Part shown: piece after piece, positions 1 to 64,000 of the stretch
Layout: each line of letters begins with the position of its first letter
Numbering within the stretch: position 1 is the stretch's first letter
Source: Jiella endophytica
GTDB taxonomy: Bacteria; Pseudomonadota; Alphaproteobacteria; Rhizobiales; Rhizobiaceae
Direction of reading: 5' to 3'
Assembly (NCBI RefSeq): GCF_004519335.1
Contig: NZ_SOZD01000004.1
Location: 310,001 to 374,000 of the forward strand
DNA: 64,000 nt
Program-made: the position numbers and the translations under genes
Notes under the pieces: generated by a model
Seen by the model: the letters and a program-made list of their open reading frames with translations, nothing else
The model's database searches: none
Told to the model about the DNA's origin: nothing

Positions 1-86
1 AGAGGATCGCCAGGCTTCAGATATCCGTGGACGATCCGGTCGGCGAGGGCCTCGCGGATCATGTCGACCTGGGTGCGTTTCTTCAC
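1..86 (-). CDS. GntR-family transcriptional regulator, N-terminal fragment
   Basis: The gene runs off the left edge of the window. The visible residues include REALADRIVHGYLKPGD, the opening of a GntR winged helix-turn-helix domain. It is the last visible gene of the minus-strand operon and starts about 30 nt after the allophanate hydrolase stop. I chose GTG at 86, with a GGAA-type ribosome site a few bases upstream; an in-frame TTG at 107 is the alternative. By position it is the likely ligand-responsive repressor of the operon, which is an inference. The effector domain (FCD or other) is not visible. Confidence 0.8.
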   Translation of the reverse strand, partial: MKKRTQVDMIREALADRIVHGYLKPGDP

Positions 87-115
87 GCCGATTCCATCAG
101 GATGCAATGAATGAT

Positions 116-1930
116 TCAGGCAGCACTGTTGCGCGATCCCAGGTAGTTTTTCCACCCTCCCGAGGACGTAATTTCATGCGCGCTTACGAGTGCGGCGGGC
201 TCGCAGATGAAGCCGGGCAGGCTCGTTCCATCGTCGAGGGTGAGCTTGCCGATGCCGAGCGGCGCCGGGATCGCGGCGACGAAGCCGGCAAATTCCACAG
301 CCGCCATCGACCAGATCTCGAGCGCGATGCCCGGGCCGGTAAAGCCGGGATCGCGAGAGAGGCCGGGCTTTTCGGGCGTCGTGTCGAGGGCATAGAAGCG
401 GTAGTCCGGCGCGGTCTTCGCTGCGCGGACGAGCCTTGCGCCCCGCTCGGTCAGCTCGTGGTTGAGCGCCATCCCCGTCAGATGCGCGCCGACGACGGCG
501 ATCTCGATCGCACCGCCTTCGGCCCCTGCCGCAACTGCCGGCGCGGCGAAGTCCGGCGGGCTGAAGTCGCGGGCGAGGCCGGCCCCGGTCGCCGCGGCGA
601 CATGCATCCGGTTGGCGAAGGCACCAAGGGCGTCATCGGTGTCCTGCGGCGCGACCAGCTGGACGCCGAAGGGAAGGCCCGCCGGCGTGAATCCGGCCGG
701 GACTGCGATCGCCGCGCAGCCGAAGAAATTGGCAAAGTTGGTGAAGCGGCCGAAGCGGGCGTTCAGCGCCAGCGGATCGGCACGCATCGCCTCGACGGTC
801 TGGATGTCCGGCGAGGTTGGCAAAAGCAGGCAGTCGACCTTCGCCCATTCGGCTTCCGCCTCGCGGCGCAGTTCCTCCAGCCGGTAGGCGCCGCGAAAGG
901 CATCGGCGGCGCTCATCGTCTGCGCGCCCTCGATGATCCTGCGGACGGTCGGATCGAGACTGTCCGGGCTGTCCTCGAAGAACGCCTCGATCGCCGCCAG
1001 CCGCTCGGCGACCCAGGGCCCCTCGTAGAGCAGGGCCGCCGCCTCGCGGAACGGCCGGTAGTCGAAGGGGACGATGGTCGCACCGAGCCCCTCGGCCCGG
1101 GCGATCGCCGCCCCATAGAGCGCGCGATAGGCCTCGTTGCCGTAGAATTCGCGCTCGCTCGCCTCGGGCACGCCGATCCGCAGCGCCTGCGGCAGACCAT
1201 GGTCGGCAAAACGGCGGGCATAGGCGTCAGCAGGCTCGAACCCCTCGGCGACCGCTCGCGCCGCGATCCCGTCGGCAACGCTCGGAGCGAAGACCGTGAC
1301 GACGTCGATCGAGCGGCAGGCGGGGACGACGCCGGTGGTCGGCACGCGGCCCGGCGACGGCTTGATGCCGACGATGTTGTTGAAGGCCGCAGGCACCCGC
1401 CCCGAGCCGGCGGTGTCGGTGCCCAGCGCAAAGGCGGCGATGCCGGCCGCGACGACCACGGCGGAGCCCGAACTCGATCCGCCTGACACATAGGCCTCAT
1501 CGAAGACGCAGCGCGGCGCGCCATAGGGCGAGCGGGTGCCGTTCAATCCGGTGGCGAACTGGTCGAGATTGGTCTTGCCGATCAGGATCGCGCCGGCCTC
1601 CTTCAGCCGCTGCACGGCGGTGGCGTCGGCCGTCGGCGTATAGGCATAGTCCGGGCAGGCCGCGGTGGTCGGCAGGCCGGCAACGTCGATATTGTCCTTG
1701 ACGGCGAAGGGCACGCCCCAGAGCGGCAGCGAGTTCGGCTCCGGCGCGCGATCGAGCAGCGCCCGTGCCTCGGCAAGGATCGCCTCTTTGGGCCGTTTCA
1801 GGATGAAGGCGGCCGGATCGCAGCTCTCCATGCGCAGCGCCACCGCTTCCATCACCTCGGCCGGGCTGGTGCCCGAGGCATAGAGCGCCCGCATGCTGGC
1901 AAAATCGAGGATCGTCGGCAGGTCGGTCAT
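116..1930 (-). CDS. atzF: Allophanate hydrolase
   Basis: Cytoplasmic enzyme that hydrolyses allophanate (urea-1-carboxylate) to ammonia and carbon dioxide, the last step of cyanuric acid, biuret and urea-carboxylase pathways. The protein is 604 aa, close to the usual ~600. An amidase-signature domain fills roughly residues 1-460, with catalytic Lys78, cis-Ser152 in SGGSSSGS and Ser176. The remaining ~130 residues match the allophanate hydrolase C-terminal domain, which has no amidase motif. The start at 1930 is set by GGGGAGGGG just upstream; an in-frame ATG at 1951 is less likely. It follows a cupin gene across a repeat-bearing gap and precedes the GntR gene. Confidence 0.93.
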   Translation of the reverse strand: MTDLPTILDFASMRALYASGTSPAEVMEAVALRMESCDPAAFILKRPKEAILAEARALLDRAPEPNSLPLWGVPFAVKDNIDVAGLPTTAACPDYAYTPTADATAVQRLKEAGAILIGKTNLDQFATGLNGTRSPYGAPRCVFDEAYVSGGSSSGSAVVVAAGIAAFALGTDTAGSGRVPAAFNNIVGIKPSPGRVPTTGVVPACRSIDVVTVFAPSVADGIAARAVAEGFEPADAYARRFADHGLPQALRIGVPEASEREFYGNEAYRALYGAAIARAEGLGATIVPFDYRPFREAAALLYEGPWVAERLAAIEAFFEDSPDSLDPTVRRIIEGAQTMSAADAFRGAYRLEELRREAEAEWAKVDCLLLPTSPDIQTVEAMRADPLALNARFGRFTNFANFFGCAAIAVPAGFTPAGLPFGVQLVAPQDTDDALGAFANRMHVAAATGAGLARDFSPPDFAAPAVAAGAEGGAIEIAVVGAHLTGMALNHELTERGARLVRAAKTAPDYRFYALDTTPEKPGLSRDPGFTGPGIALEIWSMAAVEFAGFVAAIPAPLGIGKLTLDDGTSLPGFICEPAALVSAHEITSSGGWKNYLGSRNSAA

Positions 1931-2063
1931 CAGTCCCCTCCCCGGGGGCATGTTGTCGTCGTCTATGCTGCGGCGCCCGCTGGACCGCTCATCTCGAGGG
2001 GCTGGCGGAGCGAGCCTCGAAGGGCCAGAGGTCGGCGGCCTCTCTGCTGCGGCCGGCGCCAGG

Positions 2064-2240
2064 CGCCCCCCTCTGGGCTACCGCCCATCTCCCCCTCAAG
2101 GGGGGAGATCGAAGCTGCATCCGGGTCTCGCCGATCCTCAGACGCCGTTTGTTGCGCAAAGGTCTGCAAAAGGCCGCCGAGTTCAAAGCTGCCGATCTCC
2201 CCCCTTGAGGGGGAGATGCCCGGCAGGGCAGAGGGGGGCA
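2064..2240. repeat. GC-rich inverted-repeat element, copy 1
   Basis: This element fills the 396-nt gap between atzF and the cupin gene. Two ~48-nt arms (2064-2111 and 2193-2240) are near reverse complements and share the core ATCTCCCCCTCAAGGGGG. The arms surround an ~80-nt centre. A second copy is at 7058-7236. Each arm also contains its own small palindrome (CCCCCTCAAGGGGG), so the RNA could fold into strong stems. It looks like a non-autonomous intergenic repeat; I see no transposase and no coding potential. Confidence 0.85.
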
Positions 2241-2326
2241 AGCCAGCGCCTTAGTGCCGATCAGGCGATCGGTCCCGGCCGTATCGGCTCGGCAGCCAGG
2301 GCGCGGCAAAGACCAGGCCAGACACC

Positions 2327-2686
2327 TCATTCCCCCGCCTCCAGGATCCGCACCGGCGCAGCCCAGGTGATCAGGACGAGGCAGCCTTCCTCCGACCACA
2401 CCCGATGGCGCGATCCGGCAGCATTGAGGACGACGTCGCCGGCCCGGTAGAGGCCATCGTCGTCGGCTTGCGAGCCGGAAAGGACGACGATCGTCTCGAG
2501 GCCGGTGTGTTCGTGCATCGGCACCGAAGCGCCCGGAGCGTAGCGCAGCAGCGCCGTCTCGCCCGGGCCGGTCTCCCCCTGACCGGTCCGGCCGGACAGC
2601 CTGGCGATCTCGACGCCATCGCGAAACGGCTCGAAGGTCGCAGCGGCGAGGTCGAGACCGAGGAGGCCCGGGAAGACGGCCGGCAT
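2327..2686 (-). CDS. Cupin-domain protein (ChrR-like)
   Basis: A 119-aa single-domain cupin. The metal-binding pattern is visible as PMHEHTGLETIVVLSG followed by RAGDVVLNAAGSRHRV, giving two His, one Glu and a later His. The ATG shares one base with the stop of the upstream cysteine hydrolase (TGATG), so translation is probably coupled. Its role in the operon is unknown; small cupins of this kind act as metal-bound sensors or accessory enzymes. I assign the fold confidently but not the function. Confidence 0.8.
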   Translation of the reverse strand: MPAVFPGLLGLDLAAATFEPFRDGVEIARLSGRTGQGETGPGETALLRYAPGASVPMHEHTGLETIVVLSGSQADDDGLYRAGDVVLNAAGSRHRVWSEEGCLVLITWAAPVRILEAGE

Positions 2687-3513
2687 CAGACGGCACTTCC
2701 CAAACAGAGCGGCGGCGCGGCAAGCGGCTCAGCCGGCCGAAGGCCTTGGTCGGGGCCCGCACCGCCTGGAGATCCACCCGCGGCTGTGGCCACAGGGGCA
2801 GCGCTGCCCACAGCTCCTGTCTCAAGCGTCGTGGCCGTGGCCGCCATGCCAAGCTCGAGGCCGGCGAGGATCGCGTCCACCGGCGCTGCCCAGCCGACGA
2901 TCGCCCCTTGCGCGACGATCATCTCGATGGCGGCTCGCTTGAAGGCGTCGAAATAGCTCTCCGTCGCGTCTTCCGCCAAAAGGCATTCGAAGCCGCGATC
3001 GTTCGCTTCGCGCATCGTCGTCTGGACGCAGACTTCCGTGGTGACACCCGCAAAGACCAGCTGGGTGATGCCGAGCGCTTCCAGATGCTCCGACAGCCCG
3101 GTGGCGTAGAAGGCGCCCTTGCCCGGCTTGTCGATCACCAGTTCACCGTCCGCAGGAAACAGCTCCGGCACGATCTCGGCACCCGGCTCGCCGGCGATCA
3201 GGATGCGGCCCATCGGCCCATCGTCGCCGATTCTGAGGCCCGGCGCACCGCGCAGGCGCTTGGCCGGCGGGCAGTCGGACAGGTCGGGGCGATGGCATTC
3301 GCGGGTGTGGATCACCGGCCGGCCGGCGGCCCTGAAGCCCTCGATCAGCCGGCGCGTCGCCGGCACGATCGCCTGGAGCCGCGAGACGTCGTTGCCGAGA
3401 CTCTCGCCAAAACCGCCCGGCTCGAGGAAATCCCGCTGCATGTCGATGACGATCAAGGCGACACGGGCGGGAGAAAGGTCGAAGGGAAACGGGCTCGCGG
3501 AAACATTCGCCAT
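2686..3513 (-). CDS. Isochorismatase-like cysteine hydrolase, candidate triuret hydrolase
   Basis: A 275-aa cytoplasmic cysteine hydrolase of the isochorismatase-like fold. The triad is visible as Asp24 (VIDMQRDF), Lys129 ([10 protein letters not shown]) and Cys162 ([15 protein letters not shown]). It is a clear paralogue of the biuret hydrolase three genes upstream, and keeps [12 protein letters not shown] and the IDKPGKG segment. In characterised clusters a second such paralogue beside biuret hydrolase is triuret hydrolase (TrtA), so that is my working guess; ureidomalonase or a carboxybiuret-acting enzyme are alternatives. The last ~45 residues are low complexity and unlike biuret hydrolase. 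The start at 3513 overlaps the ATPase stop by one base. Confidence 0.85.
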
Positions 3514-5117
3514 CAGTGCGGCCCTCCCGCTGACGCCGCCGCCGAGTGGCCGGCCATATGCGCGCCGATCTCGCGGGTGTCGGCCTTCTCGCCGCCCTGG
3601 CATTCGAAGACGATGCGGCCCTCGAACATCACCGCGATGCGATCCGACAGGGCGACCACCTCGTCGAGATCCTCCGAGACGAGGAGCACCGCGGCGCCGC
3701 GATTGCGCGCCGCAAGGATCTGCGCCCGGATATCGGCGACGGCGCCGAAATCGAGGCCGAAACAGGGATTGGCCGCGACCAGAAGGTCGGTCTCGCCGGA
3801 GAGCTCGCGGGCAAGCACCGCCCGCTGAACATTGCCGCCGGACAGCGTCTCGATCCTGGCCGAGGGCGACTGGGTCTTCACCGAATAGGCGGCAATCAGC
3901 CGCTCGGCCTCGCGGCGCATCGAGCCCTTGTCGACCAGCCGGCGACGCTTGCCGTCAGCGTCGCGGTCGAAGGAGCGGAAGGCGAGGTTTTCGGCAACGC
4001 TCATCTTGCCGACGCAGGCATTGCGCAGCGGCTCTTCCGGCAGGCAGCGCACCTTCATCGCCTGCGCCGCCGCGCGGCTGGCGTCATAGGCCTTGCCCTT
4101 GACGCGGATCTCGCCGCCGTCCGGCCGCGCCTGGCCGGAGATCAGCTCGACCAGCCGTGTCTGGCCGTTGCCGGAAATGCCGGCGATGCCGACGATCTCG
4201 CCGGGACGGACCTCCAGCCGGTCGATCTGGACGGAACCACGGGTGCCGGCATCGCCGGAGACGAGCTTCTCGACCTGCAACACCGGCTCGCCGGGCTCGC
4301 TGCGGGCGACGCGCTCCGGCACGGCGGCGAGCTCGCGCTCGCCGATCATCATCTCCGCCATCTCCGCGGTCGAGAGCGCAGCGACCCTGCCCTCGCCGAC
4401 CTTGGCGCCCTTCCGCAACACGGTGACCCGGTCGCAGAAGGCCGTCACCTCGGCGAATTTGTGGGTGATCAGGAGCACCGCCATGCCGCTCTCGGAGGCG
4501 AGCGAGCGCAGGAAGCCGAGCACCTCGCGCGCCTCGTCCGGCGTCAGCACCGAGGTCGGCTCGTCGAGGACGAGGACGCGCGACCCGAGATAGAGCTGCT
4601 TGAGGATCTCGGTCTTCTGGCGCTCGCCGGAGGACAACCTGTCCACCTTGGTGTCGAGCGGCACCTTCAGGGGCATCGTCTGAAGGAAAGCTTCGAGGGA
4701 CCGCCGCTCGGCGCGCCAGTCGATATAGCCGGGCACGTCGGCGCGCGACATCACCAGATTTTCGAGGACGGTCATCGACGGCACCAGGGTGAAATGCTGG
4801 TAGACCATGCCGATGCCGAGGCGTCTGGCGTCCCTTGGGCTGGCGATCGGCTGCTCGCGGCCGTCGAGGATCACCCCGCCCTCGTCCGGATGGTAGTAGC
4901 CGAGCATGCATTTGACGAGCGTCGACTTGCCGGCGCCGTTCTCGCCGAGCAGCGCGTGGAACTCGCCGGCATTGAGCGCGATCGACACGTGGTCGAGCGC
5001 GGTGAAGGAGCCGAAATGCTTGGTAAGGCCCACGGCTTCGAGCAGCGGCCGGTCGCGGCGGGCGGCAGGTTCGGCCAGAGCGGCTTCGATCGCTTCCGGT
5101 TCGGCGAGTGCGGACAT
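3513..5117 (-). CDS. ABC transporter ATP-binding protein, BMP/nucleoside type (two ATPase domains)
   Basis: A 534-aa fused ATPase with two nucleotide-binding domains, of the NupA/YufO (simple sugar and nucleoside) type. Domain 1 (about 25-260) has Walker [10 protein letters not shown], signature LSSGERQK and Walker [10 protein letters not shown]. Domain 2 (about 275-515) has a degenerate Walker A, GISGNGQT, with Gln for Lys, which is usual in this family. It would energise the permeases encoded at 8334-9257 and 9272-10375 with the binding protein at 10383-11495. The ATPase gene lies between enzyme genes, not beside its partners, with TGATG overlaps on both sides. Confidence 0.92.
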
Positions 5118-6226
5118 CAGCTCTCTCCTTTCCTACGGTCGACGACGAGAGCGACCGGGCCGCCGCCGTCAGGCCCCTGATGCTCGGCGCCGCCGGAGAC
5201 GAAGAGCTCGGTGAGGCCGGTGAGCCCGGCGAGCGCGCCGCCGGTGAAGGCGCGCGCATGGCGCGTCGAGGCGATGTCGCTGTCGTCGAGCATGGCGTGG
5301 CGCGAGCCGCGCAGCCGACCCGAAGAGCCTGCCTCGGCCTTGGCGAGAAGCGCGACGAGCCGGGAGCGCTCTTCCGATGCAAGCTGGCCGCGGGCCTCGA
5401 GGCCGAGCCGCTTCAGCGCGGCGCGCACCGGCTCGATGTCGATGCCGTCCGCCATCACGGCGTGATCGATGGCGAGCGGCCCGGACCAGGATTGGCTCAT
5501 CCCGAGGACGACGATCTCGTGATTTTGCAGCTCGACGCCGGCGGAGGTGCTGGCCCGGCCAGAATAAAGGCCGAAGTCGCTGCCGATCACCGCGTCGTTC
5601 AGGGCATGGGCCTCGATCTCGCCCAGCGCCAGAGCAACGCCGAGCGCCGAGGCGCCGCGTGACAGGCCCATCGACTTCAGCGTGTCGCGGGTGGCGGTGT
5701 CGGCGCCCCTTGCACCGGCTGCGGCGATGCGCTCGGCGGTGAGAAGCGGGCATTTGATCTGGACGAAATGAACGTCGGCAGGATCGTCGATGCCTGCATC
5801 GTGCATCGCCTTGGCGACGCCCTCCGCGACCAGCCAGACTTGGCCCATGCGGCCGAGATGCTCCGGCGCAAGGTCGGCCGTATGGGCGACACCGATGGCG
5901 AGCGCCGGGCCCTTCGCCACATCCGCTTCCGCCTCGCCCCGTTCGAGGACGAGGATGTGCGGCGACAGCGCACCCTCGGTGCCGCCGGACATCACCATGG
6001 CGATCCTCGCCACCGCCGCGGGCGGCAGGCGGGCGGCCAGCGCGGCGCTGAGCGCCGAAACGGCGAAGGCGCGGGTGAAATCGTTGACGCAGCCATTGCC
6101 CTCGGTCTTGCCAAGGATCGCGACGATGCCGGCCGGATCGATCCGCCCCGCCGCGATCGCCTCGTCGAGGCCGGAGACGTCGTCCGGCCCGGCCGTCGCG
6201 ATCCGATGGACCCGCGCCTGTCGCAT
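5117..6226 (-). CDS. atzD: Cyanuric acid amidohydrolase / barbiturase family ring-opening hydrolase
   Basis: A 369-aa ring-opening amidohydrolase. Family motifs include LGKTEGNGCVNDF, VMSGGTEG, VQIKCPLL and VSGGAEHQGPDGGG. The triplicated Ser-Lys layout is visible as Lys40/Ser80, Lys158/Ser226-228 and Lys296/Ser344. It would hydrolyse cyanuric acid to carboxybiuret, which decarboxylates to biuret. Barbiturase shares the fold, so substrate is inferred from the adjacent biuret and allophanate hydrolases. The start at 6226 overlaps the biuret hydrolase stop by one base; an upstream in-frame start at 6361 lies inside that gene and is rejected. Confidence 0.88.
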   Translation of the reverse strand: MRQARVHRIATAGPDDVSGLDEAIAAGRIDPAGIVAILGKTEGNGCVNDFTRAFAVSALSAALAARLPPAAVARIAMVMSGGTEGALSPHILVLERGEAEADVAKGPALAIGVAHTADLAPEHLGRMGQVWLVAEGVAKAMHDAGIDDPADVHFVQIKCPLLTAERIAAAGARGADTATRDTLKSMGLSRGASALGVALALGEIEAHALNDAVIGSDFGLYSGRASTSAGVELQNHEIVVLGMSQSWSGPLAIDHAVMADGIDIEPVRAALKRLGLEARGQLASEERSRLVALLAKAEAGSSGRLRGSRHAMLDDSDIASTRHARAFTGGALAGLTGLTELFVSGGAEHQGPDGGGPVALVVDRRKGES

Positions 6227-6951
6227 CAGCCGATCGCCTCGATGAAGGCGTCGCTGGTCGCCACCGCGCCGAAGACGCCGCCCTGCATCTTCACCATGTC
6301 CAGGGCAGCGAGATGGTTTTCCCGCTTGGTTGCGCCGGTGCAGTCCGACAGGACGAGGCACTCGTAGCCGCGGTCGTTGGCATCACGCATCGTCGTGTGG
6401 ACGCAGACATCGGTGGTGACGCCGGTCAGGACGATGTTGCGGATGCGTTTGGTCTGCAGCACGAGGTCGAAGTCGGTGGCGAGAAACGAGCCCTTGCCCG
6501 GCTTGTCGATGATCGGCTCGCCGGCGATCGGCGAAAGCTCCGGAATGATCTCCCAGCCGGGCTCGCCGCGGATGAGAATGCGCCCGCACGGGCCCTGATC
6601 GCCGATGCCTGCGCCAATCCGCTGCGAACGCCAGCGCTTGTTGGCCGGAAGGTCGGAGAGGTCCGGCTTGTGGCCCTCGCGGGTGTGGATGACGGTGAAA
6701 TCCTTTTCGCGGGCGAGTTTCAGGAGCCTGGCGATCGGCTCGATCGGGGCACGCGTCAGGGAGAGGTCGTAGCCCATCGAATCGACGTAGCCGCCGGGCG
6801 CGCAGAAATCGACCTGCATGTCGATAACGACGATGGCGGTGTTTTCGGGCCTCAGATCACCGTCGAACGGCCAGGGATAGGGATCGGAGTCGACCGTCCG
6901 CCCGCCCGGGACCATGGCGGCATCGATTCGCTCGTCGAGGGTGTCGGTCAT
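6226..6951 (-). CDS. biuH: Biuret hydrolase (biuret amidohydrolase)
   Basis: A 241-aa cysteine hydrolase converting biuret to allophanate and ammonia. The triad is Asp44, Lys150 and Cys183. Long stretches match what I know of the Rhizobium leguminosarum enzyme, such as DADPYPWP-like [24 protein letters not shown] and [10 protein letters not shown]. The start at 6951 is chosen for AAGGA 9 nt upstream and for homology; an upstream ATG at 7011 adds a tail with no similarity. The 354-nt gap before it holds repeat copy 2. It is translationally coupled to the ring-opening hydrolase. Confidence 0.92.
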
Positions 6952-7057
6952 CGGCGGTGTCCTTGTCGGTTCATCGCGCTTCGGCCGGGAGGCCGGCGAT
7001 TGGCGGAGCAAACCATGCGGGCTGGCCGCTAGCCCCGCTTACGTCCGCGCCCTTTCG

Positions 7058-7236
7058 CGCCCCCCTCTGGGCTGCAGCCCATCTCCCCCTCAAGGGGGGA
7101 GATCGATCCCGCTCACACGCCTGCAGCCACTCGGTAAGGGCTAAGACTGCAAGACGGGCGGCCGAAGAGGAGCAACCCCCGACGCTGCTGATCTCCCCCT
7201 TTGAGGGGGAGATGTCCGGCAGGACAGAGGGGGGTA
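7058..7236. repeat. GC-rich inverted-repeat element, copy 2
   Basis: Same element as at 2064-2240. Its arms are 7058-7105 and 7188-7236, with the core ATCTCCCCCTCAAGGGGGGA in the left arm and an internal centre that differs from copy 1. It occupies the gap between the formamidase and biuH genes. The two copies lie in the only two gaps longer than 100 nt inside the operon. Confidence 0.85.
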
Positions 7237-7305
7237 TGCCCTGCCCTGCAACGGCAAAAAGAGGCCTTGCCACTCCGCCGACAGCAAAGGGAAAGAACGC
7301 GCCCA

Positions 7306-8322
7306 TCACTCCGCCGCATCCTTGAACCGCTCCCCGAACATCCGCGTCGGGGCCGGGAAGCCACAGGAGGTGCCGTCGGTGACCTTGACCTCGTCTTCCC
7401 ATGGCACCCGGTACTTGCCGGCGACCATGTCGTGCATGAACGTATAGGGGCAGTCCTGCGCGCCGCCCTTCACCGCGACATAGCCGCGATGGCCGAGCTG
7501 GTAGATGTTGTTTTCGACGCCCCAGCCGGCTCTTGCCTCGCGCACGAGATCCGGCCGCACCTCGGCGGTGATGATCTCGTCCACCCGGCCGGTCTCGCCA
7601 TGGGCGATCACCGTGCCGTCGAAGTCGACGATCATCCCCTCGCCCATGGAATCGAACGACCCGTCGGAGCCGCACATGCAGACATTGGCGGTGATCATCA
7701 GGTTCTGGAACGAGTTCGCCTGGTTGGTGAACCGCCAGGAGTTGCGGATCGGCGCGGTGTAGCCGGCGGTGCGCAGCATGATCTCGGCGCCCTTATAGGC
7801 GCATTCGCGGGCCATCTCCGGGAACATGCCGTCATGGCAGATGATCAGCGCCAGCTTCGAGCCGTTCGGCCCGTCGATGACCGGGATGCCCTTGTCGCCC
7901 GGCTCCCAGGGCTCGACCGGCACCCAGGGGTGGAGCTTGCGGTAGTTGAGGACGATCTCGCCCTTGTCGTCGATGACGAGCCCGGTGTTGTAGGGCATGC
8001 CGCCGGGGTTCAGCTCCATGAGCGAGAAGCAGCCCCAGATCGCATTGTCGACGCAGGCTTGTCTGAAAGCTGCGACCTCCGGCCCGTCGACCCGGCACAT
8101 GATCTCCGGATTGGTGTCCATCGACAGGCCGTGCAGCGAATATTCCGGGAAGACCACGAGGTCCATCGTGCCGAGATTGCGCCGCGCCTTGCCGACCATC
8201 CAGACGATCTTCTCGGTCTGCGCCGCGAGGTCGGCTTTCGTGACGACGTTCGGCAGCTGCAGCTGGACGCAGCCGATGACGACGCCGTTTGCGGATTTGT
8301 TGAGACCGCCGAGACCATTCAT
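7306..8322 (-). CDS. amiF: Formamidase, nitrilase-superfamily
   Basis: A 338-aa carbon-nitrogen hydrolase with catalytic Glu60 (VVFPEYS), Lys129 (NYRKLHPW) and Cys162 (IICHDGMFPE). The C-terminal part (GWGVENNIYQLGHRGYVA, AAGKYRVPWED) matches AmiF formamidase closely and not aliphatic amidases in general. It would release ammonia and formate from formamide, or act on another small amide. The start at 8322 follows AAGGAG by 7 nt. Its place in a cyanuric acid/biuret operon is unusual and suggests either extra amide substrates or an unrecognised intermediate. Confidence 0.87.
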   Translation of the reverse strand: MNGLGGLNKSANGVVIGCVQLQLPNVVTKADLAAQTEKIVWMVGKARRNLGTMDLVVFPEYSLHGLSMDTNPEIMCRVDGPEVAAFRQACVDNAIWGCFSLMELNPGGMPYNTGLVIDDKGEIVLNYRKLHPWVPVEPWEPGDKGIPVIDGPNGSKLALIICHDGMFPEMARECAYKGAEIMLRTAGYTAPIRNSWRFTNQANSFQNLMITANVCMCGSDGSFDSMGEGMIVDFDGTVIAHGETGRVDEIITAEVRPDLVREARAGWGVENNIYQLGHRGYVAVKGGAQDCPYTFMHDMVAGKYRVPWEDEVKVTDGTSCGFPAPTRMFGERFKDAAE

Positions 8323-8333
8323 GGCGAGGCTCC

Positions 8334-9257
8334 TTATCTGGTGATCGAGAGTTCGCGCGGCGCCCCTTCGAGCGCCTTGCGCGGCGAGGATGTGACGAAG
8401 AGGATGACGAGCGTCAGGATGTAAGGCGCGGCGTAGAAGAGATAGTAGCCGGAAGTGACGCCGACCGACTGCAGCGCCGGGCCGAGCGCCCCCGCCCCGC
8501 CGAAGATCAGCGCCGCGCCGAGACAGGCGAGCGGGTTCCACCTGGCGAAGATGACCAGCGCGACGGCGATCAGCCCCTGGCCGGAGGAGATGTGCTCGTT
8601 CCACGAGCCCGGATAGTAGAGCGACAGATAGGCCCCCGCGACGCCGGCCATGAAGCCGCCGAAGGCGGTGGCGGCGACCCGCACGGGGATGATCGGATAG
8701 CCCATCGCTCTCGCGGCATCGGCGCTGTCGCCGACCATTCGGAGCACCAGCCCGATGCGCGTGCGCTTGAAGACGAAGAGCAGAAGGACGGCGACGACGA
8801 CGCCGATGAGGAACGGCGGCGAGACCTCGAGCGCCGCCCGCACCTGCGGCACGCTCGACCAGGCCCCGAGCGACAGGCCGGGAAGCATCGGCGCGGCCGG
8901 CTGGATCAGCGGCTTGCCGAAGAAGAAGGCAAGCCCCGAGCCGAGGATCATCAGCGCGATGCCGACCGCGATGTCGTTGACCTTCGGCAGCGAGCAGAGG
9001 GCGGCATGAAGGAGGCCGAAGAGAAGCCCCGCGATCCCGGCGGCGAGCACCCCGAGCCAGGGCGAGCCGGTGAGATAGGAGCCGCCATAGCCGGCCATGG
9101 CGCCGAAGACGAGGGTGCCCTCGAGGCCGAGATTGATGCGGCCCGATTTTTCAGTCACGCATTCGCCGAGGCTGACGAAGAGAAACGGCGTCGAGACCCG
9201 CAGCATTCCCCCGAGGACGGCGATCGGGACTGCCCAGAGGCCGAGATCGGAATTCAT
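8334..9257 (-). CDS. ABC transporter permease, BMP/nucleoside type (second subunit)
   Basis: A 307-aa integral inner-membrane permease of the BPD_transp_2 family with about 8-10 hydrophobic segments. Family landmarks are LGECVTEKSGRINLGLEGT near the N-terminus and GLIAVALVIFARWNPL near the C-terminus, matching the NupC/YufQ-like subunit of nucleoside ABC transporters. It pairs with the permease just upstream (14-nt gap). Likely cargo is cyanuric acid, biuret, triuret or a nucleobase-like ring compound, inferred from neighbours. Confidence 0.9.
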   Translation of the reverse strand: MNSDLGLWAVPIAVLGGMLRVSTPFLFVSLGECVTEKSGRINLGLEGTLVFGAMAGYGGSYLTGSPWLGVLAAGIAGLLFGLLHAALCSLPKVNDIAVGIALMILGSGLAFFFGKPLIQPAAPMLPGLSLGAWSSVPQVRAALEVSPPFLIGVVVAVLLLFVFKRTRIGLVLRMVGDSADAARAMGYPIIPVRVAATAFGGFMAGVAGAYLSLYYPGSWNEHISSGQGLIAVALVIFARWNPLACLGAALIFGGAGALGPALQSVGVTSGYYLFYAAPYILTLVILFVTSSPRKALEGAPRELSITR

Positions 9258-9271
9258 CTTGCGCCTCCCTT

Positions 9272-10375
9272 TCAGCCTTTGGCGTTGCGGCTCGGCAGAA
9301 GCCGGCCGGACAGGGTTTCCGAGACGAGGATCGCGACGAAGAGGATCCCCTGCAGGACGAGGACCGTGGCGTCCGGAAGATCCATCCGCCGCTGGATGAA
9401 GCCGCCGGCCGCGTCGATCCCGCCGATGAGCAGCGCCATCGGAATGATGGCGACCGGGTTCTGCCGCGCGAGGAAGGCGATGAGGATGCCGGTATAGCCG
9501 TAGCCCGCCGCCAGCGAGGCGTTGGCCGAACCCTGGACGGCGGCCACCTGGATCATGCCGGCGAGCCCTGCCGCGGCGCCCGCAGCGGCGGTGAAGGCGA
9601 GGATCAGCCGGCCGACCGGCAGCCCCTGCACCGCCGCGGCGCGGGCATTGCCGCCGGCGATCCGGGCGGAAAAGCCGAAGGTGGTGCGCGACAGGACGAA
9701 GCCGGCGAGAAGGCAGGCGAGGATGCCGACGGCAAAGCCCCAATGGACGTCCATGCCGGGGATCTCGCCGACCCGCATGTCCGGGCCGAGCGGCACGGTG
9801 GACGGCTTGTTGAGGCTGGCCGGATCCTTCAGCGGGCCCTCGACGAAATGATGCATCAGCGCAATGGCGATATAGGCCATCAGAAGGCTCGAGATCGTCT
9901 CGTTGATGCCGCGATAGTGGCGCATGGCGCCGACGAGGCCGATCCAGGTCCCGCCGGCGCAGATGCCGGCGAGCGCCATCAGGCCGATCGCCACCCAGCC
10001 CGGGGCAAAGCCGAAGAGCGGGCCGACCACGGCGGCCGCTAGACCGCCGAGGACGAAGGCGCCCTCGCCGCCGATGACGACGAGGCCGAGCTGCGCCGGC
10101 AGCGCGACGCAGAGCGCCGTCAAAAGCAGCGGCGCCGCGCGCGTCATGGTGTTCTGCAGCGAGAACCACGTCCCGAAGCCACCCCGGTAGACGAGGTAGT
10201 AGAACTCCTCGGGGCTCTTGCCGTTCAGCGCGATGAACAGGCCGAAGAGCAGGAGCCCGACGAGGAGCGCGGTCACCGGGATGAGCACGCCTTCGAGCCG
10301 CCGCCGCGCCGCCTCGCCAAGAAGCGGACGGGCGGCAGCACCGGCGAAGGACGAGCCTTGCGTGATCTCGCTCAT
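9272..10375 (-). CDS. ABC transporter permease, BMP/nucleoside type (first subunit)
   Basis: A 367-aa permease of the YufP/NupB type. A short cytoplasmic N-terminus is followed by a first membrane segment at about 32-50. The family stretch GLVVIGGEGAFVLGG and the conserved RHYRGINETISSLLMAYIA loop are present. It lies 7 nt after the binding-protein gene and is followed by the second permease. Together they form the heterodimeric channel. Confidence 0.9.
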   Translation of the reverse strand: MSEITQGSSFAGAAARPLLGEAARRRLEGVLIPVTALLVGLLLFGLFIALNGKSPEEFYYLVYRGGFGTWFSLQNTMTRAAPLLLTALCVALPAQLGLVVIGGEGAFVLGGLAAAVVGPLFGFAPGWVAIGLMALAGICAGGTWIGLVGAMRHYRGINETISSLLMAYIAIALMHHFVEGPLKDPASLNKPSTVPLGPDMRVGEIPGMDVHWGFAVGILACLLAGFVLSRTTFGFSARIAGGNARAAAVQGLPVGRLILAFTAAAGAAAGLAGMIQVAAVQGSANASLAAGYGYTGILIAFLARQNPVAIIPMALLIGGIDAAGGFIQRRMDLPDATVLVLQGILFVAILVSETLSGRLLPSRNAKG

Positions 10376-10382
10376 TTCAGCC

Positions 10383-11495
10383 TCACGACGTCGAGCCGAT
10401 GACGCCCTCGATCAGATAGTCCATCTTCTCAAGTTCGATGGCGGTCTCGGGATATTCCTTGCCGGCGGCGACGACCTCGTTGCCCTTGTTGTCCTTCAGC
10501 GGACCCTTGATGACGGCGAAGCCGCCCTTCATCACCTCGGCTTTGACGCTGTCGGCCTGCTTCCTCGCCTCCTCGGTGACCGCCGGCCCGTAGTCGGAGA
10601 TCTTGACGAAGTCCTCGGCGAGGCCGCCGCGCACGAAGTTCGGCAGCTCCTCGCCGGCGAGCGCCTTCTCGGCGAACATCTTGTAGACCGTCTCCCAATG
10701 CCATTCGGCACCGGTGAGGTACTTCTCGGGAGCGAGCGGCGCCTGGCTGGTGTGGTAGCCGGTGACATAGGCGCCGCGGCCGGCGGCGGTCTGGACGAAG
10801 ACCTTGGGGCTGTCGACGTGGCAGGTGAGAACATCGGCGCCCTGGTCGACCAGCGCGTTGACGGCCTCTGCCTCCTTGACCGGCATCGCCCAGTCGCCGG
10901 TGAAGATCACCTGGGTCTGGATCGACGGATCGACCGACTTGGCGCCCAGCGTATAGGCGTTGATGTTCATCAGGACCTGCGGGATCGGCTTGGCGGCGAC
11001 GAAGCCGAGCTTCTTCGACTTGGTCATGTGGCCGGCGATGATGCCGCAGATGTACTGGGCCGTGCCGATATAGCCGAAATAGGAGCCGGCGTTCTTCGGG
11101 TCCTTGTCCGTCCACAGGCCGCCGCAATGGCGGAACTGGACGTCCGGATAGTTCTTCGCCGTGTCGACGACGAAGGGGTTGTAGTAGCCGAAGGAGGTCG
11201 GGAAGAGCAGTTCGGCGCCGTCGAGCTGGATCATCGATTCCATGGTTTTGACGACCGCGTCGCTCTCGGCGACGTTCTCTTCCTCGACGACCGTCAGTCC
11301 TTCCATGTCCTTGATTGCCGCGGCGCCTTCGGCATGGGCCTGATTGTAGCCGTAGTCGTCACGCGGGCCGACATAGATGAAGCCGGCGGTCAGCGACGCG
11401 GCGAAGGCCGGCCGCGAACGCATGACGAGCGGCGCCGCACCGAGCGCAGCACCGGCCATCAGGAAACGGCGGCGGTTGAGCGGAAACATGGTCAT
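10383..11495 (-). CDS. BMP-family ABC transporter substrate-binding protein, Tat signal
   Basis: A 370-aa periplasmic binding protein of the BMP/PnrA type. The N-terminus NRRRFLMAGAALG is a twin-arginine signal, with a probable cleavage after AFA near residue 32. The mature part starts SLTAGFIYVGPRDDYGYNQAH, a BMP-type first strand. It is the first gene of the operon. Start candidates are ATG 11495 and ATG 11489; GGGGAA lies upstream of both. Tat export is uncommon for such receptors and implies folding before export. Confidence 0.9.
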   Translation of the reverse strand: MTMFPLNRRRFLMAGAALGAAPLVMRSRPAFAASLTAGFIYVGPRDDYGYNQAHAEGAAAIKDMEGLTVVEEENVAESDAVVKTMESMIQLDGAELLFPTSFGYYNPFVVDTAKNYPDVQFRHCGGLWTDKDPKNAGSYFGYIGTAQYICGIIAGHMTKSKKLGFVAAKPIPQVLMNINAYTLGAKSVDPSIQTQVIFTGDWAMPVKEAEAVNALVDQGADVLTCHVDSPKVFVQTAAGRGAYVTGYHTSQAPLAPEKYLTGAEWHWETVYKMFAEKALAGEELPNFVRGGLAEDFVKISDYGPAVTEEARKQADSVKAEVMKGGFAVIKGPLKDNKGNEVVAAGKEYPETAIELEKMDYLIEGVIGSTS

Positions 11496-11585
11496 TCGGT
11501 TGGGTTCCCCTGTCCTTTGAATCGCGGACCCGGCCAAAGGCCGGCCTGACGTGACCCGGCTTGGCAGCCGACGTCCTCGAGGGGA

Positions 11586-11595
11586 TTGCATGCAA
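11586..11595. promoter_or_regulatory. Candidate operator TTGCATGCAA (proximal)
   Basis: A perfect 10-bp palindrome about 90 bp upstream of the binding-protein start. It shares the core of the longer palindrome at 11683-11698, and their centres are exactly 100 bp apart. Palindromes with a TTG...CAA frame are typical of GntR-family operators, and a GntR gene ends this operon. Direct binding is inferred. Confidence 0.5.
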
Positions 11596-11682
11596 CGTCC
11601 GTGCCAGTTCGCGGCAGGCAGATTTTCAATGGCTTAGCCGGACAGTCCCAATCTAAACTGCCCATCGATGAGGCAGAAATGC

Positions 11683-11698
11683 AAATTGCATGCAATTT
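11683..11698. promoter_or_regulatory. Candidate operator AAATTGCATGCAATTT (distal)
   Basis: A perfect 16-bp palindrome 188 bp upstream of the operon start. It lies in a locally AT-rich stretch (11640-11700) that differs from the GC-rich surroundings. With the proximal site it forms a pair suited to cooperative or looped binding by a dimeric GntR regulator. I cannot place the -10 and -35 boxes with confidence. Confidence 0.55.
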
Positions 11699-11761
11699 TC
11701 TGCACGGCGCAGATGCGGAAGCTGGGCTCGGGCGGACTGGGAAGCTGGCCCCGAATGCAAG

Positions 11762-11794
11762 AAGGCGCCCGCCGCATCATGCGGCAGGCGCCTT
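11762..11794 (-). terminator. Strong hairpin, candidate terminator of the min operon
   Basis: Arms 11762-11777 and 11779-11794 are complementary over 16 positions with one mismatch and an almost loopless apex. On the minus strand it is followed by TTCTTGCATT, a weak U-rich tail. It lies 190 nt beyond the small gene that follows minE. A weaker GC hairpin is at 11947-11969. The 485-nt gap 11496-11980 holds only these hairpins and the two palindromes. Confidence 0.5.
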
Positions 11795-11980
11795 CGTCGT
11801 CTTCGGGATCCGGCCCATCGCCGGTCCGGTGGTGGCGGCCAACGCCCGGCGGAGCGTCGGCCGCAATCGGTAACACCTACGGCCTGAGAGACCCTCGCCT
11901 GGTCGCGCGGGTATCAAGCCCACGCAGCGCGTGAGCCGTATCCCCTGGCGCCGGCCGAAGTCCGGCGCCGGCGATAAAAG

Positions 11981-12130
11981 TCAGCGCGCGGCGGCTTCCT
12001 CGCAGGCCTGGACGTGCTTGGCCAGGGCTTCGTTCGGCAGGAAGCCCGCAATCGAGCGGATGTCGCGCTTTTCGAATTTCGGCAGCTTCTGCAGTTCCTG
12101 CAGTCGATTGATCAGCTGTGCTCGGCTCAT
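11981..12130 (-). CDS. Small protein of 49 aa downstream of minE
   Basis: Reads MSRAQLINRLQELQKLPKF and ends ACEEAAAR. It begins 6 nt after AAGGAG, a strong ribosome site that supports translation. The sequence is mostly helical and charged, with one Cys and no membrane segment. The 74-nt gap from minE and common strand suggest co-transcription with minCDE. I do not recognise a family. A role linked to septum placement is only a guess from position. Confidence 0.72.
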   Translation of the reverse strand: MSRAQLINRLQELQKLPKFEKRDIRSIAGFLPNEALAKHVQACEEAAAR

Positions 12131-12204
12131 CGACTTCTCCTTGTCTGTGCCGTTGCCGCCCTTTCGGCATTACGCCGGGAGGGCGGCCATGCGGCGGGCG
12201 CCGG

Positions 12205-12468
12205 TCAGGCGGCCCGCATGCTCGCCGTTACCGGGATCTCGATATCGACCTCGAGGGTCGAGACATGCTCGCCCCGCTCCATGGTGACGCTCACCTTGTC
12301 GCCGTCGAGCTGGACGTGCTTGGCGATGACCGCGAGAATCTCCTCGCGCAGCAGGCCGACGAGATCGGCATGGCCGACCGTCGCCCGTTCGTGGGCGAGC
12401 AGGACCTGCAGGCGCTCGCGCGCCGTCGGCGCGGAGCTGCGCTTGTTCAGAAAGCTGAAGAGGCTCAT
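12205..12468 (-). CDS. minE: Cell division topological specificity factor MinE
   Basis: An 87-aa MinE. The N-terminal amphipathic helix ([10 protein letters not shown]) that contacts membrane is present, followed by the anti-MinCD segment (residues ~15-35, [13 protein letters not shown]) and the C-terminal specificity domain. It stimulates MinD ATPase and drives Min oscillation, so that MinC blocks division away from midcell. Its start overlaps the minD stop by 4 nt (ATGA). Confidence 0.96.
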
Positions 12469-13280
12469 GCAGCCCTCCGACCGAACAGCTTGTTCATGAA
12501 GCCGCGGCGCTCGCCGGGGATGGTCATCGGCACCTGCTCGCCGGCGAGCCGGCGGGCGGCGTCGCGATAGGCGAGCGCCGGGGCGCAGGCGGCGTCGTTG
12601 AGGGTGACCGGGGCGCCGAGATTGGAGGCGCGCAGCACGTCCATCGATTCCGGGATGATGCCGAGCAGCGGGATCGACAGGATTTCCAGGACGTCGTCGA
12701 CCTTCAGCATGTCGCCGCGCTCGGCGCGGTTCGGGTCGTAGCGGGTGAGCAGGAGGTGCTTTTCCATCCGCTCGCCGTTCTCGGCCTTCTTGGTCTTGGC
12801 GTCGAGGAGGCCGATGATGCGGTCGGAATCGCGTACCGACGAGACTTCCGGATTGGTCACGACGACGGCGGTGTCGGCATGGCGCATGGCGAGGGTGGCG
12901 CCCCGCTCGATGCCGGCCGGGGAATCGCAGATGATCCAGTCGAAGCTCTTGCGCAGCTCGTCGATCACCATCTCGACGCCCTCGGCGGTGAGATTGTCCT
13001 TATCGCGGGTCTGCGAGGCCGGCAGCAGATGCAGCGTCTCGAGGCGCTTGTCGCGGATCAGCGCCTGGTTCAGCTTGGCATCGCCCTGCACGACGTTGAT
13101 CAGGTCGTAGACCACCCGGCGCTCGGCGCCCATGACGAGGTCGAGGTTGCGAAGACCGACGTCGAAGTCGACGACCACGGTCTTCTCGCCGCGCTGGGCA
13201 AGGGCCGCACCGAGGGCGGCGGTCGAGGTCGTCTTGCCGACGCCTCCCTTGCCCGATGTCACCACGATCACTTTCGCCAT
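12465..13280 (-). CDS. minD: Septum-site determining ATPase MinD
   Basis: A 271-aa ParA-type ATPase with deviant Walker [10 protein letters not shown] near residue 11, [10 protein letters not shown] as the switch region and DSPAGIE as Walker B-like. The C-terminus ([15 protein letters not shown]) is the amphipathic membrane-targeting helix. It recruits MinC to the membrane and is released by MinE. The gene lies 34 nt after minC. Confidence 0.97.
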
Positions 13281-13314
13281 GTCATTCTCCTGCTATTGCC
13301 CGGCCGTCATGGCC

Positions 13315-14076
13315 TCAGGCCAGCTTCTCAGCCTTGATGGTGTCGCCTTCGAGCCAGACCACGACGGGCTGGCCGCGATGATTGGGGTCCATGTCGTCGG
13401 GCATCTTGTAGAGCCCGTCGATCGCCAGCAGCTCGGCTTCCAGCTTGCGGCAGAAGATCCGCGCCGATGCGTTGCCGACCGAGCCGGCGAGCGCCCGGCC
13501 GCGCAGCGTGCCGTAGATGTGGATGGAGCCGCCGGCGACGATCTCGGCGCCGGAGGCGACCGAGCCGAGGATGGTGACGTCGCCTTCCGGGAAGATGATC
13601 GACTGGCCGGAGCGGACCGGCTCGGTGATGACGATGGAGGAGGCCTGGCGCTGCGGCTCGACGCGCGGCTCGGGCTTCTTCTCCTGGGCGGGAGCGGCGG
13701 CGGCGGCCTCGGCGGTCGGTGCCGGGTTCGGCTCTGGCTCGATGTCGCCGGCCGGCCGGCCGCCCTTCATCAGCGGCGGCATGTTGGCGCCGATCAGCGA
13801 TCCCCTGGCCCCTTCGAGGCCCATGACGCGCACGCCGCGCTCGCCGAGTTCGCCGAGCAGTTCCTTCAGATCGGCCTGGGTGATGTCGAGGCCCTCGAGG
13901 TCGAGGACGATCGGACGGCCGAGAAAGAAGCCAGTCGAACGGGCGGCGAGATCGTCGAGACGTTCGAGCCAGTTCGTGAAGGGCAGTTCCGGCGACAGCA
14001 CCAGCGCCAGGAAGGAGCGTCCCTTCAGGCGGATCGGGCGGGTATCGGTCAGCGTCTTGGCGATCGTCTTGGTCAT
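13315..14076 (-). CDS. minC: Septum-site determining protein MinC
   Basis: A 253-aa division inhibitor of FtsZ polymers. The N-terminal domain (about 15-110) is followed by a Pro/Ala/Glu linker (~115-150) and a C-terminal beta-helix domain starting near ITEPVRSGQSIIFPEGDV, including HIYGTLRGRALAG and ARIFCRKLEAELLAI. It is the first gene of minCDE. The ribosome site is weak (CCCGGACCC before ATG 14076), so a slightly upstream start is not excluded. Confidence 0.95.
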   Translation of the reverse strand: MTKTIAKTLTDTRPIRLKGRSFLALVLSPELPFTNWLERLDDLAARSTGFFLGRPIVLDLEGLDITQADLKELLGELGERGVRVMGLEGARGSLIGANMPPLMKGGRPAGDIEPEPNPAPTAEAAAAAPAQEKKPEPRVEPQRQASSIVITEPVRSGQSIIFPEGDVTILGSVASGAEIVAGGSIHIYGTLRGRALAGSVGNASARIFCRKLEAELLAIDGLYKMPDDMDPNHRGQPVVVWLEGDTIKAEKLA

Positions 14077-14256
14077 GGGTCCGGGAAAATGGCCTTCGGG
14101 GCGAATGATCTGGTTAACGAGAATTAACCAGCGGAGTTTGCGCCGGGCTGACTCGCGGCGGCGGCAACGCCTGCGCCAGCGTCCCGCGGACACGCTTTGC
14201 CGAGGGCGCGCGCATGTGCGAGACCAGCGGAACGAGCTCCAAGCGAAGGACGACCC

Positions 14257-15174
14257 ATGGCCTCCACATCCAGCGCCCAATCCTATGACGGCGATCCGAA
14301 GAACGACGCGGCGCTGGTCTATCTCAACGGCGAGTTCGTCCACCGCGACAAGGCGTCGGTCTCGGTCTTCGACGCCGGTTTCGTACTCGGCGACGGCATC
14401 TGGGAGGGCTTGCGCCTCGTCAACGGCAAGCTCCTCTCGCTCGACCTCCATCTCGACCGGCTGTTCGAAGGGGCGAAGGCGATCAGCCTCGACATCGGCC
14501 TTGGCCGGCAGGAGATCACCGACGCGATCCTCGCCACCTGCGAGACCAACGGCTTTACCACCGACACCCATATCCGGCTGATGATCTCGCGGGGGCGGAA
14601 GACGACGCCGAACCAGGATCCGCGCTTCATGGCCTCGGGCGCGACGATCGTCATCGTCGCGGAGATCAAGCGGCCGCGCGCACAGTTCGCCGAGACTGGC
14701 CTGACGCTGTTCACCTCGACCTTCCGCTGCTCGACGCCGGACGTCTTCGACCTGCATCTGAATTCCCACAGCCGGCTGAACCTCATCCAGGCGCTGATCC
14801 AGGCGATCGCCGCCGGCGCCGACGAGGCGCTGATGCTCGACCATCGCGGCTATGTCGCAAGCTGCAACTCGACCAACTTCTTCATCGTCAGGAAGGGCGA
14901 GCTGTGGACCTCGCCGGGCCTCTACAGCTTCAACGGCATCACCCGCAGCCACGTCTCGCGGCTCTATGGCGAGCAGATCGGCCCGTCGATGCAGAAGGAC
15001 TTCACCCTCGCCCAGGCCTATTCCGCGGACGAGGCCTTCGTCACCGGCACGCTCGGCGGCATCACGCCGGTGACCAGGATCGACGGCCATCCGATCGGCG
15101 ACGGAACCGTCGGGCCGAAGACCCGGGAAGCTGCCCGCGCCTACTGGGATTGGGTGCGCGAAACCTGCGCCTGA
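14257..15174 (+). CDS. Class IV aminotransferase-fold protein lacking the PLP lysine
   Basis: A 305-aa protein of the BCAT/D-amino acid aminotransferase fold. Family features are SVFDAGFVLGDGIWEGLRL near residues 36-54, GADEALMLD near 187-195, and GTLGGITPV near the C-terminus. There is no lysine between residues 138 and 213, where the Schiff-base Lys should fall; the local sequence is FDLHLNSHSRLN. The Glu that contacts the pyridine nitrogen is also replaced (ASCNSTN where EGSSSN is usual). It is therefore probably not a standard aminotransferase. The start at 14257 follows GAAGGA. It is transcribed divergently from minC. Confidence 0.85.
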   Translation: MASTSSAQSYDGDPKNDAALVYLNGEFVHRDKASVSVFDAGFVLGDGIWEGLRLVNGKLLSLDLHLDRLFEGAKAISLDIGLGRQEITDAILATCETNGFTTDTHIRLMISRGRKTTPNQDPRFMASGATIVIVAEIKRPRAQFAETGLTLFTSTFRCSTPDVFDLHLNSHSRLNLIQALIQAIAAGADEALMLDHRGYVASCNSTNFFIVRKGELWTSPGLYSFNGITRSHVSRLYGEQIGPSMQKDFTLAQAYSADEAFVTGTLGGITPVTRIDGHPIGDGTVGPKTREAARAYWDWVRETCA

Positions 15175-15232
15175 GAATGCCCCCGGCCGCCGACGGAAGG
15201 GCCAGTCTCGAGCAGGCGGATGAGACCGATGC

Positions 15233-16228
15233 TCAGACCGCCGCGATGGCGGCCATGACGTCGTCTTCGACGGCGAGGCCCGTTTCGGCCGCCAGGCGTC
15301 GCGCCTCGATGCCCCTGCGGCCGGGAACCCGGGTGCCGGGATCGGCGGCGATCTCCCGGGCAAGGCCGGCAAGCCGCCGCAAGGTGCCCGGGCCACCGAT
15401 CGCCACCGGGTCGATGGCGACGACGAACTGGCCGAGCCCCGGCGGATCGCCGACGTCGTCGAAGAGGGACGAGGCCTCATAGGCGAAGTTCGCGCCGGTC
15501 AGCCCCGCCGCCAGCACCTCGACCATCAGGGCAAGAGCCGCGCCCTTGGCGTCGCCCGCCGGCACCATCGTCCCGGCCATGGCGGCGTCGGGATCGGTGG
15601 TCGGATTACCGTCCCGGTCGAGCGCCCAGCCTTCCGGGAGCGGTACGCCCTTCTGCCTTGCCGCCATCACCTTGCCGCGGGCGATCTTCGACAGCGACAG
15701 GTCGATCACCAGCGGGTCGGCGCCCTCCAAAGGCGCGGCGAAGGCGATCGGGTTGGTGCCGAAGAGCGGCCGCGTGCCGCCCCATGCGGCCATCGCGCCG
15801 GGCGCATTCGCCACCATCAGGGCGACGAGACCCTCCTGCGCGAAACGTTCGACGGTTAGTGCGAGGACGCCGGCGTGATGCGAGCGGCGGACCGCTGCGC
15901 AGGCGATGCCCGTCTCGCAGGCAAGGGCCGGCAGCTGCCCGGCGACGAGGTCGAAGGCCGGAAAGGCAAAGCCATGCGCCGCATCGACGGCGAGCACGCC
16001 GGGCCTGACGCGCTCCGTCGTCGGCGCCGCGAAACCGTCGACCTTGCCGGCCTTGGCCTGGGCGGCATAGGCGGCGACCCGCCTGAGGCCGTGGCCGCCC
16101 TGCCCGGCCGCTTCCGCGGCGACCAGCGCCCGGGCGACGGAGGCGGCCTGAGCCGGGCCGGTGCCCGCCCGCTGCATCGCCTCGGCGACGAGCCGCTCGG
16201 CGGCCTCGATGGAAAGCCTCGTCGTCAC
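15233..16228 (-). CDS. Ldh2-family malate/L-lactate-type dehydrogenase
   Basis: A 331-aa NAD(P)-dependent oxidoreductase of the Ldh2/YlbC family. Recognisable segments are RSHHAGVLALTVERFAQEGL, GTRPLFGTNPIAFAAP, and a late GDAKGAALALMVEVLAAGLTG motif. Substrate is a 2-hydroxy acid or a related keto acid or imine (malate, lactate, ureidoglycolate, sulfolactate); the sequence does not decide. It stands alone between the aminotransferase-like gene (convergent) and apt. Confidence 0.88.
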   Translation of the reverse strand: MTTRLSIEAAERLVAEAMQRAGTGPAQAASVARALVAAEAAGQGGHGLRRVAAYAAQAKAGKVDGFAAPTTERVRPGVLAVDAAHGFAFPAFDLVAGQLPALACETGIACAAVRRSHHAGVLALTVERFAQEGLVALMVANAPGAMAAWGGTRPLFGTNPIAFAAPLEGADPLVIDLSLSKIARGKVMAARQKGVPLPEGWALDRDGNPTTDPDAAMAGTMVPAGDAKGAALALMVEVLAAGLTGANFAYEASSLFDDVGDPPGLGQFVVAIDPVAIGGPGTLRRLAGLAREIAADPGTRVPGRRGIEARRLAAETGLAVEDDVMAAIAAV

Positions 16229-16295
16229 GCCTGAAACTCCGGAAAACTTGGTAAAGAAGCCGGCCCCGCCTGCGCGCCCGGGGACGGGCCGCGGC

Positions 16296-16835
16296 TCAAT
16301 GGCCGTCGAAGGTGACCAGCGTCTTCACCGAAACGCCCATCTCTTCCAGCCGCCTGCGGCCGCCGAGTTCCGGCAGATCGATGACGAAGCAGGCGCCGAC
16401 GATCTCGGCTCCGAGCTCGCGCAGCAGCTTCACCGCCGCCTCGGCGGTGCCGCCGGTGGCGATCAGGTCGTCGGTGAGGAGCACGCGGCTGCCCGGCACC
16501 ACCGCGTCGCGATGGACCTCCATCTCGTCGACGCCGTATTCGAGGCTGTAGGCGACGCGGATCGTCTCGAGCGGCAGCTTGCCCTTCTTGCGGATCGGCA
16601 CGAAGCCGGCGGACAGTTGATGGGACATCGCGCCGCCGAGGATGAAGCCCCGTGCCTCGATCCCCGCCACCAGCGCGACGCCGTCGTCCGTATAGGGGGC
16701 GACCATCGCGTCCACCGCCGCGCGGAAGGCTTCCGGGCTGGCGAGCAGCGTGGTGATGTCGCGGAACATGATCCCGGGCTTGGGATAGTCCGGAATGGTC
16801 CGGATCGCAGCCGCGAAGTCGGTCGTCTCAGACAT
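16296..16835 (-). CDS. apt: Adenine phosphoribosyltransferase
   Basis: A 179-aa cytoplasmic purine-salvage enzyme converting adenine and PRPP to AMP. The PRPP-binding loop [13 protein letters not shown] is near residues 119-131, and [14 protein letters not shown] and [14 protein letters not shown] are Apt signatures. It follows the ABM monooxygenase gene by 12 nt, so the pair is probably co-transcribed. Length is normal. Confidence 0.96.
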
Positions 16836-16847
16836 GATGGGCGCCCT

Positions 16848-17168
16848 TCACGTGTCCTTGCCGATCGTCTGGATGACCGTGAAGCCCTCGAAGTTCGGGT
16901 GGCCGTCATAGAGCGGCCGGGTGCCGCCGGCGCCGCCATGGGCGGCGCGGAACGCCTCCGAGCGCGTCCAGGCGACGAAAGCGTCCTCGCTCTCCCAGAC
17001 GGTGTGGGAGGAATAGAGCCGATGCCCCTCGCCTTCCGGCCCCTTCAGCATGTGGAACTCGACGAAGCCCGGCACCTCCTTGAGCCTGGAATCGCGCTTC
17101 AGCCACATCGCCTCGAATTCCTCCTCGGCGCCGGGGAGCACGCGGAAACGGTTCATCGCAATGAACAT
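16848..17168 (-). CDS. ABM-domain monooxygenase, heme-degrading type
   Basis: A 106-aa ferredoxin-like antibiotic-biosynthesis-monooxygenase domain. The sequence FIAMNRFRVLPGAEEEFE and EVPGFVEFHMLKGPEGEG resembles IsdG/HmoA-type heme oxygenases of rhizobia. It likely acts as a dimer. The start at 17168 follows AGAGGA; an upstream in-frame start at 17252 is not supported by homology. I am sure of the fold but less sure of heme as substrate. Confidence 0.8.
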   Translation of the reverse strand: MFIAMNRFRVLPGAEEEFEAMWLKRDSRLKEVPGFVEFHMLKGPEGEGHRLYSSHTVWESEDAFVAWTRSEAFRAAHGGAGGTRPLYDGHPNFEGFTVIQTIGKDT

Positions 17169-17305
17169 GGAAAATCCTCTCTCGCATTCGGCCGGCGATC
17201 CGGGCCGGCCGCACCGTCGAGCGGTTTTCCGCCGTCGCCCGGCCGATTGCAAGCGGGGCGACGCAATTCCCGGCGATACGACCGGAGCCAGGCGGCCGAC
17301 CGCAG

Positions 17306-17333
17306 ACGAAAACGGGGAGCCGCATGGCTCCCC
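17306..17333 (-). terminator. Rho-independent terminator of petABC
   Basis: Hairpin GGGGAGCC/GGCTCCCC at 17314-17321 and 17326-17333 with a 4-nt loop. On the minus strand it is followed by GTTTTCGTC, a U-rich tail. It lies 33 nt beyond the petC stop and ahead of the ABM gene. Confidence 0.8.
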
Positions 17334-17366
17334 GGATCACTTTGGTGTCGTCTGAGGTTCGGGCCG

Positions 17367-18302
17367 TCAGTGCGGCGTGCCGGCCCAGACCCTGCGCTTC
17401 ACCACGAAGAGCAGACCGGCGAAGACGACGAGGAAGATCATCACCACGAAGCCGGTCGCCTTGCGCTCGGCAAGATGCGGCTCGGCCGCCCACATCATGA
17501 AGGCCGCGACGTCGCGGGCATACTGGTCCACCGTCTGCGGCGCGCCGTCGGGATATTCCACCTGGTCGTCGGAGAGCGGCGGCGGCATCGCCAGCGCCGG
17601 GCCGGAGATGAAGTAGGGATTGTAGTAGGTGCCTTCCTGGATCAGGCTCTCCACCTGCGGCGACGGCTCCTGGCCGTAGCCGGTGAGCAGCGCGTGGATG
17701 TAGTTCGGGCCGCCCTCCTGATACTGCGAGAACAGGTCGAACAGGAAGGTCGGGAAGCCGCGCTCCACGGCGCGCGCCTTGGCGAGCAGCGAGAAGTCCG
17801 GCGGCGCGGCGCCGTTGTTGGCAGCTGCGGCGGCCTCGTGGTTCGGGAAGGGCGACGGGAAGTAGTCGGACGGAATGCCCGGCCGGTCGAACATCTCGCC
17901 GTCGCCGTTCGGGCCGTCCTGCACGGTGTATTCGCCGGCGAAGGCCTTTACCTGGGCCTCGTTGTAGCCGAGGGCCTCAAGGTTGCGGAAAGCGACGAGC
18001 CGCATGCCGTGGCAGGCCGAGCAGACCTCCTTATAGACCTTCAGCCCGCGCTGCAGCTGGCCGACGTCCCAGTGCCCGAACGGGCCGGCGAAGGACCAGG
18101 AGAGGGTCTCCGGCTCCTTCAGCGGATAATGCGGCGTCTCGGCGTGGCCCTCCTCGGCCGCCTCGGCGCTGGCATCTTCTCCGGCAGCCGCCTGTTCGGA
18201 GGCCGAGTTTTCCGTCGGTCCCTGGCCGTCCTGGGCAAAGGCGAGGCTTGCCGGGGCGAAAGCGAGCCCCATGGCCAAAAGAGCCGGCAGGATTTTCTTC
18301 AT
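17367..18302 (-). CDS. petC: Cytochrome c1 of the bc1 complex
   Basis: A 311-aa subunit with a Sec signal (residues ~1-23, ending AFA), an acidic Ala/Glu-rich N-terminal insert (~26-58), heme-c motif CSACH, axial Met region MPPPLSDDQ, and one C-terminal membrane anchor followed by KRRVWAGTPH. It carries electrons from the Rieske protein to soluble cytochrome c. The start at 18302 lies 25 nt after the petB stop. The acidic insert is like those seen in other alphaproteobacterial c1 proteins. Confidence 0.96.
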   Translation of the reverse strand: MKKILPALLAMGLAFAPASLAFAQDGQGPTENSASEQAAAGEDASAEAAEEGHAETPHYPLKEPETLSWSFAGPFGHWDVGQLQRGLKVYKEVCSACHGMRLVAFRNLEALGYNEAQVKAFAGEYTVQDGPNGDGEMFDRPGIPSDYFPSPFPNHEAAAAANNGAAPPDFSLLAKARAVERGFPTFLFDLFSQYQEGGPNYIHALLTGYGQEPSPQVESLIQEGTYYNPYFISGPALAMPPPLSDDQVEYPDGAPQTVDQYARDVAAFMMWAAEPHLAERKATGFVVMIFLVVFAGLLFVVKRRVWAGTPH

Positions 18303-18327
18303 CGGTCTGTCCCCCACGCTCGTTCCA

Positions 18328-19623
18328 TCAGCCTTTGGTTTCCGGCGCCGCGGCGGCGCCCACCGGCGTGCCGCTGCCACCGTGCTTCGCCAGCACCGAT
18401 TCGGAGATCGAGCCCGGCAGCCGCGCCGGCGTCTCGACGAGACCGAGCACCGGAAGGACGAAGAGGAAGTGGCCGAAATAATAGATCGTCCCGGCGAGCG
18501 CGAGCGCCGGATAGATGCCCTCCGCGGGCCGCGAACCGAGCCAGCCGAGGAAGATGCAGTCGGCGACGAGGATCCAGAAGAAGATCTTGTAGACCGGCCG
18601 GAACGCCGTCGACCTGATCCGCGACGTGTCGAGCCACGGCACGAAGAACAGGACGAGGATCGAGCCGAACATGACGAGCACGCCGCCGAGCTTGGAATCG
18701 ATCGGGCCGATATTGAAGGTGATCGCCCGCAGCATCGCGTAGAACGGCAGGAAGTACCATTCCGGCACGATGTGCGACGGCGTCTTCAGCGGGTTCGCCT
18801 CGATGTAGTTGTCGGCATGGCCGAGATAATTCGGCAGGTAGAACACCATGTAGGCAAAGAGGATCAGGAAGATCGCCATGGCGAAGCTGTCCTTGATCGT
18901 CGCATGCGGGGTGAACGGCACGGTGTCCTTCGACGACTTCACCTCGACGCCCGTCGGATTGGTCTGGCCGGTCACATGCAGCGCCCAGACATGCAGGATG
19001 ACGACCCCCGCGATCATGAAGGGCAGCAGGTAGTGCAGCGAGAAGAAGCGGTTGAGCGTCGCGTTGTCGACGGCAAAACCGCCGAGCAGCAGCTGCTGGA
19101 TCGGATCGCCGATCAGCGGGAAGGCGGTGAAGAAGCCGGTGATCACCGTGGCGCCCCAGAAGGACATCTGACCCCAGGGCAGCACGTAGCCCATGAAGGC
19201 CGTCGCCATCATCAGAAGGAAGATGATCACGCCGAGAATCCACAGCACCTCGCGCGGCGCCTTGTAGGAGCCGTAATAAAGGCCCCGGAAGATGTGGACA
19301 TAGACGGCGATGAAGAAGAACGACGCGCCGTTGGCGTGCATGTATCGCAGCATCCAGCCCCAGTTGACGTCGCGCATGATCTTCTCGACGGAATCGAACG
19401 CGATCGCCGAATTCGCCGCATAGTGCATGGCGAGCACGACGCCTGTGAGGATCTGCACCACCAGGAAGATCGCGAGGATGCCGCCGAAGGTATAGGCGTA
19501 GTTCAGATTGCGCGGCACCGGATAGGCGACGAAGGAATCGTACATCAGCCGGGGCAGCGGCAGCCGCGCGTCCAGCCACTGCATGATTCCCCTGGAGGGC
19601 ACGTAGGAAGAATGACCACTCAT
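18328..19623 (-). CDS. petB: Cytochrome b of the bc1 complex
   Basis: A 431-aa eight-helix subunit. Landmarks are [10 protein letters not shown], heme-ligand helices around [13 protein letters not shown] and [30 protein letters not shown] (Qo site) and the PEWY motif in [16 protein letters not shown]. It oxidises ubiquinol in the inner membrane. It follows petA by 19 nt and precedes petC. Confidence 0.97.
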
Positions 19624-19642
19624 GGTTTTCGCTGCCCCCCGG

Positions 19643-20203
19643 TCAGCCGATGCGAATGTTCGTGTCGGTGGTGAATTCGAACGGCGGGATCGCCATGTTC
19701 TCCGGCGCCGGCCCCTGCCGGATGCGCCCTGCGGTGTCGTAGGCCGAGCCATGGCACGGGCAGAACCAGCCATCATAGGGGCCGGACTGGCCGAGCGGAA
19801 TGCAGCCGAGATGGGTGCAGACGCCGATCATCACCAGCCACTGTTCCTTGCCTTCGGCGGCGCGGTTGGCGTCCGTCGCCTCCGCATCGGACGGCAGGTT
19901 GGCGTTGCGGGCGACGGGATCCTTCAGGCTGCCGAGATCGACGGCCTTGGCCTCTTCGACCTCCTTGGCGGTGCGCTGGCGGATGAACACCGGCTTGCCG
20001 CGCCATTTGGCGGTGATCGACTGGCCCTCGGCGACCTGGCTGATGTCGACGTCGATCTCGGCCAGGGCCAGCGTCGCGGCGTCCGGGTTCATCTGGTCGA
20101 TGAACGGCCAGGCGACGGCTGCGACGCCGACAGCACCGACGGCGCCAGTGGCAATGTAGAGGAAATCCCGGCGATTGGGTTCGGCGGTATCGTGCACGCT
20201 CAC
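19643..20203 (-). CDS. petA: Rieske iron-sulfur subunit of the bc1 complex
   Basis: The 2Fe-2S ligands are CTHLGC and CPCHGS. The N-terminus [19 protein letters not shown] is a Tat-type signal anchor with twin Arg. I chose GTG at 20203 because AAGGGAG lies upstream and homologues begin near SxHDTxEPxRRDF; an ATG at 20251 would add 16 residues. The 186-aa length is normal. It is the first gene of petABC, with terminator at 17306-17333. Confidence 0.95.
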
Positions 20204-20671
20204 GGTCGCTGCAACTCCCTTGAAGCAGAGCCGGAGCTTCCGGCCGGCCATATGTCGTTTTCAACCTTGTCGCGACATGTAAATGGCCAGCTAACGTACA
20301 CCCACGCCCCCCGCCGCGATGATTGCAGTGGTTCTAAGCGGTAACCTTGGCCCTTGTCCAGTGCCGAGCCGGCAGCCATGGCAACGTGTCGCTGCAGCGC
20401 AACCCGATGCCCTGTTCGCCAGCGGAAAGCGGACCTGCGACGGGCGCCGAATTACCCTTGCCTACGGCGCAACCGGCAACTGCAGGGGCAAGGCCGCCGC
20501 GAAACCCGCCGCGGCCGCTGCACCACCACAAGGCGCCCGCTTCGGCCGCCGCAGCGTAAGGCCGCGCAGTCACGATCGCCGGCATTTGATCTGAACTTGT
20601 CCGATTCTTCGTCGCCTTCGGCAACCAAAACCCCTGCTCGGCCATTTCGTAGCCGAGGAAGGGCAAAACCG
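20204..20671. other. Intergenic region between petA and the receiver gene (468 nt)
   Basis: This stretch separates two divergent genes, so it must hold the petABC promoter on the minus strand and the receiver-protein promoter on the plus strand. I see no gene with a ribosome site, no tRNA cloverleaf and no clear palindrome. Confidence 0.5.
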
Positions 20672-21019
20672 ATGAATATCTTGATTCTGGAAGACGAACC
20701 GATCATCGCCGTCGATCTCGAAGAGATCGTTCTCGGGCGTGTGGAGGGCAATGTCGTCGTGGCGGGAACGCTGTCCGACGGCCTCCGCTACGTCCTCGAA
20801 CATCGCGACGGCATCGAATTCGCGCTGCTCGACCTGCAACTCGGACGCGACGGCGCGACCTCGATCCCGGTTGCAAGGCTGTTGATGGAGGCGAAGGTGC
20901 CGTTCTGCTTCGTCTCCGCAACGACCGAAAGCATCCCGGGCGAAATGCAGGCGATCCCGCAGGTGAAAAAACCCTTCGCCCCGGAAGAGATCGAAGCCGT
21001 CCTGCCGCTCGCGGCCTGA
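20672..21019 (+). CDS. Stand-alone receiver-domain response regulator
   Basis: A 115-aa CheY-like receiver without an output domain. Acidic pocket Glu7-Asp8, phospho-acceptor Asp54 (LLDLQLG), switch residues VSATTES and conserved Lys in QVKKPF are all present. It starts after GAGGAAGGG. Such single-domain regulators act by protein contact; rhizobial relatives link to general stress or histidine-kinase networks. No kinase gene lies nearby. Confidence 0.9.
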   Translation: MNILILEDEPIIAVDLEEIVLGRVEGNVVVAGTLSDGLRYVLEHRDGIEFALLDLQLGRDGATSIPVARLLMEAKVPFCFVSATTESIPGEMQAIPQVKKPFAPEEIEAVLPLAA

Positions 21020-21107
21020 CCGAAGAGAGTTCTGCGCCCCAGCCTGCGGCCCGTCCGATTCGGCGAGCCGCAGGCCGCATGTAATCGAGCGACGATTACG
21101 GCGGCGG

Positions 21108-22796
21108 TTACCGCTGCTTCGTCTGCCAGTCAGGGTTGATCCAGGGCTTCAGCTCTGGCTCGCCAGCCAGCATCCCTTCCCCCAGAATGTGATCCGCCGC
21201 CTTCTCGCCGACCATGATCGACGGCCCGTTGAGATTGCCGTTGGTGATGCGCGGGAAGATCGACGAATCGGCCAGCCGCAGATTGTCGACGCCGATCACC
21301 CGGCATTCCGGATCGACCACCGCCTGCGGATCGTCCGCCGCGCCGATCCGCGCCGTGCCGCAGGGATGGTAGGCGCTTTCCGCATGTTCGGCGACGAAGC
21401 GGTCGAGATCCTCGTCGGTGGTCGCCCCTGCTCCCGGCTGGATTTCCGGGCCGCGATACGGGTCGAAGGCCTGCTGCGCGTAGATCTCGCGGGTCAGCCG
21501 GATCGCCTTGCGGAACTCAGTCCAATCGTCAGGATGGGACATGTAGTTGAAACGGATCGACGGCGCTGCGGTCGGGTCGGCGCTCTTCAGCCGCACCTCG
21601 CCGCGCGATTTCGACCGCATCGGCCCGACATGCGACTGGTAGCCGTGGCCGGGGGCCGCGGCCTTGCCGTCGTAGCGGATCGCGCCCGGCAGGAAGTGAT
21701 ACTGGATGTCGGGATATTCGATGCCGGCGTCGGAGCGGATGAAGGCAGCCGCCTCGAAATGGTTGGTGGCCCCGTAGCCGGTGTGCAGCATCATCCATTC
21801 GAGACCGACGCGACCCTTGGAGAACAGGTCGAGATAGCCGTTGAGGGTGATCGGCTGGACGCAGGTCTCCTGGATATAGAGTTCCAGATGGTCCTGCAGG
21901 TTGCGGCCGACGCCGGCGCGGGGCGCAACGACGTCGATGCCGTGGCGAGAGAGCTCGGCCGGGTCGCCGACGCCGGAATGCATCAGCAGGACTGGCGAAT
22001 TGATCGAGCCGGCGGCAAGAATCACCTCGCGCCGTGCCTTGACCACCCCGGAGACGCGCTTGCCGGAGCCGAGCACGACGCCGGTCGCACGGCTCGTCCG
22101 CCTGTCGATCTCCACCTTCAGCGCCTGACCATAGACGAGCTTGCAGTTGTCCCGCTTCAGGGCGTCGCGCAGATAGGCATTGGCGGCAGACCAGCGCCGC
22201 CCCTGCCAGATCGTCTGCTGCATCGGGCCGAAGCCCTCCTGCTGGTGGCCATTGTAGTCGTCGGTGACCGGATAGCCGGCCTGGCGCCCCGCCTCGACGA
22301 AGACGTCGTAGAGCGGGTTCTTCATGTCGCCGTTCTTGACGTGGAGCGGCCCATCGGTCCCGCGCCATTCAGGATCGACGCCCCGACCGGCGCCGCCGTG
22401 GAAGTTCTCCATCCGCTTGAAATAGGGAAGCACGTCGGCATAGGCCCAGCCGGACGCGCCGCTCGCCGCCCAGTGCTCGTAGTCGAGGGCATGGCCGCGG
22501 ACATAGACCATGCCGTTGATCGAGGAGGAGCCGCCGATGACCCGGCCGCGCGGCGTCACCAGCCTTCGGCCGGCCAGCGTCTTCTCGGCCTCGGCGACAT
22601 AGCCCCAGTCGTAGCGGCGCATGTTCATCGGAAAGGACAGCGCGCCCGGCATCTGGATGAACGGCCCGGCATCGGTGCCGCCGGCCTCGATCACCACCAC
22701 CTGGTAGCGGCCGCCTTCCGACAGGCGATAGGCCATGGCCGAGCCGGCCGAGCCGGAGCCGACGATGACATAGTCGGCTTCGTCGATGGTCTTCAT
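21108..22796 (-). CDS. betA: Choline dehydrogenase, GMC oxidoreductase
   Basis: A 562-aa flavoenzyme oxidising choline to betaine aldehyde for glycine betaine synthesis. FAD motif [14 protein letters not shown] at ~11-24, [19 protein letters not shown], and the C-terminal HPCGTARIG and [17 protein letters not shown] are all typical of BetA. The start overlaps the betI stop by 4 nt (ATGA). No betB or betC is present here, which many rhizobia place in the same operon. Confidence 0.95.
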
Positions 22797-23395
22797 GAAT
22801 TGAGCTCCGCGTCGATGTAGCGCTCGACCATGTCGGCCGCGCTTTTGGGGTCGGGCTGGATGAGGGGGGTCAGGGCCTGGCGCAGCCAGACGCCGTCGAT
22901 CATCGCCCCGGCGGCAGCCGCGATCCGGCTTGCCCTCGGCATGCCGACGAGCGGCTTGAGGGCCGAGACGAGATTGGTCTCGAGCCGGCGGAAATAGATC
23001 CGCAGGAGCCGGGCCGCCTCGCCCGAGCGCCGGGCGTAGAGATAGAAGGCGAGCCAGGCGGAGATCGTCTCCTGGCTGAACTGGCTCGGCGCGAAACTGC
23101 CGGAAATCACTGCGCCGATCCTGCCGCGCGGGCTTTCCGCCGCCGCGAGCCGGCGGGCGACCTCCTGCCGGTACTGCCTCAGCAGACGCCGCATGGCCGC
23201 GATCATCAGGTCGTCCTTGGTGCCGAAATAATGGTGGATCAGCGCCGGCGAAATGCCGGCCCGGCCGGCGATCTCGGCCACCGTGACGTCGAGCGATCCC
23301 GCCTCGTCGATCGCCGCAATGGTCGCGGCGATGGCGGCTTCGCGCCGCGCCGCCTCGACGGAGCGGCGGCCGGTCTGGCGTCCGGGATCGGTCAT
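22793..23395 (-). CDS. betI: TetR-family repressor BetI
   Basis: A 200-aa TetR protein. The helix-turn-helix is [26 protein letters not shown] (about residues 38-63), the standard BetI form, and the C-terminal domain matches BetI. It represses the bet operon and is relieved by choline. It is the first gene of betI-betA, with a perfect long palindrome immediately upstream. Confidence 0.95.
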
Positions 23396-23408
23396 GCCGC
23401 AACGATAA

Positions 23409-23438
23409 CAGCATTGATTGATCAGTCAATCAATGCTG
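23409..23438. promoter_or_regulatory. BetI operator
   Basis: Inverted repeat CAGCATTGATTGA / TCAATCAATGCTG with perfect 13-bp arms and a 4-bp spacer (TCAG), 14 bp before the betI start. The TTGATTGA/TCAATCAA core agrees with known BetI sites. It likely gives autorepression of betI-betA. Confidence 0.85.
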
Positions 23439-23622
23439 CGGGAAATGCCGGCCACCGACCTTGGGACGGTGCTCCGCGGACCCAGTCGCGGCGACCGGGC
23501 GGTGTCTATCCAACTGTCGTCCAACCGACCTATGATCGGGTCAGCGATTGCCCGCGGCCGAACTCGCCCGGCAAGAACCACGTCATCGCGCCGTCGGCGG
23601 CGCCGAGGGGAAAGGACTGGCC

Positions 23623-25221
23623 ATGAAGCATCGTCTGGTTTCGGCAGCAGCAGCGGCGATCCTCGCCCTCGGTGCCCATGCGGCCCATGCCGACTACAAG
23701 CTGACCATCCTCCACACCAACGACTTCCACAGCCGGATCGAGCCGATCAACAAATACGATTCGACCTGCGATCAGGACGACCTTGCCGCGGCGAAGTGCT
23801 TCGGCGGATCGGCGCGGCTCCTGACAGCGATCCGCGCGGCGCGCCAGACCGCCGACAATCCGATCCTCGTCGACGGCGGCGACCAGTTCCAGGGCACGCT
23901 GTTCTACACGACCTACAAGGGCAAGGCGGCGGCCGAGATGATGAACGCCATCGGCTACGAGGCGATGACCGTCGGCAACCACGAATTCGACGACGGGCCC
24001 GAGGTTCTGACCGCCTTCATCAAGGCGGTCGACTTTCCAGTGCTTCTCGCCAATGCCGACGTTTCGCAGGAACCGGGCCTTGCCGGCGTCGTGAAGCGAT
24101 CGGTGGTCATCGAGAAGAAGGGCGAGAAGATCGGCCTTCTCGGCGTTTCGCCGGCCGACACCGACGAGCTTTCGAGCCCCGGCAAGAAGATCCGCTTCTC
24201 CGATCCTGTCGAGGCGCTGACCCGCGAGGTGAAGGCACTGACCGACACGGGCGTCGACAAGATCATCCTCCTCAGCCATTCCGGCTACAGCGTCGACAAG
24301 CGGATCGCCGCCGAGGTGCCGGGCATCGACGTCATCGTCGGCGGCCACAGCCACTCGCTTCTCTCCAATATCGACGCCAAGGCAGAGGGCCCCTATCCGA
24401 CCATGGTGAAGGGGCCGGACGGCCACGACGTGCCAATCGTCCAGGCCTATGCCTATGGCAAGTATCTCGGCGAACTCGAAGTGACGTTCGACGAGAAGGG
24501 CGTCGTCACTGCCGCGTCCGGCCAGCCGCTGATCATGGACGGCGAGATCGCCGAGGATTCGACGCTGAAGCAGCGTGTGGCGGAACTCGCCAAGCCGCTC
24601 GAGGCCATCCGCAAGGAGGTGGTCGCCGAAACGGCCTCGCCGATCGACGGCAGCAAGACCTGCCGGATCGCAGAATGCCCGATGGGCGATCTCGTCGCCG
24701 ACGCGATGCTCCAGCGGGTGAAGGATCAGGGCATAACCATCGCGATCACCAATGGCGGCGGCCTCAGGGCCTCGATCGACGCAGGCAAGGTGACGATGGG
24801 CGAGGTGCTGACGGTGCTGCCGTTTCAGAACACGCTTTCGACCTTCAGGCTCAAGGGCTCGGACGTGAAGGCGGCGCTGGAAAACGGCGTCTCGAAGGTC
24901 GAGGAAGGCGCCGGGCGTTTTCCCCAGGTGGCGGGACTGAAATTTGCCTGGAAGCCGGCCGCAGCGCCGGGCAGCCGGATCGCCGAGGTGATGGTCAAAG
25001 AGAACGGCAAGTTCGTGCCGCTCGATCCGGACAAGGTCTATGGCGTCGTCTCGAACAACTACATGCGCTCGGGCGGCGACGGCTACGCGGTGTTCGAGGA
25101 AAAGGCGAGCGAGGCCTACGACTTCGGCCCGGCGCTCGACGAGGTGGTGGCGAATTATCTCGCCGGCAGAGACGGCCCCTACGAGCCCTTTACCGACGGG
25201 CGCATCACCTCGGCGAACTGA
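23623..25221 (+). CDS. Periplasmic bifunctional metallophosphatase / 5'-nucleotidase
   Basis: A 532-aa secreted enzyme with a Sec signal (1-23, AHA-D). The metallophosphatase domain carries LHTNDFHSRIEP, DGGDQFQGT, GNHEFD and GGHSHS metal and catalytic motifs. The 5_nucleotid_C domain contains ITNGGGLRASIDAG and YMRSGGDGY. It would dephosphorylate nucleotides in the periplasm for phosphate and nucleoside recovery. The start follows GGGGAAAGGA. It stands alone. Confidence 0.93.
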   Translation: MKHRLVSAAAAAILALGAHAAHADYKLTILHTNDFHSRIEPINKYDSTCDQDDLAAAKCFGGSARLLTAIRAARQTADNPILVDGGDQFQGTLFYTTYKGKAAAEMMNAIGYEAMTVGNHEFDDGPEVLTAFIKAVDFPVLLANADVSQEPGLAGVVKRSVVIEKKGEKIGLLGVSPADTDELSSPGKKIRFSDPVEALTREVKALTDTGVDKIILLSHSGYSVDKRIAAEVPGIDVIVGGHSHSLLSNIDAKAEGPYPTMVKGPDGHDVPIVQAYAYGKYLGELEVTFDEKGVVTAASGQPLIMDGEIAEDSTLKQRVAELAKPLEAIRKEVVAETASPIDGSKTCRIAECPMGDLVADAMLQRVKDQGITIAITNGGGLRASIDAGKVTMGEVLTVLPFQNTLSTFRLKGSDVKAALENGVSKVEEGAGRFPQVAGLKFAWKPAAAPGSRIAEVMVKENGKFVPLDPDKVYGVVSNNYMRSGGDGYAVFEEKASEAYDFGPALDEVVANYLAGRDGPYEPFTDGRITSAN

Positions 25222-25413
25222 CCCCGCGCGCGGCCAATCGCGAAGGCTTTGCACTCGAACCGAAAGCCTGCCGGGGGTACCGGCTGCCGATTGCGATACC
25301 CGCTTCACGGTCCGGCGCGGCGCCTTCGCGGATGGTCACGGCGGTGGCGTGCGTGGTGACCGCGAGGAAACGCTCTGATAGGTCTCGCTGCCTTTGCAGC
25401 TTGCGGATGAACC

Positions 25414-26496
25414 ATGGCTCGCACTCTCATCATCTGCCCGACCCACGACCATGCAGACGCGCTGCTGATGTCGATCGGCAGCGTTCGCGCCCAGCATGAC
25501 ACCGATTGGCGTATGGTGGTGATCTGCGACGGTTCGCCGGACCGCACGACCGAAATCCTCGAGCATTTCGCGCAACAGGACCCGCGGATCACCTACGTGC
25601 GGCACGATAAGGGGGAGCGCTTCGGCGAAGCCTATCGCGACCCCGTCATCCGCGAGGCTTCGGAGGCGTTCGTCTGCCATCTGAGCGACGACGATATCTG
25701 GACGGCAGGTCATCTCGGCAACATGACGGCCATGCTTGAACAGGCCGACTTTGCCGTCCAGTCGCCCCTGCTTCTGGATCACTCGGGCGCGGCCTCGTGG
25801 TTCGTCTGCAATCATGGCACGCGGCGGAAACGCCATATTCCTCCAAGCGGTCTCAACAACGTCGCCTATCGCCGCGACGCCTATCTGCGGCTGGAAAAAG
25901 GCTGGATGCCGGCGCCACCCAAAGCACCGTCCGATGTCTATATGTGGAACAAGTTCCTTGCCCGCGACGACGTCAGCGTCGCCTGCAGCGCCCGTCCGAG
26001 CGTGTTGAAACTGCCGAGCAGCGCCGAGCGGCGCGGCTTCAGCGCAACCTTCCGGGCGGCGGAACTCGCCCCCTGGCTTGCCCGGGTCAACGCTCCGGGC
26101 GTCTTCGAGGCCGTCTTGAAGAGCGCCAGCGTCATGGAACTCGTCTCGCGGAGCCTGCCGGTCCACAAGGCGCAACTCGCCGTCTCGTTCAAGGCCGCCA
26201 TGCGGCGATGCGGGATGCTGATCGTCGATGAAAAAGCTCCGGGCAACATCGCTGTCGACGGCGCACCGATGGAGATTCCGATGACCCGCGACCAGCGGGC
26301 AGAGGCGGAACTGGCTTTCCTGGCGGTGAAAGCCGGCGCGCCGGAGGCGCAGGATAGTGACAGGAGGGCCTTCGCCGACGCCGCCATGGACCGTCCGGCC
26401 ACGGCGAGGAGAATTTCACACGCGATCGGCAACGTCGCACAGAATATGAGCCGACGGGTCAAGGAGCAACTCGCCGCGCTCGAGGCGCAGGCTTGA
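25414..26496 (+). CDS. Family 2 glycosyltransferase
   Basis: A 360-aa protein with a GT-A fold N-terminus: TLIICPTHDHADALLMSIGS, VICDGSPDRTTEIL and a DxD-like CHLSDDDIWT at about 88-97. The C-terminal ~140 residues are helical and do not match a known domain to my eye. No membrane helix. Acceptor unknown; a surface-polysaccharide role is likely. It is followed by a convergent RmlC-like gene. Confidence 0.83.
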   Translation: MARTLIICPTHDHADALLMSIGSVRAQHDTDWRMVVICDGSPDRTTEILEHFAQQDPRITYVRHDKGERFGEAYRDPVIREASEAFVCHLSDDDIWTAGHLGNMTAMLEQADFAVQSPLLLDHSGAASWFVCNHGTRRKRHIPPSGLNNVAYRRDAYLRLEKGWMPAPPKAPSDVYMWNKFLARDDVSVACSARPSVLKLPSSAERRGFSATFRAAELAPWLARVNAPGVFEAVLKSASVMELVSRSLPVHKAQLAVSFKAAMRRCGMLIVDEKAPGNIAVDGAPMEIPMTRDQRAEAELAFLAVKAGAPEAQDSDRRAFADAAMDRPATARRISHAIGNVAQNMSRRVKEQLAALEAQA

Positions 26497-26610
26497 GCCA
26501 TCGGCTGCTAACAACCGCCCATGCCCGAGAGATGAATTCGGCCGAAGCCGCGCTCCCATCACCTCTGTCGGCTGCGCATCTGAGGATCGACGGCGACGCC
26601 TGTACGAATA

Positions 26611-27174
26611 TCAGGCGTGCAGCCCAACGGCGAAAACCGGATGGTCCGGATAGAGTTCTTTCAACGTCGGCAGCAGGGCATCCTTCTCCGAAAGGATCGG
26701 CTCCGCCGTCGGCCATTCGACCCCGAGAAACGGATCCGACCAGAGAACGCCGCCACGGTTGTTCGGGTCGAACTCCTCCGACACGTCGTTGAGATAGTCG
26801 ACCTCCGTGAAACAGTAGAAGGCGTTGCTGAGCCCCTTCTGCAGGAAGACGCGGTGACGATGGTGCGGCGGATCGCCGAGGAGAAAGCGCGCTGTTTTAC
26901 CGAAGGTCGGGCTGTCCGGGCGGGTATCGGCGACCACGCAGAGCGCCATGCCGCGGCTCACATAGACGAATTTGTCCCATGGCTCGGTATGAAACCCCCG
27001 CAGGACTCCGGGCTTTGATCGCGAGTGGTTGCCCTGGCTGAAACGATGTGGCCGTCCAAGCACGGCCCCGATCGGGCTCTGGCGGTAGGTTTCGAGAAAC
27101 CAACCGCGAGTGTCCTCGAAGATGGCCGTCTCCAGTAGCAGACATCCTTCAATCGCCGTCTCGATGACTCTCAA
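26611..27174 (-). CDS. dTDP-4-dehydrorhamnose 3,5-epimerase-like protein
   Basis: A 187-aa RmlC-fold cupin. The RGFH motif in SKPGVLRGFHTEP holds the catalytic His, and WSDPFLGVEWP matches the typical C-terminal wnDP..iaWP segment. No rmlA, rmlB or rmlD lies nearby, so sugar-nucleotide substrate is uncertain. I chose TTG at 27174 because GGGAG lies 8 nt upstream; an in-frame start at 27246 lacks this support. Confidence 0.8.
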   Translation of the reverse strand: MRVIETAIEGCLLLETAIFEDTRGWFLETYRQSPIGAVLGRPHRFSQGNHSRSKPGVLRGFHTEPWDKFVYVSRGMALCVVADTRPDSPTFGKTARFLLGDPPHHRHRVFLQKGLSNAFYCFTEVDYLNDVSEEFDPNNRGGVLWSDPFLGVEWPTAEPILSEKDALLPTLKELYPDHPVFAVGLHA

Positions 27175-27373
27175 ACGACCACTCCCACGGTTCGAGTGCG
27201 CGACAGTTACCAGCGCTACTCTGGCCCGGCAGGCCGCCCAATTCAACGATGCAACGGCATGAAAATTATCTTAGGCGCGAATGGATGGTCCGGACTTTGC
27301 AAGCGGCTTGAAGCCGGATATTCGGCGCCGATGGGCCGGCCCCGGCGGGCCGTCATGTCGTTCGGAGTCTTCC

Positions 27374-27967
27374 TTGAGGCAGACCAACTTGAGCCAGACC
27401 ACCGCCGCAACGCGCCGCCTGCGCTACGGCCTTTTCGCCATCGCCATCGTCGCTGTCACCGCGGCGATCCTCTTCGCCATGGGGCGCAATCCGATCTGTC
27501 CCTGCGGGACGGTCAAGCTCTGGTGGGGCGTGGTCAACAGCCCGGAGAATTCCCAGCACCTGTCGGACTGGTATTCCGCCTCGCACCTCATCCACGGCTT
27601 CCTGTTCTTCGGTATCGCCTGGCTGGTGTTCCGACGCTGGAGCTTCGGAGCCCGCCTCGTCGCCGCGCTCCTCGTCGAATGCGCCTGGGAGATCGTCGAA
27701 AACACCCCCGCGGTTATCCAGCACTATCGCGAGACGACGATCTCCCTCGACTATGCCGGCGATTCCATCATCAACTCGCTGTCGGATGTCGGCTTCATGG
27801 CGCTCGGCTTCTATCTCGCCAGCCGCCTGCCGGTCTGGGTGACCGTGATCGTCGCGATCGCCCTCGAACTCTTCGTCGGCTCTGTCATCCGCGACAATCT
27901 CACCCTCAATGTGCTGATGCTGCTCTGGCCGATCGAGGCGGTGAAGACGTGGCAGGCGGCTGCCTGA
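27374..27967 (+). CDS. UPF0314 (DUF2585) membrane protein
   Basis: A 197-aa inner-membrane protein with about four to five hydrophobic segments. The family stretches GRNPICPCGTVKLWWG, NSQHLSDWYSASHLIHG and SLDYAGDSIINSLSD are present; several His, Asp and Glu residues suggest metal binding. Function is unknown. TTG at 27374 (after GGAG) or TTG at 27389 (after GAGG) is the probable start; ATG at 27281 would give a 31-residue tail unlike the family. Confidence 0.85.
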   Translation: MRQTNLSQTTAATRRLRYGLFAIAIVAVTAAILFAMGRNPICPCGTVKLWWGVVNSPENSQHLSDWYSASHLIHGFLFFGIAWLVFRRWSFGARLVAALLVECAWEIVENTPAVIQHYRETTISLDYAGDSIINSLSDVGFMALGFYLASRLPVWVTVIVAIALELFVGSVIRDNLTLNVLMLLWPIEAVKTWQAAA

Positions 27968-28046
27968 GCTACGACGTGAAAGAAGCGCCACGCCTGCCCG
28001 GCATGGCGCTTCCGTTGTTTGCGACCCCGGATCTCCTGCCAGACGG

Positions 28047-29666
28047 TCAGGCCGCCGAACCGGAAACCGCCGCGGACTTGGGGTATTTCGGGATCTCGCC
28101 GCCCTTCAGCTTGGCCATGTAGGTGGTCATCTCCCGCTTCACGATCGGCATCAGGAAATAGAGGCCGATGATGTTGAAGATGCCCATGGCGAAGAGCGAG
28201 GCGTCGGAGAAGTCGAGCACCGCGCCGAGGCTGACCGCCGCGCCGAGGACGACGAACAAGCAGAACAGCAGCTTGTAGATCAGCTCCGAGGTGTAGTTGT
28301 CGCCGAAGAGGAAGCACCAGGCCTTCACGCCGTAATAGGACCAGGAGATCATCGTCGAGAAGGCGAAGAGGACCACGGCGAGCGCGAGGACATAGGGGAA
28401 CCAGGTGATCCTCGTGCCGAAGGCCGCCGAGGTCAGCTCGACACCGCTGAGATTGTTGGCCGTGGCGATCTGCCCGGCCGCCTCGTCCCAGACATAGAGC
28501 CCGGTCGCAGGATCCTGCTGCAGCACGCCGGAGATGGTGATCACGAGGGCGGTCGCGGTGCAGATGATCACCGTGTCGATGAACGGCTCCAGCATCGAGA
28601 CGAAGCCTTCCGTCACCGGATGCTTGGTCTGCACCGCCGAATGGGCGATGGCGGCCGAGCCGATGCCGGCTTCGTTGGAGAAGGTGGCACGCCTCAGGCC
28701 CTGGATCAGCGCGCCGATCAGGCCGCCGGCAACGCCGAGGCCGGTGAAGGCGCCCTCGAAGATTTCCGCGAAGGCCGCACCGATCTGGTCGAAATTGGCG
28801 ATGATGACGATGAGGGCGGCAACGAGGTAGAGAATGCCCATGAAGGGCACCAGCTTCTCGGTCACCCGGGCGATCGACTTGATGCCGCCGACGATGACGA
28901 GGAAGACGACGACGGCCATCACCAGCCCGGTGATCCAGCCGCGATCGGCGAGGAAGCTGGCGTCGCCGCCGGTGATGACGACGAGCTGGGAATGGGCCTG
29001 ATTGGCCTGGAACATGTTGCCGCCGCCCCACGAGGCAAGCACCGCGAAGATCGCGAAGCAGGCGGCGAGGAACTTGCCGAAGGCCGAATGGCCGATTTCC
29101 GCCATGCCCTTCTTCAGATAGTGCATCGGCCCGCCCGAGACGCGGCCGTCTTCATATTCGGTGCGATACTTCACGCCGAGGGTGCATTCGGTGAATTTCG
29201 AGGCCATGCCGAGAAGGCCTGAAAGGATCATCCAGAAGGTTGCACCCGGCCCGCCGACCGACACCGCCACGGCGACGCCGGCGATGTTGCCGAGCCCGAC
29301 CGTGCCCGAGACCGCCGTCGCCAGCGCCTGGAAATGGGTGACCTCCCCGGCCGCATCCGGCGAGGTGTAGTGGCCGCGCACCAGCTGGATCGCATGCGGC
29401 ACCATGCGAAACTGCACGAAACCGAAATAGACGGTGAAGATCGCCGCGGCGGTGATCAGCCAGAGCACGATCCAGGGCAGATCGATCCCGGGGATCTCGG
29501 CGAAGATGAAGTCGACGAAGGGCTTCGTCACCGGCCCGACGACGCCGCTGACCATCGCATCGACCGAGGCCGTGTTGCTCTGATCTTCGGCCTCCTGCGC
29601 CAGCGCCGGCGCTGCGGAGAGAAGAATGAGGACCGAAGGCAGGAGGGAGCGGCCGGGCAAGCGCAT
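28047..29666 (-). CDS. Sodium:alanine/glycine symporter (AGCS family)
   Basis: A 539-aa multi-pass transporter. An N-terminal Sec-like signal (AAPALAQ) precedes the first helices, unusual for short AGCS members but seen in long ones. Family motifs include ATAVSGTVGLGNIAGVAVAV, GGPGATFWMILSGLLGMASKF and FSNEAGIGSAAIAHSAVQT. It imports small amino acids with Na+. It follows a UspA gene by 65 nt on the same strand. Confidence 0.94.
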   Translation of the reverse strand: MRLPGRSLLPSVLILLSAAPALAQEAEDQSNTASVDAMVSGVVGPVTKPFVDFIFAEIPGIDLPWIVLWLITAAAIFTVYFGFVQFRMVPHAIQLVRGHYTSPDAAGEVTHFQALATAVSGTVGLGNIAGVAVAVSVGGPGATFWMILSGLLGMASKFTECTLGVKYRTEYEDGRVSGGPMHYLKKGMAEIGHSAFGKFLAACFAIFAVLASWGGGNMFQANQAHSQLVVITGGDASFLADRGWITGLVMAVVVFLVIVGGIKSIARVTEKLVPFMGILYLVAALIVIIANFDQIGAAFAEIFEGAFTGLGVAGGLIGALIQGLRRATFSNEAGIGSAAIAHSAVQTKHPVTEGFVSMLEPFIDTVIICTATALVITISGVLQQDPATGLYVWDEAAGQIATANNLSGVELTSAAFGTRITWFPYVLALAVVLFAFSTMISWSYYGVKAWCFLFGDNYTSELIYKLLFCLFVVLGAAVSLGAVLDFSDASLFAMGIFNIIGLYFLMPIVKREMTTYMAKLKGGEIPKYPKSAAVSGSAA

Positions 29667-29731
29667 GGCAGGATTCCTCAAGGATGATCGAAACGAAAAA
29701 TCTGCAGGCATGAGGCGGGCAACGTGTCTCG

Positions 29732-30163
29732 TCATGGGACGATCACGGTCGGGATCGGCGCTGCCTGGGCGAGCCCGATGGTGACGCTGCCGAAGATCTT
29801 GTTTTCGAGCCCCGACTTGCCGGAGCGACCGACGAAGATCTGGCAGGCGTTCTTCTCCTTGGCGACGTCCAGAACGACCGGCGCGGGAGAGCCGAAACGG
29901 ATCTCGCCCTCCACATCAAGGCCGGTGGCCTTCAGCTCGGCGACGATCGGATCGACGAGGACGGACTTGGCCCTGTCGAGCTCCTGGCGGCGGCGCATCT
30001 TGCGCTCCTCGAGCTCTTCGGGCGTCAGGAAACTATAGGGTGACCACAAGAGAACGTGGACGAGACAGAGGCTTGCGCCGTTCGCCCTGGCCCGGGTCGC
30101 CGCGTAATCCACGGGGCCCCGGTCTATGCCGTCATAGGCGACGATGAAGATTTCGCTTGCCAT
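29732..30163 (-). CDS. Universal stress protein (UspA domain)
   Basis: A 143-aa single-domain Usp with the ATP-binding signature GRSGKSGLENKIFGSVT (G-2x-G-9x-G-S/T). It begins just after AGGTGG. It sits directly upstream of the AGCS symporter, so the pair is probably an operon; Usp domains are often coupled to transporters as nucleotide sensors, here an inference. The upstream 200 nt is AT-rich and holds CCATCAA (30203) and TTGATGG (30236) as a loose inverted repeat. Confidence 0.88.
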   Translation of the reverse strand: MASEIFIVAYDGIDRGPVDYAATRARANGASLCLVHVLLWSPYSFLTPEELEERKMRRRQELDRAKSVLVDPIVAELKATGLDVEGEIRFGSPAPVVLDVAKEKNACQIFVGRSGKSGLENKIFGSVTIGLAQAAPIPTVIVP

Positions 30164-30392
30164 GCATCCACCTGTCACATTGGAGCCGAAGCCGCTGAAA
30201 AACCATCAATATAATTTACGGTAGCGTCAATTTTTTTGATGGCAACCAGAATGGGCAGAATAAATTTCTGCCGATGAAACGGGCAGACGCCGGCTATCGG
30301 CTGAAGAGCGCCGGGCGCGCGCAAGCATCGGCGCGGCAAATCTGCAGCGACCGGAAGCTCTTACGGAAAGGCAGGCAGGTTGCGTCCGACGG

Positions 30393-31622
30393 CTATTCGG
30401 CGTCGGTCAGGAAGACCTGATGGTCGAGCAGATAATGCGCAAAGAAGGGCAGGCTTGCCGAGCCGATCTCGCGGGCGTCGATGCCGATGCTGCCGGGGCG
30501 TACCGAAATCGGCGACAGCCCCTGCCGGTTGATCTGCTCCAGCGCGGCCGCCGTTCGGGCGACGAGGTCCTCGCGCACGCTCGCCGGGAAGCGGCCGTCG
30601 ATGACGGCCGATTCGAAGTCGTAGAGCGAGCAAGAGGCGGCGATGGCATGGGCGAGACCGTAGGCCGCCCGGTCGAGCCAGCGATCACGCAGCGGCCCGA
30701 AGCTTTCCCAGGAAATGTCGCCGCGCCAGAGCGCCAGCACGTCGCCCCCTTCGGCTCCGTACATTTTCTCGAGGAGATGCAGCGAGGCGAAGTTGATCAG
30801 TTGCGCCGAACCGCCCTCCTCCCGCGGCACCGGCATCGAGCCGACCGCCCCGGCATTGCCGAGCCGGCCGGAAACGAGATCGCCGTTCATCACGATGCCG
30901 CCGCCGATGAAGGCGCCGACGAAGAAATAGACGAAATCGGCCGAATGTCCCGAGCCGAAGACGTTCTCCGCCGCGCAGGCAGCGGTCGCGTCGTTGGCGA
31001 CATTGACGGAGAGATCGGTGACACCGGCGAGCACCCGCGGAACGTCGAGATCGCGCCATTCCTCCATGGCGCCGCGCGGCGCGGCGATCTCGTCGGCCCA
31101 TGACCACAGCTCGTAGGGCAGCGCCACGCCGAGCCCCATGATCCGGCCGGCCAGCCGGGCGGGCAGCAGCGCCCGCAGCTTCGGCTCTGCTTCGGCGACG
31201 AAATCGAGCACCTCACGCACCTGCGGAAACGGATAGGCGAGCCGCTCGTGGCCCCTGATCCGGCCGACGAAATCCATCAGCACCAGATCCACCGACCGGC
31301 GGCCGATCTTCAGGCCGAGCGAGAAGGCACCGTCCGGATTGAGCCGCATCGGGATCGACGGCTGGCCGACGCGGCCGCGCTGCGGCTGGTCGCGCAGCAC
31401 CAGCTCCTCGGCCTCCAGCGAGCGCATGATGACCGAAGCGGTCTGCGGCGAGAGCCCGGTGCGGCGGGCGATCTCGGCCTTGGCGAGGCGGCCGTTGCGA
31501 CGGATCAGCGACAGCACGGCGCGCTTGTTGTGCGCCCTCAGGCCGGATTGGTTGGAGCCGCGCATCCGGCTTTCGAGCGCATCGAAGCTGTTGTCGGGAT
31601 GGCCGGCGGCCGATTTATCCAT
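30393..31622 (-). CDS. ROK-family transcriptional regulator
   Basis: A 409-aa protein with an N-terminal winged helix (KAEIARRTGLSPQTASVIMRSL, about 49-70) and a ROK sugar-kinase-like domain (VGAFIGGGIVMNGDLVSGRLGNAGAVGSMP). It is divergent from frcBCA and likely controls it in response to fructose or another sugar, an inference. Only the regulatory form of ROK is indicated, as a helix-turn-helix is present. Confidence 0.92.
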   Translation of the reverse strand: MDKSAAGHPDNSFDALESRMRGSNQSGLRAHNKRAVLSLIRRNGRLAKAEIARRTGLSPQTASVIMRSLEAEELVLRDQPQRGRVGQPSIPMRLNPDGAFSLGLKIGRRSVDLVLMDFVGRIRGHERLAYPFPQVREVLDFVAEAEPKLRALLPARLAGRIMGLGVALPYELWSWADEIAAPRGAMEEWRDLDVPRVLAGVTDLSVNVANDATAACAAENVFGSGHSADFVYFFVGAFIGGGIVMNGDLVSGRLGNAGAVGSMPVPREEGGSAQLINFASLHLLEKMYGAEGGDVLALWRGDISWESFGPLRDRWLDRAAYGLAHAIAASCSLYDFESAVIDGRFPASVREDLVARTAAALEQINRQGLSPISVRPGSIGIDAREIGSASLPFFAHYLLDHQVFLTDAE

Positions 31623-31728
31623 GATGCTCCTCCACCGTCACTTGCACTCTCGCTTCGCCGCCCTCCACGGCTCGATCGCCATCCGCGGCAAAAGCGGCGG
31701 GACGACTCTCGCCAGAACATACAACCAT

Positions 31729-31753
31729 TTATGGCGAGACTGACATGCCATAA
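31729..31753. promoter_or_regulatory. Candidate ROK operator TTATGGC-N11-GCCATAA
   Basis: Perfect 7-bp inverted repeat between the divergent ROK gene and frcB, in the only AT-rich stretch of this region (31715-31785). A TTGACA box at 31781-31786 lies just after it, though I see no matching -10 at the usual spacing. Confidence 0.5.
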
Positions 31754-31891
31754 TAAATAAATCCATCTGAATTATATTTGTTGACAAGCAATCCGGCTTG
31801 GTGTTCCCTCGATCTAACCGGCCGATGGGAGGTCGACCGGGGCGTCGCCGGGCCAGATTCGGCGCGACAAACGGTTTCGGGAGGAATTCAC

Positions 31892-32914
31892 GTGAACATC
31901 CGCATTCTCGTTGCAGGCACCATCCTGGCGTCCGGCTGCGTTTTTTCGGCGCCGAGCTTCGCCGCCGACATTTCGGCGTGCCTGATCACCAAGACGGACA
32001 TCAATCCCTTCTTCGTCAAGATGAAGGAAGGCGCTACCGAAAAGGCCAAAGAGCTCGGCGTCAAGCTCTCCACCTATGCCGGCAAGGTCGATGGCGACCA
32101 CGAGACGCAGGTGCAGGCCGTCGAAAGCTGCATCGCCTCCGGCGCCAAGGGCATCCTGATCACCGCTTCGGACACCAAGGCGATCACCGACGTCGTCAAG
32201 GAAGCCCGCGACCACGGCGTGCTGGTCATCGCCCTCGACACGCCGCTCGAGCCGATCGACGCCGCGGATGCGACCTTTGCCACCGACAATTTCAAGGCCG
32301 GCGAGCTGATCGGCGAATGGGCCAAGGCGACCCTCGGCGACAAGTCGAGCGACGCCAAGATCGCGCTGCTCGACCTCTCGGCCTCGGCGCCCTCCGTCGA
32401 CGTCCTGCGCGACCAGGGCTTCCTCAAGGGCTTCGGCATAGACATCAAGGACGAGAAGAAGATCGGCGACGAGGACGACGGACGCATCGTCGGACATGAC
32501 GTCACCTCCGGCAACGAGGAAGGCGGACGCACCGCCATGGAGAACCTTCTCCAGCGCGATCCCGACATCAACGTCGTCTACACGATCAACGAGCCGGCAG
32601 CGGCCGGCGCCTACGAGGCGCTGAAATCCTTCGGCAAGGCGGATGGCGTGCTGATCGTCTCGGTCGACGGCGGCTGCCCGGGCGTCAAGAACGTCCAGGA
32701 AGGCGTCATCGGCGCGACCTCCCAGCAATATCCGCTGCTGATGGCGTCGAAGGGCATCGAGGCGATCGTCCAATATGCCAAGGACGGCACCCTGCCGAAG
32801 CCGACCGAGGGCCTCGACTTCTTCAACACCGGCGTCAATCTCGTCACCGACAAGCCGGTCGACGGCGTCGATTCGATCCCGGTCAAGGAAGGTCTCGACC
32901 GCTGCTGGGGCTGA
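31892..32914 (+). CDS. frcB: Sugar ABC transporter substrate-binding protein, FrcB-like
   Basis: A 340-aa periplasmic binding protein of the LacI-type ribose/fructose family. Signal peptide 1-24 (SFA-A) precedes [20 protein letters not shown], the FrcB-type first strand. The GTG start at 31892 follows GGGAGGAATTCAC; the upstream ATG at 31778 is rejected. It is followed by frcC after 262 nt and frcA, and lies opposite the ROK gene. Fructose is the most likely ligand from family resemblance; mannose and ribose are alternatives. Confidence 0.9.
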
Positions 32915-33176
32915 CCGCCTCTTCTGCGGGCGCCTCTCTCTCGCCAGAGCCTTGCGAGGGGCGCCCCGGCACATCGATCCCGCGGAACGCAGTCGAAACA
33001 GCCTGACCGCCGAAGGGATCGCGATCCCCGAGGCAACGAGACGGCTTCGCAGCGGCTTCCGGATCAATCGAGACGCCGGGCGTGGCGCCACGCCCGGCAC
33101 GGCAGCCGCCAGGTGATCCGGGCCATCGCGGCCGATGCCGGACGGGCCGACACCTCAACCCCCGAGGAGCTTCGCC

Positions 33177-34247
33177 ATGAGCGAAACGACCAGTCGAGAC
33201 AGCGGTTACGAATCCTCCCTGAAGGACAGCGACACGGCGATCGCCGCCTTTCAGCCGCGCCACCGCGGGTTCCTCGGTACGGCGCAGCATTTCCTCCATG
33301 CCAGCCCGACCATGGTGCCGGTCATCGTTCTGCTGTTGTCGGTGATCGCCTTCGGCTTTGCGGCGCCGAACTTCTTCTCGGCCTTCAACCTGTCGCTGAT
33401 CATGCAGCAGGTGGCGATCGTCGGCATTCTCGCCGCCGCCCAGTCGCTGGTCATCCTCACCGCCGGCATCGACCTCTCGGTCGCCGCGGTGATGGTGATG
33501 ATCTCGGTGATCATGGGACGGCTCAGCGTCGAATTCGGCATCCCGGTGCCGGTCGCGATCCTGATCGGCCTCATCTGCGGATCGGGAACCGGGCTCCTCA
33601 ACGGTCTGCTCGTCACCAAGGTCCGGCTGCCACCCTTCATCACCACCCTCGGCACCTGGAACATCTTCCTGGCGCTGAACTACTATTTCTCCAATCGCGA
33701 GACGATCCGCTCGCAGACCCTCGATACCGATGCGCCGCTCCTGAAGCTGTTCGGCGAGCGCTTCAACATCGGCGGCGCAGTCCTGACATGGGGCGTCGTC
33801 CTGATGGTGGCGATCTTCGTCATCCTGTGGTTCGTCCTCAACCGAACGGCCTGGGGCCGCCACGTCTACGCCATCGGCGACGACAAGGAGGCGGCCGAGC
33901 TCTCCGGCATCAGGACCGACCGAACCCTCGTCTCGGTCTACATGCTCGCCGGCCTCATCTGCGCCATCGCCGCCTGGGCCTCGATCGGCCGGGTCGGCTC
34001 GGTCAGCCCGACCTCCTTCTTCGAGGCCAATCTGGAATCGATCACCGCCGTGGTGATCGGCGGCATCTCGCTGTTCGGCGGGCGCGGATCGATCATGGGG
34101 CCGATGATCGGCGCGCTGATCGTCGGCGTCTTCAATTCGGGACTGAGGCTCGCCGGCGTCGACGTCCTCTGGCAACTCTTTGCCACCGGCTGGCTGATCA
34201 TCTTCGCAGTCGCGATCGACCAATGGATCCGGAAGATTTCGTCATGA
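33177..34247 (+). CDS. frcC: Sugar ABC transporter permease, FrcC-like
   Basis: A 356-aa permease of the RbsC/FrcC family with about ten membrane segments. An N-terminal cytoplasmic tail of ~45 residues precedes TMVPVIVLLLSVIAFG. Conserved loops ILTAGIDLSVAAV and GRHVYAIGDDKEAAELSGI are present. The start at 33177 follows GAGGAG. Its stop overlaps the frcA start by 4 nt. Confidence 0.93.
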   Translation: MSETTSRDSGYESSLKDSDTAIAAFQPRHRGFLGTAQHFLHASPTMVPVIVLLLSVIAFGFAAPNFFSAFNLSLIMQQVAIVGILAAAQSLVILTAGIDLSVAAVMVMISVIMGRLSVEFGIPVPVAILIGLICGSGTGLLNGLLVTKVRLPPFITTLGTWNIFLALNYYFSNRETIRSQTLDTDAPLLKLFGERFNIGGAVLTWGVVLMVAIFVILWFVLNRTAWGRHVYAIGDDKEAAELSGIRTDRTLVSVYMLAGLICAIAAWASIGRVGSVSPTSFFEANLESITAVVIGGISLFGGRGSIMGPMIGALIVGVFNSGLRLAGVDVLWQLFATGWLIIFAVAIDQWIRKISS

Positions 34248-35029
34248 GTGAGAGACAACCGGTCCTGTCGGGCCGCAACATCGTCAAGCACTACGGCCGC
34301 GTCACCGCGATCGACCACGCCGACTTCGACCTCTATCCCGGCGAGATCCTCGCCGTGATCGGCGACAACGGCGCCGGCAAGTCGTCGATGATCAAGACGC
34401 TGTCCGGGGCGGTGGTTCCGGACGAGGGGGAGATCCGGCTGAATGGCGAGGTGGTGCATTTCACCTCGCCGATCGAGGCGCGCGAGGCCGGCATCGAGAC
34501 GGTCTATCAGAACCTTGCCTTGTCGCCGGCCCTGTCGATCGCCGACAACATGTTTCTCGGCCGCGAGATCCGCAAGAGCGGCTTTGCCGGGAAATATCTG
34601 CGGATGCTCGATCGCAAGGCGATGGAGCGGATCGCCCGGGACAAGCTGTCCGAACTCGGCCTGATGACCATCCAGAACATCGGCCAGGCGGTGGAGACGC
34701 TCTCCGGCGGTCAGCGCCAGGGCGTCGCGGTGGCGCGGGCCGCCGCATTCGGCTCGAAGGTCATCATCCTCGACGAGCCGACCGCGGCGCTCGGCGTGAA
34801 GGAATCCCGCAAGGTCCTGGAGCTGATCCAGGACGTCCGATCGCGCGGCATGCCGATCGTGCTGATCTCGCACAACATGCCGCATGTCTTCGAGGTCGCC
34901 GACCGGATCCACGTCCATCGGCTCGGCAAGCGGCTCTGCGTCATCGACCCGAAGCTCGCGACGATGAACGATGCGGTGGCGCTGATGACCGGGGCGAAGA
35001 AGCCCGAGACGTCGATGATGGCGGCTTGA
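34244..35029 (+). CDS. frcA: Sugar ABC transporter ATPase, FrcA-like
   Basis: A 261-aa single-domain ATPase: Walker A GDNGAGKSSM, signature LSGGQRQG, Walker B VIILDEPTAALG, H-loop LISHN. Unlike RbsA, it has one nucleotide-binding domain, as is usual for FrcA. It completes frcBCA. No frcK kinase follows. Confidence 0.93.
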   Translation: MSERQPVLSGRNIVKHYGRVTAIDHADFDLYPGEILAVIGDNGAGKSSMIKTLSGAVVPDEGEIRLNGEVVHFTSPIEAREAGIETVYQNLALSPALSIADNMFLGREIRKSGFAGKYLRMLDRKAMERIARDKLSELGLMTIQNIGQAVETLSGGQRQGVAVARAAAFGSKVIILDEPTAALGVKESRKVLELIQDVRSRGMPIVLISHNMPHVFEVADRIHVHRLGKRLCVIDPKLATMNDAVALMTGAKKPETSMMAA

Positions 35030-35150
35030 GGCTGCGGCTGCCGAACGCCTGAAACGGTGTCCTCGGCGTGAATACGGCCGCGTCATCGGCGGAATTGTCG
35101 CCAGGTGTCACGACCGGATCGCGGTCAACCGGGAGGCACGCTCGACCGGC

Positions 35151-35190
35151 TGAAAAAAATATTCGGCCGGCCTTCCGTCACGAAGGCCGG
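35151..35190 (-). terminator. Rho-independent terminator of the DUF1150 gene
   Basis: Arms CCGGCCTTC (35167-35175) and GAAGGCCGG (35182-35190) form a 9-bp stem. On the minus strand it is followed by ATTTTTTTC (35160-35152), a strong U tract. It ends transcription 38 nt beyond the DUF1150 stop. The same hairpin may also help end frcBCA from the other side. Confidence 0.85.
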
Positions 35191-35227
35191 TCGCGTTTCG
35201 TCTCAACGGGGCGCGATGTGCCGCCGC

Positions 35228-35482
35228 TCAATGCAGGCTGACGGTGTCGAGCTCGTTCTGCGAGGCGCTCGCCAGGATGCTCGAGCGATCGTCGGAGACG
35301 GCGAGCGGCGTGCCGTCGGCGCCGAACAGCGCCCAGAGCTTCAGCCCCGGCTGGATCGACTTGGCGGCCGGAAAGCGGGCCCGCATCTCGTCGGAGCTCA
35401 TCTGGCGCATATAGGCGATCTGGCCTTCGCCGAGCGAAGCGAGATCGAAAGTGGCAGAATTTTCGGCAACATGGTCGCCCAT
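35228..35482 (-). CDS. DUF1150 family protein
   Basis: An 84-aa small acidic protein with the family core GQIAYMRQMSSDEMRARFP and KLWALFGADGTPLAVSDDR. It begins 6-7 nt after AAGGAG. In rhizobia it is found next to Hsp20, as here (35 nt gap). No catalytic motif; function unknown, with co-expression with the small heat-shock gene likely. Confidence 0.9.
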   Translation of the reverse strand: MGDHVAENSATFDLASLGEGQIAYMRQMSSDEMRARFPAAKSIQPGLKLWALFGADGTPLAVSDDRSSILASASQNELDTVSLH

Positions 35483-35517
35483 GATCGTCTCCTTTCCAAG
35501 GCAAACGCGAAACCCGG

Positions 35518-35961
35518 TCAATCGTTGACCGCGATCTCGATTTTCCTGACGATGCGTTCGGGCTCCGGTTTCGCCAGATCGATCAGAAGCAGCCCGTTCT
35601 TCAGCTGCGCCCCGATCACCCGCATGCCATCGGCAAGCAGAAAACATTTCTGGAACTGCCGCGCGGCGATGCCGCGATGCAGGTATTCGCGCTCGTCGTC
35701 CTCACTCTGGCGGCCGCGGATGAGAAGCTGGTTCTCCTCGACGGTCACCTCGAGATCCTCCGGCAGGAAGCCGGCGACGGCGAGTGTTATGCGGATGAGA
35801 TCGCCCTGCCCCGCGGCCGAAGTGTCGCCCTCGCGGGCGCGCACACGCTCGATGTTGTAAGGCGGGTAGCCATCGCCGCCTTTGGCGATGCGTTCGAGGG
35901 TCTTCTCGACGCTATCGAAACCGAGCAGCAGCGGGCTGGAAAATGGCGTCATGCGACTCAT
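35518..35961 (-). CDS. Hsp20 / alpha-crystallin small heat-shock protein
   Basis: A 147-aa IbpA-type chaperone. The alpha-crystallin domain spans about 35-130 with DLIRITLAVAGFLPEDLEV and a GMRVIGAQLKNGLLLIDL C-terminal strand pair. The start at 35961 lies after AAGGG; ATG at 35952 is an alternative. It holds unfolding proteins for refolding. It leads a two-gene unit with DUF1150. Confidence 0.92.
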   Translation of the reverse strand: MSRMTPFSSPLLLGFDSVEKTLERIAKGGDGYPPYNIERVRAREGDTSAAGQGDLIRITLAVAGFLPEDLEVTVEENQLLIRGRQSEDDEREYLHRGIAARQFQKCFLLADGMRVIGAQLKNGLLLIDLAKPEPERIVRKIEIAVND

Positions 35962-36157
35962 CGGTTGAAAGCCCTTGATCAAGCGACTTCTTTGGCGAAG
36001 GCCCGAACAGGCGCCCCCGCACAACCGATGATATGGCGATGGCGCAGGGCCGCTTCAATGCTCGCCATCAAGGCAGCTCTCGAGCATCCTGCGCCGAAAG
36101 TCTTCCCAAGAGCTGAAGATGCGCCGCGCCGGGCGTGTCCCCGGCGGCGCGCTTCGG

Positions 36158-36664
36158 TCAGGATGCTTCGGTCGCGCCCGGCTTGAAGTTCAGCGCGACG
36201 CCGTTGATGCAGTGGCGCTTGCCGGTCGGCTTCGGACCGTCGTTGAAGACATGGCCGAGATGGCCGCCGCAGGTGGCGCAATGCACCTCGGTGCGCGGAT
36301 AGATCAGCTTGTAGTCGGTGGTCGTTCCAACCGCCTCGGCCGATACCGGCTCCCAGAAGCTCGGCCAGCCGGTGCCGGAATCGAACTTCGCCTTGGAGGA
36401 ATAGACCGGCGTGTCGCAGCCGGCGCAGGCGTAGAGGCCGGCCTTCTTGTTGGCGTTCAGCTGGCTGGAAAACGGCCGCTCCGTCGCCTCGTTGCGCAGC
36501 ACGGCAAACTGGTCCGGGGTCAGCAGCTTCTTCCATTCGGCCTCGGTGTGGGACACCGGGAACGATCCCTCGGCAGCATTCGCCCCCTGCCGAAAGAAGG
36601 CGGCGCCGCCGATGGCGGCAACGCCGGCGGCAAGACCCGCCTTCAGAAAATTCCGTCTCATCAT
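36158..36664 (-). CDS. msrB: Peptide methionine-R-sulfoxide reductase, Tat-exported
   Basis: A 168-aa MsrB. The N-terminus MMRRNFLKAGLAAG is a Tat signal with twin Arg and cleavage near ANA. The enzyme domain has FDSGTGWPSFW, zinc motifs CAGC and CATC, and RHCINGVALNF with the catalytic Cys. Export means it repairs oxidised Met in periplasmic proteins. The start at 36664 or 36661 cannot be separated. No msrA or msrPQ nearby. Confidence 0.93.
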   Translation of the reverse strand: MMRRNFLKAGLAAGVAAIGGAAFFRQGANAAEGSFPVSHTEAEWKKLLTPDQFAVLRNEATERPFSSQLNANKKAGLYACAGCDTPVYSSKAKFDSGTGWPSFWEPVSAEAVGTTTDYKLIYPRTEVHCATCGGHLGHVFNDGPKPTGKRHCINGVALNFKPGATEAS

Positions 36665-36902
36665 CGCCAGTCGCTCCGTTGTCGTCCCGCCGCAGGATCC
36701 GATCGAACGGCGAGACAGTGAGATGGGGCATCGCCAGCCGGCCGCCAACGCCGGGGCGGCTGCCGAGCCTTCACGATCCTGTTCGAAAGGGCGACGGCGA
36801 TGTTACGCGCCCTCGCCCTCCCACAGCATATGATTGATCGGTCCCGGCCGGAACCTCAGAGCGCCATGCGTCCGACTGGACGCACGGAGGCGCTCCAAGC
36901 CA

Positions 36903-36961
36903 TTAATCACCGCATCGTGCTTTTTCGAAAATCGATTCCGATTTTCGGGCCGATGCCGTAG
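36903..36961 (-). repeat. Dispersed ~58-bp extragenic repeat, copy A
   Basis: The minus strand reads GGCATCGGC, then GAAAATCGGAATCGATTTTC (36928-36947), then GCACGATGCGGTGATTAA. The second copy, on the plus strand at 57542-57600, matches over about 50 bases. The core is itself an imperfect palindrome. The 319-nt gap 36665-36983 contains nothing else that I can identify. Confidence 0.8.
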
Positions 36962-36983
36962 GCCCCGGCCGGGACCAGGCGCC

Positions 36984-37631
36984 TCAGAGCTTCGGCATCA
37001 GCACCGTGTCGATGACATGGACGACGCCGTTGGCCTGCATCACGTCGGCCTGGGTCACCGTGGCGCCATGGCCGCTCTCGTCGATGATGACGAGCTTGTC
37101 GCCGTTCATCCGCAGCGTGATCGGAGCGCCTTCGACGGTCGCGACGGTGTGGGCGCCGCCGTCGTCCTCGATCATCTTCATCGCGGCATCCGACGTCGCC
37201 TTGGCCGGGACCACGTGATAGGTCAGGATCTTGGTGAGCTTGTCCTTGTTTTCCGGCTTGAGCAGCTCGTCGACGGTGCCTGCCGGCAGCTTCTCGAAGG
37301 CGGCATTGGTCGGCGCAAAGACGGTGAAGGGGCCGTCGCCGTTCAGCGTATCGACCAGGCCGGCGGCCTTCACCGCCGCGACCAGCGTCGTCAGGTTCTT
37401 CGCCTGCGAGGCATTTTCCGGAATTTTCTTCATCGGATCCATCGGCGCACCGCCGACCATCGGCATGTCGCCGGATTTCATCGCGTCGCCCGACTGCATC
37501 GCGTCGCCCGACTTCATCATCGTGTCGGAACCGGACTTCATCGTGTCCTGGGCGTAGGCGGCCTGCGAAAAGGCGAAGGCGCCGGCGACGATGGTCGTCA
37601 TGGCGGCGGTACGGATAAGGGTCTTCAGCAT
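36984..37631 (-). CDS. Fasciclin-domain secreted protein with Met-rich repeat
   Basis: A 215-aa secreted protein: Sec signal 1-28 (AYAQ), then a low-complexity stretch of about 40 residues made of MKSGD-type repeats with many Met, then a fasciclin (beta-Ig-H3) domain from about residue 70. The domain shows FTVFAPTNAAFEKLP and the terminal GVVHVIDTVLMP. Fasciclin proteins are adhesive or surface proteins. The start follows GGGAG. The Met repeat might bind copper, which is speculative. Confidence 0.9.
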   Translation of the reverse strand: MLKTLIRTAAMTTIVAGAFAFSQAAYAQDTMKSGSDTMMKSGDAMQSGDAMKSGDMPMVGGAPMDPMKKIPENASQAKNLTTLVAAVKAAGLVDTLNGDGPFTVFAPTNAAFEKLPAGTVDELLKPENKDKLTKILTYHVVPAKATSDAAMKMIEDDGGAHTVATVEGAPITLRMNGDKLVIIDESGHGATVTQADVMQANGVVHVIDTVLMPKL

Positions 37632-38096
37632 CGAATGTCTCCCGTTGTCGATCAATTGTCGTCCCCTCCGTCATGAGGAGGATGCGGGAGTTACGTCAGC
37701 GGGACATTCGCAGCTTCAAAATAATTCCGTCACAGATTGTTTATTTCACGCGTGCATCAAAATAATGCGCGAATAGAATCCAGACACACTCCTGTCATGA
37801 TGGATGGCCGGAGCATGATGATACCGGCCGCTGGCCACGGCGGGCAGGATTTCTACATTCATGGAATTGAAATATACGGAGAACCGAGCAACATCGACTT
37901 CCATCGTCGAATGCGTCCCAAAACGCCACACGTGGCTCGGCGGCACGGCTGCACCGACATCAGATGGCTCACGATCGCTGGTCGGCGAAAGCTACGCGGC
38001 GGCGAGACGGATGGTTTCGGCCTGCGACAATCCGTGCAGCATGCCTGCCTGACAGACCGGCACCGCAAGCCCGCGCGGCAGACGGCGGGGCCCGCC
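37632..38096. other. Intergenic region without recognised features (465 nt)
   Basis: It lies between the fasciclin start and the arfB stop. It is relatively AT-rich at 37710-37790, consistent with the fasciclin promoter. I find no supported gene, RNA or strong hairpin. Confidence 0.5.
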
Positions 38097-38531
38097 TCAG
38101 TCGCTGACCCGGCCGCGCATCGCCTTGATCTTCGAGCGCCCCTTCTTCTCCTTGATCCGCCGCTCTACGGCGCCCTTGGAAGGCCGGGTCTTCTTGCGCG
38201 GCGGAGGCGGCGGCCGCAGCGCCTCGCGCACCAACTCGGCGAGCCGCTCGCGGGCGTCCTCGCGGTTGCGATCCTGGCTGCGAAATCGGGATGCCTCGAT
38301 CAGCACGTCGCCTTCCTTGGTCGCGCGCTGGCCGGCGAGGCGATAGAGCCGCCGCTTGGCGTCCGGCGAGATGGCGACGGAATTGCCGGCCAGATAGCGC
38401 AGCTGAACCGCGGAAGAGACTTTGTTGACGTTCTGGCCGCCAGGACCGCCAGCGCGGATGAACTGCTCCTCGAGTTCGGCTTCCGGCAGGACGACCGATC
38501 CGCTAACCCGCAAGTCCCGCGTTTCGGCCAT
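38097..38531 (-). CDS. arfB: Ribosome rescue peptidyl-tRNA hydrolase ArfB
   Basis: A 144-aa ArfB/YaeJ protein. The GGQ catalytic loop AGGPGGQNVNKVSSAVQLR is near residues 27-45. The C-terminal tail is strongly basic (RKKTRPSKGAVERRIKEKK) and enters the empty mRNA channel of stalled ribosomes. It frees peptides from non-stop complexes. The 313 nt upstream (38532-38844) show no feature. Confidence 0.94.
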   Translation of the reverse strand: MAETRDLRVSGSVVLPEAELEEQFIRAGGPGGQNVNKVSSAVQLRYLAGNSVAISPDAKRRLYRLAGQRATKEGDVLIEASRFRSQDRNREDARERLAELVREALRPPPPPRKKTRPSKGAVERRIKEKKGRSKIKAMRGRVSD

Positions 38532-38844
38532 GGTTTCCGTCCGAAGAGTGTCGCGCCAGCGCCGGCAGCGGCCTGCATCCGAAGGAACGGACAAGGGGCC
38601 TCAAGGCGATGGATCAAGGCATCGCGTCGACCGGAAACCGACAAGGATTTCCGGACCGATCGCAAAGGTGGCGTTTGCGAGCGTACCGTAGCGCAATGCC
38701 GCAGCCCCGCACAGTCCCGGCCGCGAAACGAACCGATCGCACCCGCCTCACCGGCCCTGCCGCCAAAATGCTTCGGCACCGGCGGCTGCCGCACAAGGTG
38801 CAGCGCCGGCCGGTGCCGTGCTTCCCTCCCAGGAAAGGCTCTTG

Positions 38845-40455
38845 CTACTCGGCTGCCATCGGCAGGACGGGGGCCGCCTGCGTGACCTCGTCGTCGACAT
38901 GGCCGGCGAACTTCTCGAAGTTCTTGGCGAACATCGAGACCAGCTTGGCGGCCTGGCGATCGTAGGCCGCCTTGTCGCTCCAGGTCGAGCGCGGATCGAG
39001 GATCGAGGCGTCGACGCCTTCCACCGCGACCGGAACCTGGAAGCCGAAATTCGGATCGGTGCGGAATTCCGCCCCGTTCAGGCTGCCGTCGAGGGCGGCA
39101 TTGAGCAGCGTGCGGGTCGCCTTGATCGGCATCCGCTTGCCGGTGCCGTAGGCGCCGCCGGTCCAGCCGGTGTTGACCAGCCAGCAATGGGTGCCGTGGC
39201 GGGCGATGAGATCGCGCAGGAGGTTGCCGTATTCGGTCGGATGACGCGGCATGAAGGGCGCGCCGAAGCAGGTGGAGAAGGTCGCCTCGGGCTCGTTGAC
39301 GCCCTTCTCGGTGCCGGCGACCTTGGCGGTGTAGCCGGACAGGAAGTGGTACATCGCCTCGGCCGGAGTGAGCCGCGCAATCGGCGGCAGCACGCCGAAG
39401 GCATCCGCCGTCAGCATGATGACGTTCTGCGGATGGCCGTCGCGGCCGGTCTCGGAGGCATTGGCGATGAAGTGCAGCGGATAGGCCGCGCGGGTATTTT
39501 CGGTGAGCGAGCCGTCGTCGAAGTCGGGCATGCGCCGATCGTCGAGAACGACGTTCTCCAAGACCGTGCCGAAGCGGCGGGTGGTCGCGAAGATCTCCGG
39601 CTCGGCCTCGGCCGACAGCCGGATGGTCTTGGCGTAGCAGCCGCCCTCGAAATTGAAGATGCCGTTCTCGCCCCAGCCATGCTCGTCGTCGCCGATCAGC
39701 GTGCGGGTCGGCTCGGCGGAGAGCGTCGTCTTGCCGGTGCCGGACAGGCCGAAGAAGACCGCGACGTCGCCTTTCGACCCGACATTCGCCGAGCAGTGCA
39801 TCGGCATCACACCCTTGGCAGGAAGGCGGTAGTTGAGCGCGGTGAACACCGACTTCTTCATCTCGCCGGCATAGGAGGTGCCGCCGATGAGGACGATGTT
39901 GCGGGTCAGATCGACGCCGATCACCGTCTCGGACCGGCTGCCATGCCGCTCCGGATCCGCCTTGAAGGACGGCAGGTCGATGATCGTCATGTCCGGCACG
40001 AAGCTTTCCAGCGTATCGAGCGGCGGACGGATCAGAAGATTGCGGATGAACAGCGAGTGCCAGGCATATTCGGTGACGACCCGCACCTTGATGGCATTCT
40101 CGGGATCGGCGCCGCCGATCAGGTCCTGGACGAAGAGGTCCCGCCCCTCGGCGGTGGCCTTGAAGTCCGCATAGAGGCGCTCGAAGGTCTCGGGATCCAT
40201 CGCGGCATTGTTGTCCCACCAGACGACCGGACCGGTCGCCTCGTCGCGGACGATGAACTTGTCCTTCGGCGAGCGGCCGGTGTGCTTGCCGGTGGTGGCG
40301 ACGAGTGCGCCATGGGCCGTCAGCCGGGCTTCGCCGCGCCGGACGGCGATTTCGACGAGTTCAGCCTCGGAGAGGTTCCAGCGAACCGAAGCCAGCCCCT
40401 CGAGCCCCGTCGTTTCGATGCCGCTCTGCGGATTGCGCGTCCCGATCTGATCCAC
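38845..40455 (-). CDS. pckA: Phosphoenolpyruvate carboxykinase (ATP)
   Basis: A 536-aa gluconeogenic enzyme turning oxaloacetate into PEP. The P-loop [11 protein letters not shown] spans about 236-246, and the substrate-binding [10 protein letters not shown] and [14 protein letters not shown] motifs are present. The GTG at 40455 lies 6 nt after AGGAGG, matching the usual 536-aa rhizobial length; GTG at 40458 and ATG at 40497 are alternatives. In many Rhizobiales pckA adjoins chvI-chvG; here the neighbour is a CBS-domain protein. Confidence 0.96.
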
Positions 40456-40572
40456 CACTCGCCTCCTGAAAACTCGGCCCTCGGCCAGGAATTGCATGAC
40501 AGATAGAGGACGGCCGAATTAAGAGCAAGCAGTTCGAGTTGGAAAACTTAACGATATCATGTATTTAATCGA

Positions 40573-40588
40573 TTTAGGTCAGTTTAGG
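40573..40588. promoter_or_regulatory. Candidate regulator site upstream of pckA (TTTAGG-N4-TTTAGG)
   Basis: Two direct repeats TTTAGG at 40573-40578 and 40583-40588, in phase with one DNA turn, within an AT-rich stretch (40520-40600) 120 bp upstream of the pckA start. TAATCG flanks it on both sides (40567 and 40597). Tandem repeats of this type are typical for response-regulator dimers. Confidence 0.45.
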
Positions 40589-40650
40589 CGTGATCTAATC
40601 GTTTCGATGCTTGGATCGGGAAAGCCGGCTCTTTCCCGGCTGCGGGACGA

Positions 40651-42267
40651 TCACCGTCGCTTGTCCCCAGTCTCGGGCCGCTCGGGGCTCGAATCCTCGC
40701 CGGCGACGGGCGAGGCATCGCCATGTTCCTCGACATGACGGGCGATCTCGTCTTCGGTAAGGGATCCCCAGCGAGAGTGGCGATAGTCCTCCTCCGCTCC
40801 GGACGGCCAGCCGTCGTCGTTGGTGCCGTCCTCGATGCCGTTGGCGGCGCTTGGCTCTTCACCCACGTCGTGGCCGCCGGTCTCGACCTCGTCCATCTCC
40901 TCCAGCGCGGCGTCGAGCACCTCGGGATCGGTCTCGTGCACCTCGGCGAGCGGGCCTGCCAGTTCGGCGGCCGGATGGGCCGGCTTCTTCGGCGGCACCA
41001 GCACCGTCGCCGGGCGGATCCTGAGCTTGGAGATGCGGTTCTTCTCCCGCTTCAGGACGGTGAAGCGCTTGTTGAAGAAGGTGAAGGCCTGGCGCTCCTC
41101 AGGGATCGTCTGGGTCTCGTGGATGACCAGGCCGGCGATCGTCACCGCCTCGTCGTCGGGCAGGTTCCAGTCGAGCGCCCGGTTGAGGTCACGGATCGGC
41201 ACCTGGCCGTCCACCACCACCGAGCCGTCGGCCTCGGTCTTGACGCCCTGCATGTCGACGTCGTGCTCGTCGGCGATGTTGCCGACGATCTCCTCGAGGA
41301 TGTCCTCGAGCGTGATCAGCCCTTCCACCTCGCCATATTCGTCGACGACGACGGCGAAATGCGTCTTGCGCCGCAGAAAGGCGTTGAGCTGATCCTGCAG
41401 CGTCGTCGTCTCCGGCACGAACCAGGGTTTCGTGCAGATCTTCGGGATGTTGATCTTCGAGGGGTCGTTGTCGACCTCGTGGAGCGCCCGCAGGATATCC
41501 TTGGCATGGATGACGCCGACGATGTTGTCGTAGTGCGAGCGCCAGACCGGCATGCGGGTATAGGGGCTTTCGAGCACCTGCCGGACGATGTCCGCCGGCG
41601 GGTCGTCGGCATTGATCTGCCGCATCGAGGTGCGGTGGACCATGACGTCGGAGACTTCCAGCTCGTGCAGGTCGAGCAGCCCGCCGAGCCGGTTGCGGTC
41701 GGCATTGACCAGCGAGCCCTCGCGGTGGAGCACCTCGACCGCGCCGCGCAACTCCTCATGGGCGGTAAGCAGCGAGGCGCCGGATTCCAGCCCGAAGCCG
41801 AACAGCGAGAGAATGCGCCGGACGACGAAGTTCACCGTCGCGGTCACCGGGGCAAAGGCCGTCACCACGAAGGCGACTGGTCTTGCAACGGTCAGCGCGA
41901 AGCCGTCCGGCTTGGCGATCGCCGCCGATTTCGGCAGCACCTCGGCGAAGATGACGACGATGACCGTCATGGCGATCGTCGCATAGACGACACCGGTCTG
42001 GCCGAAGAGTTCGAGAAAGGCTGTCGTCGCCAGCGACGAGGCGAGGATGTTGACGAGGTTGTTGCCGATGAGAAGCGCGCCGATCAGCCGGTCCTTCTTC
42101 TCGATCAGCCGCTGGACGACACCGGCCCGCCCGTCGCCGTTCTTCTCGTAGCTCATCAGCCGGGCGCGGGAGACGGCGGTCAGCGCCGTCTCCGATCCCG
42201 AGAAGAAGGCCGAGATCATGACGAGCAGCAGGACGATGCCGCAATAGATCCACAGGGCGGTGCTCAT
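40651..42267 (-). CDS. CNNM/CorC-like membrane protein with CBS domains
   Basis: A 538-aa protein. The DUF21/CNNM membrane domain (about 1-190, several helices starting IYCGIVLLLVMISAFFSGSETALTA) is followed by paired CBS domains (about 205-340, VMVHRTSMRQI and ILEEIVGNIADEHD) and a CorC_HlyC domain (about 355-435). The last ~100 residues are an acidic, disordered tail longer than in most relatives. Related proteins affect Mg2+/Co2+ export. The gene starts inside the 3' end of aroB by 4 nt. Confidence 0.9.
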   Translation of the reverse strand: MSTALWIYCGIVLLLVMISAFFSGSETALTAVSRARLMSYEKNGDGRAGVVQRLIEKKDRLIGALLIGNNLVNILASSLATTAFLELFGQTGVVYATIAMTVIVVIFAEVLPKSAAIAKPDGFALTVARPVAFVVTAFAPVTATVNFVVRRILSLFGFGLESGASLLTAHEELRGAVEVLHREGSLVNADRNRLGGLLDLHELEVSDVMVHRTSMRQINADDPPADIVRQVLESPYTRMPVWRSHYDNIVGVIHAKDILRALHEVDNDPSKINIPKICTKPWFVPETTTLQDQLNAFLRRKTHFAVVVDEYGEVEGLITLEDILEEIVGNIADEHDVDMQGVKTEADGSVVVDGQVPIRDLNRALDWNLPDDEAVTIAGLVIHETQTIPEERQAFTFFNKRFTVLKREKNRISKLRIRPATVLVPPKKPAHPAAELAGPLAEVHETDPEVLDAALEEMDEVETGGHDVGEEPSAANGIEDGTNDDGWPSGAEEDYRHSRWGSLTEDEIARHVEEHGDASPVAGEDSSPERPETGDKRR

Positions 42268-43436
42268 CGGGCGAGTTCTTCATCGAGAAAGGTTGCGACC
42301 TCGTCCCCGGCAACGTCCGGCGCCACGAAGGCCCTGCCGATGCCGCGGGTGAGAATGAAGGTCAGCCGGCCGCGGGAGACCTTCTTGTCCTGGGCGATCG
42401 CCTCCATCAGCGTGTCGCGGTTGATGGCCGGGCCGGGGATGGCGCTGATTTCGGTCGGCAGGCCGGCGGCCCTGAGATGCGCCGCGACCCGCCCGGCATC
42501 CTGCCCCGAACAGAGGCCGAGCTTGACCGAGAAGCGGTGGGCGAGCGCCATGCCGATCGCCACCCCCTCGCCATGGACAAGACGCTGAGGATCATAGCCG
42601 ACCGCCTTTTCCAGCGCGTGGCCGAAGGTGTGGCCAAGATTGAGCAGCGCCCTTGCGCCGCTCTCGCGCTCGTCGCTGGCGACGACGTCGGCCTTCGCCT
42701 GGCAGGCGACCGCGATCGCCTCGGAGCGCTCGCTCCCGCCGGCAAAGATCGCGCCACGGCTCTTTTCGAGGAACTCGAAGAAGTCCGGCCGGTCGATCAG
42801 GCCGTATTTGACGGTCTCGGCGTAGCCGGCGGCAAATTCCCGCGGTGAAAGCGTATCGAGGACGCCGATGTCCGACAGCACCAGCACGGGCTGATGGAAG
42901 GCGCCGACGAGGTTCTTGCCGCGCGGGGTGTTGATGCCGGTCTTGCCGCCGACGGAGGAGTCCACCTGGGCGAGCAGCGACGTCGGGATCTGGACGAAAT
43001 GCGTGCCGCGCTTGACGATGGCGCTGGCAAAGCCGGCGAGATCGCCGATGACGCCGCCGCCGAGCGCGATCACCGCGTCGCCGCGTTCGAGCCTCGCCCC
43101 GAGTATCGCATCCACCGTCTCTTCGAGCCGGACGAAGGATTTGGTCGTCTCGCCGGCCGGCAAAGTGAGCGAGGCCGCCTCGATGCCGGCGCCGGCAAGG
43201 GCGATCTCGAGCCGCGTCAGATAGAGCCCGCCGACCGTCTCGTCGGTGACGACGACGGCTCTGGCGCCCGAAAGCCGCGCGGCGATCTCCTCGCCCGCCC
43301 GGTCGATCAGGCCCTCGCCGATCAGGATGTCGTAGGACCGCTCGCCAAGCGAAACCTCGACGCGGCGCTCCTTGTCGACCCGCGCTTCGGCATGCCAGGC
43401 AGGACCGGCGGCAGGCGGCGTTGCGTCGAAACTCAT
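42264..43436 (-). CDS. aroB: 3-dehydroquinate synthase
   Basis: A 390-aa shikimate-pathway enzyme (DAHP to dehydroquinate, NAD and Zn dependent). Landmarks are [31 protein letters not shown], and metal ligands in [12 protein letters not shown] and [11 protein letters not shown]. It overlaps aroK by 4 nt at its start and the CBS gene by 4 nt at its end, giving a tight aroK-aroB-CBS unit, an arrangement common in Rhizobiales. Confidence 0.97.
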
Positions 43437-44014
43437 GACGTCGGTCTTTCCCTCAGATGGCGTTCCAGCGCCTCGACGAGTTCGGCGGCGATGATCTCGC
43501 GCTTGACCGGCCGGCTGGTGACCGTCAGGTCGGCCTCTGCATAGACCGGATAGCGCTTGTCCATCAGCTCCCGCATCACCTGCCTCGGATCGGCGGATCT
43601 GAGCAGCGGCCGGTCCGCCCGCCGGGCGACGCGCTCCATCAGCGTCTCGATATCGGCCTTCAGCCAGATCGTCACCGCATGGTCCGAAAGCAGCGCGCGG
43701 GTGTTGGCGTTCATATAGGCGCCGCCGCCGGTGGCGATCACCCGCGGCCCCTCCTGCACGAGCCTGGCGATGACCCGCGCCTCGAGGGCGCGGAACTCCG
43801 GCTCGCCATAGGCCTCGAACAGCTCGGCAATGGTCATCGTCGAGACGGTCTCGATCTCGGCGTCGCTGTCGACGAAGGGCAGCGACAGGAGCGTCGCGAC
43901 ACGGCGGCCGACGGTGGTCTTGCCGGCGCCCATCAGCCCGACGAGCACGATCGGCCTGTCGCCGAGCCGCTGCCGGATCGGCGTCTCGTTGTGTGCCGCA
44001 GTCTCGCCGTCCAT
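43433..44014 (-). CDS. aroK: Shikimate kinase
   Basis: A 193-aa P-loop kinase: [21 protein letters not shown] with the DSD substrate motif, and ATGGGAYMN. It phosphorylates shikimate. ATG at 44014 is chosen because GGAGGAACGAAGAGG precedes it and homologues start near [14 protein letters not shown]; the ATG at 44200 would overlap the divergent small gene. First gene of aroK-aroB-CBS. Confidence 0.95.
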
Positions 44015-44190
44015 CCGCCTCTTCGTTCCTCCATTCGGCAAAGCCGCCGCCCTGATCCGCTTCGATCTCGCTTTCGCGACATGGCCCAAGACAGCCGGCC
44101 ATGTGCTTATCGACTTGCGTCTTTCTTCATTCCCACTAGAAGCGGGCGAGGGACGCGAGCCTTGCTCGAGATTGAGTTCGCCAGACGCCG

Positions 44191-44388
44191 ATGCCGACAC
44201 TCGTACGCCTCTTGACCGTCCTCGCCATCCTGATTGGCATCGTCTACGGCATCATGGCCGCGCTCGTCTACTTCGTCCAACCCACCCGCACCGAGGTGAC
44301 CGTACCGGTGACGCTGCCCGAAGCGGAGGCGGCGCGCGACCCCCAGACGCCGGCCCCCGGGGACGGACTGTCGGAGCTGCGGCCTTGA
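44191..44388 (+). CDS. Small single-pass membrane protein upstream of xerD
   Basis: A 65-aa protein with one membrane helix ([20 protein letters not shown], residues ~4-23) followed by [14 protein letters not shown] and a Pro/Asp-rich tail. Its stop overlaps the proposed TTG start of xerD, so translation may be coupled. The ribosome site is weak. Function unknown. Position between aroK and xerD is conserved in rhizobia as far as I recall. Confidence 0.7.
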
Positions 44389-45377
44389 GCGCGGCAGGCA
44401 AGCCAAAGGCCAACGGGGCCAGCGGCGCGCGGCCGGCCTCCGGCTTCGAGGCGGAAGCGTTTCTGGAGATGATGGCGGTCGAGCGCGGCGCCTCGCAGAA
44501 CACCCTCGACGCCTATCGCCGCGATCTCGACGATGCGAGCGGCCACTTCGCAGGCCGCGGCCTTTCCCTGAAGAGCGCCGATACCGAGGCGATCCGCGGC
44601 TATGTCGCGGCGCTGGCGGCCGAGGGCCTCGCCGAATCGAGCCGGGCGAGGCGGCTTTCGGCGCTACGGCAGTTCTACCGGTTTCTCTACACCGAAGGTC
44701 ATCGCGGCGACGACCCGACCGGGCCGATCGAGGGAGCGAAGAAGAAACGGCCGCTGCCGAAGGTGATGAGCGAGGCGGAGGTCGACCGTCTGCTCGACCT
44801 CGCCGCGGCGGAGGCCGCGAACGAGGCGCTTTCTGCCCCCGCAAGACTGCGCGCGGCACGGCTGCATGCGCTGGTCGAGATGCTCTATGCCACCGGCCTG
44901 CGGGTCTCCGAACTCGTCGCTCTGCCCCGCTCGGTGCTGCGGCGGACCGGCGAGGCGATCATCGTCAGGGGCAAGGGCGGCAAGGAGCGCATGGTGCCGA
45001 TCGGCGAGGCGGCGGGCGACGCCATCCGCCGTTTCGCCGAAGTGGCGAAGACGACCGGCCGCAAGCCCGCCGGCGACGAACGCTTCCTGTTTCCCGCCGA
45101 GTCGGAGACCGGGCACCTCACCCGCCAGGCCTTCGCCCGCGACCTCAAGGCGCTGGCTGCCCGGGCCGGCATTCCGGCGGCGAAGATCTCGCCGCATGTC
45201 CTGCGCCACGCCTTTGCCAGCCACCTCCTGAAGCACGGCGCCGATCTTCGCGCGGTGCAGGAACTCCTCGGCCACTCGGACATCTCGACGACGCAGATCT
45301 ATACCCACGTCCTCGAGGAACGGCTGATTCGCCTCGTCACCGACCACCACCCGCTCTCACCGGCGAGCCGGGACTGA
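44385..45377 (+). CDS. xerD: Tyrosine recombinase XerD
   Basis: A 330-aa site-specific recombinase for chromosome dimer resolution at dif. Catalytic residues are visible: Arg173 (ATGLRVSEL), Lys in RGKGGKER, His271 and Arg274 ([10 protein letters not shown]), His297 (LLGHS) and Tyr306 (QIYTHV). The N-terminal SAM-like domain begins near [12 protein letters not shown], so the start must lie before residue 25; the only support is TTG 44385 after GGAG, overlapping the upstream gene. Confidence 0.93.
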
Positions 45378-45395
45378 CAGTCCTGCATCAGACCC

Positions 45396-46103
45396 TCAGG
45401 CGTGGCCGACCCACCCGCGCCAGGTGAAGGCGGCGTAGAAGAGGGCTGCGTCGGCAAAGCCGCCATCGCGGAGGATCGCCTCGTCCAACTCCGGCGAAAA
45501 GCTGTTCAGGCTGGCGGCGACTGCCGCCCGCGCCTTCTGCACGTCATTCCGGTCGGCGCCCATCGCGGCAGGATAGGCGGCGTAGCGGTCGAGCCAGACG
45601 TCGCGCTCGGTGGCATCCTGGGGAAAGCTCGCATGGGCGGCGACGAAGGCCGCGCCGGGGCGCAGCCTGCGGCGGATCTCGCGGACCGTGCGGGTGCGCT
45701 CCGCCGCCGCGAGGAAATGCAGGGTCAAAAGGCAGGTCGCGGCATCGAACGGCCCCTCCGGCGCGTCGTCGATGGTGCCCTGGACGAGTGTCACCCGTTC
45801 CATCAGCGGCCCGAGCACGCGCTCGGCCAGCTTCAGCATCTCGCCGGCCGGGTCGACGCCGACGAAGCGCCAGCCGGGCTGAGCCTCGGCCATGGCCTTC
45901 AGTTCGCTGCCGCCGCCGGCGCCGAGCACCAGCACCGTCGCGTCGCTTGGCGCGGCTTCGGCAAGCAGCAGCCCGGTCATGCGATGAAGTGCTTCGAGGC
46001 CGGGGACGAAGCGGCGCGGCCCCTCGGCATAGCGCGCGACCGCGGCGGGATCCTCGAAACTGGCGAGGAAGGCTTCCTGACCCTTGTCGGCATCAGTGGT
46101 CAT
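45396..46103 (-). CDS. SAM-dependent methyltransferase
   Basis: A 235-aa class I methyltransferase. SAM motif LVLGAGGGSELKAM (about 62-75), acidic FVGVDPAGEML, and TCLLTLHFL are visible. It starts 10 bases inside the Rrf2 gene end, so the two are an operon. Substrate unknown. It is convergent with xerD, 18 nt apart. Confidence 0.88.
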   Translation of the reverse strand: MTTDADKGQEAFLASFEDPAAVARYAEGPRRFVPGLEALHRMTGLLLAEAAPSDATVLVLGAGGGSELKAMAEAQPGWRFVGVDPAGEMLKLAERVLGPLMERVTLVQGTIDDAPEGPFDAATCLLTLHFLAAAERTRTVREIRRRLRPGAAFVAAHASFPQDATERDVWLDRYAAYPAAMGADRNDVQKARAAVAASLNSFSPELDEAILRDGGFADAALFYAAFTWRGWVGHA

Positions 46104-46557
46104 GGCGATCTCCGGAAGATGTCGCTGCGCGGCGCTCGGCCAGGCGGCGGTGAAAATTCTGGCTGAGGGTCGCGAGGGTGACCGTGCCGAAGGATGCGAG
46201 CAGCAGCGCCTCGGCCTCGTCGAGGCTCGCATCGAGCGCCTCGTTGACCGCCTGCTCGACGGCGCATTCCGGCGCCTCCCGGCGGTTGCCGATGGCAAAG
46301 AGCGGCGGCGAGCCGATGCCGTGATAGATGTCGAGCAGGGTGAGGCTCGCGAGGTCGCGGGCCAGCGTCCATCCGCCCCCATGTCCCTTGTCCGATCGCA
46401 CGGTGCCCGCAGCCTTCAGGCCGGCCATCACCCGCCGGATCACCACCGGATTGGTCTGCATCATCCGCGCGAGCGTCTCCGAGGTCACCGGCCCGTCGAC
46501 CTCCGCCATATGGAGGAGGACGTGCAGCACGCCCGACAATTTGCCGTCCCGTCTCAT
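46093..46557 (-). CDS. Rrf2-family transcriptional regulator
   Basis: A 154-aa Rrf2 protein with a winged helix (SETLARMMQTNPVVIRRVMAGLKAAG). It lacks the three-Cys cluster of IscR/NsrR, having one Cys (ECAVEQAV) like YwnA/CymR types that do not use an iron-sulfur cluster. It precedes a methyltransferase. The start at 46557 is directly next to an inverted repeat likely used for autorepression. Confidence 0.88.
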   Translation of the reverse strand: MRRDGKLSGVLHVLLHMAEVDGPVTSETLARMMQTNPVVIRRVMAGLKAAGTVRSDKGHGGGWTLARDLASLTLLDIYHGIGSPPLFAIGNRREAPECAVEQAVNEALDASLDEAEALLLASFGTVTLATLSQNFHRRLAERRAATSSGDRHDH

Positions 46558-46574
46558 GTAACTTTCAATGTTAC
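46558..46574. promoter_or_regulatory. Candidate Rrf2 operator GTAAC-N7-GTTAC
   Basis: Inverted repeat GTAACTTTCAATGTTAC starting one base upstream of the Rrf2 start codon. This location would block translation initiation or transcription, consistent with autoregulation. In an otherwise GC-rich stretch, the AT-rich site stands out. Confidence 0.5.
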
Positions 46575-46781
46575 GAACTAGCCGGGTTGTCAAGCGGCCG
46601 TCCGATCGCCGCGGCGCTCCCCTTCCTTGCTTGACAATCAAACGGCCCGTCGCCAGTTTCCGCCGCGATCAGTTCCCGCCGCAGGCGGGGCGACGCCGCC
46701 GCGTCGCCGGAGCCGCCAGAGCGGTCGCCCTGCCAGTCGGCGCACGCCATATCCCTCAGGACGGCCCCAGCCGCAGGACGA

Positions 46782-47735
46782 ATGCACAATTATCTGGATT
46801 TCGAGAAACCGGTCGCCGATCTGGAAGGCCAGATCATCGAGCTGAAGAAGATCGAGACGGGCGAGGACGCCGTCGACGTCACCGAGGAGATCGGGCGGCT
46901 CGAAAAGCGCTCGCGGGACGCCCTCGAGGATCTCTACAAGAAGCTCACGCCCTGGCAGAAGACGCAGGTCGCCCGGCACCCCGACCGGCCGCACTGCCTC
47001 GACTACATCGGTCGGCTGATCACCGATTTCGTGCCCCTCGCCGGCGACCGCTATTATGCCGAGGACCATGCGGTGATCGCCGGCTTCGGCCGCTTCGACG
47101 GCCAGTCCGTCGCGGTGATCGGCCAGGAGAAGGGCACCGACACCCAGACCCGGCTGAAGCACAATTTCGGCATGGCGCGGCCGGAGGGCTATCGCAAGGC
47201 GGTGCGGATCATGTCGCTCGCCGAGCGCTTCCAGATCCCGGTCGTCACCCTCGTCGACACCGCCGGTGCCTATCCCGGCATCGGCGCCGAGGAGCGCGGC
47301 CAGGCCGAGGCGATCGCGCGCTCCATCGAAGCCTGCCTCAATCTCGAGGTGCCGCTGGTCTCGCTGGTGATCGGCGAAGGCGGCTCCGGCGGTGCGATGG
47401 CGATCGCGGCGGCCAACCGTGTCCTGATGATGGAACACGCCATCTACAACGTCATCGCGCCCGAGGCCGGCGCCTCGATTCTCTACCGCGATGCGGCGCG
47501 GGCGCGCGACGTCGCCCAGGCGATGAAGATGACGGCGCAGGACCTGATGGGCTTCGGCATCATCGACACCATCGTCGAGGAGCCGCTCGGCGGCGCCCAC
47601 CGCGCGCCCGACGATGCGGTCGATGCGGCGGCGAGGCACATCCGCGCGGCGCTCGGCGAGCTTGCCGGCATGGCGGGCGGCGATCTGAAGCGCCAGCGGC
47701 GCGAGAAGTTCCTGGCGATCGGCCGCGATCTCTGA
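46782..47735 (+). CDS. accA: Acetyl-CoA carboxylase carboxyltransferase subunit alpha
   Basis: A 317-aa subunit of the carboxyltransferase that adds the biotin-bound carboxyl to acetyl-CoA, the first step of fatty acid synthesis. LDFEKPVADLEGQIIELK at the N-terminus and VTLVDTAGAYPGIGAEERGQ plus IGEGGSGGAMAIAAAN are diagnostic. It is a single gene; accD is elsewhere. Confidence 0.97.
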   Translation: MHNYLDFEKPVADLEGQIIELKKIETGEDAVDVTEEIGRLEKRSRDALEDLYKKLTPWQKTQVARHPDRPHCLDYIGRLITDFVPLAGDRYYAEDHAVIAGFGRFDGQSVAVIGQEKGTDTQTRLKHNFGMARPEGYRKAVRIMSLAERFQIPVVTLVDTAGAYPGIGAEERGQAEAIARSIEACLNLEVPLVSLVIGEGGSGGAMAIAAANRVLMMEHAIYNVIAPEAGASILYRDAARARDVAQAMKMTAQDLMGFGIIDTIVEEPLGGAHRAPDDAVDAAARHIRAALGELAGMAGGDLKRQRREKFLAIGRDL

Positions 47736-48205
47736 CCACCGGACAGGGGCCGGGTTCGCGCTCTTCCCCGGCCTGGTTCCGGCGCATGGCGGCAACGGAG
47801 TCGGATTCGCGGCGTACGTTGCAGACCTGCCACAGGACTCAACTTCCATTCCCCACCGTCATTTGCCAGAATGTTGCCATCGTCGGGCTGCAGGCTGCGA
47901 CGACGTGGCGCAAAGGGGTGCGCCACCAGGAGCATGATCGAGGCAAGCCGGGTCCGGTATCGGTCATGTCGCAGATGGCATGAGGGCGCGACGACCGCTT
48001 CCGCGACACGACGCGCTCCAAGGGGTGGCGGGGAATCACGGTTTACGCCTGCTTAAGAAAATCGTGAGACACTTCAGCCAAGCATGCGTCGCGACTGCCT
48101 CGGGGCAGCCCAGGGCGCGATGAGGGGCAGCCGGGCCGCCGGTTGCCGTTCGAGAGGGAGCGGCCGGCCATGATGCGCCAGCCGCAGGCGATTGGGGACT
48201 TGGGG
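47736..48205. other. Intergenic region between accA and the L,D-transpeptidase (470 nt)
   Basis: I see no gene with a ribosome site and no hairpin with a U tract. The last ~150 nt probably hold the promoter of the lipoprotein gene. Confidence 0.5.
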
Positions 48206-49195
48206 ATGTTCGTCCGAAAGATCGTGACGGCCGCAGCCTTGGCTGTGACGCTGATGACCGTTTCCGCCTGCAAGGTCGATGACATCGTTCCGGAGAACGC
48301 GCCGCTGCCGCCGGATCTGGTGCGGGCGATCAATGCCAACGGCATGGGCGTCAACTCGCCGATCCTCGTCCGCCTCTTCAAGGAAGAGTCGGACATGGAG
48401 GTCTGGAAGCAGAAGACCGACGGCACCTATGCCCTCCTGAAGACCTACAAGATCTGCGCCTGGTCCGGCAAACTCGGACCGAAGACCAAGGAGGGAGACC
48501 GCCAGGCGCCCGAGGGCTTCTACACGGTCACTCCGGCCCAGCTGAATCCGAAGTCGAACTATCACCTCGCCATCAACATGGGCTATCCGAACGCCTTCGA
48601 CCGGGCGAACGGCCGCACCGGCCAGCATCTGATGATCCACGGCTCCTGCAACTCGTCGGGCTGCTACGCCATGGACGACGAGCAGGTGCAGGAGATCTAC
48701 AGCCTCGCCCGCTATTCCTTCGACGGCGGCCAGCGCGCCTTTCAGATCCAGGCCTATCCCTTCCGCATGACGCCGAAGAACATGGCCCGCCACAAGAACT
48801 CCGATCACTACGCCTTCTGGCAGATGCTGAAGCGGGGCTCGGACTATTTCGAGACGACGCGTCTGGCGCCGAATGTCGGCGTGTGCGAACGCAGCTACAT
48901 CTTCGACCAGAGCGCCGAGACGGTCGCCGGCCTCTCGCCGGCCGGGCCCTGCCCTTCGGTGGCGGTGCCGCAGGTCGTTGCCGCAAAATACCAGGCCGAC
49001 GAGGCGAAGACGCAGGAGATCGCGGCCCGCATGGCCCCGAGCGAGTTCGCCACCACGTCGACCTTCACCTATCGCACCGGCCAGCCGATCACCGCCGATG
49101 CCTACGCCCAGGAACAGCATCGCCGCGAAGGCTATGACCGGGAAGGCAAGCGGATCGGCCCGAAGGGCGGCTCGATCTTCGGCCTGTTCGAATAG
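48206..49195 (+). CDS. L,D-transpeptidase (YkuD/YafK-type) lipoprotein
   Basis: A 329-aa protein. Lipobox TVSAC with Cys22 follows a short hydrophobic signal, so it is a lipoprotein. The YkuD catalytic motif is HGSCNSSGC, with His145 and Cys153. The YafK-like domain spans ~55-210 and is followed by a ~110-residue tail without known domain. It acts on periplasmic peptidoglycan, as a cross-linker, an anchor for outer-membrane proteins or a remover. ATG 48206 fits the lipobox; ATG 48170 is the alternative. Confidence 0.88.
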   Translation: MFVRKIVTAAALAVTLMTVSACKVDDIVPENAPLPPDLVRAINANGMGVNSPILVRLFKEESDMEVWKQKTDGTYALLKTYKICAWSGKLGPKTKEGDRQAPEGFYTVTPAQLNPKSNYHLAINMGYPNAFDRANGRTGQHLMIHGSCNSSGCYAMDDEQVQEIYSLARYSFDGGQRAFQIQAYPFRMTPKNMARHKNSDHYAFWQMLKRGSDYFETTRLAPNVGVCERSYIFDQSAETVAGLSPAGPCPSVAVPQVVAAKYQADEAKTQEIAARMAPSEFATTSTFTYRTGQPITADAYAQEQHRREGYDREGKRIGPKGGSIFGLFE

Positions 49196-49242
49196 GGCAA
49201 AGGCCGGCGGGCGCGCCGCAGACAGAACGAGACATGCACCCC

Positions 49243-49276
49243 GACGCCGGCCGCAAGGGCCGGCGTCTTGCGTTTT
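49243..49276 (+). terminator. Rho-independent terminator after the L,D-transpeptidase
   Basis: Stem GACGCCGGCC / GGCCGGCGTC (49243-49252 and 49258-49267) with loop GCAAG, followed by TTGCGTTTTG. It lies 48 nt after the stop. Confidence 0.8.
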
Positions 49277-49493
49277 GTGCGGTTCGCACAGGCGCACGTG
49301 CCTTGCGTCGCCGCCGGGACGACGCAAAGCGATTGCCTCAAACCTCTGCTCAAAGCTCGCGATTGGCCTGATCTCCCTCTCGAGGGCGATCCAAAGGACG
49401 GGCGAGACATATGGCTCGCCACGCATCCCGGCAGCCAGGGGGGGGACAAGCCACGCCCAAGCTTTCCGAAAACCCGCGACGCCCGCTACCACA

Positions 49494-49626
49494 CCGTCAT
49501 CCTCGGCCTCGTGCCGAGGATCTCCTGCCGATGAAGCGATCGACCGGGCGAGGAAGGGGCCGTTCCTTTGTACGCTTCTGGAGCGGAAACGCCGGTAGAT
49601 CCTCGGCACGAGGCCGAGGATGACGG
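49494..49626. repeat. Perfect 30-bp inverted repeat element
   Basis: Left arm 49494-49523 and right arm 49597-49626 are exact reverse complements over 30 bp (starting CCGTCATCCTCGGCCTCGTG), separated by 73 nt. Each arm contains its own small palindrome (CCTCGGC...GCCGAGG). This resembles short interspersed elements common in Rhizobiales. In the 622-nt gap 49196-49817 I find only this and two terminators. Confidence 0.88.
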
Positions 49627-49745
49627 CGTTGGAGAGGCCTGGTCTCGGTGGCTGGCGTGGCTGCGGATCGATCAGGTCGATGCTGATCATGCCAAGAAAC
49701 CAGTTCACTGAGCGGGTGGATCGCCCCTTCTTCGTCGAGCCCAGG

Positions 49746-49772
49746 AAAAAGGGCCGCCTTTCGGCAGCCCTT
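49746..49772 (-). terminator. Rho-independent terminator of the GDSL autotransporter gene
   Basis: Stem AAGGGC-GCC / GGC-GCCCTT with one mismatch and a TTTC loop; on the minus strand it is followed by TTTCCTGG. It lies 46 nt beyond the stop. Confidence 0.72.
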
Positions 49773-49817
49773 CGCATGCGCGGGGTGGATGATCGCCGCA
49801 GCCGGCGACTTGAAGCG

Positions 49818-51656
49818 TCAGAACTTCACGGCGACCATCGCCTTGGCCGCGTGGCTGACGTCGATCGTGTCGCCGAAGCCGACCGAATAGCTGAGCGAGC
49901 CGGCGACGGTATCGGTGAAACTCGCCTCCGCACCGGCGCCGAGAACGAAGCCGCGGCCGGAAAGGTCGTCGAATTCGGCGAAGGAATCCTGCGAGGGGCT
50001 ACCCGATATCCGCGAGACGATGCCGGTGTCGTCGCTGGTGAGATTGTCCTCATAGCCGATCCGGCCGGTGATCTTTGCCGGGCGGCCGAAGGCCTCCGTG
50101 GCATAGGCGAGGTCGAGATTGGCGGCACCGAAGAGGGCGTCGCGATCGTAGCCATCATACTGGATGCGGGCGGCAAGGCCGGACTCGGTAAAGCCGTCGA
50201 CGTCGAAGTGAAGATAGGTGAGCGACAGGCTCGGCGTCGCGATCAGTTCGCCAAAGGCCATCGGATAGGCGATCTCGGCACCGATGTCGTAGAGCGCGGC
50301 ATTGGTGTCCGCATTGCCGTTGACCACATTCGGAACAAGGGTGACGCGGTCGATGTCGTTGAAATCGGCATGGGCGACACCGGCCGTCGCGCTCGCCACG
50401 AAACCGCGAAACTCCGTCGCCGCATAGAGATCGGCGGCGAAGGCCTGGGTGTCGTAGGTGATCGGCGAATTGTCGACCGAACCATTCGAGTAGCTGAACG
50501 AGCCGCCGACCAGCGTGCCCGCTCCGAGCGTCGCGTCGTAGCCGATACGCAGGGTGCCGACGGCATAGTCGTAGCCATGCATTCGGGCGCCGTCGCCGCG
50601 ATCGGACCAGTTGCCGCCGAAGCTGGCATAGAGGCCCGCGGCCTCGCCACCGCCGGACAGCAGCCTGCGGCTGCGCTCGAAGGAAGACGAAGCGCCCTCG
50701 TATCGATCTAGGATCGCCGTCTCGGACATCGAGCCGACATTCACCGCCTGCTCGCCGGCGGTGAGATAGTCGAAGACCAGCGATGCGAGCAGCTGGTGGC
50801 CGGCCGCGGTCGGGTGGACGGTGTCCCAGAAGAGATACTGGTTCTGGACGTCCTGCGTCGCCGTCACGCAGGCGACGACGGCGGTGCAGGCGTCCACCGC
50901 ATTGGTGAAGCCGAATCGCCCTGGATCGGCGATGGCGGCGGTGAAGACCCGCTCGACATCGACGAGGAAGGTATCGGTGCCGGGATTTGCCGCGGCGGCC
51001 GCGAAGACTTCATCCTCGAGCGCGGCATTGAAGGTGTCGGCGGCCAGCGTCCCGGCAAACCGCGTCGTCGGATCGCTATTATAGGCGGGGGTCAGGCCGA
51101 GATCCGGCAGGTTGAGGACGACGAGCGTCGGCGCGCCGAGCTGCGAGATCGCGTTGGTCGCCGCGCCGACGTTCTGGGCCGCCTGGGTGGCCGCCGAGAC
51201 GATGCCCGCCGGCGTCAGGACCGGGTTCTGGAAGATGTCGTTGGCGCCGCCATAGAGCGTGACAACATCGTTGGCGGCAAACGCCCCGTCTTCGCCGAGA
51301 AACAGCCCGATCTGGTCCGGAATGCCGGGCGGCAGCGCCGTCAACGTGTCGGTGCGGGCGCCGCCGAAGGCATAGTTCTGGTTGGCCGTCGGGTCGATCT
51401 GGATGCCGCCGAGGGCCGCAGCGCCTGCCCGCTGCATCGGCCCGTTCAAAAGCTCGGCGAAGGTCGGGCCGTTCGAGTAGCGGCCGTCATAGTAGGGTGC
51501 CGGCGGCGTGCCCGTCAGCGCGTAGAGATTGCCGTTGTCGGTCAGGCTGTCGCCGAACGAGATGACTGCGTCGATGTCCCGTGCCGTCGCAATCCCTGTT
51601 CCGAGAGCCAGCAGCGACGAGCCGACGAGAGCCCCCCTGAAGAATGTCTGCAGCAT
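49818..51656 (-). CDS. GDSL-type autotransporter esterase/lipase
   Basis: A 612-aa outer-membrane protein. Signal peptide ~1-26; passenger domain to ~residue 330 has block I SFGDSLTDNGN (Ser37), block III GGANDIF and block V DTVHPTAAGH. A helical linker follows, then a C-terminal autotransporter beta-barrel (~345-612) ending in a KF terminal residue. It resembles EstA/PlpD-type lipases that remain attached at the surface. Two ATG codons 3 nt apart follow GGGAGG; 51656 has the better spacing. Confidence 0.92.
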   Translation of the reverse strand: MLQTFFRGALVGSSLLALGTGIATARDIDAVISFGDSLTDNGNLYALTGTPPAPYYDGRYSNGPTFAELLNGPMQRAGAAALGGIQIDPTANQNYAFGGARTDTLTALPPGIPDQIGLFLGEDGAFAANDVVTLYGGANDIFQNPVLTPAGIVSAATQAAQNVGAATNAISQLGAPTLVVLNLPDLGLTPAYNSDPTTRFAGTLAADTFNAALEDEVFAAAAANPGTDTFLVDVERVFTAAIADPGRFGFTNAVDACTAVVACVTATQDVQNQYLFWDTVHPTAAGHQLLASLVFDYLTAGEQAVNVGSMSETAILDRYEGASSSFERSRRLLSGGGEAAGLYASFGGNWSDRGDGARMHGYDYAVGTLRIGYDATLGAGTLVGGSFSYSNGSVDNSPITYDTQAFAADLYAATEFRGFVASATAGVAHADFNDIDRVTLVPNVVNGNADTNAALYDIGAEIAYPMAFGELIATPSLSLTYLHFDVDGFTESGLAARIQYDGYDRDALFGAANLDLAYATEAFGRPAKITGRIGYEDNLTSDDTGIVSRISGSPSQDSFAEFDDLSGRGFVLGAGAEASFTDTVAGSLSYSVGFGDTIDVSHAAKAMVAVKF

Positions 51657-51860
51657 CATGTTCCTCCCATTATGATACTGAAAACAAAAATCTCCTTCCT
51701 CGGCTTTTACGCAAGCGTCAATTTGCCGATCGCAGCTTTCGGTCGCGGCTTTTCGGGGTGTGTTGTGCCAAAGCCGCAATCATTGGCAGTATCGCCCGGA
51801 ATCCTCGTCCACCCTTCGAGACCCCTCCCCTCTCGCAGGGCAATCATCGAGCACAACAAG

Positions 51861-51886
51861 AAAGGCCGCCCCGAAGGACGGCCTTT
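51861..51886 (-). terminator. Rho-independent terminator of gap
   Basis: Stem AAAGGCCG / CGGCCTTT (51861-51868 and 51879-51886) with a U-rich tail CTTGTTG on the minus strand. It sits 28 nt beyond the gap stop. Confidence 0.78.
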
Positions 51887-51913
51887 TCGCGAACTCTGCC
51901 GAGGCGAGCGGCC

Positions 51914-52927
<1,014 letters not shown>

Positions 52928-53089
52928 TGTGTGTGTCTCCCTGGAAGGATGCCCGTGGCGAAAGGTCTGGCCGGGCTTAGCCCTCGCGGCCGGTCGAATC
53001 AAGTTGGCCGCCGGCCGAGGGTTTCTCAAGGGCGGCCGGAATTTTTCCGGCATGGCGCCGCCGGGAAAGAACCAGCGGCGGACCGCCGC

Positions 53090-55105
53090 TCATTCCGCCT
53101 CGGCCTCTTCGCTCTCGCCCGTCTCGCCGAGCCGCTCCGTCACCGCCGCGACGGCGGCTTCGGCGGTGATGCCGAAATGGGCGTAGAGCTCCTCCGCCGG
53201 GCCGGAGGCGCCGAAGCCGGTCATGCCGATGAACAGGCCCTCGCGGCCGATCATCTCGTCCCAGCCCTGGCGAACGCCAGCCTCGATGGCGAGCTTGAGA
53301 CTGTCATCGTCGACCAGCGCCCGGCGGTATTCCGCGGTCTGGCGGCGGAAGAGCTCGAAGGACGGCACCGAGACGACGCGGGTCGGAATGCCGGAAGCTT
53401 CCAGCTGGCGCCGTGCGTCGACGGCGATCGCCACCTCCGACCCGGTGGCGTAGATCGTCACCTTCGCCTCGCCCGACGCCGGATCGATCTCGTAGGCGCC
53501 GCGGGCGCTCTTGTTCTCGTCATGCTCGTCGAGGCGCACCGTCGGCAATGTCTGCCGCGACAAGGCGAGGATCGACGGCGCCGCGCGGTTCTCCAGCGCC
53601 AGTTGCCAGCACTCGGCGGTCTCGACCGCGTCGGCCGGGCGGAACACCAGCATGTTCGGGATCGCCCGAAGCGCGGCGAGATGTTCCACCGGCTGGTGGG
53701 TCGGCCCGTCCTCGCCAAGGCCGATCGAATCATGGGTCATCACATGGATCACCCGGATGCCCATCAGCGCCGAAAGCCGCAGCGCGCCGCGGCAATAGTC
53801 GGAAAAGGTCAGGAAGGTCCCCGAATAGGGGATCAGCCCGCCATGCAGCGCCATGCCGTTCATCGCGGCGGCCATGGCGTGTTCGCGGATGCCGTAATGG
53901 ACGAAGCGGCCGGAATAGTCGCCCGGCGTGATCGCCGCGGTCTGGCTGGTGCGGGTGTTGTTGGAGCCGGAAAGGTCGGCCGAACCGCCGATCATCTCCG
54001 GCACCACGGCGTTGATCTCCTCGAGCGCCGCCTCTGACGCCTTGCGGGTGGCAATCTGCGGCCGCTCTTCGTTCATCCGGCGCTTGAAGCGGTGCATCGC
54101 CTGGGTGAAGCCGCTCGGCAGGTCGCCGCGCATACGCCGCTCGAACTCGCCGCGGGTCTCGGCGTCGACCTCGGCGAAGCGGGTTTCCCACTCCTTGCGC
54201 CGGGTGCCGGATCGAAGCCCGGCGATGCGCCACTGGTCGAGAACTCCGGAGGGCACCTCGAAGGGCGGATGCGGCCAGCCGAGCGCCTCGCGGGCGGCGG
54301 CGATCTCGGCCTTGCCGAGCGGCGCGCCGTGCGCCTTTTCGGTGCCGGCCTTGCCGGGGGCGCCGAAGCCGATCGTGGTCTTGGCGGCGATCAGCGTCGG
54401 CTGGTCGCTGGCCTTCGCGGCCTCGAGGGCCGCGGCGATGGCGTCGTGATCGTGGCCGTCGCAGGACAGCGCCTGCCAGCCGCAGGCTTCGAAACGGGCC
54501 AGCTGGTTGGTCGAATCGGCGAGCGAGACCTTTCCGTCGATGGTGATGCCGTTGTCGTCCCAGATGAATATCAGCCTGGAGAGCTTCAGATGGCCGGCAA
54601 GGGCGATTGCCTCCTGGCTGATGCCCTCCATCAGGCAGCCGTCGCCGAGAAGGACGTAGGTATAGTGGTCAACGATGTCGTCGCCGAAGCGGGCATTGAG
54701 GATTCGCTCGGCGAGCGCCATGCCCACGGCATTGCCGGTGCCCTGGCCGAGCGGCCCGGTGGTCGCCTCGATGCCGGCCGCAAGGCCGTGTTCGGGATGA
54801 CCGGCGGCCTTCGAGCCGAGCTGGCGGAAGCGCCGGATGTCGTCGAGGCCGATATCGCCGTAGCCGAGAAGATAGAGCAGGCTGTAGAGCAGCATCGAGC
54901 CGTGGCCGGCGGAAAACACGAAGCGGTCGCGATTCGGCCAGTCCGGCCGCTTCGGATCGAAGGTGAGAAAGCGGGTGAACAGCACGGTGGCGATGTCGGC
55001 AGCGCCCATCGGCAGACCCGGATGGCCGGAACCGGCGGCTTCCACCGCGTCGGCAGAGAGGAAGCGGATGGCATTGGCCATCTGCCGGCGCATTTCCGTC
55101 GTCAT
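53090..55105 (-). CDS. tkt: Transketolase
   Basis: A 671-aa TPP- and Mg-dependent pentose-phosphate enzyme. Catalytic and cofactor motifs: [41 protein letters not shown], and the pyrimidine-domain [18 protein letters not shown] with [21 protein letters not shown] at 55105 follows GGGGAG with 9 nt; upstream starts at 55123 and 55177 are less well placed. A ~10-residue acidic C-terminal tail (GESEEAEAE) is added. Confidence 0.97.
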
Positions 55106-55362
55106 CGCAAGGACTCCCCGCATCGCCCCTGGCCAGGTTTGGCCGCCGAGAGACGGCGCCGCCGAGACGCGCGGCACCCATCATAGGCCCCCGTCGCTGT
55201 CAACAAAACCCTGGGGCTCACGCGCCAGGCCGGCGCACCGCGCGCTTTTCTTGGCCGCCGAGAGCCGCTAAGACCAGGAGGGGGCGGCAGAACCTGCGCC
55301 GCGCCCCATCTTTTGCGCGGGTCGCCCCGCCGAACGAGCCACCGTGGTTGGAGTTGCCGCCG

Positions 55363-55641
55363 ATGCCGCATGACGATCCGTTCGACGCTGCCAGGACGCG
55401 ACTTCGAACGGCGCTCGAGCGGCTGGAGACTGCCGTGGACGACCGGATCGACCGTGAGGCGAGCCTGCGCAGCGTCGACGCCGAGGTGCAGCGCCAGACC
55501 GCCGACCGCGGCCGTCTCGCCCGCGAGCTCGATTCCGCACTGGCGCGGGGCGAACGCCTCGAACAGGCCAATCGCGAGGTCTCCAAGCGGCTCGTCGACG
55601 CCATGGAGAAGGTGCGCAAGGTGCTCGACCAGCACAAATAG
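55363..55641 (+). CDS. DUF4164 coiled-coil protein
   Basis: A 92-aa coiled coil with heptads from RTALERLETAVDDRI to the C-terminal MEKVRKVLDQHK. It lies divergent from tkt and 34 nt before zapA, an arrangement seen in many rhizobia. A cell-division role alongside ZapA is possible. ATG at 55363 is preferred to TTG at 55348. Confidence 0.85.
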   Translation: MPHDDPFDAARTRLRTALERLETAVDDRIDREASLRSVDAEVQRQTADRGRLARELDSALARGERLEQANREVSKRLVDAMEKVRKVLDQHK

Positions 55642-55675
55642 CCGAAATTCATCCGCGATCCGAACGGGAAGCCCG

Positions 55676-56038
55676 ATGCCGCAGATTGTCGTCACCATCG
55701 ACGAAAAGACCTACCGGATGGCCTGCGCCGAGGGCGAGGAAAAGCACCTCGAAACCCTCGCCGCCGACGTCGACGGCAAGATTTCCGAGCTGCGCGGCTC
55801 CTTCGGCCAGATCGGCGATCTCAGGCTGACTGTCATGGCGGCGATCATGGCGACCGACCAGCTCTACGAGGCGCGCCGCAAGCTGCAGGAACTGCAGGCA
55901 CAGATCGATGCCGATGCCGAGACCCGAACGGCGAGCGAAGCCGGCAGCGAGACGCGGCGCCGGGAATTTGCCGAAAGCCTCGACGAAACCGCAGCCGCGC
56001 TGGAGCGGATCACCGCCAAGCTGACGGCCGGCGCGTGA
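55676..56038 (+). CDS. zapA: Cell division protein ZapA
   Basis: A 120-aa FtsZ-ring accessory protein. The N-terminal beta strand MPQIVVTIDEKTYRMACAEG and the long helix LRLTVMAAIMATDQLYEARRKLQE are characteristic. It stabilises FtsZ bundles. It is co-transcribed with the DUF4164 gene. In rhizobia 6S RNA and the formyl-THF cyclo-ligase gene usually follow; here an esterase follows instead. Confidence 0.92.
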   Translation: MPQIVVTIDEKTYRMACAEGEEKHLETLAADVDGKISELRGSFGQIGDLRLTVMAAIMATDQLYEARRKLQELQAQIDADAETRTASEAGSETRRREFAESLDETAAALERITAKLTAGA

Positions 56039-56130
56039 AAAGACTTGAACCGGATGCGGAGCGGCCGCTGCTGCGCGATCGCCCGCGAGCCTCACCCATC
56101 GAGGCCCGCGATATCGATCGCAACGGTCTG

Positions 56131-57015
56131 ATGGAAGGCATGCCCGGAAAGCTTTTGAGGCTGGGACTACTGCTCCTCTGCAGCCTCGCCGCCCTCGCTC
56201 TGTCCGGCTGCGCCGCAGCACTCAACGCCGTGACACCCGCAAGCGACTACCGCCTCGTCCCGGACCTCGCCTATGGGCCGGGCGAGCGGCGCAAGCTCGA
56301 CCTCTACCTTCCGAAGGCCATGGACGCGGCGACGCCGGTGGTGGTGTTCATCCACGGCGGCAGCTGGGATTCGGGCTCCAAGGACATCTATCCCTTCGTC
56401 GGCCAGTCACTGGCGAGCGCCGGCATCATCACGGCGATCCCGAACTATCGGCTCTACCCGCAGACTGAGTTTCCAGGCTTCGTCGAGGATGGGGCAAGTG
56501 CCGTGGCAGCGGTCGAGCGGCTGGCGAAGACCGGCAAGGACGGTATCCCGAAAGGCCGCCACCCGCTGTTCATCATGGGTCATTCGGCCGGGGCGGAGAT
56601 CGCCGGGCTCATCGCCACCGACGGGCGCTATCTCGCCGCTGCCGGCTCGTCGATCGGCGGGCTGAAAGGTTTCATCGGGCTTTCCGGCCCCTACGATTTC
56701 CTGCCGCTCACGGAAGAGCGCTACAAGCGGATCTTCCCCGAAAAGCTGCGGCCGGCGAGCCAGCCGGTCAATTTCGTTTCCGGCGACGAGCCGCCGACGC
56801 TGCTGATCGCCGGGGATGCCGACACGACCGTCGACCCGCAGAACACCCGCTCGCTCGCCGGAAGGCTCGAGAAATCAGGCGTGCCGGTCAAGGCAAGCCT
56901 TTATCCGGGCATCGGCCATATCGGCACGATCGCGTCATTTTCGACGGTCCTGCCGCTCGGCAATCGCCGCATCCGCGAGGAGGTGATCGGCTTCGTCAGG
57001 GCGCATTCCGGATGA
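56131..57015 (+). CDS. Alpha/beta-hydrolase lipoprotein (esterase-like)
   Basis: A 294-aa lipoprotein with lipobox LALSGC (Cys27). The alpha/beta-hydrolase has oxyanion HGGSWD, nucleophile GHSAGAE (Ser152), acid in LIAGDADTTVDP and His in GIGHIGT, like the BD-FAE/carboxylesterase group. ATG at 56131 is the most likely start; a GTG at 56035 overlapping zapA would add a non-hydrophobic tail. Substrate unknown. Confidence 0.87.
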   Translation: MEGMPGKLLRLGLLLLCSLAALALSGCAAALNAVTPASDYRLVPDLAYGPGERRKLDLYLPKAMDAATPVVVFIHGGSWDSGSKDIYPFVGQSLASAGIITAIPNYRLYPQTEFPGFVEDGASAVAAVERLAKTGKDGIPKGRHPLFIMGHSAGAEIAGLIATDGRYLAAAGSSIGGLKGFIGLSGPYDFLPLTEERYKRIFPEKLRPASQPVNFVSGDEPPTLLIAGDADTTVDPQNTRSLAGRLEKSGVPVKASLYPGIGHIGTIASFSTVLPLGNRRIREEVIGFVRAHSG

Positions 57016-57156
57016 CGCGCGCCTCTCGGTGGGCCGCGGGCCCTGGAGGTGAACGACTGGCGCTCTGACGTTCCGACCCTCAGCGTCGTGCTCGCCCGGA
57101 AGCGATCCGACCTTTCGACAGATGCAGCGGCCTGCCCGGCAGGAGACCGACGGGCT

Positions 57157-57489
57157 TCAGGCTTTCGCCTGCGGCCAGACCATCAAGAGGAAGCCGACCA
57201 GGCCGAGGCCCATGCCGATCAGCTGCGTCACCGGCGGGCGCTCGTGGAAGATCGCGAAGGCGATGACGTTGATGAGGATCAGCTGGGCGACGGAGGAGGC
57301 GGAGATCGCGACGCCGAGACCCGATTCGCGCATCAGCCGGACCATCATGAGATTGCCGATGCAGTAGAGCAGCAGCGATCCGCCGAGGACCCAGGGCAGG
57401 CCGTTGTTGAGGTAGGATCGCGTCGCCGAGGCGGCGGCCAGAAACACCGGCACCGCGCCAGCCAGCCACAGGATCGCCGCAGCATTCAT
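57157..57489 (-). CDS. Small four-helix membrane protein, EamA/SMR-like
   Basis: A 110-aa protein with four hydrophobic segments and motifs of the small multidrug resistance/EamA fold (NAAAILWLAGAVPVFLAAA at the N-terminus, GLVGFLLMVWPQAKA at the end). ATG at 57489 follows GAGGG. Probably a proton-coupled exporter or half of one. The cation-binding Glu of EmrE is not clear to me. Confidence 0.75.
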   Translation of the reverse strand: MNAAAILWLAGAVPVFLAAASATRSYLNNGLPWVLGGSLLLYCIGNLMMVRLMRESGLGVAISASSVAQLILINVIAFAIFHERPPVTQLIGMGLGLVGFLLMVWPQAKA

Positions 57490-57541
57490 CGTCAGACCCT
57501 CGTCGGAAACATTCTGCCCATCGCAAAGGCCGAACGTCCCT

Positions 57542-57600
57542 CTACAGCATCGGCAGGAAAATCGGAATCGATTTTCGGAACGCGCGATGCGGAGAATCAA
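57542..57600 (+). repeat. Dispersed ~58-bp extragenic repeat, copy B
   Basis: Plus-strand copy of the element at 36903-36961. It shares CTACxGCATCGGC, the 20-mer core GAAAATCGGAATCGATTTTC (57558-57577), and GCGATGCGG. It lies upstream of the small membrane protein gene. Confidence 0.8.
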
Positions 57601-57748
57601 ACAGTTCGAGCGTCGCGCATCCATTTGGACACACGACGCTCAGCCGCGGGACGGCCCCGCCGCAAGCGGCGCAAATGCGAAAGTCTCAACCCGTTCTTCG
57701 AGCGGCGCGAGAGGAGGCGCTGTTGGGCATGCCACTTCGGGTCTCGAT

Positions 57749-58450
57749 TCAAACCGACCGCGTGATGCCGCCGTCGACCCGGATGTTCTGGCCGGTGATA
57801 TAGGCCGCGCCGTCGGAAGCGAGAAAGGCGATGGTCTCGGCGATCTCCTCGACATGGCCGTAGCGGCCGAGCGGGATCTTCTCGAGGAAGGCCTCCTTTT
57901 CCGGCAGGCTGTCGATGAAGCCGGGCAGGACATTGTTCATCCGCACGTTCTTGGCCGCATACTGATCGGAAAACAGCTTGGTGAAGGCGGCAAGGCCTGC
58001 CCGGAAGACGGCCGAGGTCGGGAACACCTCGCTCGGCTCGAAGGCGGCGAAGGTCGAGATGTTGACGATCGCGCCGCCACCGTTCTCCGCCATGATTGGC
58101 GCGACGAGGCGCGCCGGGCGGACGGCCGAGAGGAAGTAGACCTCCATCCCCCGATGCCAGTCCTCGTCGGTGATGTCGAGGATCGGGGCGCGAGGGCCGT
58201 GGCCGGCGCTGTTGACGAGAACGTCGATCCGCCCCCACCGATCATGGACGGTCTCGACCAGCCGGCGGACGTCGTCATTCGACTGGTTGGAGCCGGTGAC
58301 GCCGATGCCGCCAAGCTCCTTCGCCAGCGCCTCGCCCTTGCCGGAAGAGGAGAGGATCGCGACGCGAAAGCCCCTCTCGGCGAGCTTCTTCGCCGCGCCG
58401 GCGCCCATGCCAGAGCCGCCGGCGGTGACGATGGCAACCTTTTCGGTCAT
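57749..58450 (-). CDS. Short-chain dehydrogenase-fold protein with degenerate active site
   Basis: A 233-aa SDR-fold protein. The NAD(P) loop TAGGSGMGAGAA and LVNSAGHGP are intact. The catalytic Ser132 is present (NISTFAAF) but the YxxxK pair is replaced by Ser146 and Arg150 (TSAVFRAGLAAFTK), and the helix-4 Asn is missing. The C-terminus (YITGQNIRVDGGI) is standard. It is either a binding or regulatory protein or uses another mechanism. No flanking partner suggests a pathway. Confidence 0.85.
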   Translation of the reverse strand: MTEKVAIVTAGGSGMGAGAAKKLAERGFRVAILSSSGKGEALAKELGGIGVTGSNQSNDDVRRLVETVHDRWGRIDVLVNSAGHGPRAPILDITDEDWHRGMEVYFLSAVRPARLVAPIMAENGGGAIVNISTFAAFEPSEVFPTSAVFRAGLAAFTKLFSDQYAAKNVRMNNVLPGFIDSLPEKEAFLEKIPLGRYGHVEEIAETIAFLASDGAAYITGQNIRVDGGITRSV

Positions 58451-58582
58451 TTCGATATCCCTTTTCCATTCGCGGCCGCCGCCCGGAGCCGGACCGCTCG
58501 ATCAAGCCCGTCCCATCCGTTTGCACTCGGAACGAGCGGCGACATTGGGCCTGATGGGGGCCTGTTTGGGTCGGCGCTGACA

Positions 58583-58829
58583 CCCCCACCCCTAACCCCT
58601 CCCCACAAGGGGGAGGGGGACTTCTGGAACGGCGCGGCCATTGCCCCCCGTTCGCGCGACCTTGCGGTACCCCCAGCATCGCCGCAGCATTCGAACTTAT
58701 CCAACTTCAAAATCCAGGATGCTGTGCCTGCCACACGAGGCGGCGAAGCCGCCAAGAGCCTTCGCCGGTTTGGGGGCGGTCGTTCGGGGGCGCTCCCCTC
58801 CCCCTTGTGGGGAGGGGCAGGGGTGGGGG
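58583..58829. repeat. Inverted-repeat bounded element (GC-rich)
   Basis: Arms 58583-58618 and 58795-58829 are near-perfect reverse complements (35-36 nt, one indel) with the core CCCCTCCCCACAAGGGGGAG. The 176-nt centre has no coding gene. A lone related arm lies at 59236-59276. The structure looks like a MITE or palindromic intergenic repeat. It fills most of the 394-nt gap 58451-58844. Confidence 0.85.
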
Positions 58830-58844
58830 TACGAACGTCGGCTC

Positions 58845-59210
58845 TCACCGTTTCAACCCGGGCGCATCCATGATCTCCTCGACGCACCCGTCGAAGGCGG
58901 CTTCGATGTCGCCTGTCGAGAACCGCAGGACCCGATAACCCTGTCGGTTCAGCCACGCGTCCCGAACCGCGTCCCGCGCCATGCGATCCGGATAATGATG
59001 AAACTCGCCGTCGACCTCGACGATCAGACGCTCGTAATGGGCGGCGAAGTCGGCGACGTAGGGGCCGATCGGTACCTGTTTTCGAAAGTGCACGCCGAAA
59101 TGCCGTCGAAAGGTCTTCAACTCGTGCCAGAGGCGTTTCTCGCCCTCCGTCATCGATTTGCGCAACTGGCGGGCCTTTTCGACGGATCTGCGGTCGGTGC
59201 GGGTCGGCAT
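58845..59210 (-). CDS. DUF559 (Vsr-like endonuclease fold) protein
   Basis: A 121-aa protein with the family signature TEGEKRLWHELKTFRRHFGVHFRKQVPIG at its start and VEVDGEFHHY, whose Asp/Glu residues fit a PD-(D/E)xK nuclease core. Members are scattered singly across genomes and their function is unknown. It is bracketed by GC-rich repeats, so it may travel with them. Confidence 0.83.
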   Translation of the reverse strand: MPTRTDRRSVEKARQLRKSMTEGEKRLWHELKTFRRHFGVHFRKQVPIGPYVADFAAHYERLIVEVDGEFHHYPDRMARDAVRDAWLNRQGYRVLRFSTGDIEAAFDGCVEEIMDAPGLKR

Positions 59211-59287
59211 GATGCTGCTTCTCCCAGGCCGCCATCACCCCCCCACCCGATCCCCAGCCCACAAGGGGGTGGGGATGGCAGCAGGCC

Positions 59288-60739
59288 TCACACCCCGCTC
59301 ATCGGGATGCCCGTCCGCTCGACTTTGCGCGGCGCCGTCAGTTCCTTCCAGGTCGAGAGCGCCTTGTTGACCGGCGCATTGGCCGGCCGCTCGACGAAGC
59401 GGCCGTCGCCCTTTTCGGCCCTGACGTCGCCCTCCCTGAAGACCAGCTTGCCGCGCGAGAAGGTCATGACGGGAAGGCCGGTCACCTCGACGCCCTCGAA
59501 GACGTTGTAGTCGATCGCCGATTTCTGGGTCCTGGCGGAGATCGTCTTGGTCGCCTTCGGGTCGAAGACGATCAGGTCGGCATCGGCGCCGACGAGGATC
59601 GCGCCCTTCTTCGGATAGACGTTGAGGATTTTGGCGATGTTCGTCGAGGTGACGGCGACGAATTCGTTCATCGTCAGCCGGCCGGTGGTAACGCCCTTGG
59701 TCCAGAGCACCGACAGCCGGTCCTCCAGACCGCCGGTGCCGTTCGGGATCTTGGTGAAATCGCCGAGCCCCATGCGCTTCTGCTCGGTGGTGAAGGCGCA
59801 GTGGTCGGTGGCGACGACCTGCAGCGAACCGCTCGCGAGGCCCGCCCAGAGCGAATCCTGATGGCTCTTGTCCCGAAACGGCGGGCTCATCACGCGGCGC
59901 GCCGCATGGTCCCAGTCGGGGTGGGAATATTCGCCGTCGTCGAGCACCAGATGCTGGATCAGCGGCTCGCCATAGACGCGCATGCCCTTCTGCCGTGCCC
60001 GGCGGATCGCCTCGTGGGCCTGCTCGCACGACGTGTGGACGACATAGAGCGGCACGCCGGCCTGATCGGCGATCATGATCGCCCGGTTGACCGCCTCGCC
60101 CTCGACTTCCGGAGGCCGTGAGAAGGCATGCGCCTCGGGGCCGTTGTTGCCTTCGGCCATGAGTTTCTGCTGCAGGAACGCGACGACGTCGCCGTTTTCG
60201 GCATGGACCAGCGGCATCGCGCCGATCTCGGCGCAGCGGGTGAAGGAGGCGAACATCTCGTCGTCGTTCACCATCAGCGCGCCCTTATAGGCCATGAAGT
60301 GCTTGAAGGTGTTGATGCCGGCCTCGACGACCTTCGGCATCTCGTCGAAGAACTTCTGGCCCCACCAGGTGACGCCCATGTGGAAGGAATAGTCCGTGCG
60401 CGCCGGCCCGGCCTTCTGGAACCAGACCTGCAGCGCGTCGAGCGGCCCCTGATCAGGGTCCGGCAGGCAGAAATCGACGGTCATCGTCGTCCCCCCGGCC
60501 AGCGCCGCCGCGGTTCCGGTGTCGAAGTCGTCGGCTGAGAAGGTGCCCATGAAGGGCATTTCCATATGGGTGTGCGGATCGATGCCGCCGGGCATGACAT
60601 AGGCGCCGGACGCGTCGATCACCTCGTCCCCCGAAAGGTCCGGCCCGATCGCGGCGATCGTCTCGCCGTCGATCAGAATGTCGGCCCTGTAGGTGAGATC
60701 GGCGGTGACGATGGTGCCGCCCTTGATGACTGTGGTCAT
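59288..60739 (-). CDS. hydA: Dihydropyrimidinase
   Basis: A 483-aa cyclic amidohydrolase that opens 5,6-dihydrouracil or dihydrothymine to N-carbamoyl-beta-amino acids. Zn ligands HTH at 56-58, the carbamylated Lys region NTFKHFMAYKG, and ATDHCAF are visible. It starts 4 nt inside the toxin stop (ATGA). The AGAAGG site precedes it. With the PydC-like amidohydrolase at the right edge it forms reductive pyrimidine catabolism. The final ~20 residues are variable. Confidence 0.95.
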   Translation of the reverse strand: MTTVIKGGTIVTADLTYRADILIDGETIAAIGPDLSGDEVIDASGAYVMPGGIDPHTHMEMPFMGTFSADDFDTGTAAALAGGTTMTVDFCLPDPDQGPLDALQVWFQKAGPARTDYSFHMGVTWWGQKFFDEMPKVVEAGINTFKHFMAYKGALMVNDDEMFASFTRCAEIGAMPLVHAENGDVVAFLQQKLMAEGNNGPEAHAFSRPPEVEGEAVNRAIMIADQAGVPLYVVHTSCEQAHEAIRRARQKGMRVYGEPLIQHLVLDDGEYSHPDWDHAARRVMSPPFRDKSHQDSLWAGLASGSLQVVATDHCAFTTEQKRMGLGDFTKIPNGTGGLEDRLSVLWTKGVTTGRLTMNEFVAVTSTNIAKILNVYPKKGAILVGADADLIVFDPKATKTISARTQKSAIDYNVFEGVEVTGLPVMTFSRGKLVFREGDVRAEKGDGRFVERPANAPVNKALSTWKELTAPRKVERTGIPMSGV

Positions 60740-61119
60740 GGCAAACCTTCTTGGCTTTGAGGATAGGATATTGCCGGAGTACCGAGGATCGTTCCCGCCA
60801 GTTGGAGAAAAACGACGAGGCTGCGATTTAACGCGATCATCTCGTCCACTTCCAAGGCGCCAATGACGTCGAAGACCTTCTTGCGGGGATATGTCTGGAT
60901 CTTGTCCACCATCGCGTCCGATGGCGCGCGCAAGCCGTTCGAACCTCGAGGCTTGATACGAACGCGAAGGTCGATGGTTTTGGCGAGATCCGACGTCAGT
61001 GGGACGACGGTGATGCTTCCCAGGTATTCGGCGAAATGATCGGCCTGCACAACGATCGCCGGCCTCGCCTTTCCGTAGTCGCCCTGACCCGACACTAGCA
61101 CAACATCTCCGCGCTTCAT
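60736..61119 (-). CDS. MazF/PemK-like toxin (probable endoribonuclease)
   Basis: A 127-aa PemK-fold protein: MKRGDVVLVSGQGDYGKARPAIVVQ at the start and ITVVPLTSDL in the core are typical. It would cleave mRNA when its antitoxin is lost. ATG at 61119 overlaps the antitoxin stop by 4 nt; the longer ATG at 61137 is unlikely. Its stop overlaps the dihydropyrimidinase start by 4 nt, a rare coupling. Confidence 0.88.
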   Translation of the reverse strand: MKRGDVVLVSGQGDYGKARPAIVVQADHFAEYLGSITVVPLTSDLAKTIDLRVRIKPRGSNGLRAPSDAMVDKIQTYPRKKVFDVIGALEVDEMIALNRSLVVFLQLAGTILGTPAISYPQSQEGLP

Positions 61120-61340
61120 CCGGGCAGATCGTCCCAAAGGGCCGCGACTTCATCCGACAATCGATCGAGTTCCCCGGACCGGCGGTCGGCCTCGTTGATC
61201 GCGTCGCAGTTCTCTTTCAAACGCGCCCGGAACACCGGATTATCCCAGTCCGGCACCCAGACCTCGGCCTGGATCGGCTTCCAGCCTTCCGCCAAAAGCT
61301 TCTGACGTTCTTCTTCCGACAATTCCTTCGGGCGTCCCAT
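61116..61340 (-). CDS. MazE-like antitoxin (DUF3018)
   Basis: A 74-aa antitoxin with GRPKELSEEERQKLLAEGWKPIQAEVWVPD, typical of DUF3018 partners of MazF toxins. The C-terminal half is acidic and would bind the toxin. It is the first gene of the pair. The 190-nt gap upstream (61341-61530) shows no feature. Confidence 0.85.
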   Translation of the reverse strand: MGRPKELSEEERQKLLAEGWKPIQAEVWVPDWDNPVFRARLKENCDAINEADRRSGELDRLSDEVAALWDDLPG

Positions 61341-61530
61341 GCGCGCCTCCTCGATGATGCCGCAGAACCGATCCTACCCCACCATGCTGGCACTCTCCAG
61401 CGCAGCGGGCGACGCTGGCGGGAATGCGGCCACCGGCTGTCTCACCGAGGTAAGCCGCGATCCATGCAACCGCATCGTTTCGTCTCCGGAAATCCACGAT
61501 GGCGAACGTGACCTGCCCCAAGCAGCGCAG

Positions 61531-61950
61531 TCACGAATGGTCCGCTGGCTCGATTCGTTCGATGACAACCGACGCGGCGGAGCGTTCCGTCGGCCCGTGA
61601 TGGACGGCCTCGACATTGTTGCCGTCCGGGTCGAGCAGGAATGCCGCAAAATAGCCGGCGTGATAGTTGCGAACTCCGGGCCCGCCATTGTCGCGACCGC
61701 CGACTGCCAGGCCCGCCGCGTGAAAGGCCGCGACGGCCTCACGGTCGCTTGCCTTGAACGCGAAATGCAGCTGCGAGACAGAGTCTTCGGTTGCCGAGAC
61801 GTAGAACTCGTCGCACCAGAAATCCTCGCCGTGGCTCTCGATGCTGTGGCCGAGGGCGCCGAGCACGGCCTCGTAGAATCGCCGGCTCGCCGCGAGGTCG
61901 CGGACGCGGATGTGGACGTGATCGAACAGCCGGCCGAGATGCTCAGTCAT
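61531..61950 (-). CDS. VOC-family (glyoxalase/dioxygenase) protein
   Basis: A 139-aa vicinal-oxygen-chelate protein with LFDHVHIRVRDLAASRRFYEAVLGALG and FLLDPDGNNVEAV. The pattern His...Glu is that of metal-dependent lyases or dioxygenases, but substrate cannot be told. It lies between the TA pair and a hypothetical gene on the same strand. Confidence 0.87.
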   Translation of the reverse strand: MTEHLGRLFDHVHIRVRDLAASRRFYEAVLGALGHSIESHGEDFWCDEFYVSATEDSVSQLHFAFKASDREAVAAFHAAGLAVGGRDNGGPGVRNYHAGYFAAFLLDPDGNNVEAVHHGPTERSAASVVIERIEPADHS

Positions 61951-62097
61951 TGACCCCCATTTCCAATGACAGCTGCCTCAACGGCACCCGCAATCCGATA
62001 TCTCTTCAAGGTTCGCCTTGGGGTCAGCAGCATACCCATTGATTTCGACTCTCTCGCATCCACGTCGGCGATCGCACTCACCTCCAGCGCTATACGC

Positions 62098-62775
62098 TCA
62101 TCGACCCATTCTGCGATCAATTCCTCCGACGCCCAGGTAAGCCGAGCAGGCTTCAGCAAACTTTTTCATCAGGTCTTCACCACTTGGTTCCGCATGTCTC
62201 TCCAGCATCGCAGGCGGCGCGGCTGACACATACAAAGGGAAGGGCATTTGCACCGGCTCTTCACCGCGAAATAGGCGCAGCAGACTCCGCATTTTTTCCG
62301 GACTATCCGTTTCCCAGGTCACCAGCCAACTTCCAATTACCTCGTCTTTCATCCGCTCTCCAGAAACAAGGCCGAGGTGAACGACGCTTCGACCAGACCT
62401 GATGAACTGCCCTGACGTGGCAGTTCTCCGGATGATCGCCGCGAACAATAATGACCCGATGTTCAGGCCGCGATATTCGAGGACGAGGGCAGGTGGATTT
62501 TGTGCAGCACACGAAACTACTAGGGCCGTGCAATTCGGACTTTGCGGCTCGCACTCCTTGTCGCGAAACCCGAATGAGAGCTTGATCGGCTCGCCATGTT
62601 CGATTTCCAAGCTTGGCCAGAGGCTGAAGATGGGCTGATCGTCGCGAGCGATCGCATCCGAGGCCGCAGTCACCAGAAGCCCGAATAGGAGCGCGATGGC
62701 GACACAGACGCTGAATGTCAGATGCCAAACTCCACATGGTGGGACTTTCCAAGAACCAGACGGTGCACGCGCCAA
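62098..62775 (-). CDS. Hypothetical secreted or membrane-anchored protein
   Basis: A 225-aa protein I do not recognise. A hydrophobic helix (FSVCVAIALLFGLLVTAA, about residues 21-38) suggests a signal peptide or anchor, leaving a globular domain with two early Cys (KECEPQSPNCTAL). The TTG start at 62775 lies 8 nt after GGAG and 5 nt after the amidohydrolase stop, implying operon membership. The GC content is visibly lower than in neighbours, suggesting later acquisition. Confidence 0.65.
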   Translation of the reverse strand: MARAPSGSWKVPPCGVWHLTFSVCVAIALLFGLLVTAASDAIARDDQPIFSLWPSLEIEHGEPIKLSFGFRDKECEPQSPNCTALVVSCAAQNPPALVLEYRGLNIGSLLFAAIIRRTATSGQFIRSGRSVVHLGLVSGERMKDEVIGSWLVTWETDSPEKMRSLLRLFRGEEPVQMPFPLYVSAAPPAMLERHAEPSGEDLMKKFAEACSAYLGVGGIDRRMGR

Positions 62776-62780
62776 TCAAA

Positions 62781-64000
62781 TCACTCCGCCACCCCCGCCG
62801 TCTCCACCACCGCATGCAACAAGACGTTGGCGCCGTTCTGTGCCCACTCCTTCGAGATCTCCTCGGCCTCGTTGTGCGACAGTCCGTCGACGCAGGGGCA
62901 CATGACCATCGCCGTCGGGGCGATGCGGTTGATCCAGCAGGCGTCGTGGCCGGCGCCGGAGACGATGTCGGTGTGCGACAGGCCGAGCCGTTCGGCGGCG
63001 TCGCGCACCGCCTTGACGCAGGTGGAGTCGAAGGTGACCGGATCGAAATGGCCGACGACCTCCACCTCGGCGGCAATGTCCATGGCATCAATGATCGTGT
63101 CTATGCCGTCCTCGATCCGCTCGCGCATTGCCTCCAGCGTCTCCTTCGAGGGCGAGCGGATGTCGACGGTGAAGACGGCCTTGCCCGGAATGATGTTGCG
63201 CGAGTTCGGATAGACCTCGACATGGCCGATCGCGCCGACGGCGTTCGGCTGAAAGTCCATCGCCGTCTCGTGGACGAGTTCGGTCACCCGCGCCATGCCG
63301 AGTCCGGCATTGCGGCGCTTCGGCATCGGGGTCGAGCCGGTGTGGCTCTCCTTGCCGGTCAGCGTCACCTGCAGCCAGTAAAGCCCCTGGCCGTGGGTGA
63401 CGACGCCGATATCGATCCCTTCGTCCTCGAGGATCGGTCCCTGCTCGATGTGGAGTTCGAAAAAGGCCTTCATCTTGCGGGCGCCGACTGGCTCCGCGCC
63501 CTCCCAGCCGATGCGGGCGAGCTCGTCGCCGAATGTCTTACCCTTCGCGTCAGTGCGGGCCTTCGCCCAGTCCTCTTCGTGGACGCCGGCAAAGACGCCG
63601 GAAGCCAGCATCGCCGGGGCGAAGCGCGTGCCTTCCTCGTTGGTCCAGTTGGTGACCACGATCGGATGCTTGGTCTTGATGTTAAGATCGTTGAGTGTGC
63701 GGACGATCTCCAGCGCACCGAGAACGCCGAGAACGCCGTCATACTTGCCGCCGGTCGGCTGGGTGTCGAGATGACTGCCGACATAGACCGGCAGGGCGTC
63801 CGGGTCGGTGCCCTCGCGGGTGAAGAACATGTTGCCCAATGTGTCCACGCCCATGGTCATGCCGGCACCCTCGGCCCAAGACTGGAAAAGCTTTCGCCCC
63901 TCGCCGTCCTCGTCGGTGAGCGTCTGGCGGTTGTTGCCGCCGGCGACGCCCGGGCCGATCTTCGCCATTTCCATCAGCGAATCCCACAGGCGATCACTGT
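62781..64000 (-). CDS. Zn-dependent N-carbamoyl-amino acid amidohydrolase / beta-ureidopropionase, partial
   Basis: An M20-type amidohydrolase cut at its N-terminus by the window edge; the frame is open through WDSLMEMAKIGPGVAGG. Metal ligands are visible in GSHLDTQPTGG, NEEGTRF, FELHIEQGP and GAGHDACW. It would release beta-alanine or beta-aminoisobutyrate, CO2 and ammonia from the carbamoyl product of dihydropyrimidinase. Allantoate amidohydrolase is the alternative; the hydA gene nearby favours PydC. Confidence 0.92.
   Translation of the reverse strand, partial: SDRLWDSLMEMAKIGPGVAGGNNRQTLTDEDGEGRKLFQSWAEGAGMTMGVDTLGNMFFTREGTDPDALPVYVGSHLDTQPTGGKYDGVLGVLGALEIVRTLNDLNIKTKHPIVVTNWTNEEGTRFAPAMLASGVFAGVHEEDWAKARTDAKGKTFGDELARIGWEGAEPVGARKMKAFFELHIEQGPILEDEGIDIGVVTHGQGLYWLQVTLTGKESHTGSTPMPKRRNAGLGMARVTELVHETAMDFQPNAVGAIGHVEVYPNSRNIIPGKAVFTVDIRSPSKETLEAMRERIEDGIDTIIDAMDIAAEVEVVGHFDPVTFDSTCVKAVRDAAERLGLSHTDIVSGAGHDACWINRIAPTAMVMCPCVDGLSHNEAEEISKEWAQNGANVLLHAVVETAGVAE

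Follow-up and report, generated by a model that had tools for sequence, protein, structure and literature searches.

What would an operon be for that joins an importer, a putative ring-opening hydrolase, two cysteine hydrolases, a formamidase, a cupin and an allophanate hydrolase under one regulator? The question is raised by a locus in the contig NZ_SOZD01000004.1 of Jiella endophytica, of which we analyzed a stretch of 64,000 nt (the window). Eleven genes lie there on the minus strand, from those for a BMP-type transporter through gntR, in the families and the order given in a preliminary description made from the DNA sequence alone. Ten are whole within the window; gntR has only its first 86 bases there, and we read the remainder in the neighboring part of the contig (L002). 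We conclude that the locus is most probably an operon that scavenges nitrogen from cyanuric acid, triuret, and biuret, a predicted function to which we assign a probability of about 0.85.

An Eleven-Gene Operon and Its Predicted Pathway

The gene order is conserved in other genera, so the arrangement is not a product of chance. TGATG overlaps are found at four junctions (biuH/atzD, atzD/ATPase gene, ATPase gene/trtA, and trtA/cupin gene). Two larger gaps, of about 354 bp between amiF and biuH and of 396 bp between the cupin gene and atzF, each contain a palindromic repeat, and extra promoters could lie inside them. Searches of the window for tRNA genes and for Rfam gathering-level matches returned none.

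Table 1. Features of the operon and its upstream region (window coordinates)
Feature	Position	Strand	Basis
bmpA, twin-arginine start, BMP/PnrA-like periplasmic binding protein	10383..11495	-	Pfam Bmp, 134.1 bits
ABC permease 1	9272..10375	-	BPD_transp_2
ABC permease 2	8334..9257	-	BPD_transp_2
amiF, AmiF-type formamidase	7306..8322	-	NCBIfam formamidase equivalog, 578.4 bits (cut-off 406); PDB 5g3o, 2dyu
biuH, biuret hydrolase	6226..6951	-	NCBIfam BiurAmidohydBiuH equivalog, 410.6 bits (cut-off 370)
atzD, cyanuric acid hydrolase	5117..6226	-	NCBIfam CyanAcHdlAtzD equivalog, 568.8 bits (cut-off 360)
ABC ATPase, two ABC_tran stretches	3513..5117	-	Pfam ABC_tran
trtA, triuret-hydrolase-type cysteine hydrolase	2686..3513	-	Nearest structure and residues
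Cupin_7 protein	2327..2686	-	Pfam PF12973 Cupin_7, 62.3 bits
atzF, allophanate hydrolase, amidase and AH_C domains	116..1930	-	TIGR02713, 755.6 bits (cut-off 511.05); PF21986, 154.2 bits
gntR (GntR and FCD domains)	-570..86 (1..86 inside window)	-	PF00392 and PF07729, whole gene
Palindromic intergenic repeat, amiF-biuH gap	7077..7217	.	Intergenic sequence
Palindromic repeat, second copy, cupin-atzF gap	2083..2221	.	Intergenic sequence
TTGCATGCAA palindrome, proximal candidate operator	11586..11595	.	Motif search upstream of bmpA
TTGCATGCAA palindrome, distal candidate operator, 100 bp from proximal	11686..11695	.	Motif search

Four operon enzymes pass curated cut-offs (Table 1), among them BiuH and AtzF, for which a comparison with curated sets had been proposed. 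The score of AtzD against the cyanuric acid hydrolase equivalog is matched by its active site: all nine named residues (K40, D49, S79, K156, R188, S226, E230, K285, and S333) are kept and all three Ser-Lys dyads are present, and the nearest solved cyanuric acid hydrolase is 4nq3 (459.5 bits). Were the ring-opening enzyme instead a barbiturase, the operon would serve pyrimidine breakdown. Barbiturase and AtzD do share a superfamily, and the biuH product scores 112 bits against the model of RutB, a protein of pyrimidine use akin to BiuH; that score, however, is far below the RutB cut-off of 378, and AtzD has Arg at position 188 where, according to PMC4051656, the barbiturase subgroup carries Gln. 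With the curated score, these two points lead us to reject a barbiturase reading of AtzD, and we regard a pyrimidine operon as very improbable. Curated models and active-site residues place AtzD on the cyanuric acid hydrolase side and support that assignment from its sequence. The ranking of PDB chains is undecisive, chain 5hwe (256.2 bits) bearing the name barbiturase as a PDB label only.

The second isochorismatase-like hydrolase, for which triuret use had been thought possible, is TrtA-like. Its sequence is closer to TrtA 6xix (295.8 bits) than to BiuH 6azo (204.3 bits); it matches TrtA exactly at 134 of 218 aligned residues and keeps 13/13 of the checked TrtA positions. All six discriminating residues (F35, N41, A134, E160, Y187, and I205) are of the TrtA kind, the triad D24, K129, C162 is retained together with Q202, and the protein ends in a tail some 55 residues long. 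Since it scores 250.1 bits against the BiuH equivalog, below the cut-off of 370, and its curated profile matches include no TrtA-specific model, the discriminating residues and the nearest structure are the basis of the assignment; triuret use by the operon is probable.

These families support the flow predicted earlier, from cyanuric acid through carboxybiuret, biuret, and allophanate to ammonia and CO2. The exported BMP protein and its ABC transporter would import one or more flat ureides. Taking the chemistry from the literature on relatives of these enzymes, whose family membership we tested, AtzD would open cyanuric acid to carboxybiuret and TrtA would deaminate triuret to the same compound. 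Carboxybiuret would lose CO2 spontaneously, possibly aided by the cupin, to give biuret, which BiuH would convert to allophanate and AtzF in turn to ammonia and CO2. For the spontaneous decarboxylation, PMC7948467 reports a half-life of roughly 20 min.

The nearest solved structure to BmpA is AtzT 6pi5 (206.8 bits), described in PMC6834077 as the atrazine-plasmid binding protein, with a pocket formed by Y45, S97, F98, E165, W194, N218, and N220. In 30 of 30 sequences the Y/W, S, F, and W positions are kept, and with them the aromatic sandwich, and polar residues are altered (E165 to Q/S/T, N218 to H, and N220 to D), so that the full AtzT-type pocket is absent from all of them. According to PMC6834077, the affinity of AtzT for guanine (0.11 uM) exceeds that for cyanuric acid (340 uM) some 3000-fold, and because of this preference cyanuric acid, triuret, and biuret are only candidate ligands of the operon transporter.

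A Gene Order Shared with Rhizobia

The preliminary description considered that the transporter, cupin, and formamidase make this version of the pathway unusual. Comparison with other loci does not bear this out. Rhizobium johnstonii (leguminosarum) 3841, the source of the characterized BiuH, has nine of the genes in the same order on pRL10 (bmpA-perm-perm-amiF-biuH-atzD-ATPase-trtA-cupin; L082), and their products are 56–81% identical to those of the operon. Its GntR gene differs in being divergent and only 41% identical, and no atzF was found in the 21 kb examined near the cluster. All eleven genes are present in five Aurantimonadaceae loci (L004–L008) from Jiella, Fulvimarina, and Aurantimonas. 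The operon layout is therefore already known from rhizobia.

Among more distant systems, atzDGEHF and atzRSTUVW of Pseudomonas ADP have in common with the operon AtzD, AtzF, and an AtzT-related binding protein. The operon differs in lacking AtzE, AtzG, and AtzH, in its predicted passage through biuret, and in having GntR in place of AtzR, a regulator of the LysR type. The Herbaspirillum TrtA-TrtB-BiuH-AtzF triuret pathway, as described in PMC7948467, shares the TrtA, BiuH, and AtzF chemistry but has a published decarboxylase, TrtB. Ammonia oxidizers carry biuH-trtA-trtB-atzF clusters with a bmpA-nupABC transporter, which also counters the claim of an unusual version; in PMC12625717, transporter type and hydrolases are as in the operon, gntR appears in the drawn clusters, and the main text on these clusters leaves formamidase and cupin unmentioned.

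A Possible Decarboxylase Role for the Cupin

The small gene behind trtA encodes a Cupin_7 protein and not an AtzH-like one (PF11533, DUF3225, NTF2-type); a single PF11533 gene occurs elsewhere in the genome, outside the operon. The protein has 119 residues and consists of a cupin domain alone (predicted model pLDDT, 85.6). Its metal set, H58, H60, E64, and H94, is invariant in 20/20 sequences, and such a 3-His-1-Glu set is a hallmark of catalytic cupins. The cupin is found in 26 modules and an AtzH-like gene in 15, and none has both; the five modules from outside the class (L125, L126, and L128–L130) have the AtzH-like gene without a cupin, and in L128 and L129 it adjoins trtA. On the tree, the exchange appears as one change; this tree omits L051, whose contig lacks biuH, L078, which is almost identical to L077, and the rearranged locus L070. 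The mutual exclusion therefore counts as one event, not as repeated support, and we rejected the idea of repeated swapping.

By position, the cupin suggests a part in the pathway: among module genes it comes directly after trtA in 26/26 cupin loci, which points to a pathway step lacking an assigned enzyme. With its complete metal set, it is a candidate carboxybiuret decarboxylase. It could also be a sensor or regulator like the ChrR anti-sigma factors, whose cupins are its best matches in both sequence (TIGR02451, 43 bits) and fold; ChrR came first in the fold search, and no protein named as a decarboxylase was among the best 50 matches listed. AtzE is encoded in 10/15 AtzH-like modules versus 0/26 cupin modules, which weakens the reading that the cupin replaces AtzH, as each may belong to a route of its own. 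Against a regulatory role stand the lone cupin domain, the intact metal set, and the fixed place after trtA, and we hold that role to be plausible but the less likely one.

AmiF Belongs to the Biuret Module

Among 199 genomes surveyed from the order, biuH is present in 25 of the 26 with amiF, at a distance within 10 kb in 23 of them. That amiF travels with the biuret pathway, nearly always in genomes with biuH, is new here. All 52 AmiF sequences compared share RTAGYTAP and the next Arg of an RTAGYTAPI-like segment; seven of these come from loci with no biuH, trtA, or permease gene next to amiF, and the segment is accordingly a marker of the subfamily and not of module membership alone. Arg193 of AmiF is an invariant residue. 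Formamidases of Helicobacter and Bacillus have RISGYSTQ in its place.

AmiF could nevertheless do no more than scavenge formamide, its gene having been gathered in along with others for nitrogen use. It passes the formamidase cut-off, and amiF is missing from 16/41 modules (one on a truncated contig) and from 15/40 biuH genomes. The close association with biuH and the invariant segment speak against this, and we put it a little short of even odds. We consider AmiF a genuine module member, with formamide as its main substrate only predicted. A dependence of amiF on atzD was dropped: in cupin modules (L051 left out) amiF occurs in 16/18 with atzD and 1/7 without it, but order-wide, 14 of the 18 amiF loci adjoining biuH show, in the flank examined, the ATPase gene but not atzD, and four show atzD.

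The latter count, together with seven cupin modules (L119–L124 and L127) that lack atzD but keep the core order, raises the possibility that the older purpose was triuret and biuret use, and that cyanuric acid use was added by insertion of atzD between biuH and the ATPase gene. We judge this proposed order of events evenly balanced; it is compatible with cyanuric acid use by the present operon.

The near confinement of the AmiF subfamily to biuret-degrading genomes in the samples searched points to an unrecognized substrate feeding the pathway. One unlikely proposal is a salvage of oxidized nucleobase debris in which TrtA acting on triuret, AtzD on cyanuric acid, and AmiF on N-formyl ureides would all lead to biuret, with the cupin as a non-homologous decarboxylase. 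The AmiF subfamily would then deformylate compounds such as formylbiuret or formylurea and be no plain formamidase, and the cupin would be a new carboxybiuret decarboxylase, acquired a single time and afterwards carried along as the module spread. Among open-licence papers we found no link of formamidase to biuret, triuret, or formylbiuret, nor, among the matches listed, one to azauracil-type compounds. The analysis brings two puzzling genes of a known pathway, amiF and the cupin gene, into testable form.

A Candidate Operator Upstream of bmpA

Biuret, triuret, and cyanuric acid use can be argued to form one transportable, regulated module, which bears on impurities in fertilizer, on the cyanuric acid of pool water, and on what the oxidation of uric acid yields. 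Triuret and biuret count among these oxidation products and fertilizer impurities. As to regulation, paired TTGCATGCAA palindromes lie upstream of bmpA, and the same motif precedes module genes elsewhere; upstream of bmpA in Jiella flava (L008) no exact site was found, only a variant with two mismatches. A loose form of the motif (12-mer, two mismatches) is near chance in the window (2 sites versus 1.43 expected), so only the exact form is informative. The pair is a candidate operator, through which the GntR/FCD protein probably controls the operon.

Organization of the operon and identity of its enzymes

Eleven minus-strand genes, continuing into the adjoining stretch of the same contig (L002), are arranged in the order bmpA, two permease genes, amiF, biuH, atzD, an ABC ATPase gene, trtA, a cupin gene, atzF and gntR; these names are putative, family-based assignments. 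The TGATG overlaps seen at four neighbouring gene junctions suit coupled translation. AmiF (578.4 versus a cut-off of 406), BiuH (410.6 versus 370), AtzD (568.8 versus 360) and AtzF (755.6 versus 511.05) all pass their NCBIfam cut-offs. Putative B6 transporter models match the ATPase, permeases and binding protein, all under cut-offs, so the transporter can be assigned to a general type only.

Coordinates of the operon and associated features
Feature	Location	Strand	Remarks
Eleven-gene operon	window 11495 to 116, then on into L002 (gntR)	minus	
bmpA	window 10383-11495	minus	opens with NRRRFLMAG, a twin-arginine stretch of the kind reported in AtzT
Palindromic intergenic element	window 2083-2221 and 7077-7217		in both larger operon gaps; core pattern in 11 exact copies genome-wide
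Stable predicted fold	window 7000-7310		more stable than shuffles, z -4.42
Membrane-fusion and AcrB-type RND efflux genes	L002 8112-12731	same as gntR	downstream of gntR
ATTGCATGCAAT on contig C11	C11:197780 (locus L225, 8781)		only other exact copy in the genome; at start of a family-5 solute-binding protein gene

The closest match of AtzD, at 459.5 bits, is 4nq3, a cyanuric acid hydrolase from Azorhizobium. All nine residues checked, as listed in the available part of PMC4051656, are kept, including three Ser-Lys dyads and Arg188; the same text gives Gln at 188 for the barbiturase subgroup. AtzD also matches PDB chain 5hwe (256.2), which is called "barbiturase" in the PDB listing, a label not confirmed by the text of PMC5366886 consulted and so given no weight as a test. 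A second AtzD context was observed in loci L010, L011 and L013-L021, where AtzD is 67-71% identical; no match to biuH, trtA or bmpA was found near AtzD in these loci, some of which are short, and LysR-like and amidohydrolase-like ORFs recur by eye.

The second cysteine hydrolase scores 250.1, below the BiuH cut-off of 370 (NCBIfam), and its closest solved structure is TrtA (6xix, 295.8 bits; BiuH 6azo, 204.3). It is of the TrtA kind at all six residues that separate TrtA from BiuH in the part of PMC7948467 available, shares 134 of 218 aligned residues with TrtA, and carries a tail of ~55 residues past the aligned region.

Conservation of the gene set

From a scan of named genomes for AtzD, the best 80 of 563 confirmed loci were searched by tblastn with the eleven operon proteins; the complete set was found in five Aurantimonadaceae loci (L004-L008). 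Rhizobium johnstonii 3841 (L082) has nine of the genes in identical order, and atzF was not found by tblastn within 21 kb. Plasmids of Agrobacterium RAC06 and Sulfitobacter pontiacus BL28 carry modules without atzD, with one gene annotated as cupin and as formamidase, respectively, and related clusters are described for ammonia oxidisers in the accessible portion of PMC12625717. The preliminary description had taken the transporter, cupin and formamidase to make this version unusual; given these occurrences, they are ordinary here. Overall, the assignment as an operon for cyanuric acid, triuret and biuret, of a kind already known, is well supported and the gene layout is well conserved; interest centres on the role of the formamidase and the cupin.

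Within the genus, an AtzD gene is present in six of ten genomes, including our own, and minD in all ten. Five proteins that border the operon in the window, including MinD, were sought in the 19-kb operon loci of five genus-mates and all were absent there; therefore, the chromosomal place of the operon varies.

Association of amiF with biuH

Across 199 genomes of the order, our own included, amiF (E <= 1e-80) occurs in 26 and biuH (E <= 1e-85) in 40. The latter is present in 25 of the 26 amiF genomes versus 15 of 173 others (Fisher p 2.4e-20), and in 17/17 amiF genera versus 12/83 (p 7.8e-12), though both p values overstate independence because the genomes are related. The two genes lie within 10 kb of each other in 23 amiF genomes; they are on separate contigs in G095 and 2.8 Mb apart in G446, and G576 has amiF without biuH at the above threshold. 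In a phylum sample of 398 genomes, which partly overlaps the order sample, all 15 amiF genomes fall within the 36 having a TrtA/BiuH-type hydrolase (E <= 1e-60). The relation is one-sided: 16 of 41 modules lack amiF. N-formylbiuret arises from 5-azauracil or oxonate.

The segment RTAGYTAP, with an Arg two residues further, is invariant in all 52 AmiF of the group, whereas the Helicobacter and Bacillus formamidases have RISGYSTQ. Seven of the 52 come from loci with no biuH, trtA or permease gene next to amiF (bmpA is nearby in two); they share the segment and are not set apart on the AmiF tree, so it marks the AmiF subfamily.

Mutually exclusive cupin and AtzH-like genes

Among biuH/trtA modules in 100 loci, the cupin gene (Cupin_7) is found in 26, an AtzH-like gene (PF11533) in 15, and both in none; modules L009, L012 and L023 lack the two genes altogether, and four more (L030, L048, L064, L081) are partial or truncated. 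In 26/26, trtA is followed by the cupin gene as the next gene of the module. The AtzH-like gene comes next after trtA in four modules (L024, L025, L128, L129); in seven (L022, L035, L038, L052, L061, L068, L079) it comes after atzE, on the downstream side of trtA, and in the other four (L070, L125, L126, L130) it is located elsewhere.

On a 42-row tree of BiuH, ATPase, TrtA and permease 2, built by a quick method with three cupin/AtzH loci left out, all 25 cupin rows form a single clade (SH-aLRT 99), and the state changes once. This makes the switch one event, with the cupin since kept in Rhizobiaceae, Aurantimonadaceae, Paracoccaceae and Geminicoccaceae. Mutual exclusion alone is no proof of a shared step for cupin and AtzH: AtzE is present in 10 of 15 AtzH modules versus 0 of 26 cupin modules, so some AtzH modules may run a carboxybiuret-AtzE route. 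The case for a needed replacement by the cupin is further weakened by one AtzH-like gene elsewhere in the genome, on C11. The metal set is complete in 20/20 cupins, and the structure model is predicted to be a cupin (pLDDT 85.6). Among the best 50 fold matches listed, the nearest are ChrR and generic cupins, and none is a decarboxylase by name.

The binding protein and a candidate operator

The nearest solved relatives of BmpA (model pLDDT 89.7) are AtzT (206.8 bits) and the Brucella protein 3s99 (172.4), in which adenine was modelled according to the part of PMC6834077 at hand. When 30 module binding proteins (from the window and 29 of 31 extracted loci) were compared with the AtzT pocket as given there, the aromatic sandwich and Ser97/Phe98 were kept in 30/30, and Glu165 was changed to Gln, Ser or Thr, Asn218 to His and Asn220 to Asp. 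Such a pocket would fit a flat ligand other than guanine. R8 and R9 of BmpA are likewise invariant (30/30).

Upstream of bmpA, the palindrome TTGCATGCAA occurs twice, 100 bp apart, the only copies in the 64-kb window (0.027 expected). In the 100 loci it was found 13 times versus 2.04 expected: eight are pairs preceding bmpA in L004-L007. Two Aureimonas (L060, L083) have it ~35 bases before bmpA; Chelatococcus (L070) has it both before bmpA and in the space separating the divergent gntR and amiF; and in L135 it precedes a trtA-like gene by ~55 bases. Genome-wide, the full ATTGCATGCAAT is confined to two places, upstream of the operon and on C11. We infer that GntR (a GntR + FCD regulator) binds this candidate operator. 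The palindrome was not among exact matches in Rhizobium loci L062, L066, L074, L076-L078 and L082, whose GntR is only 40-43% identical. Around the C11 copy are amidohydrolase, iron-sulphur and molybdopterin-type dehydrogenase genes, and the AtzH-like gene is ~4.5 kb away.
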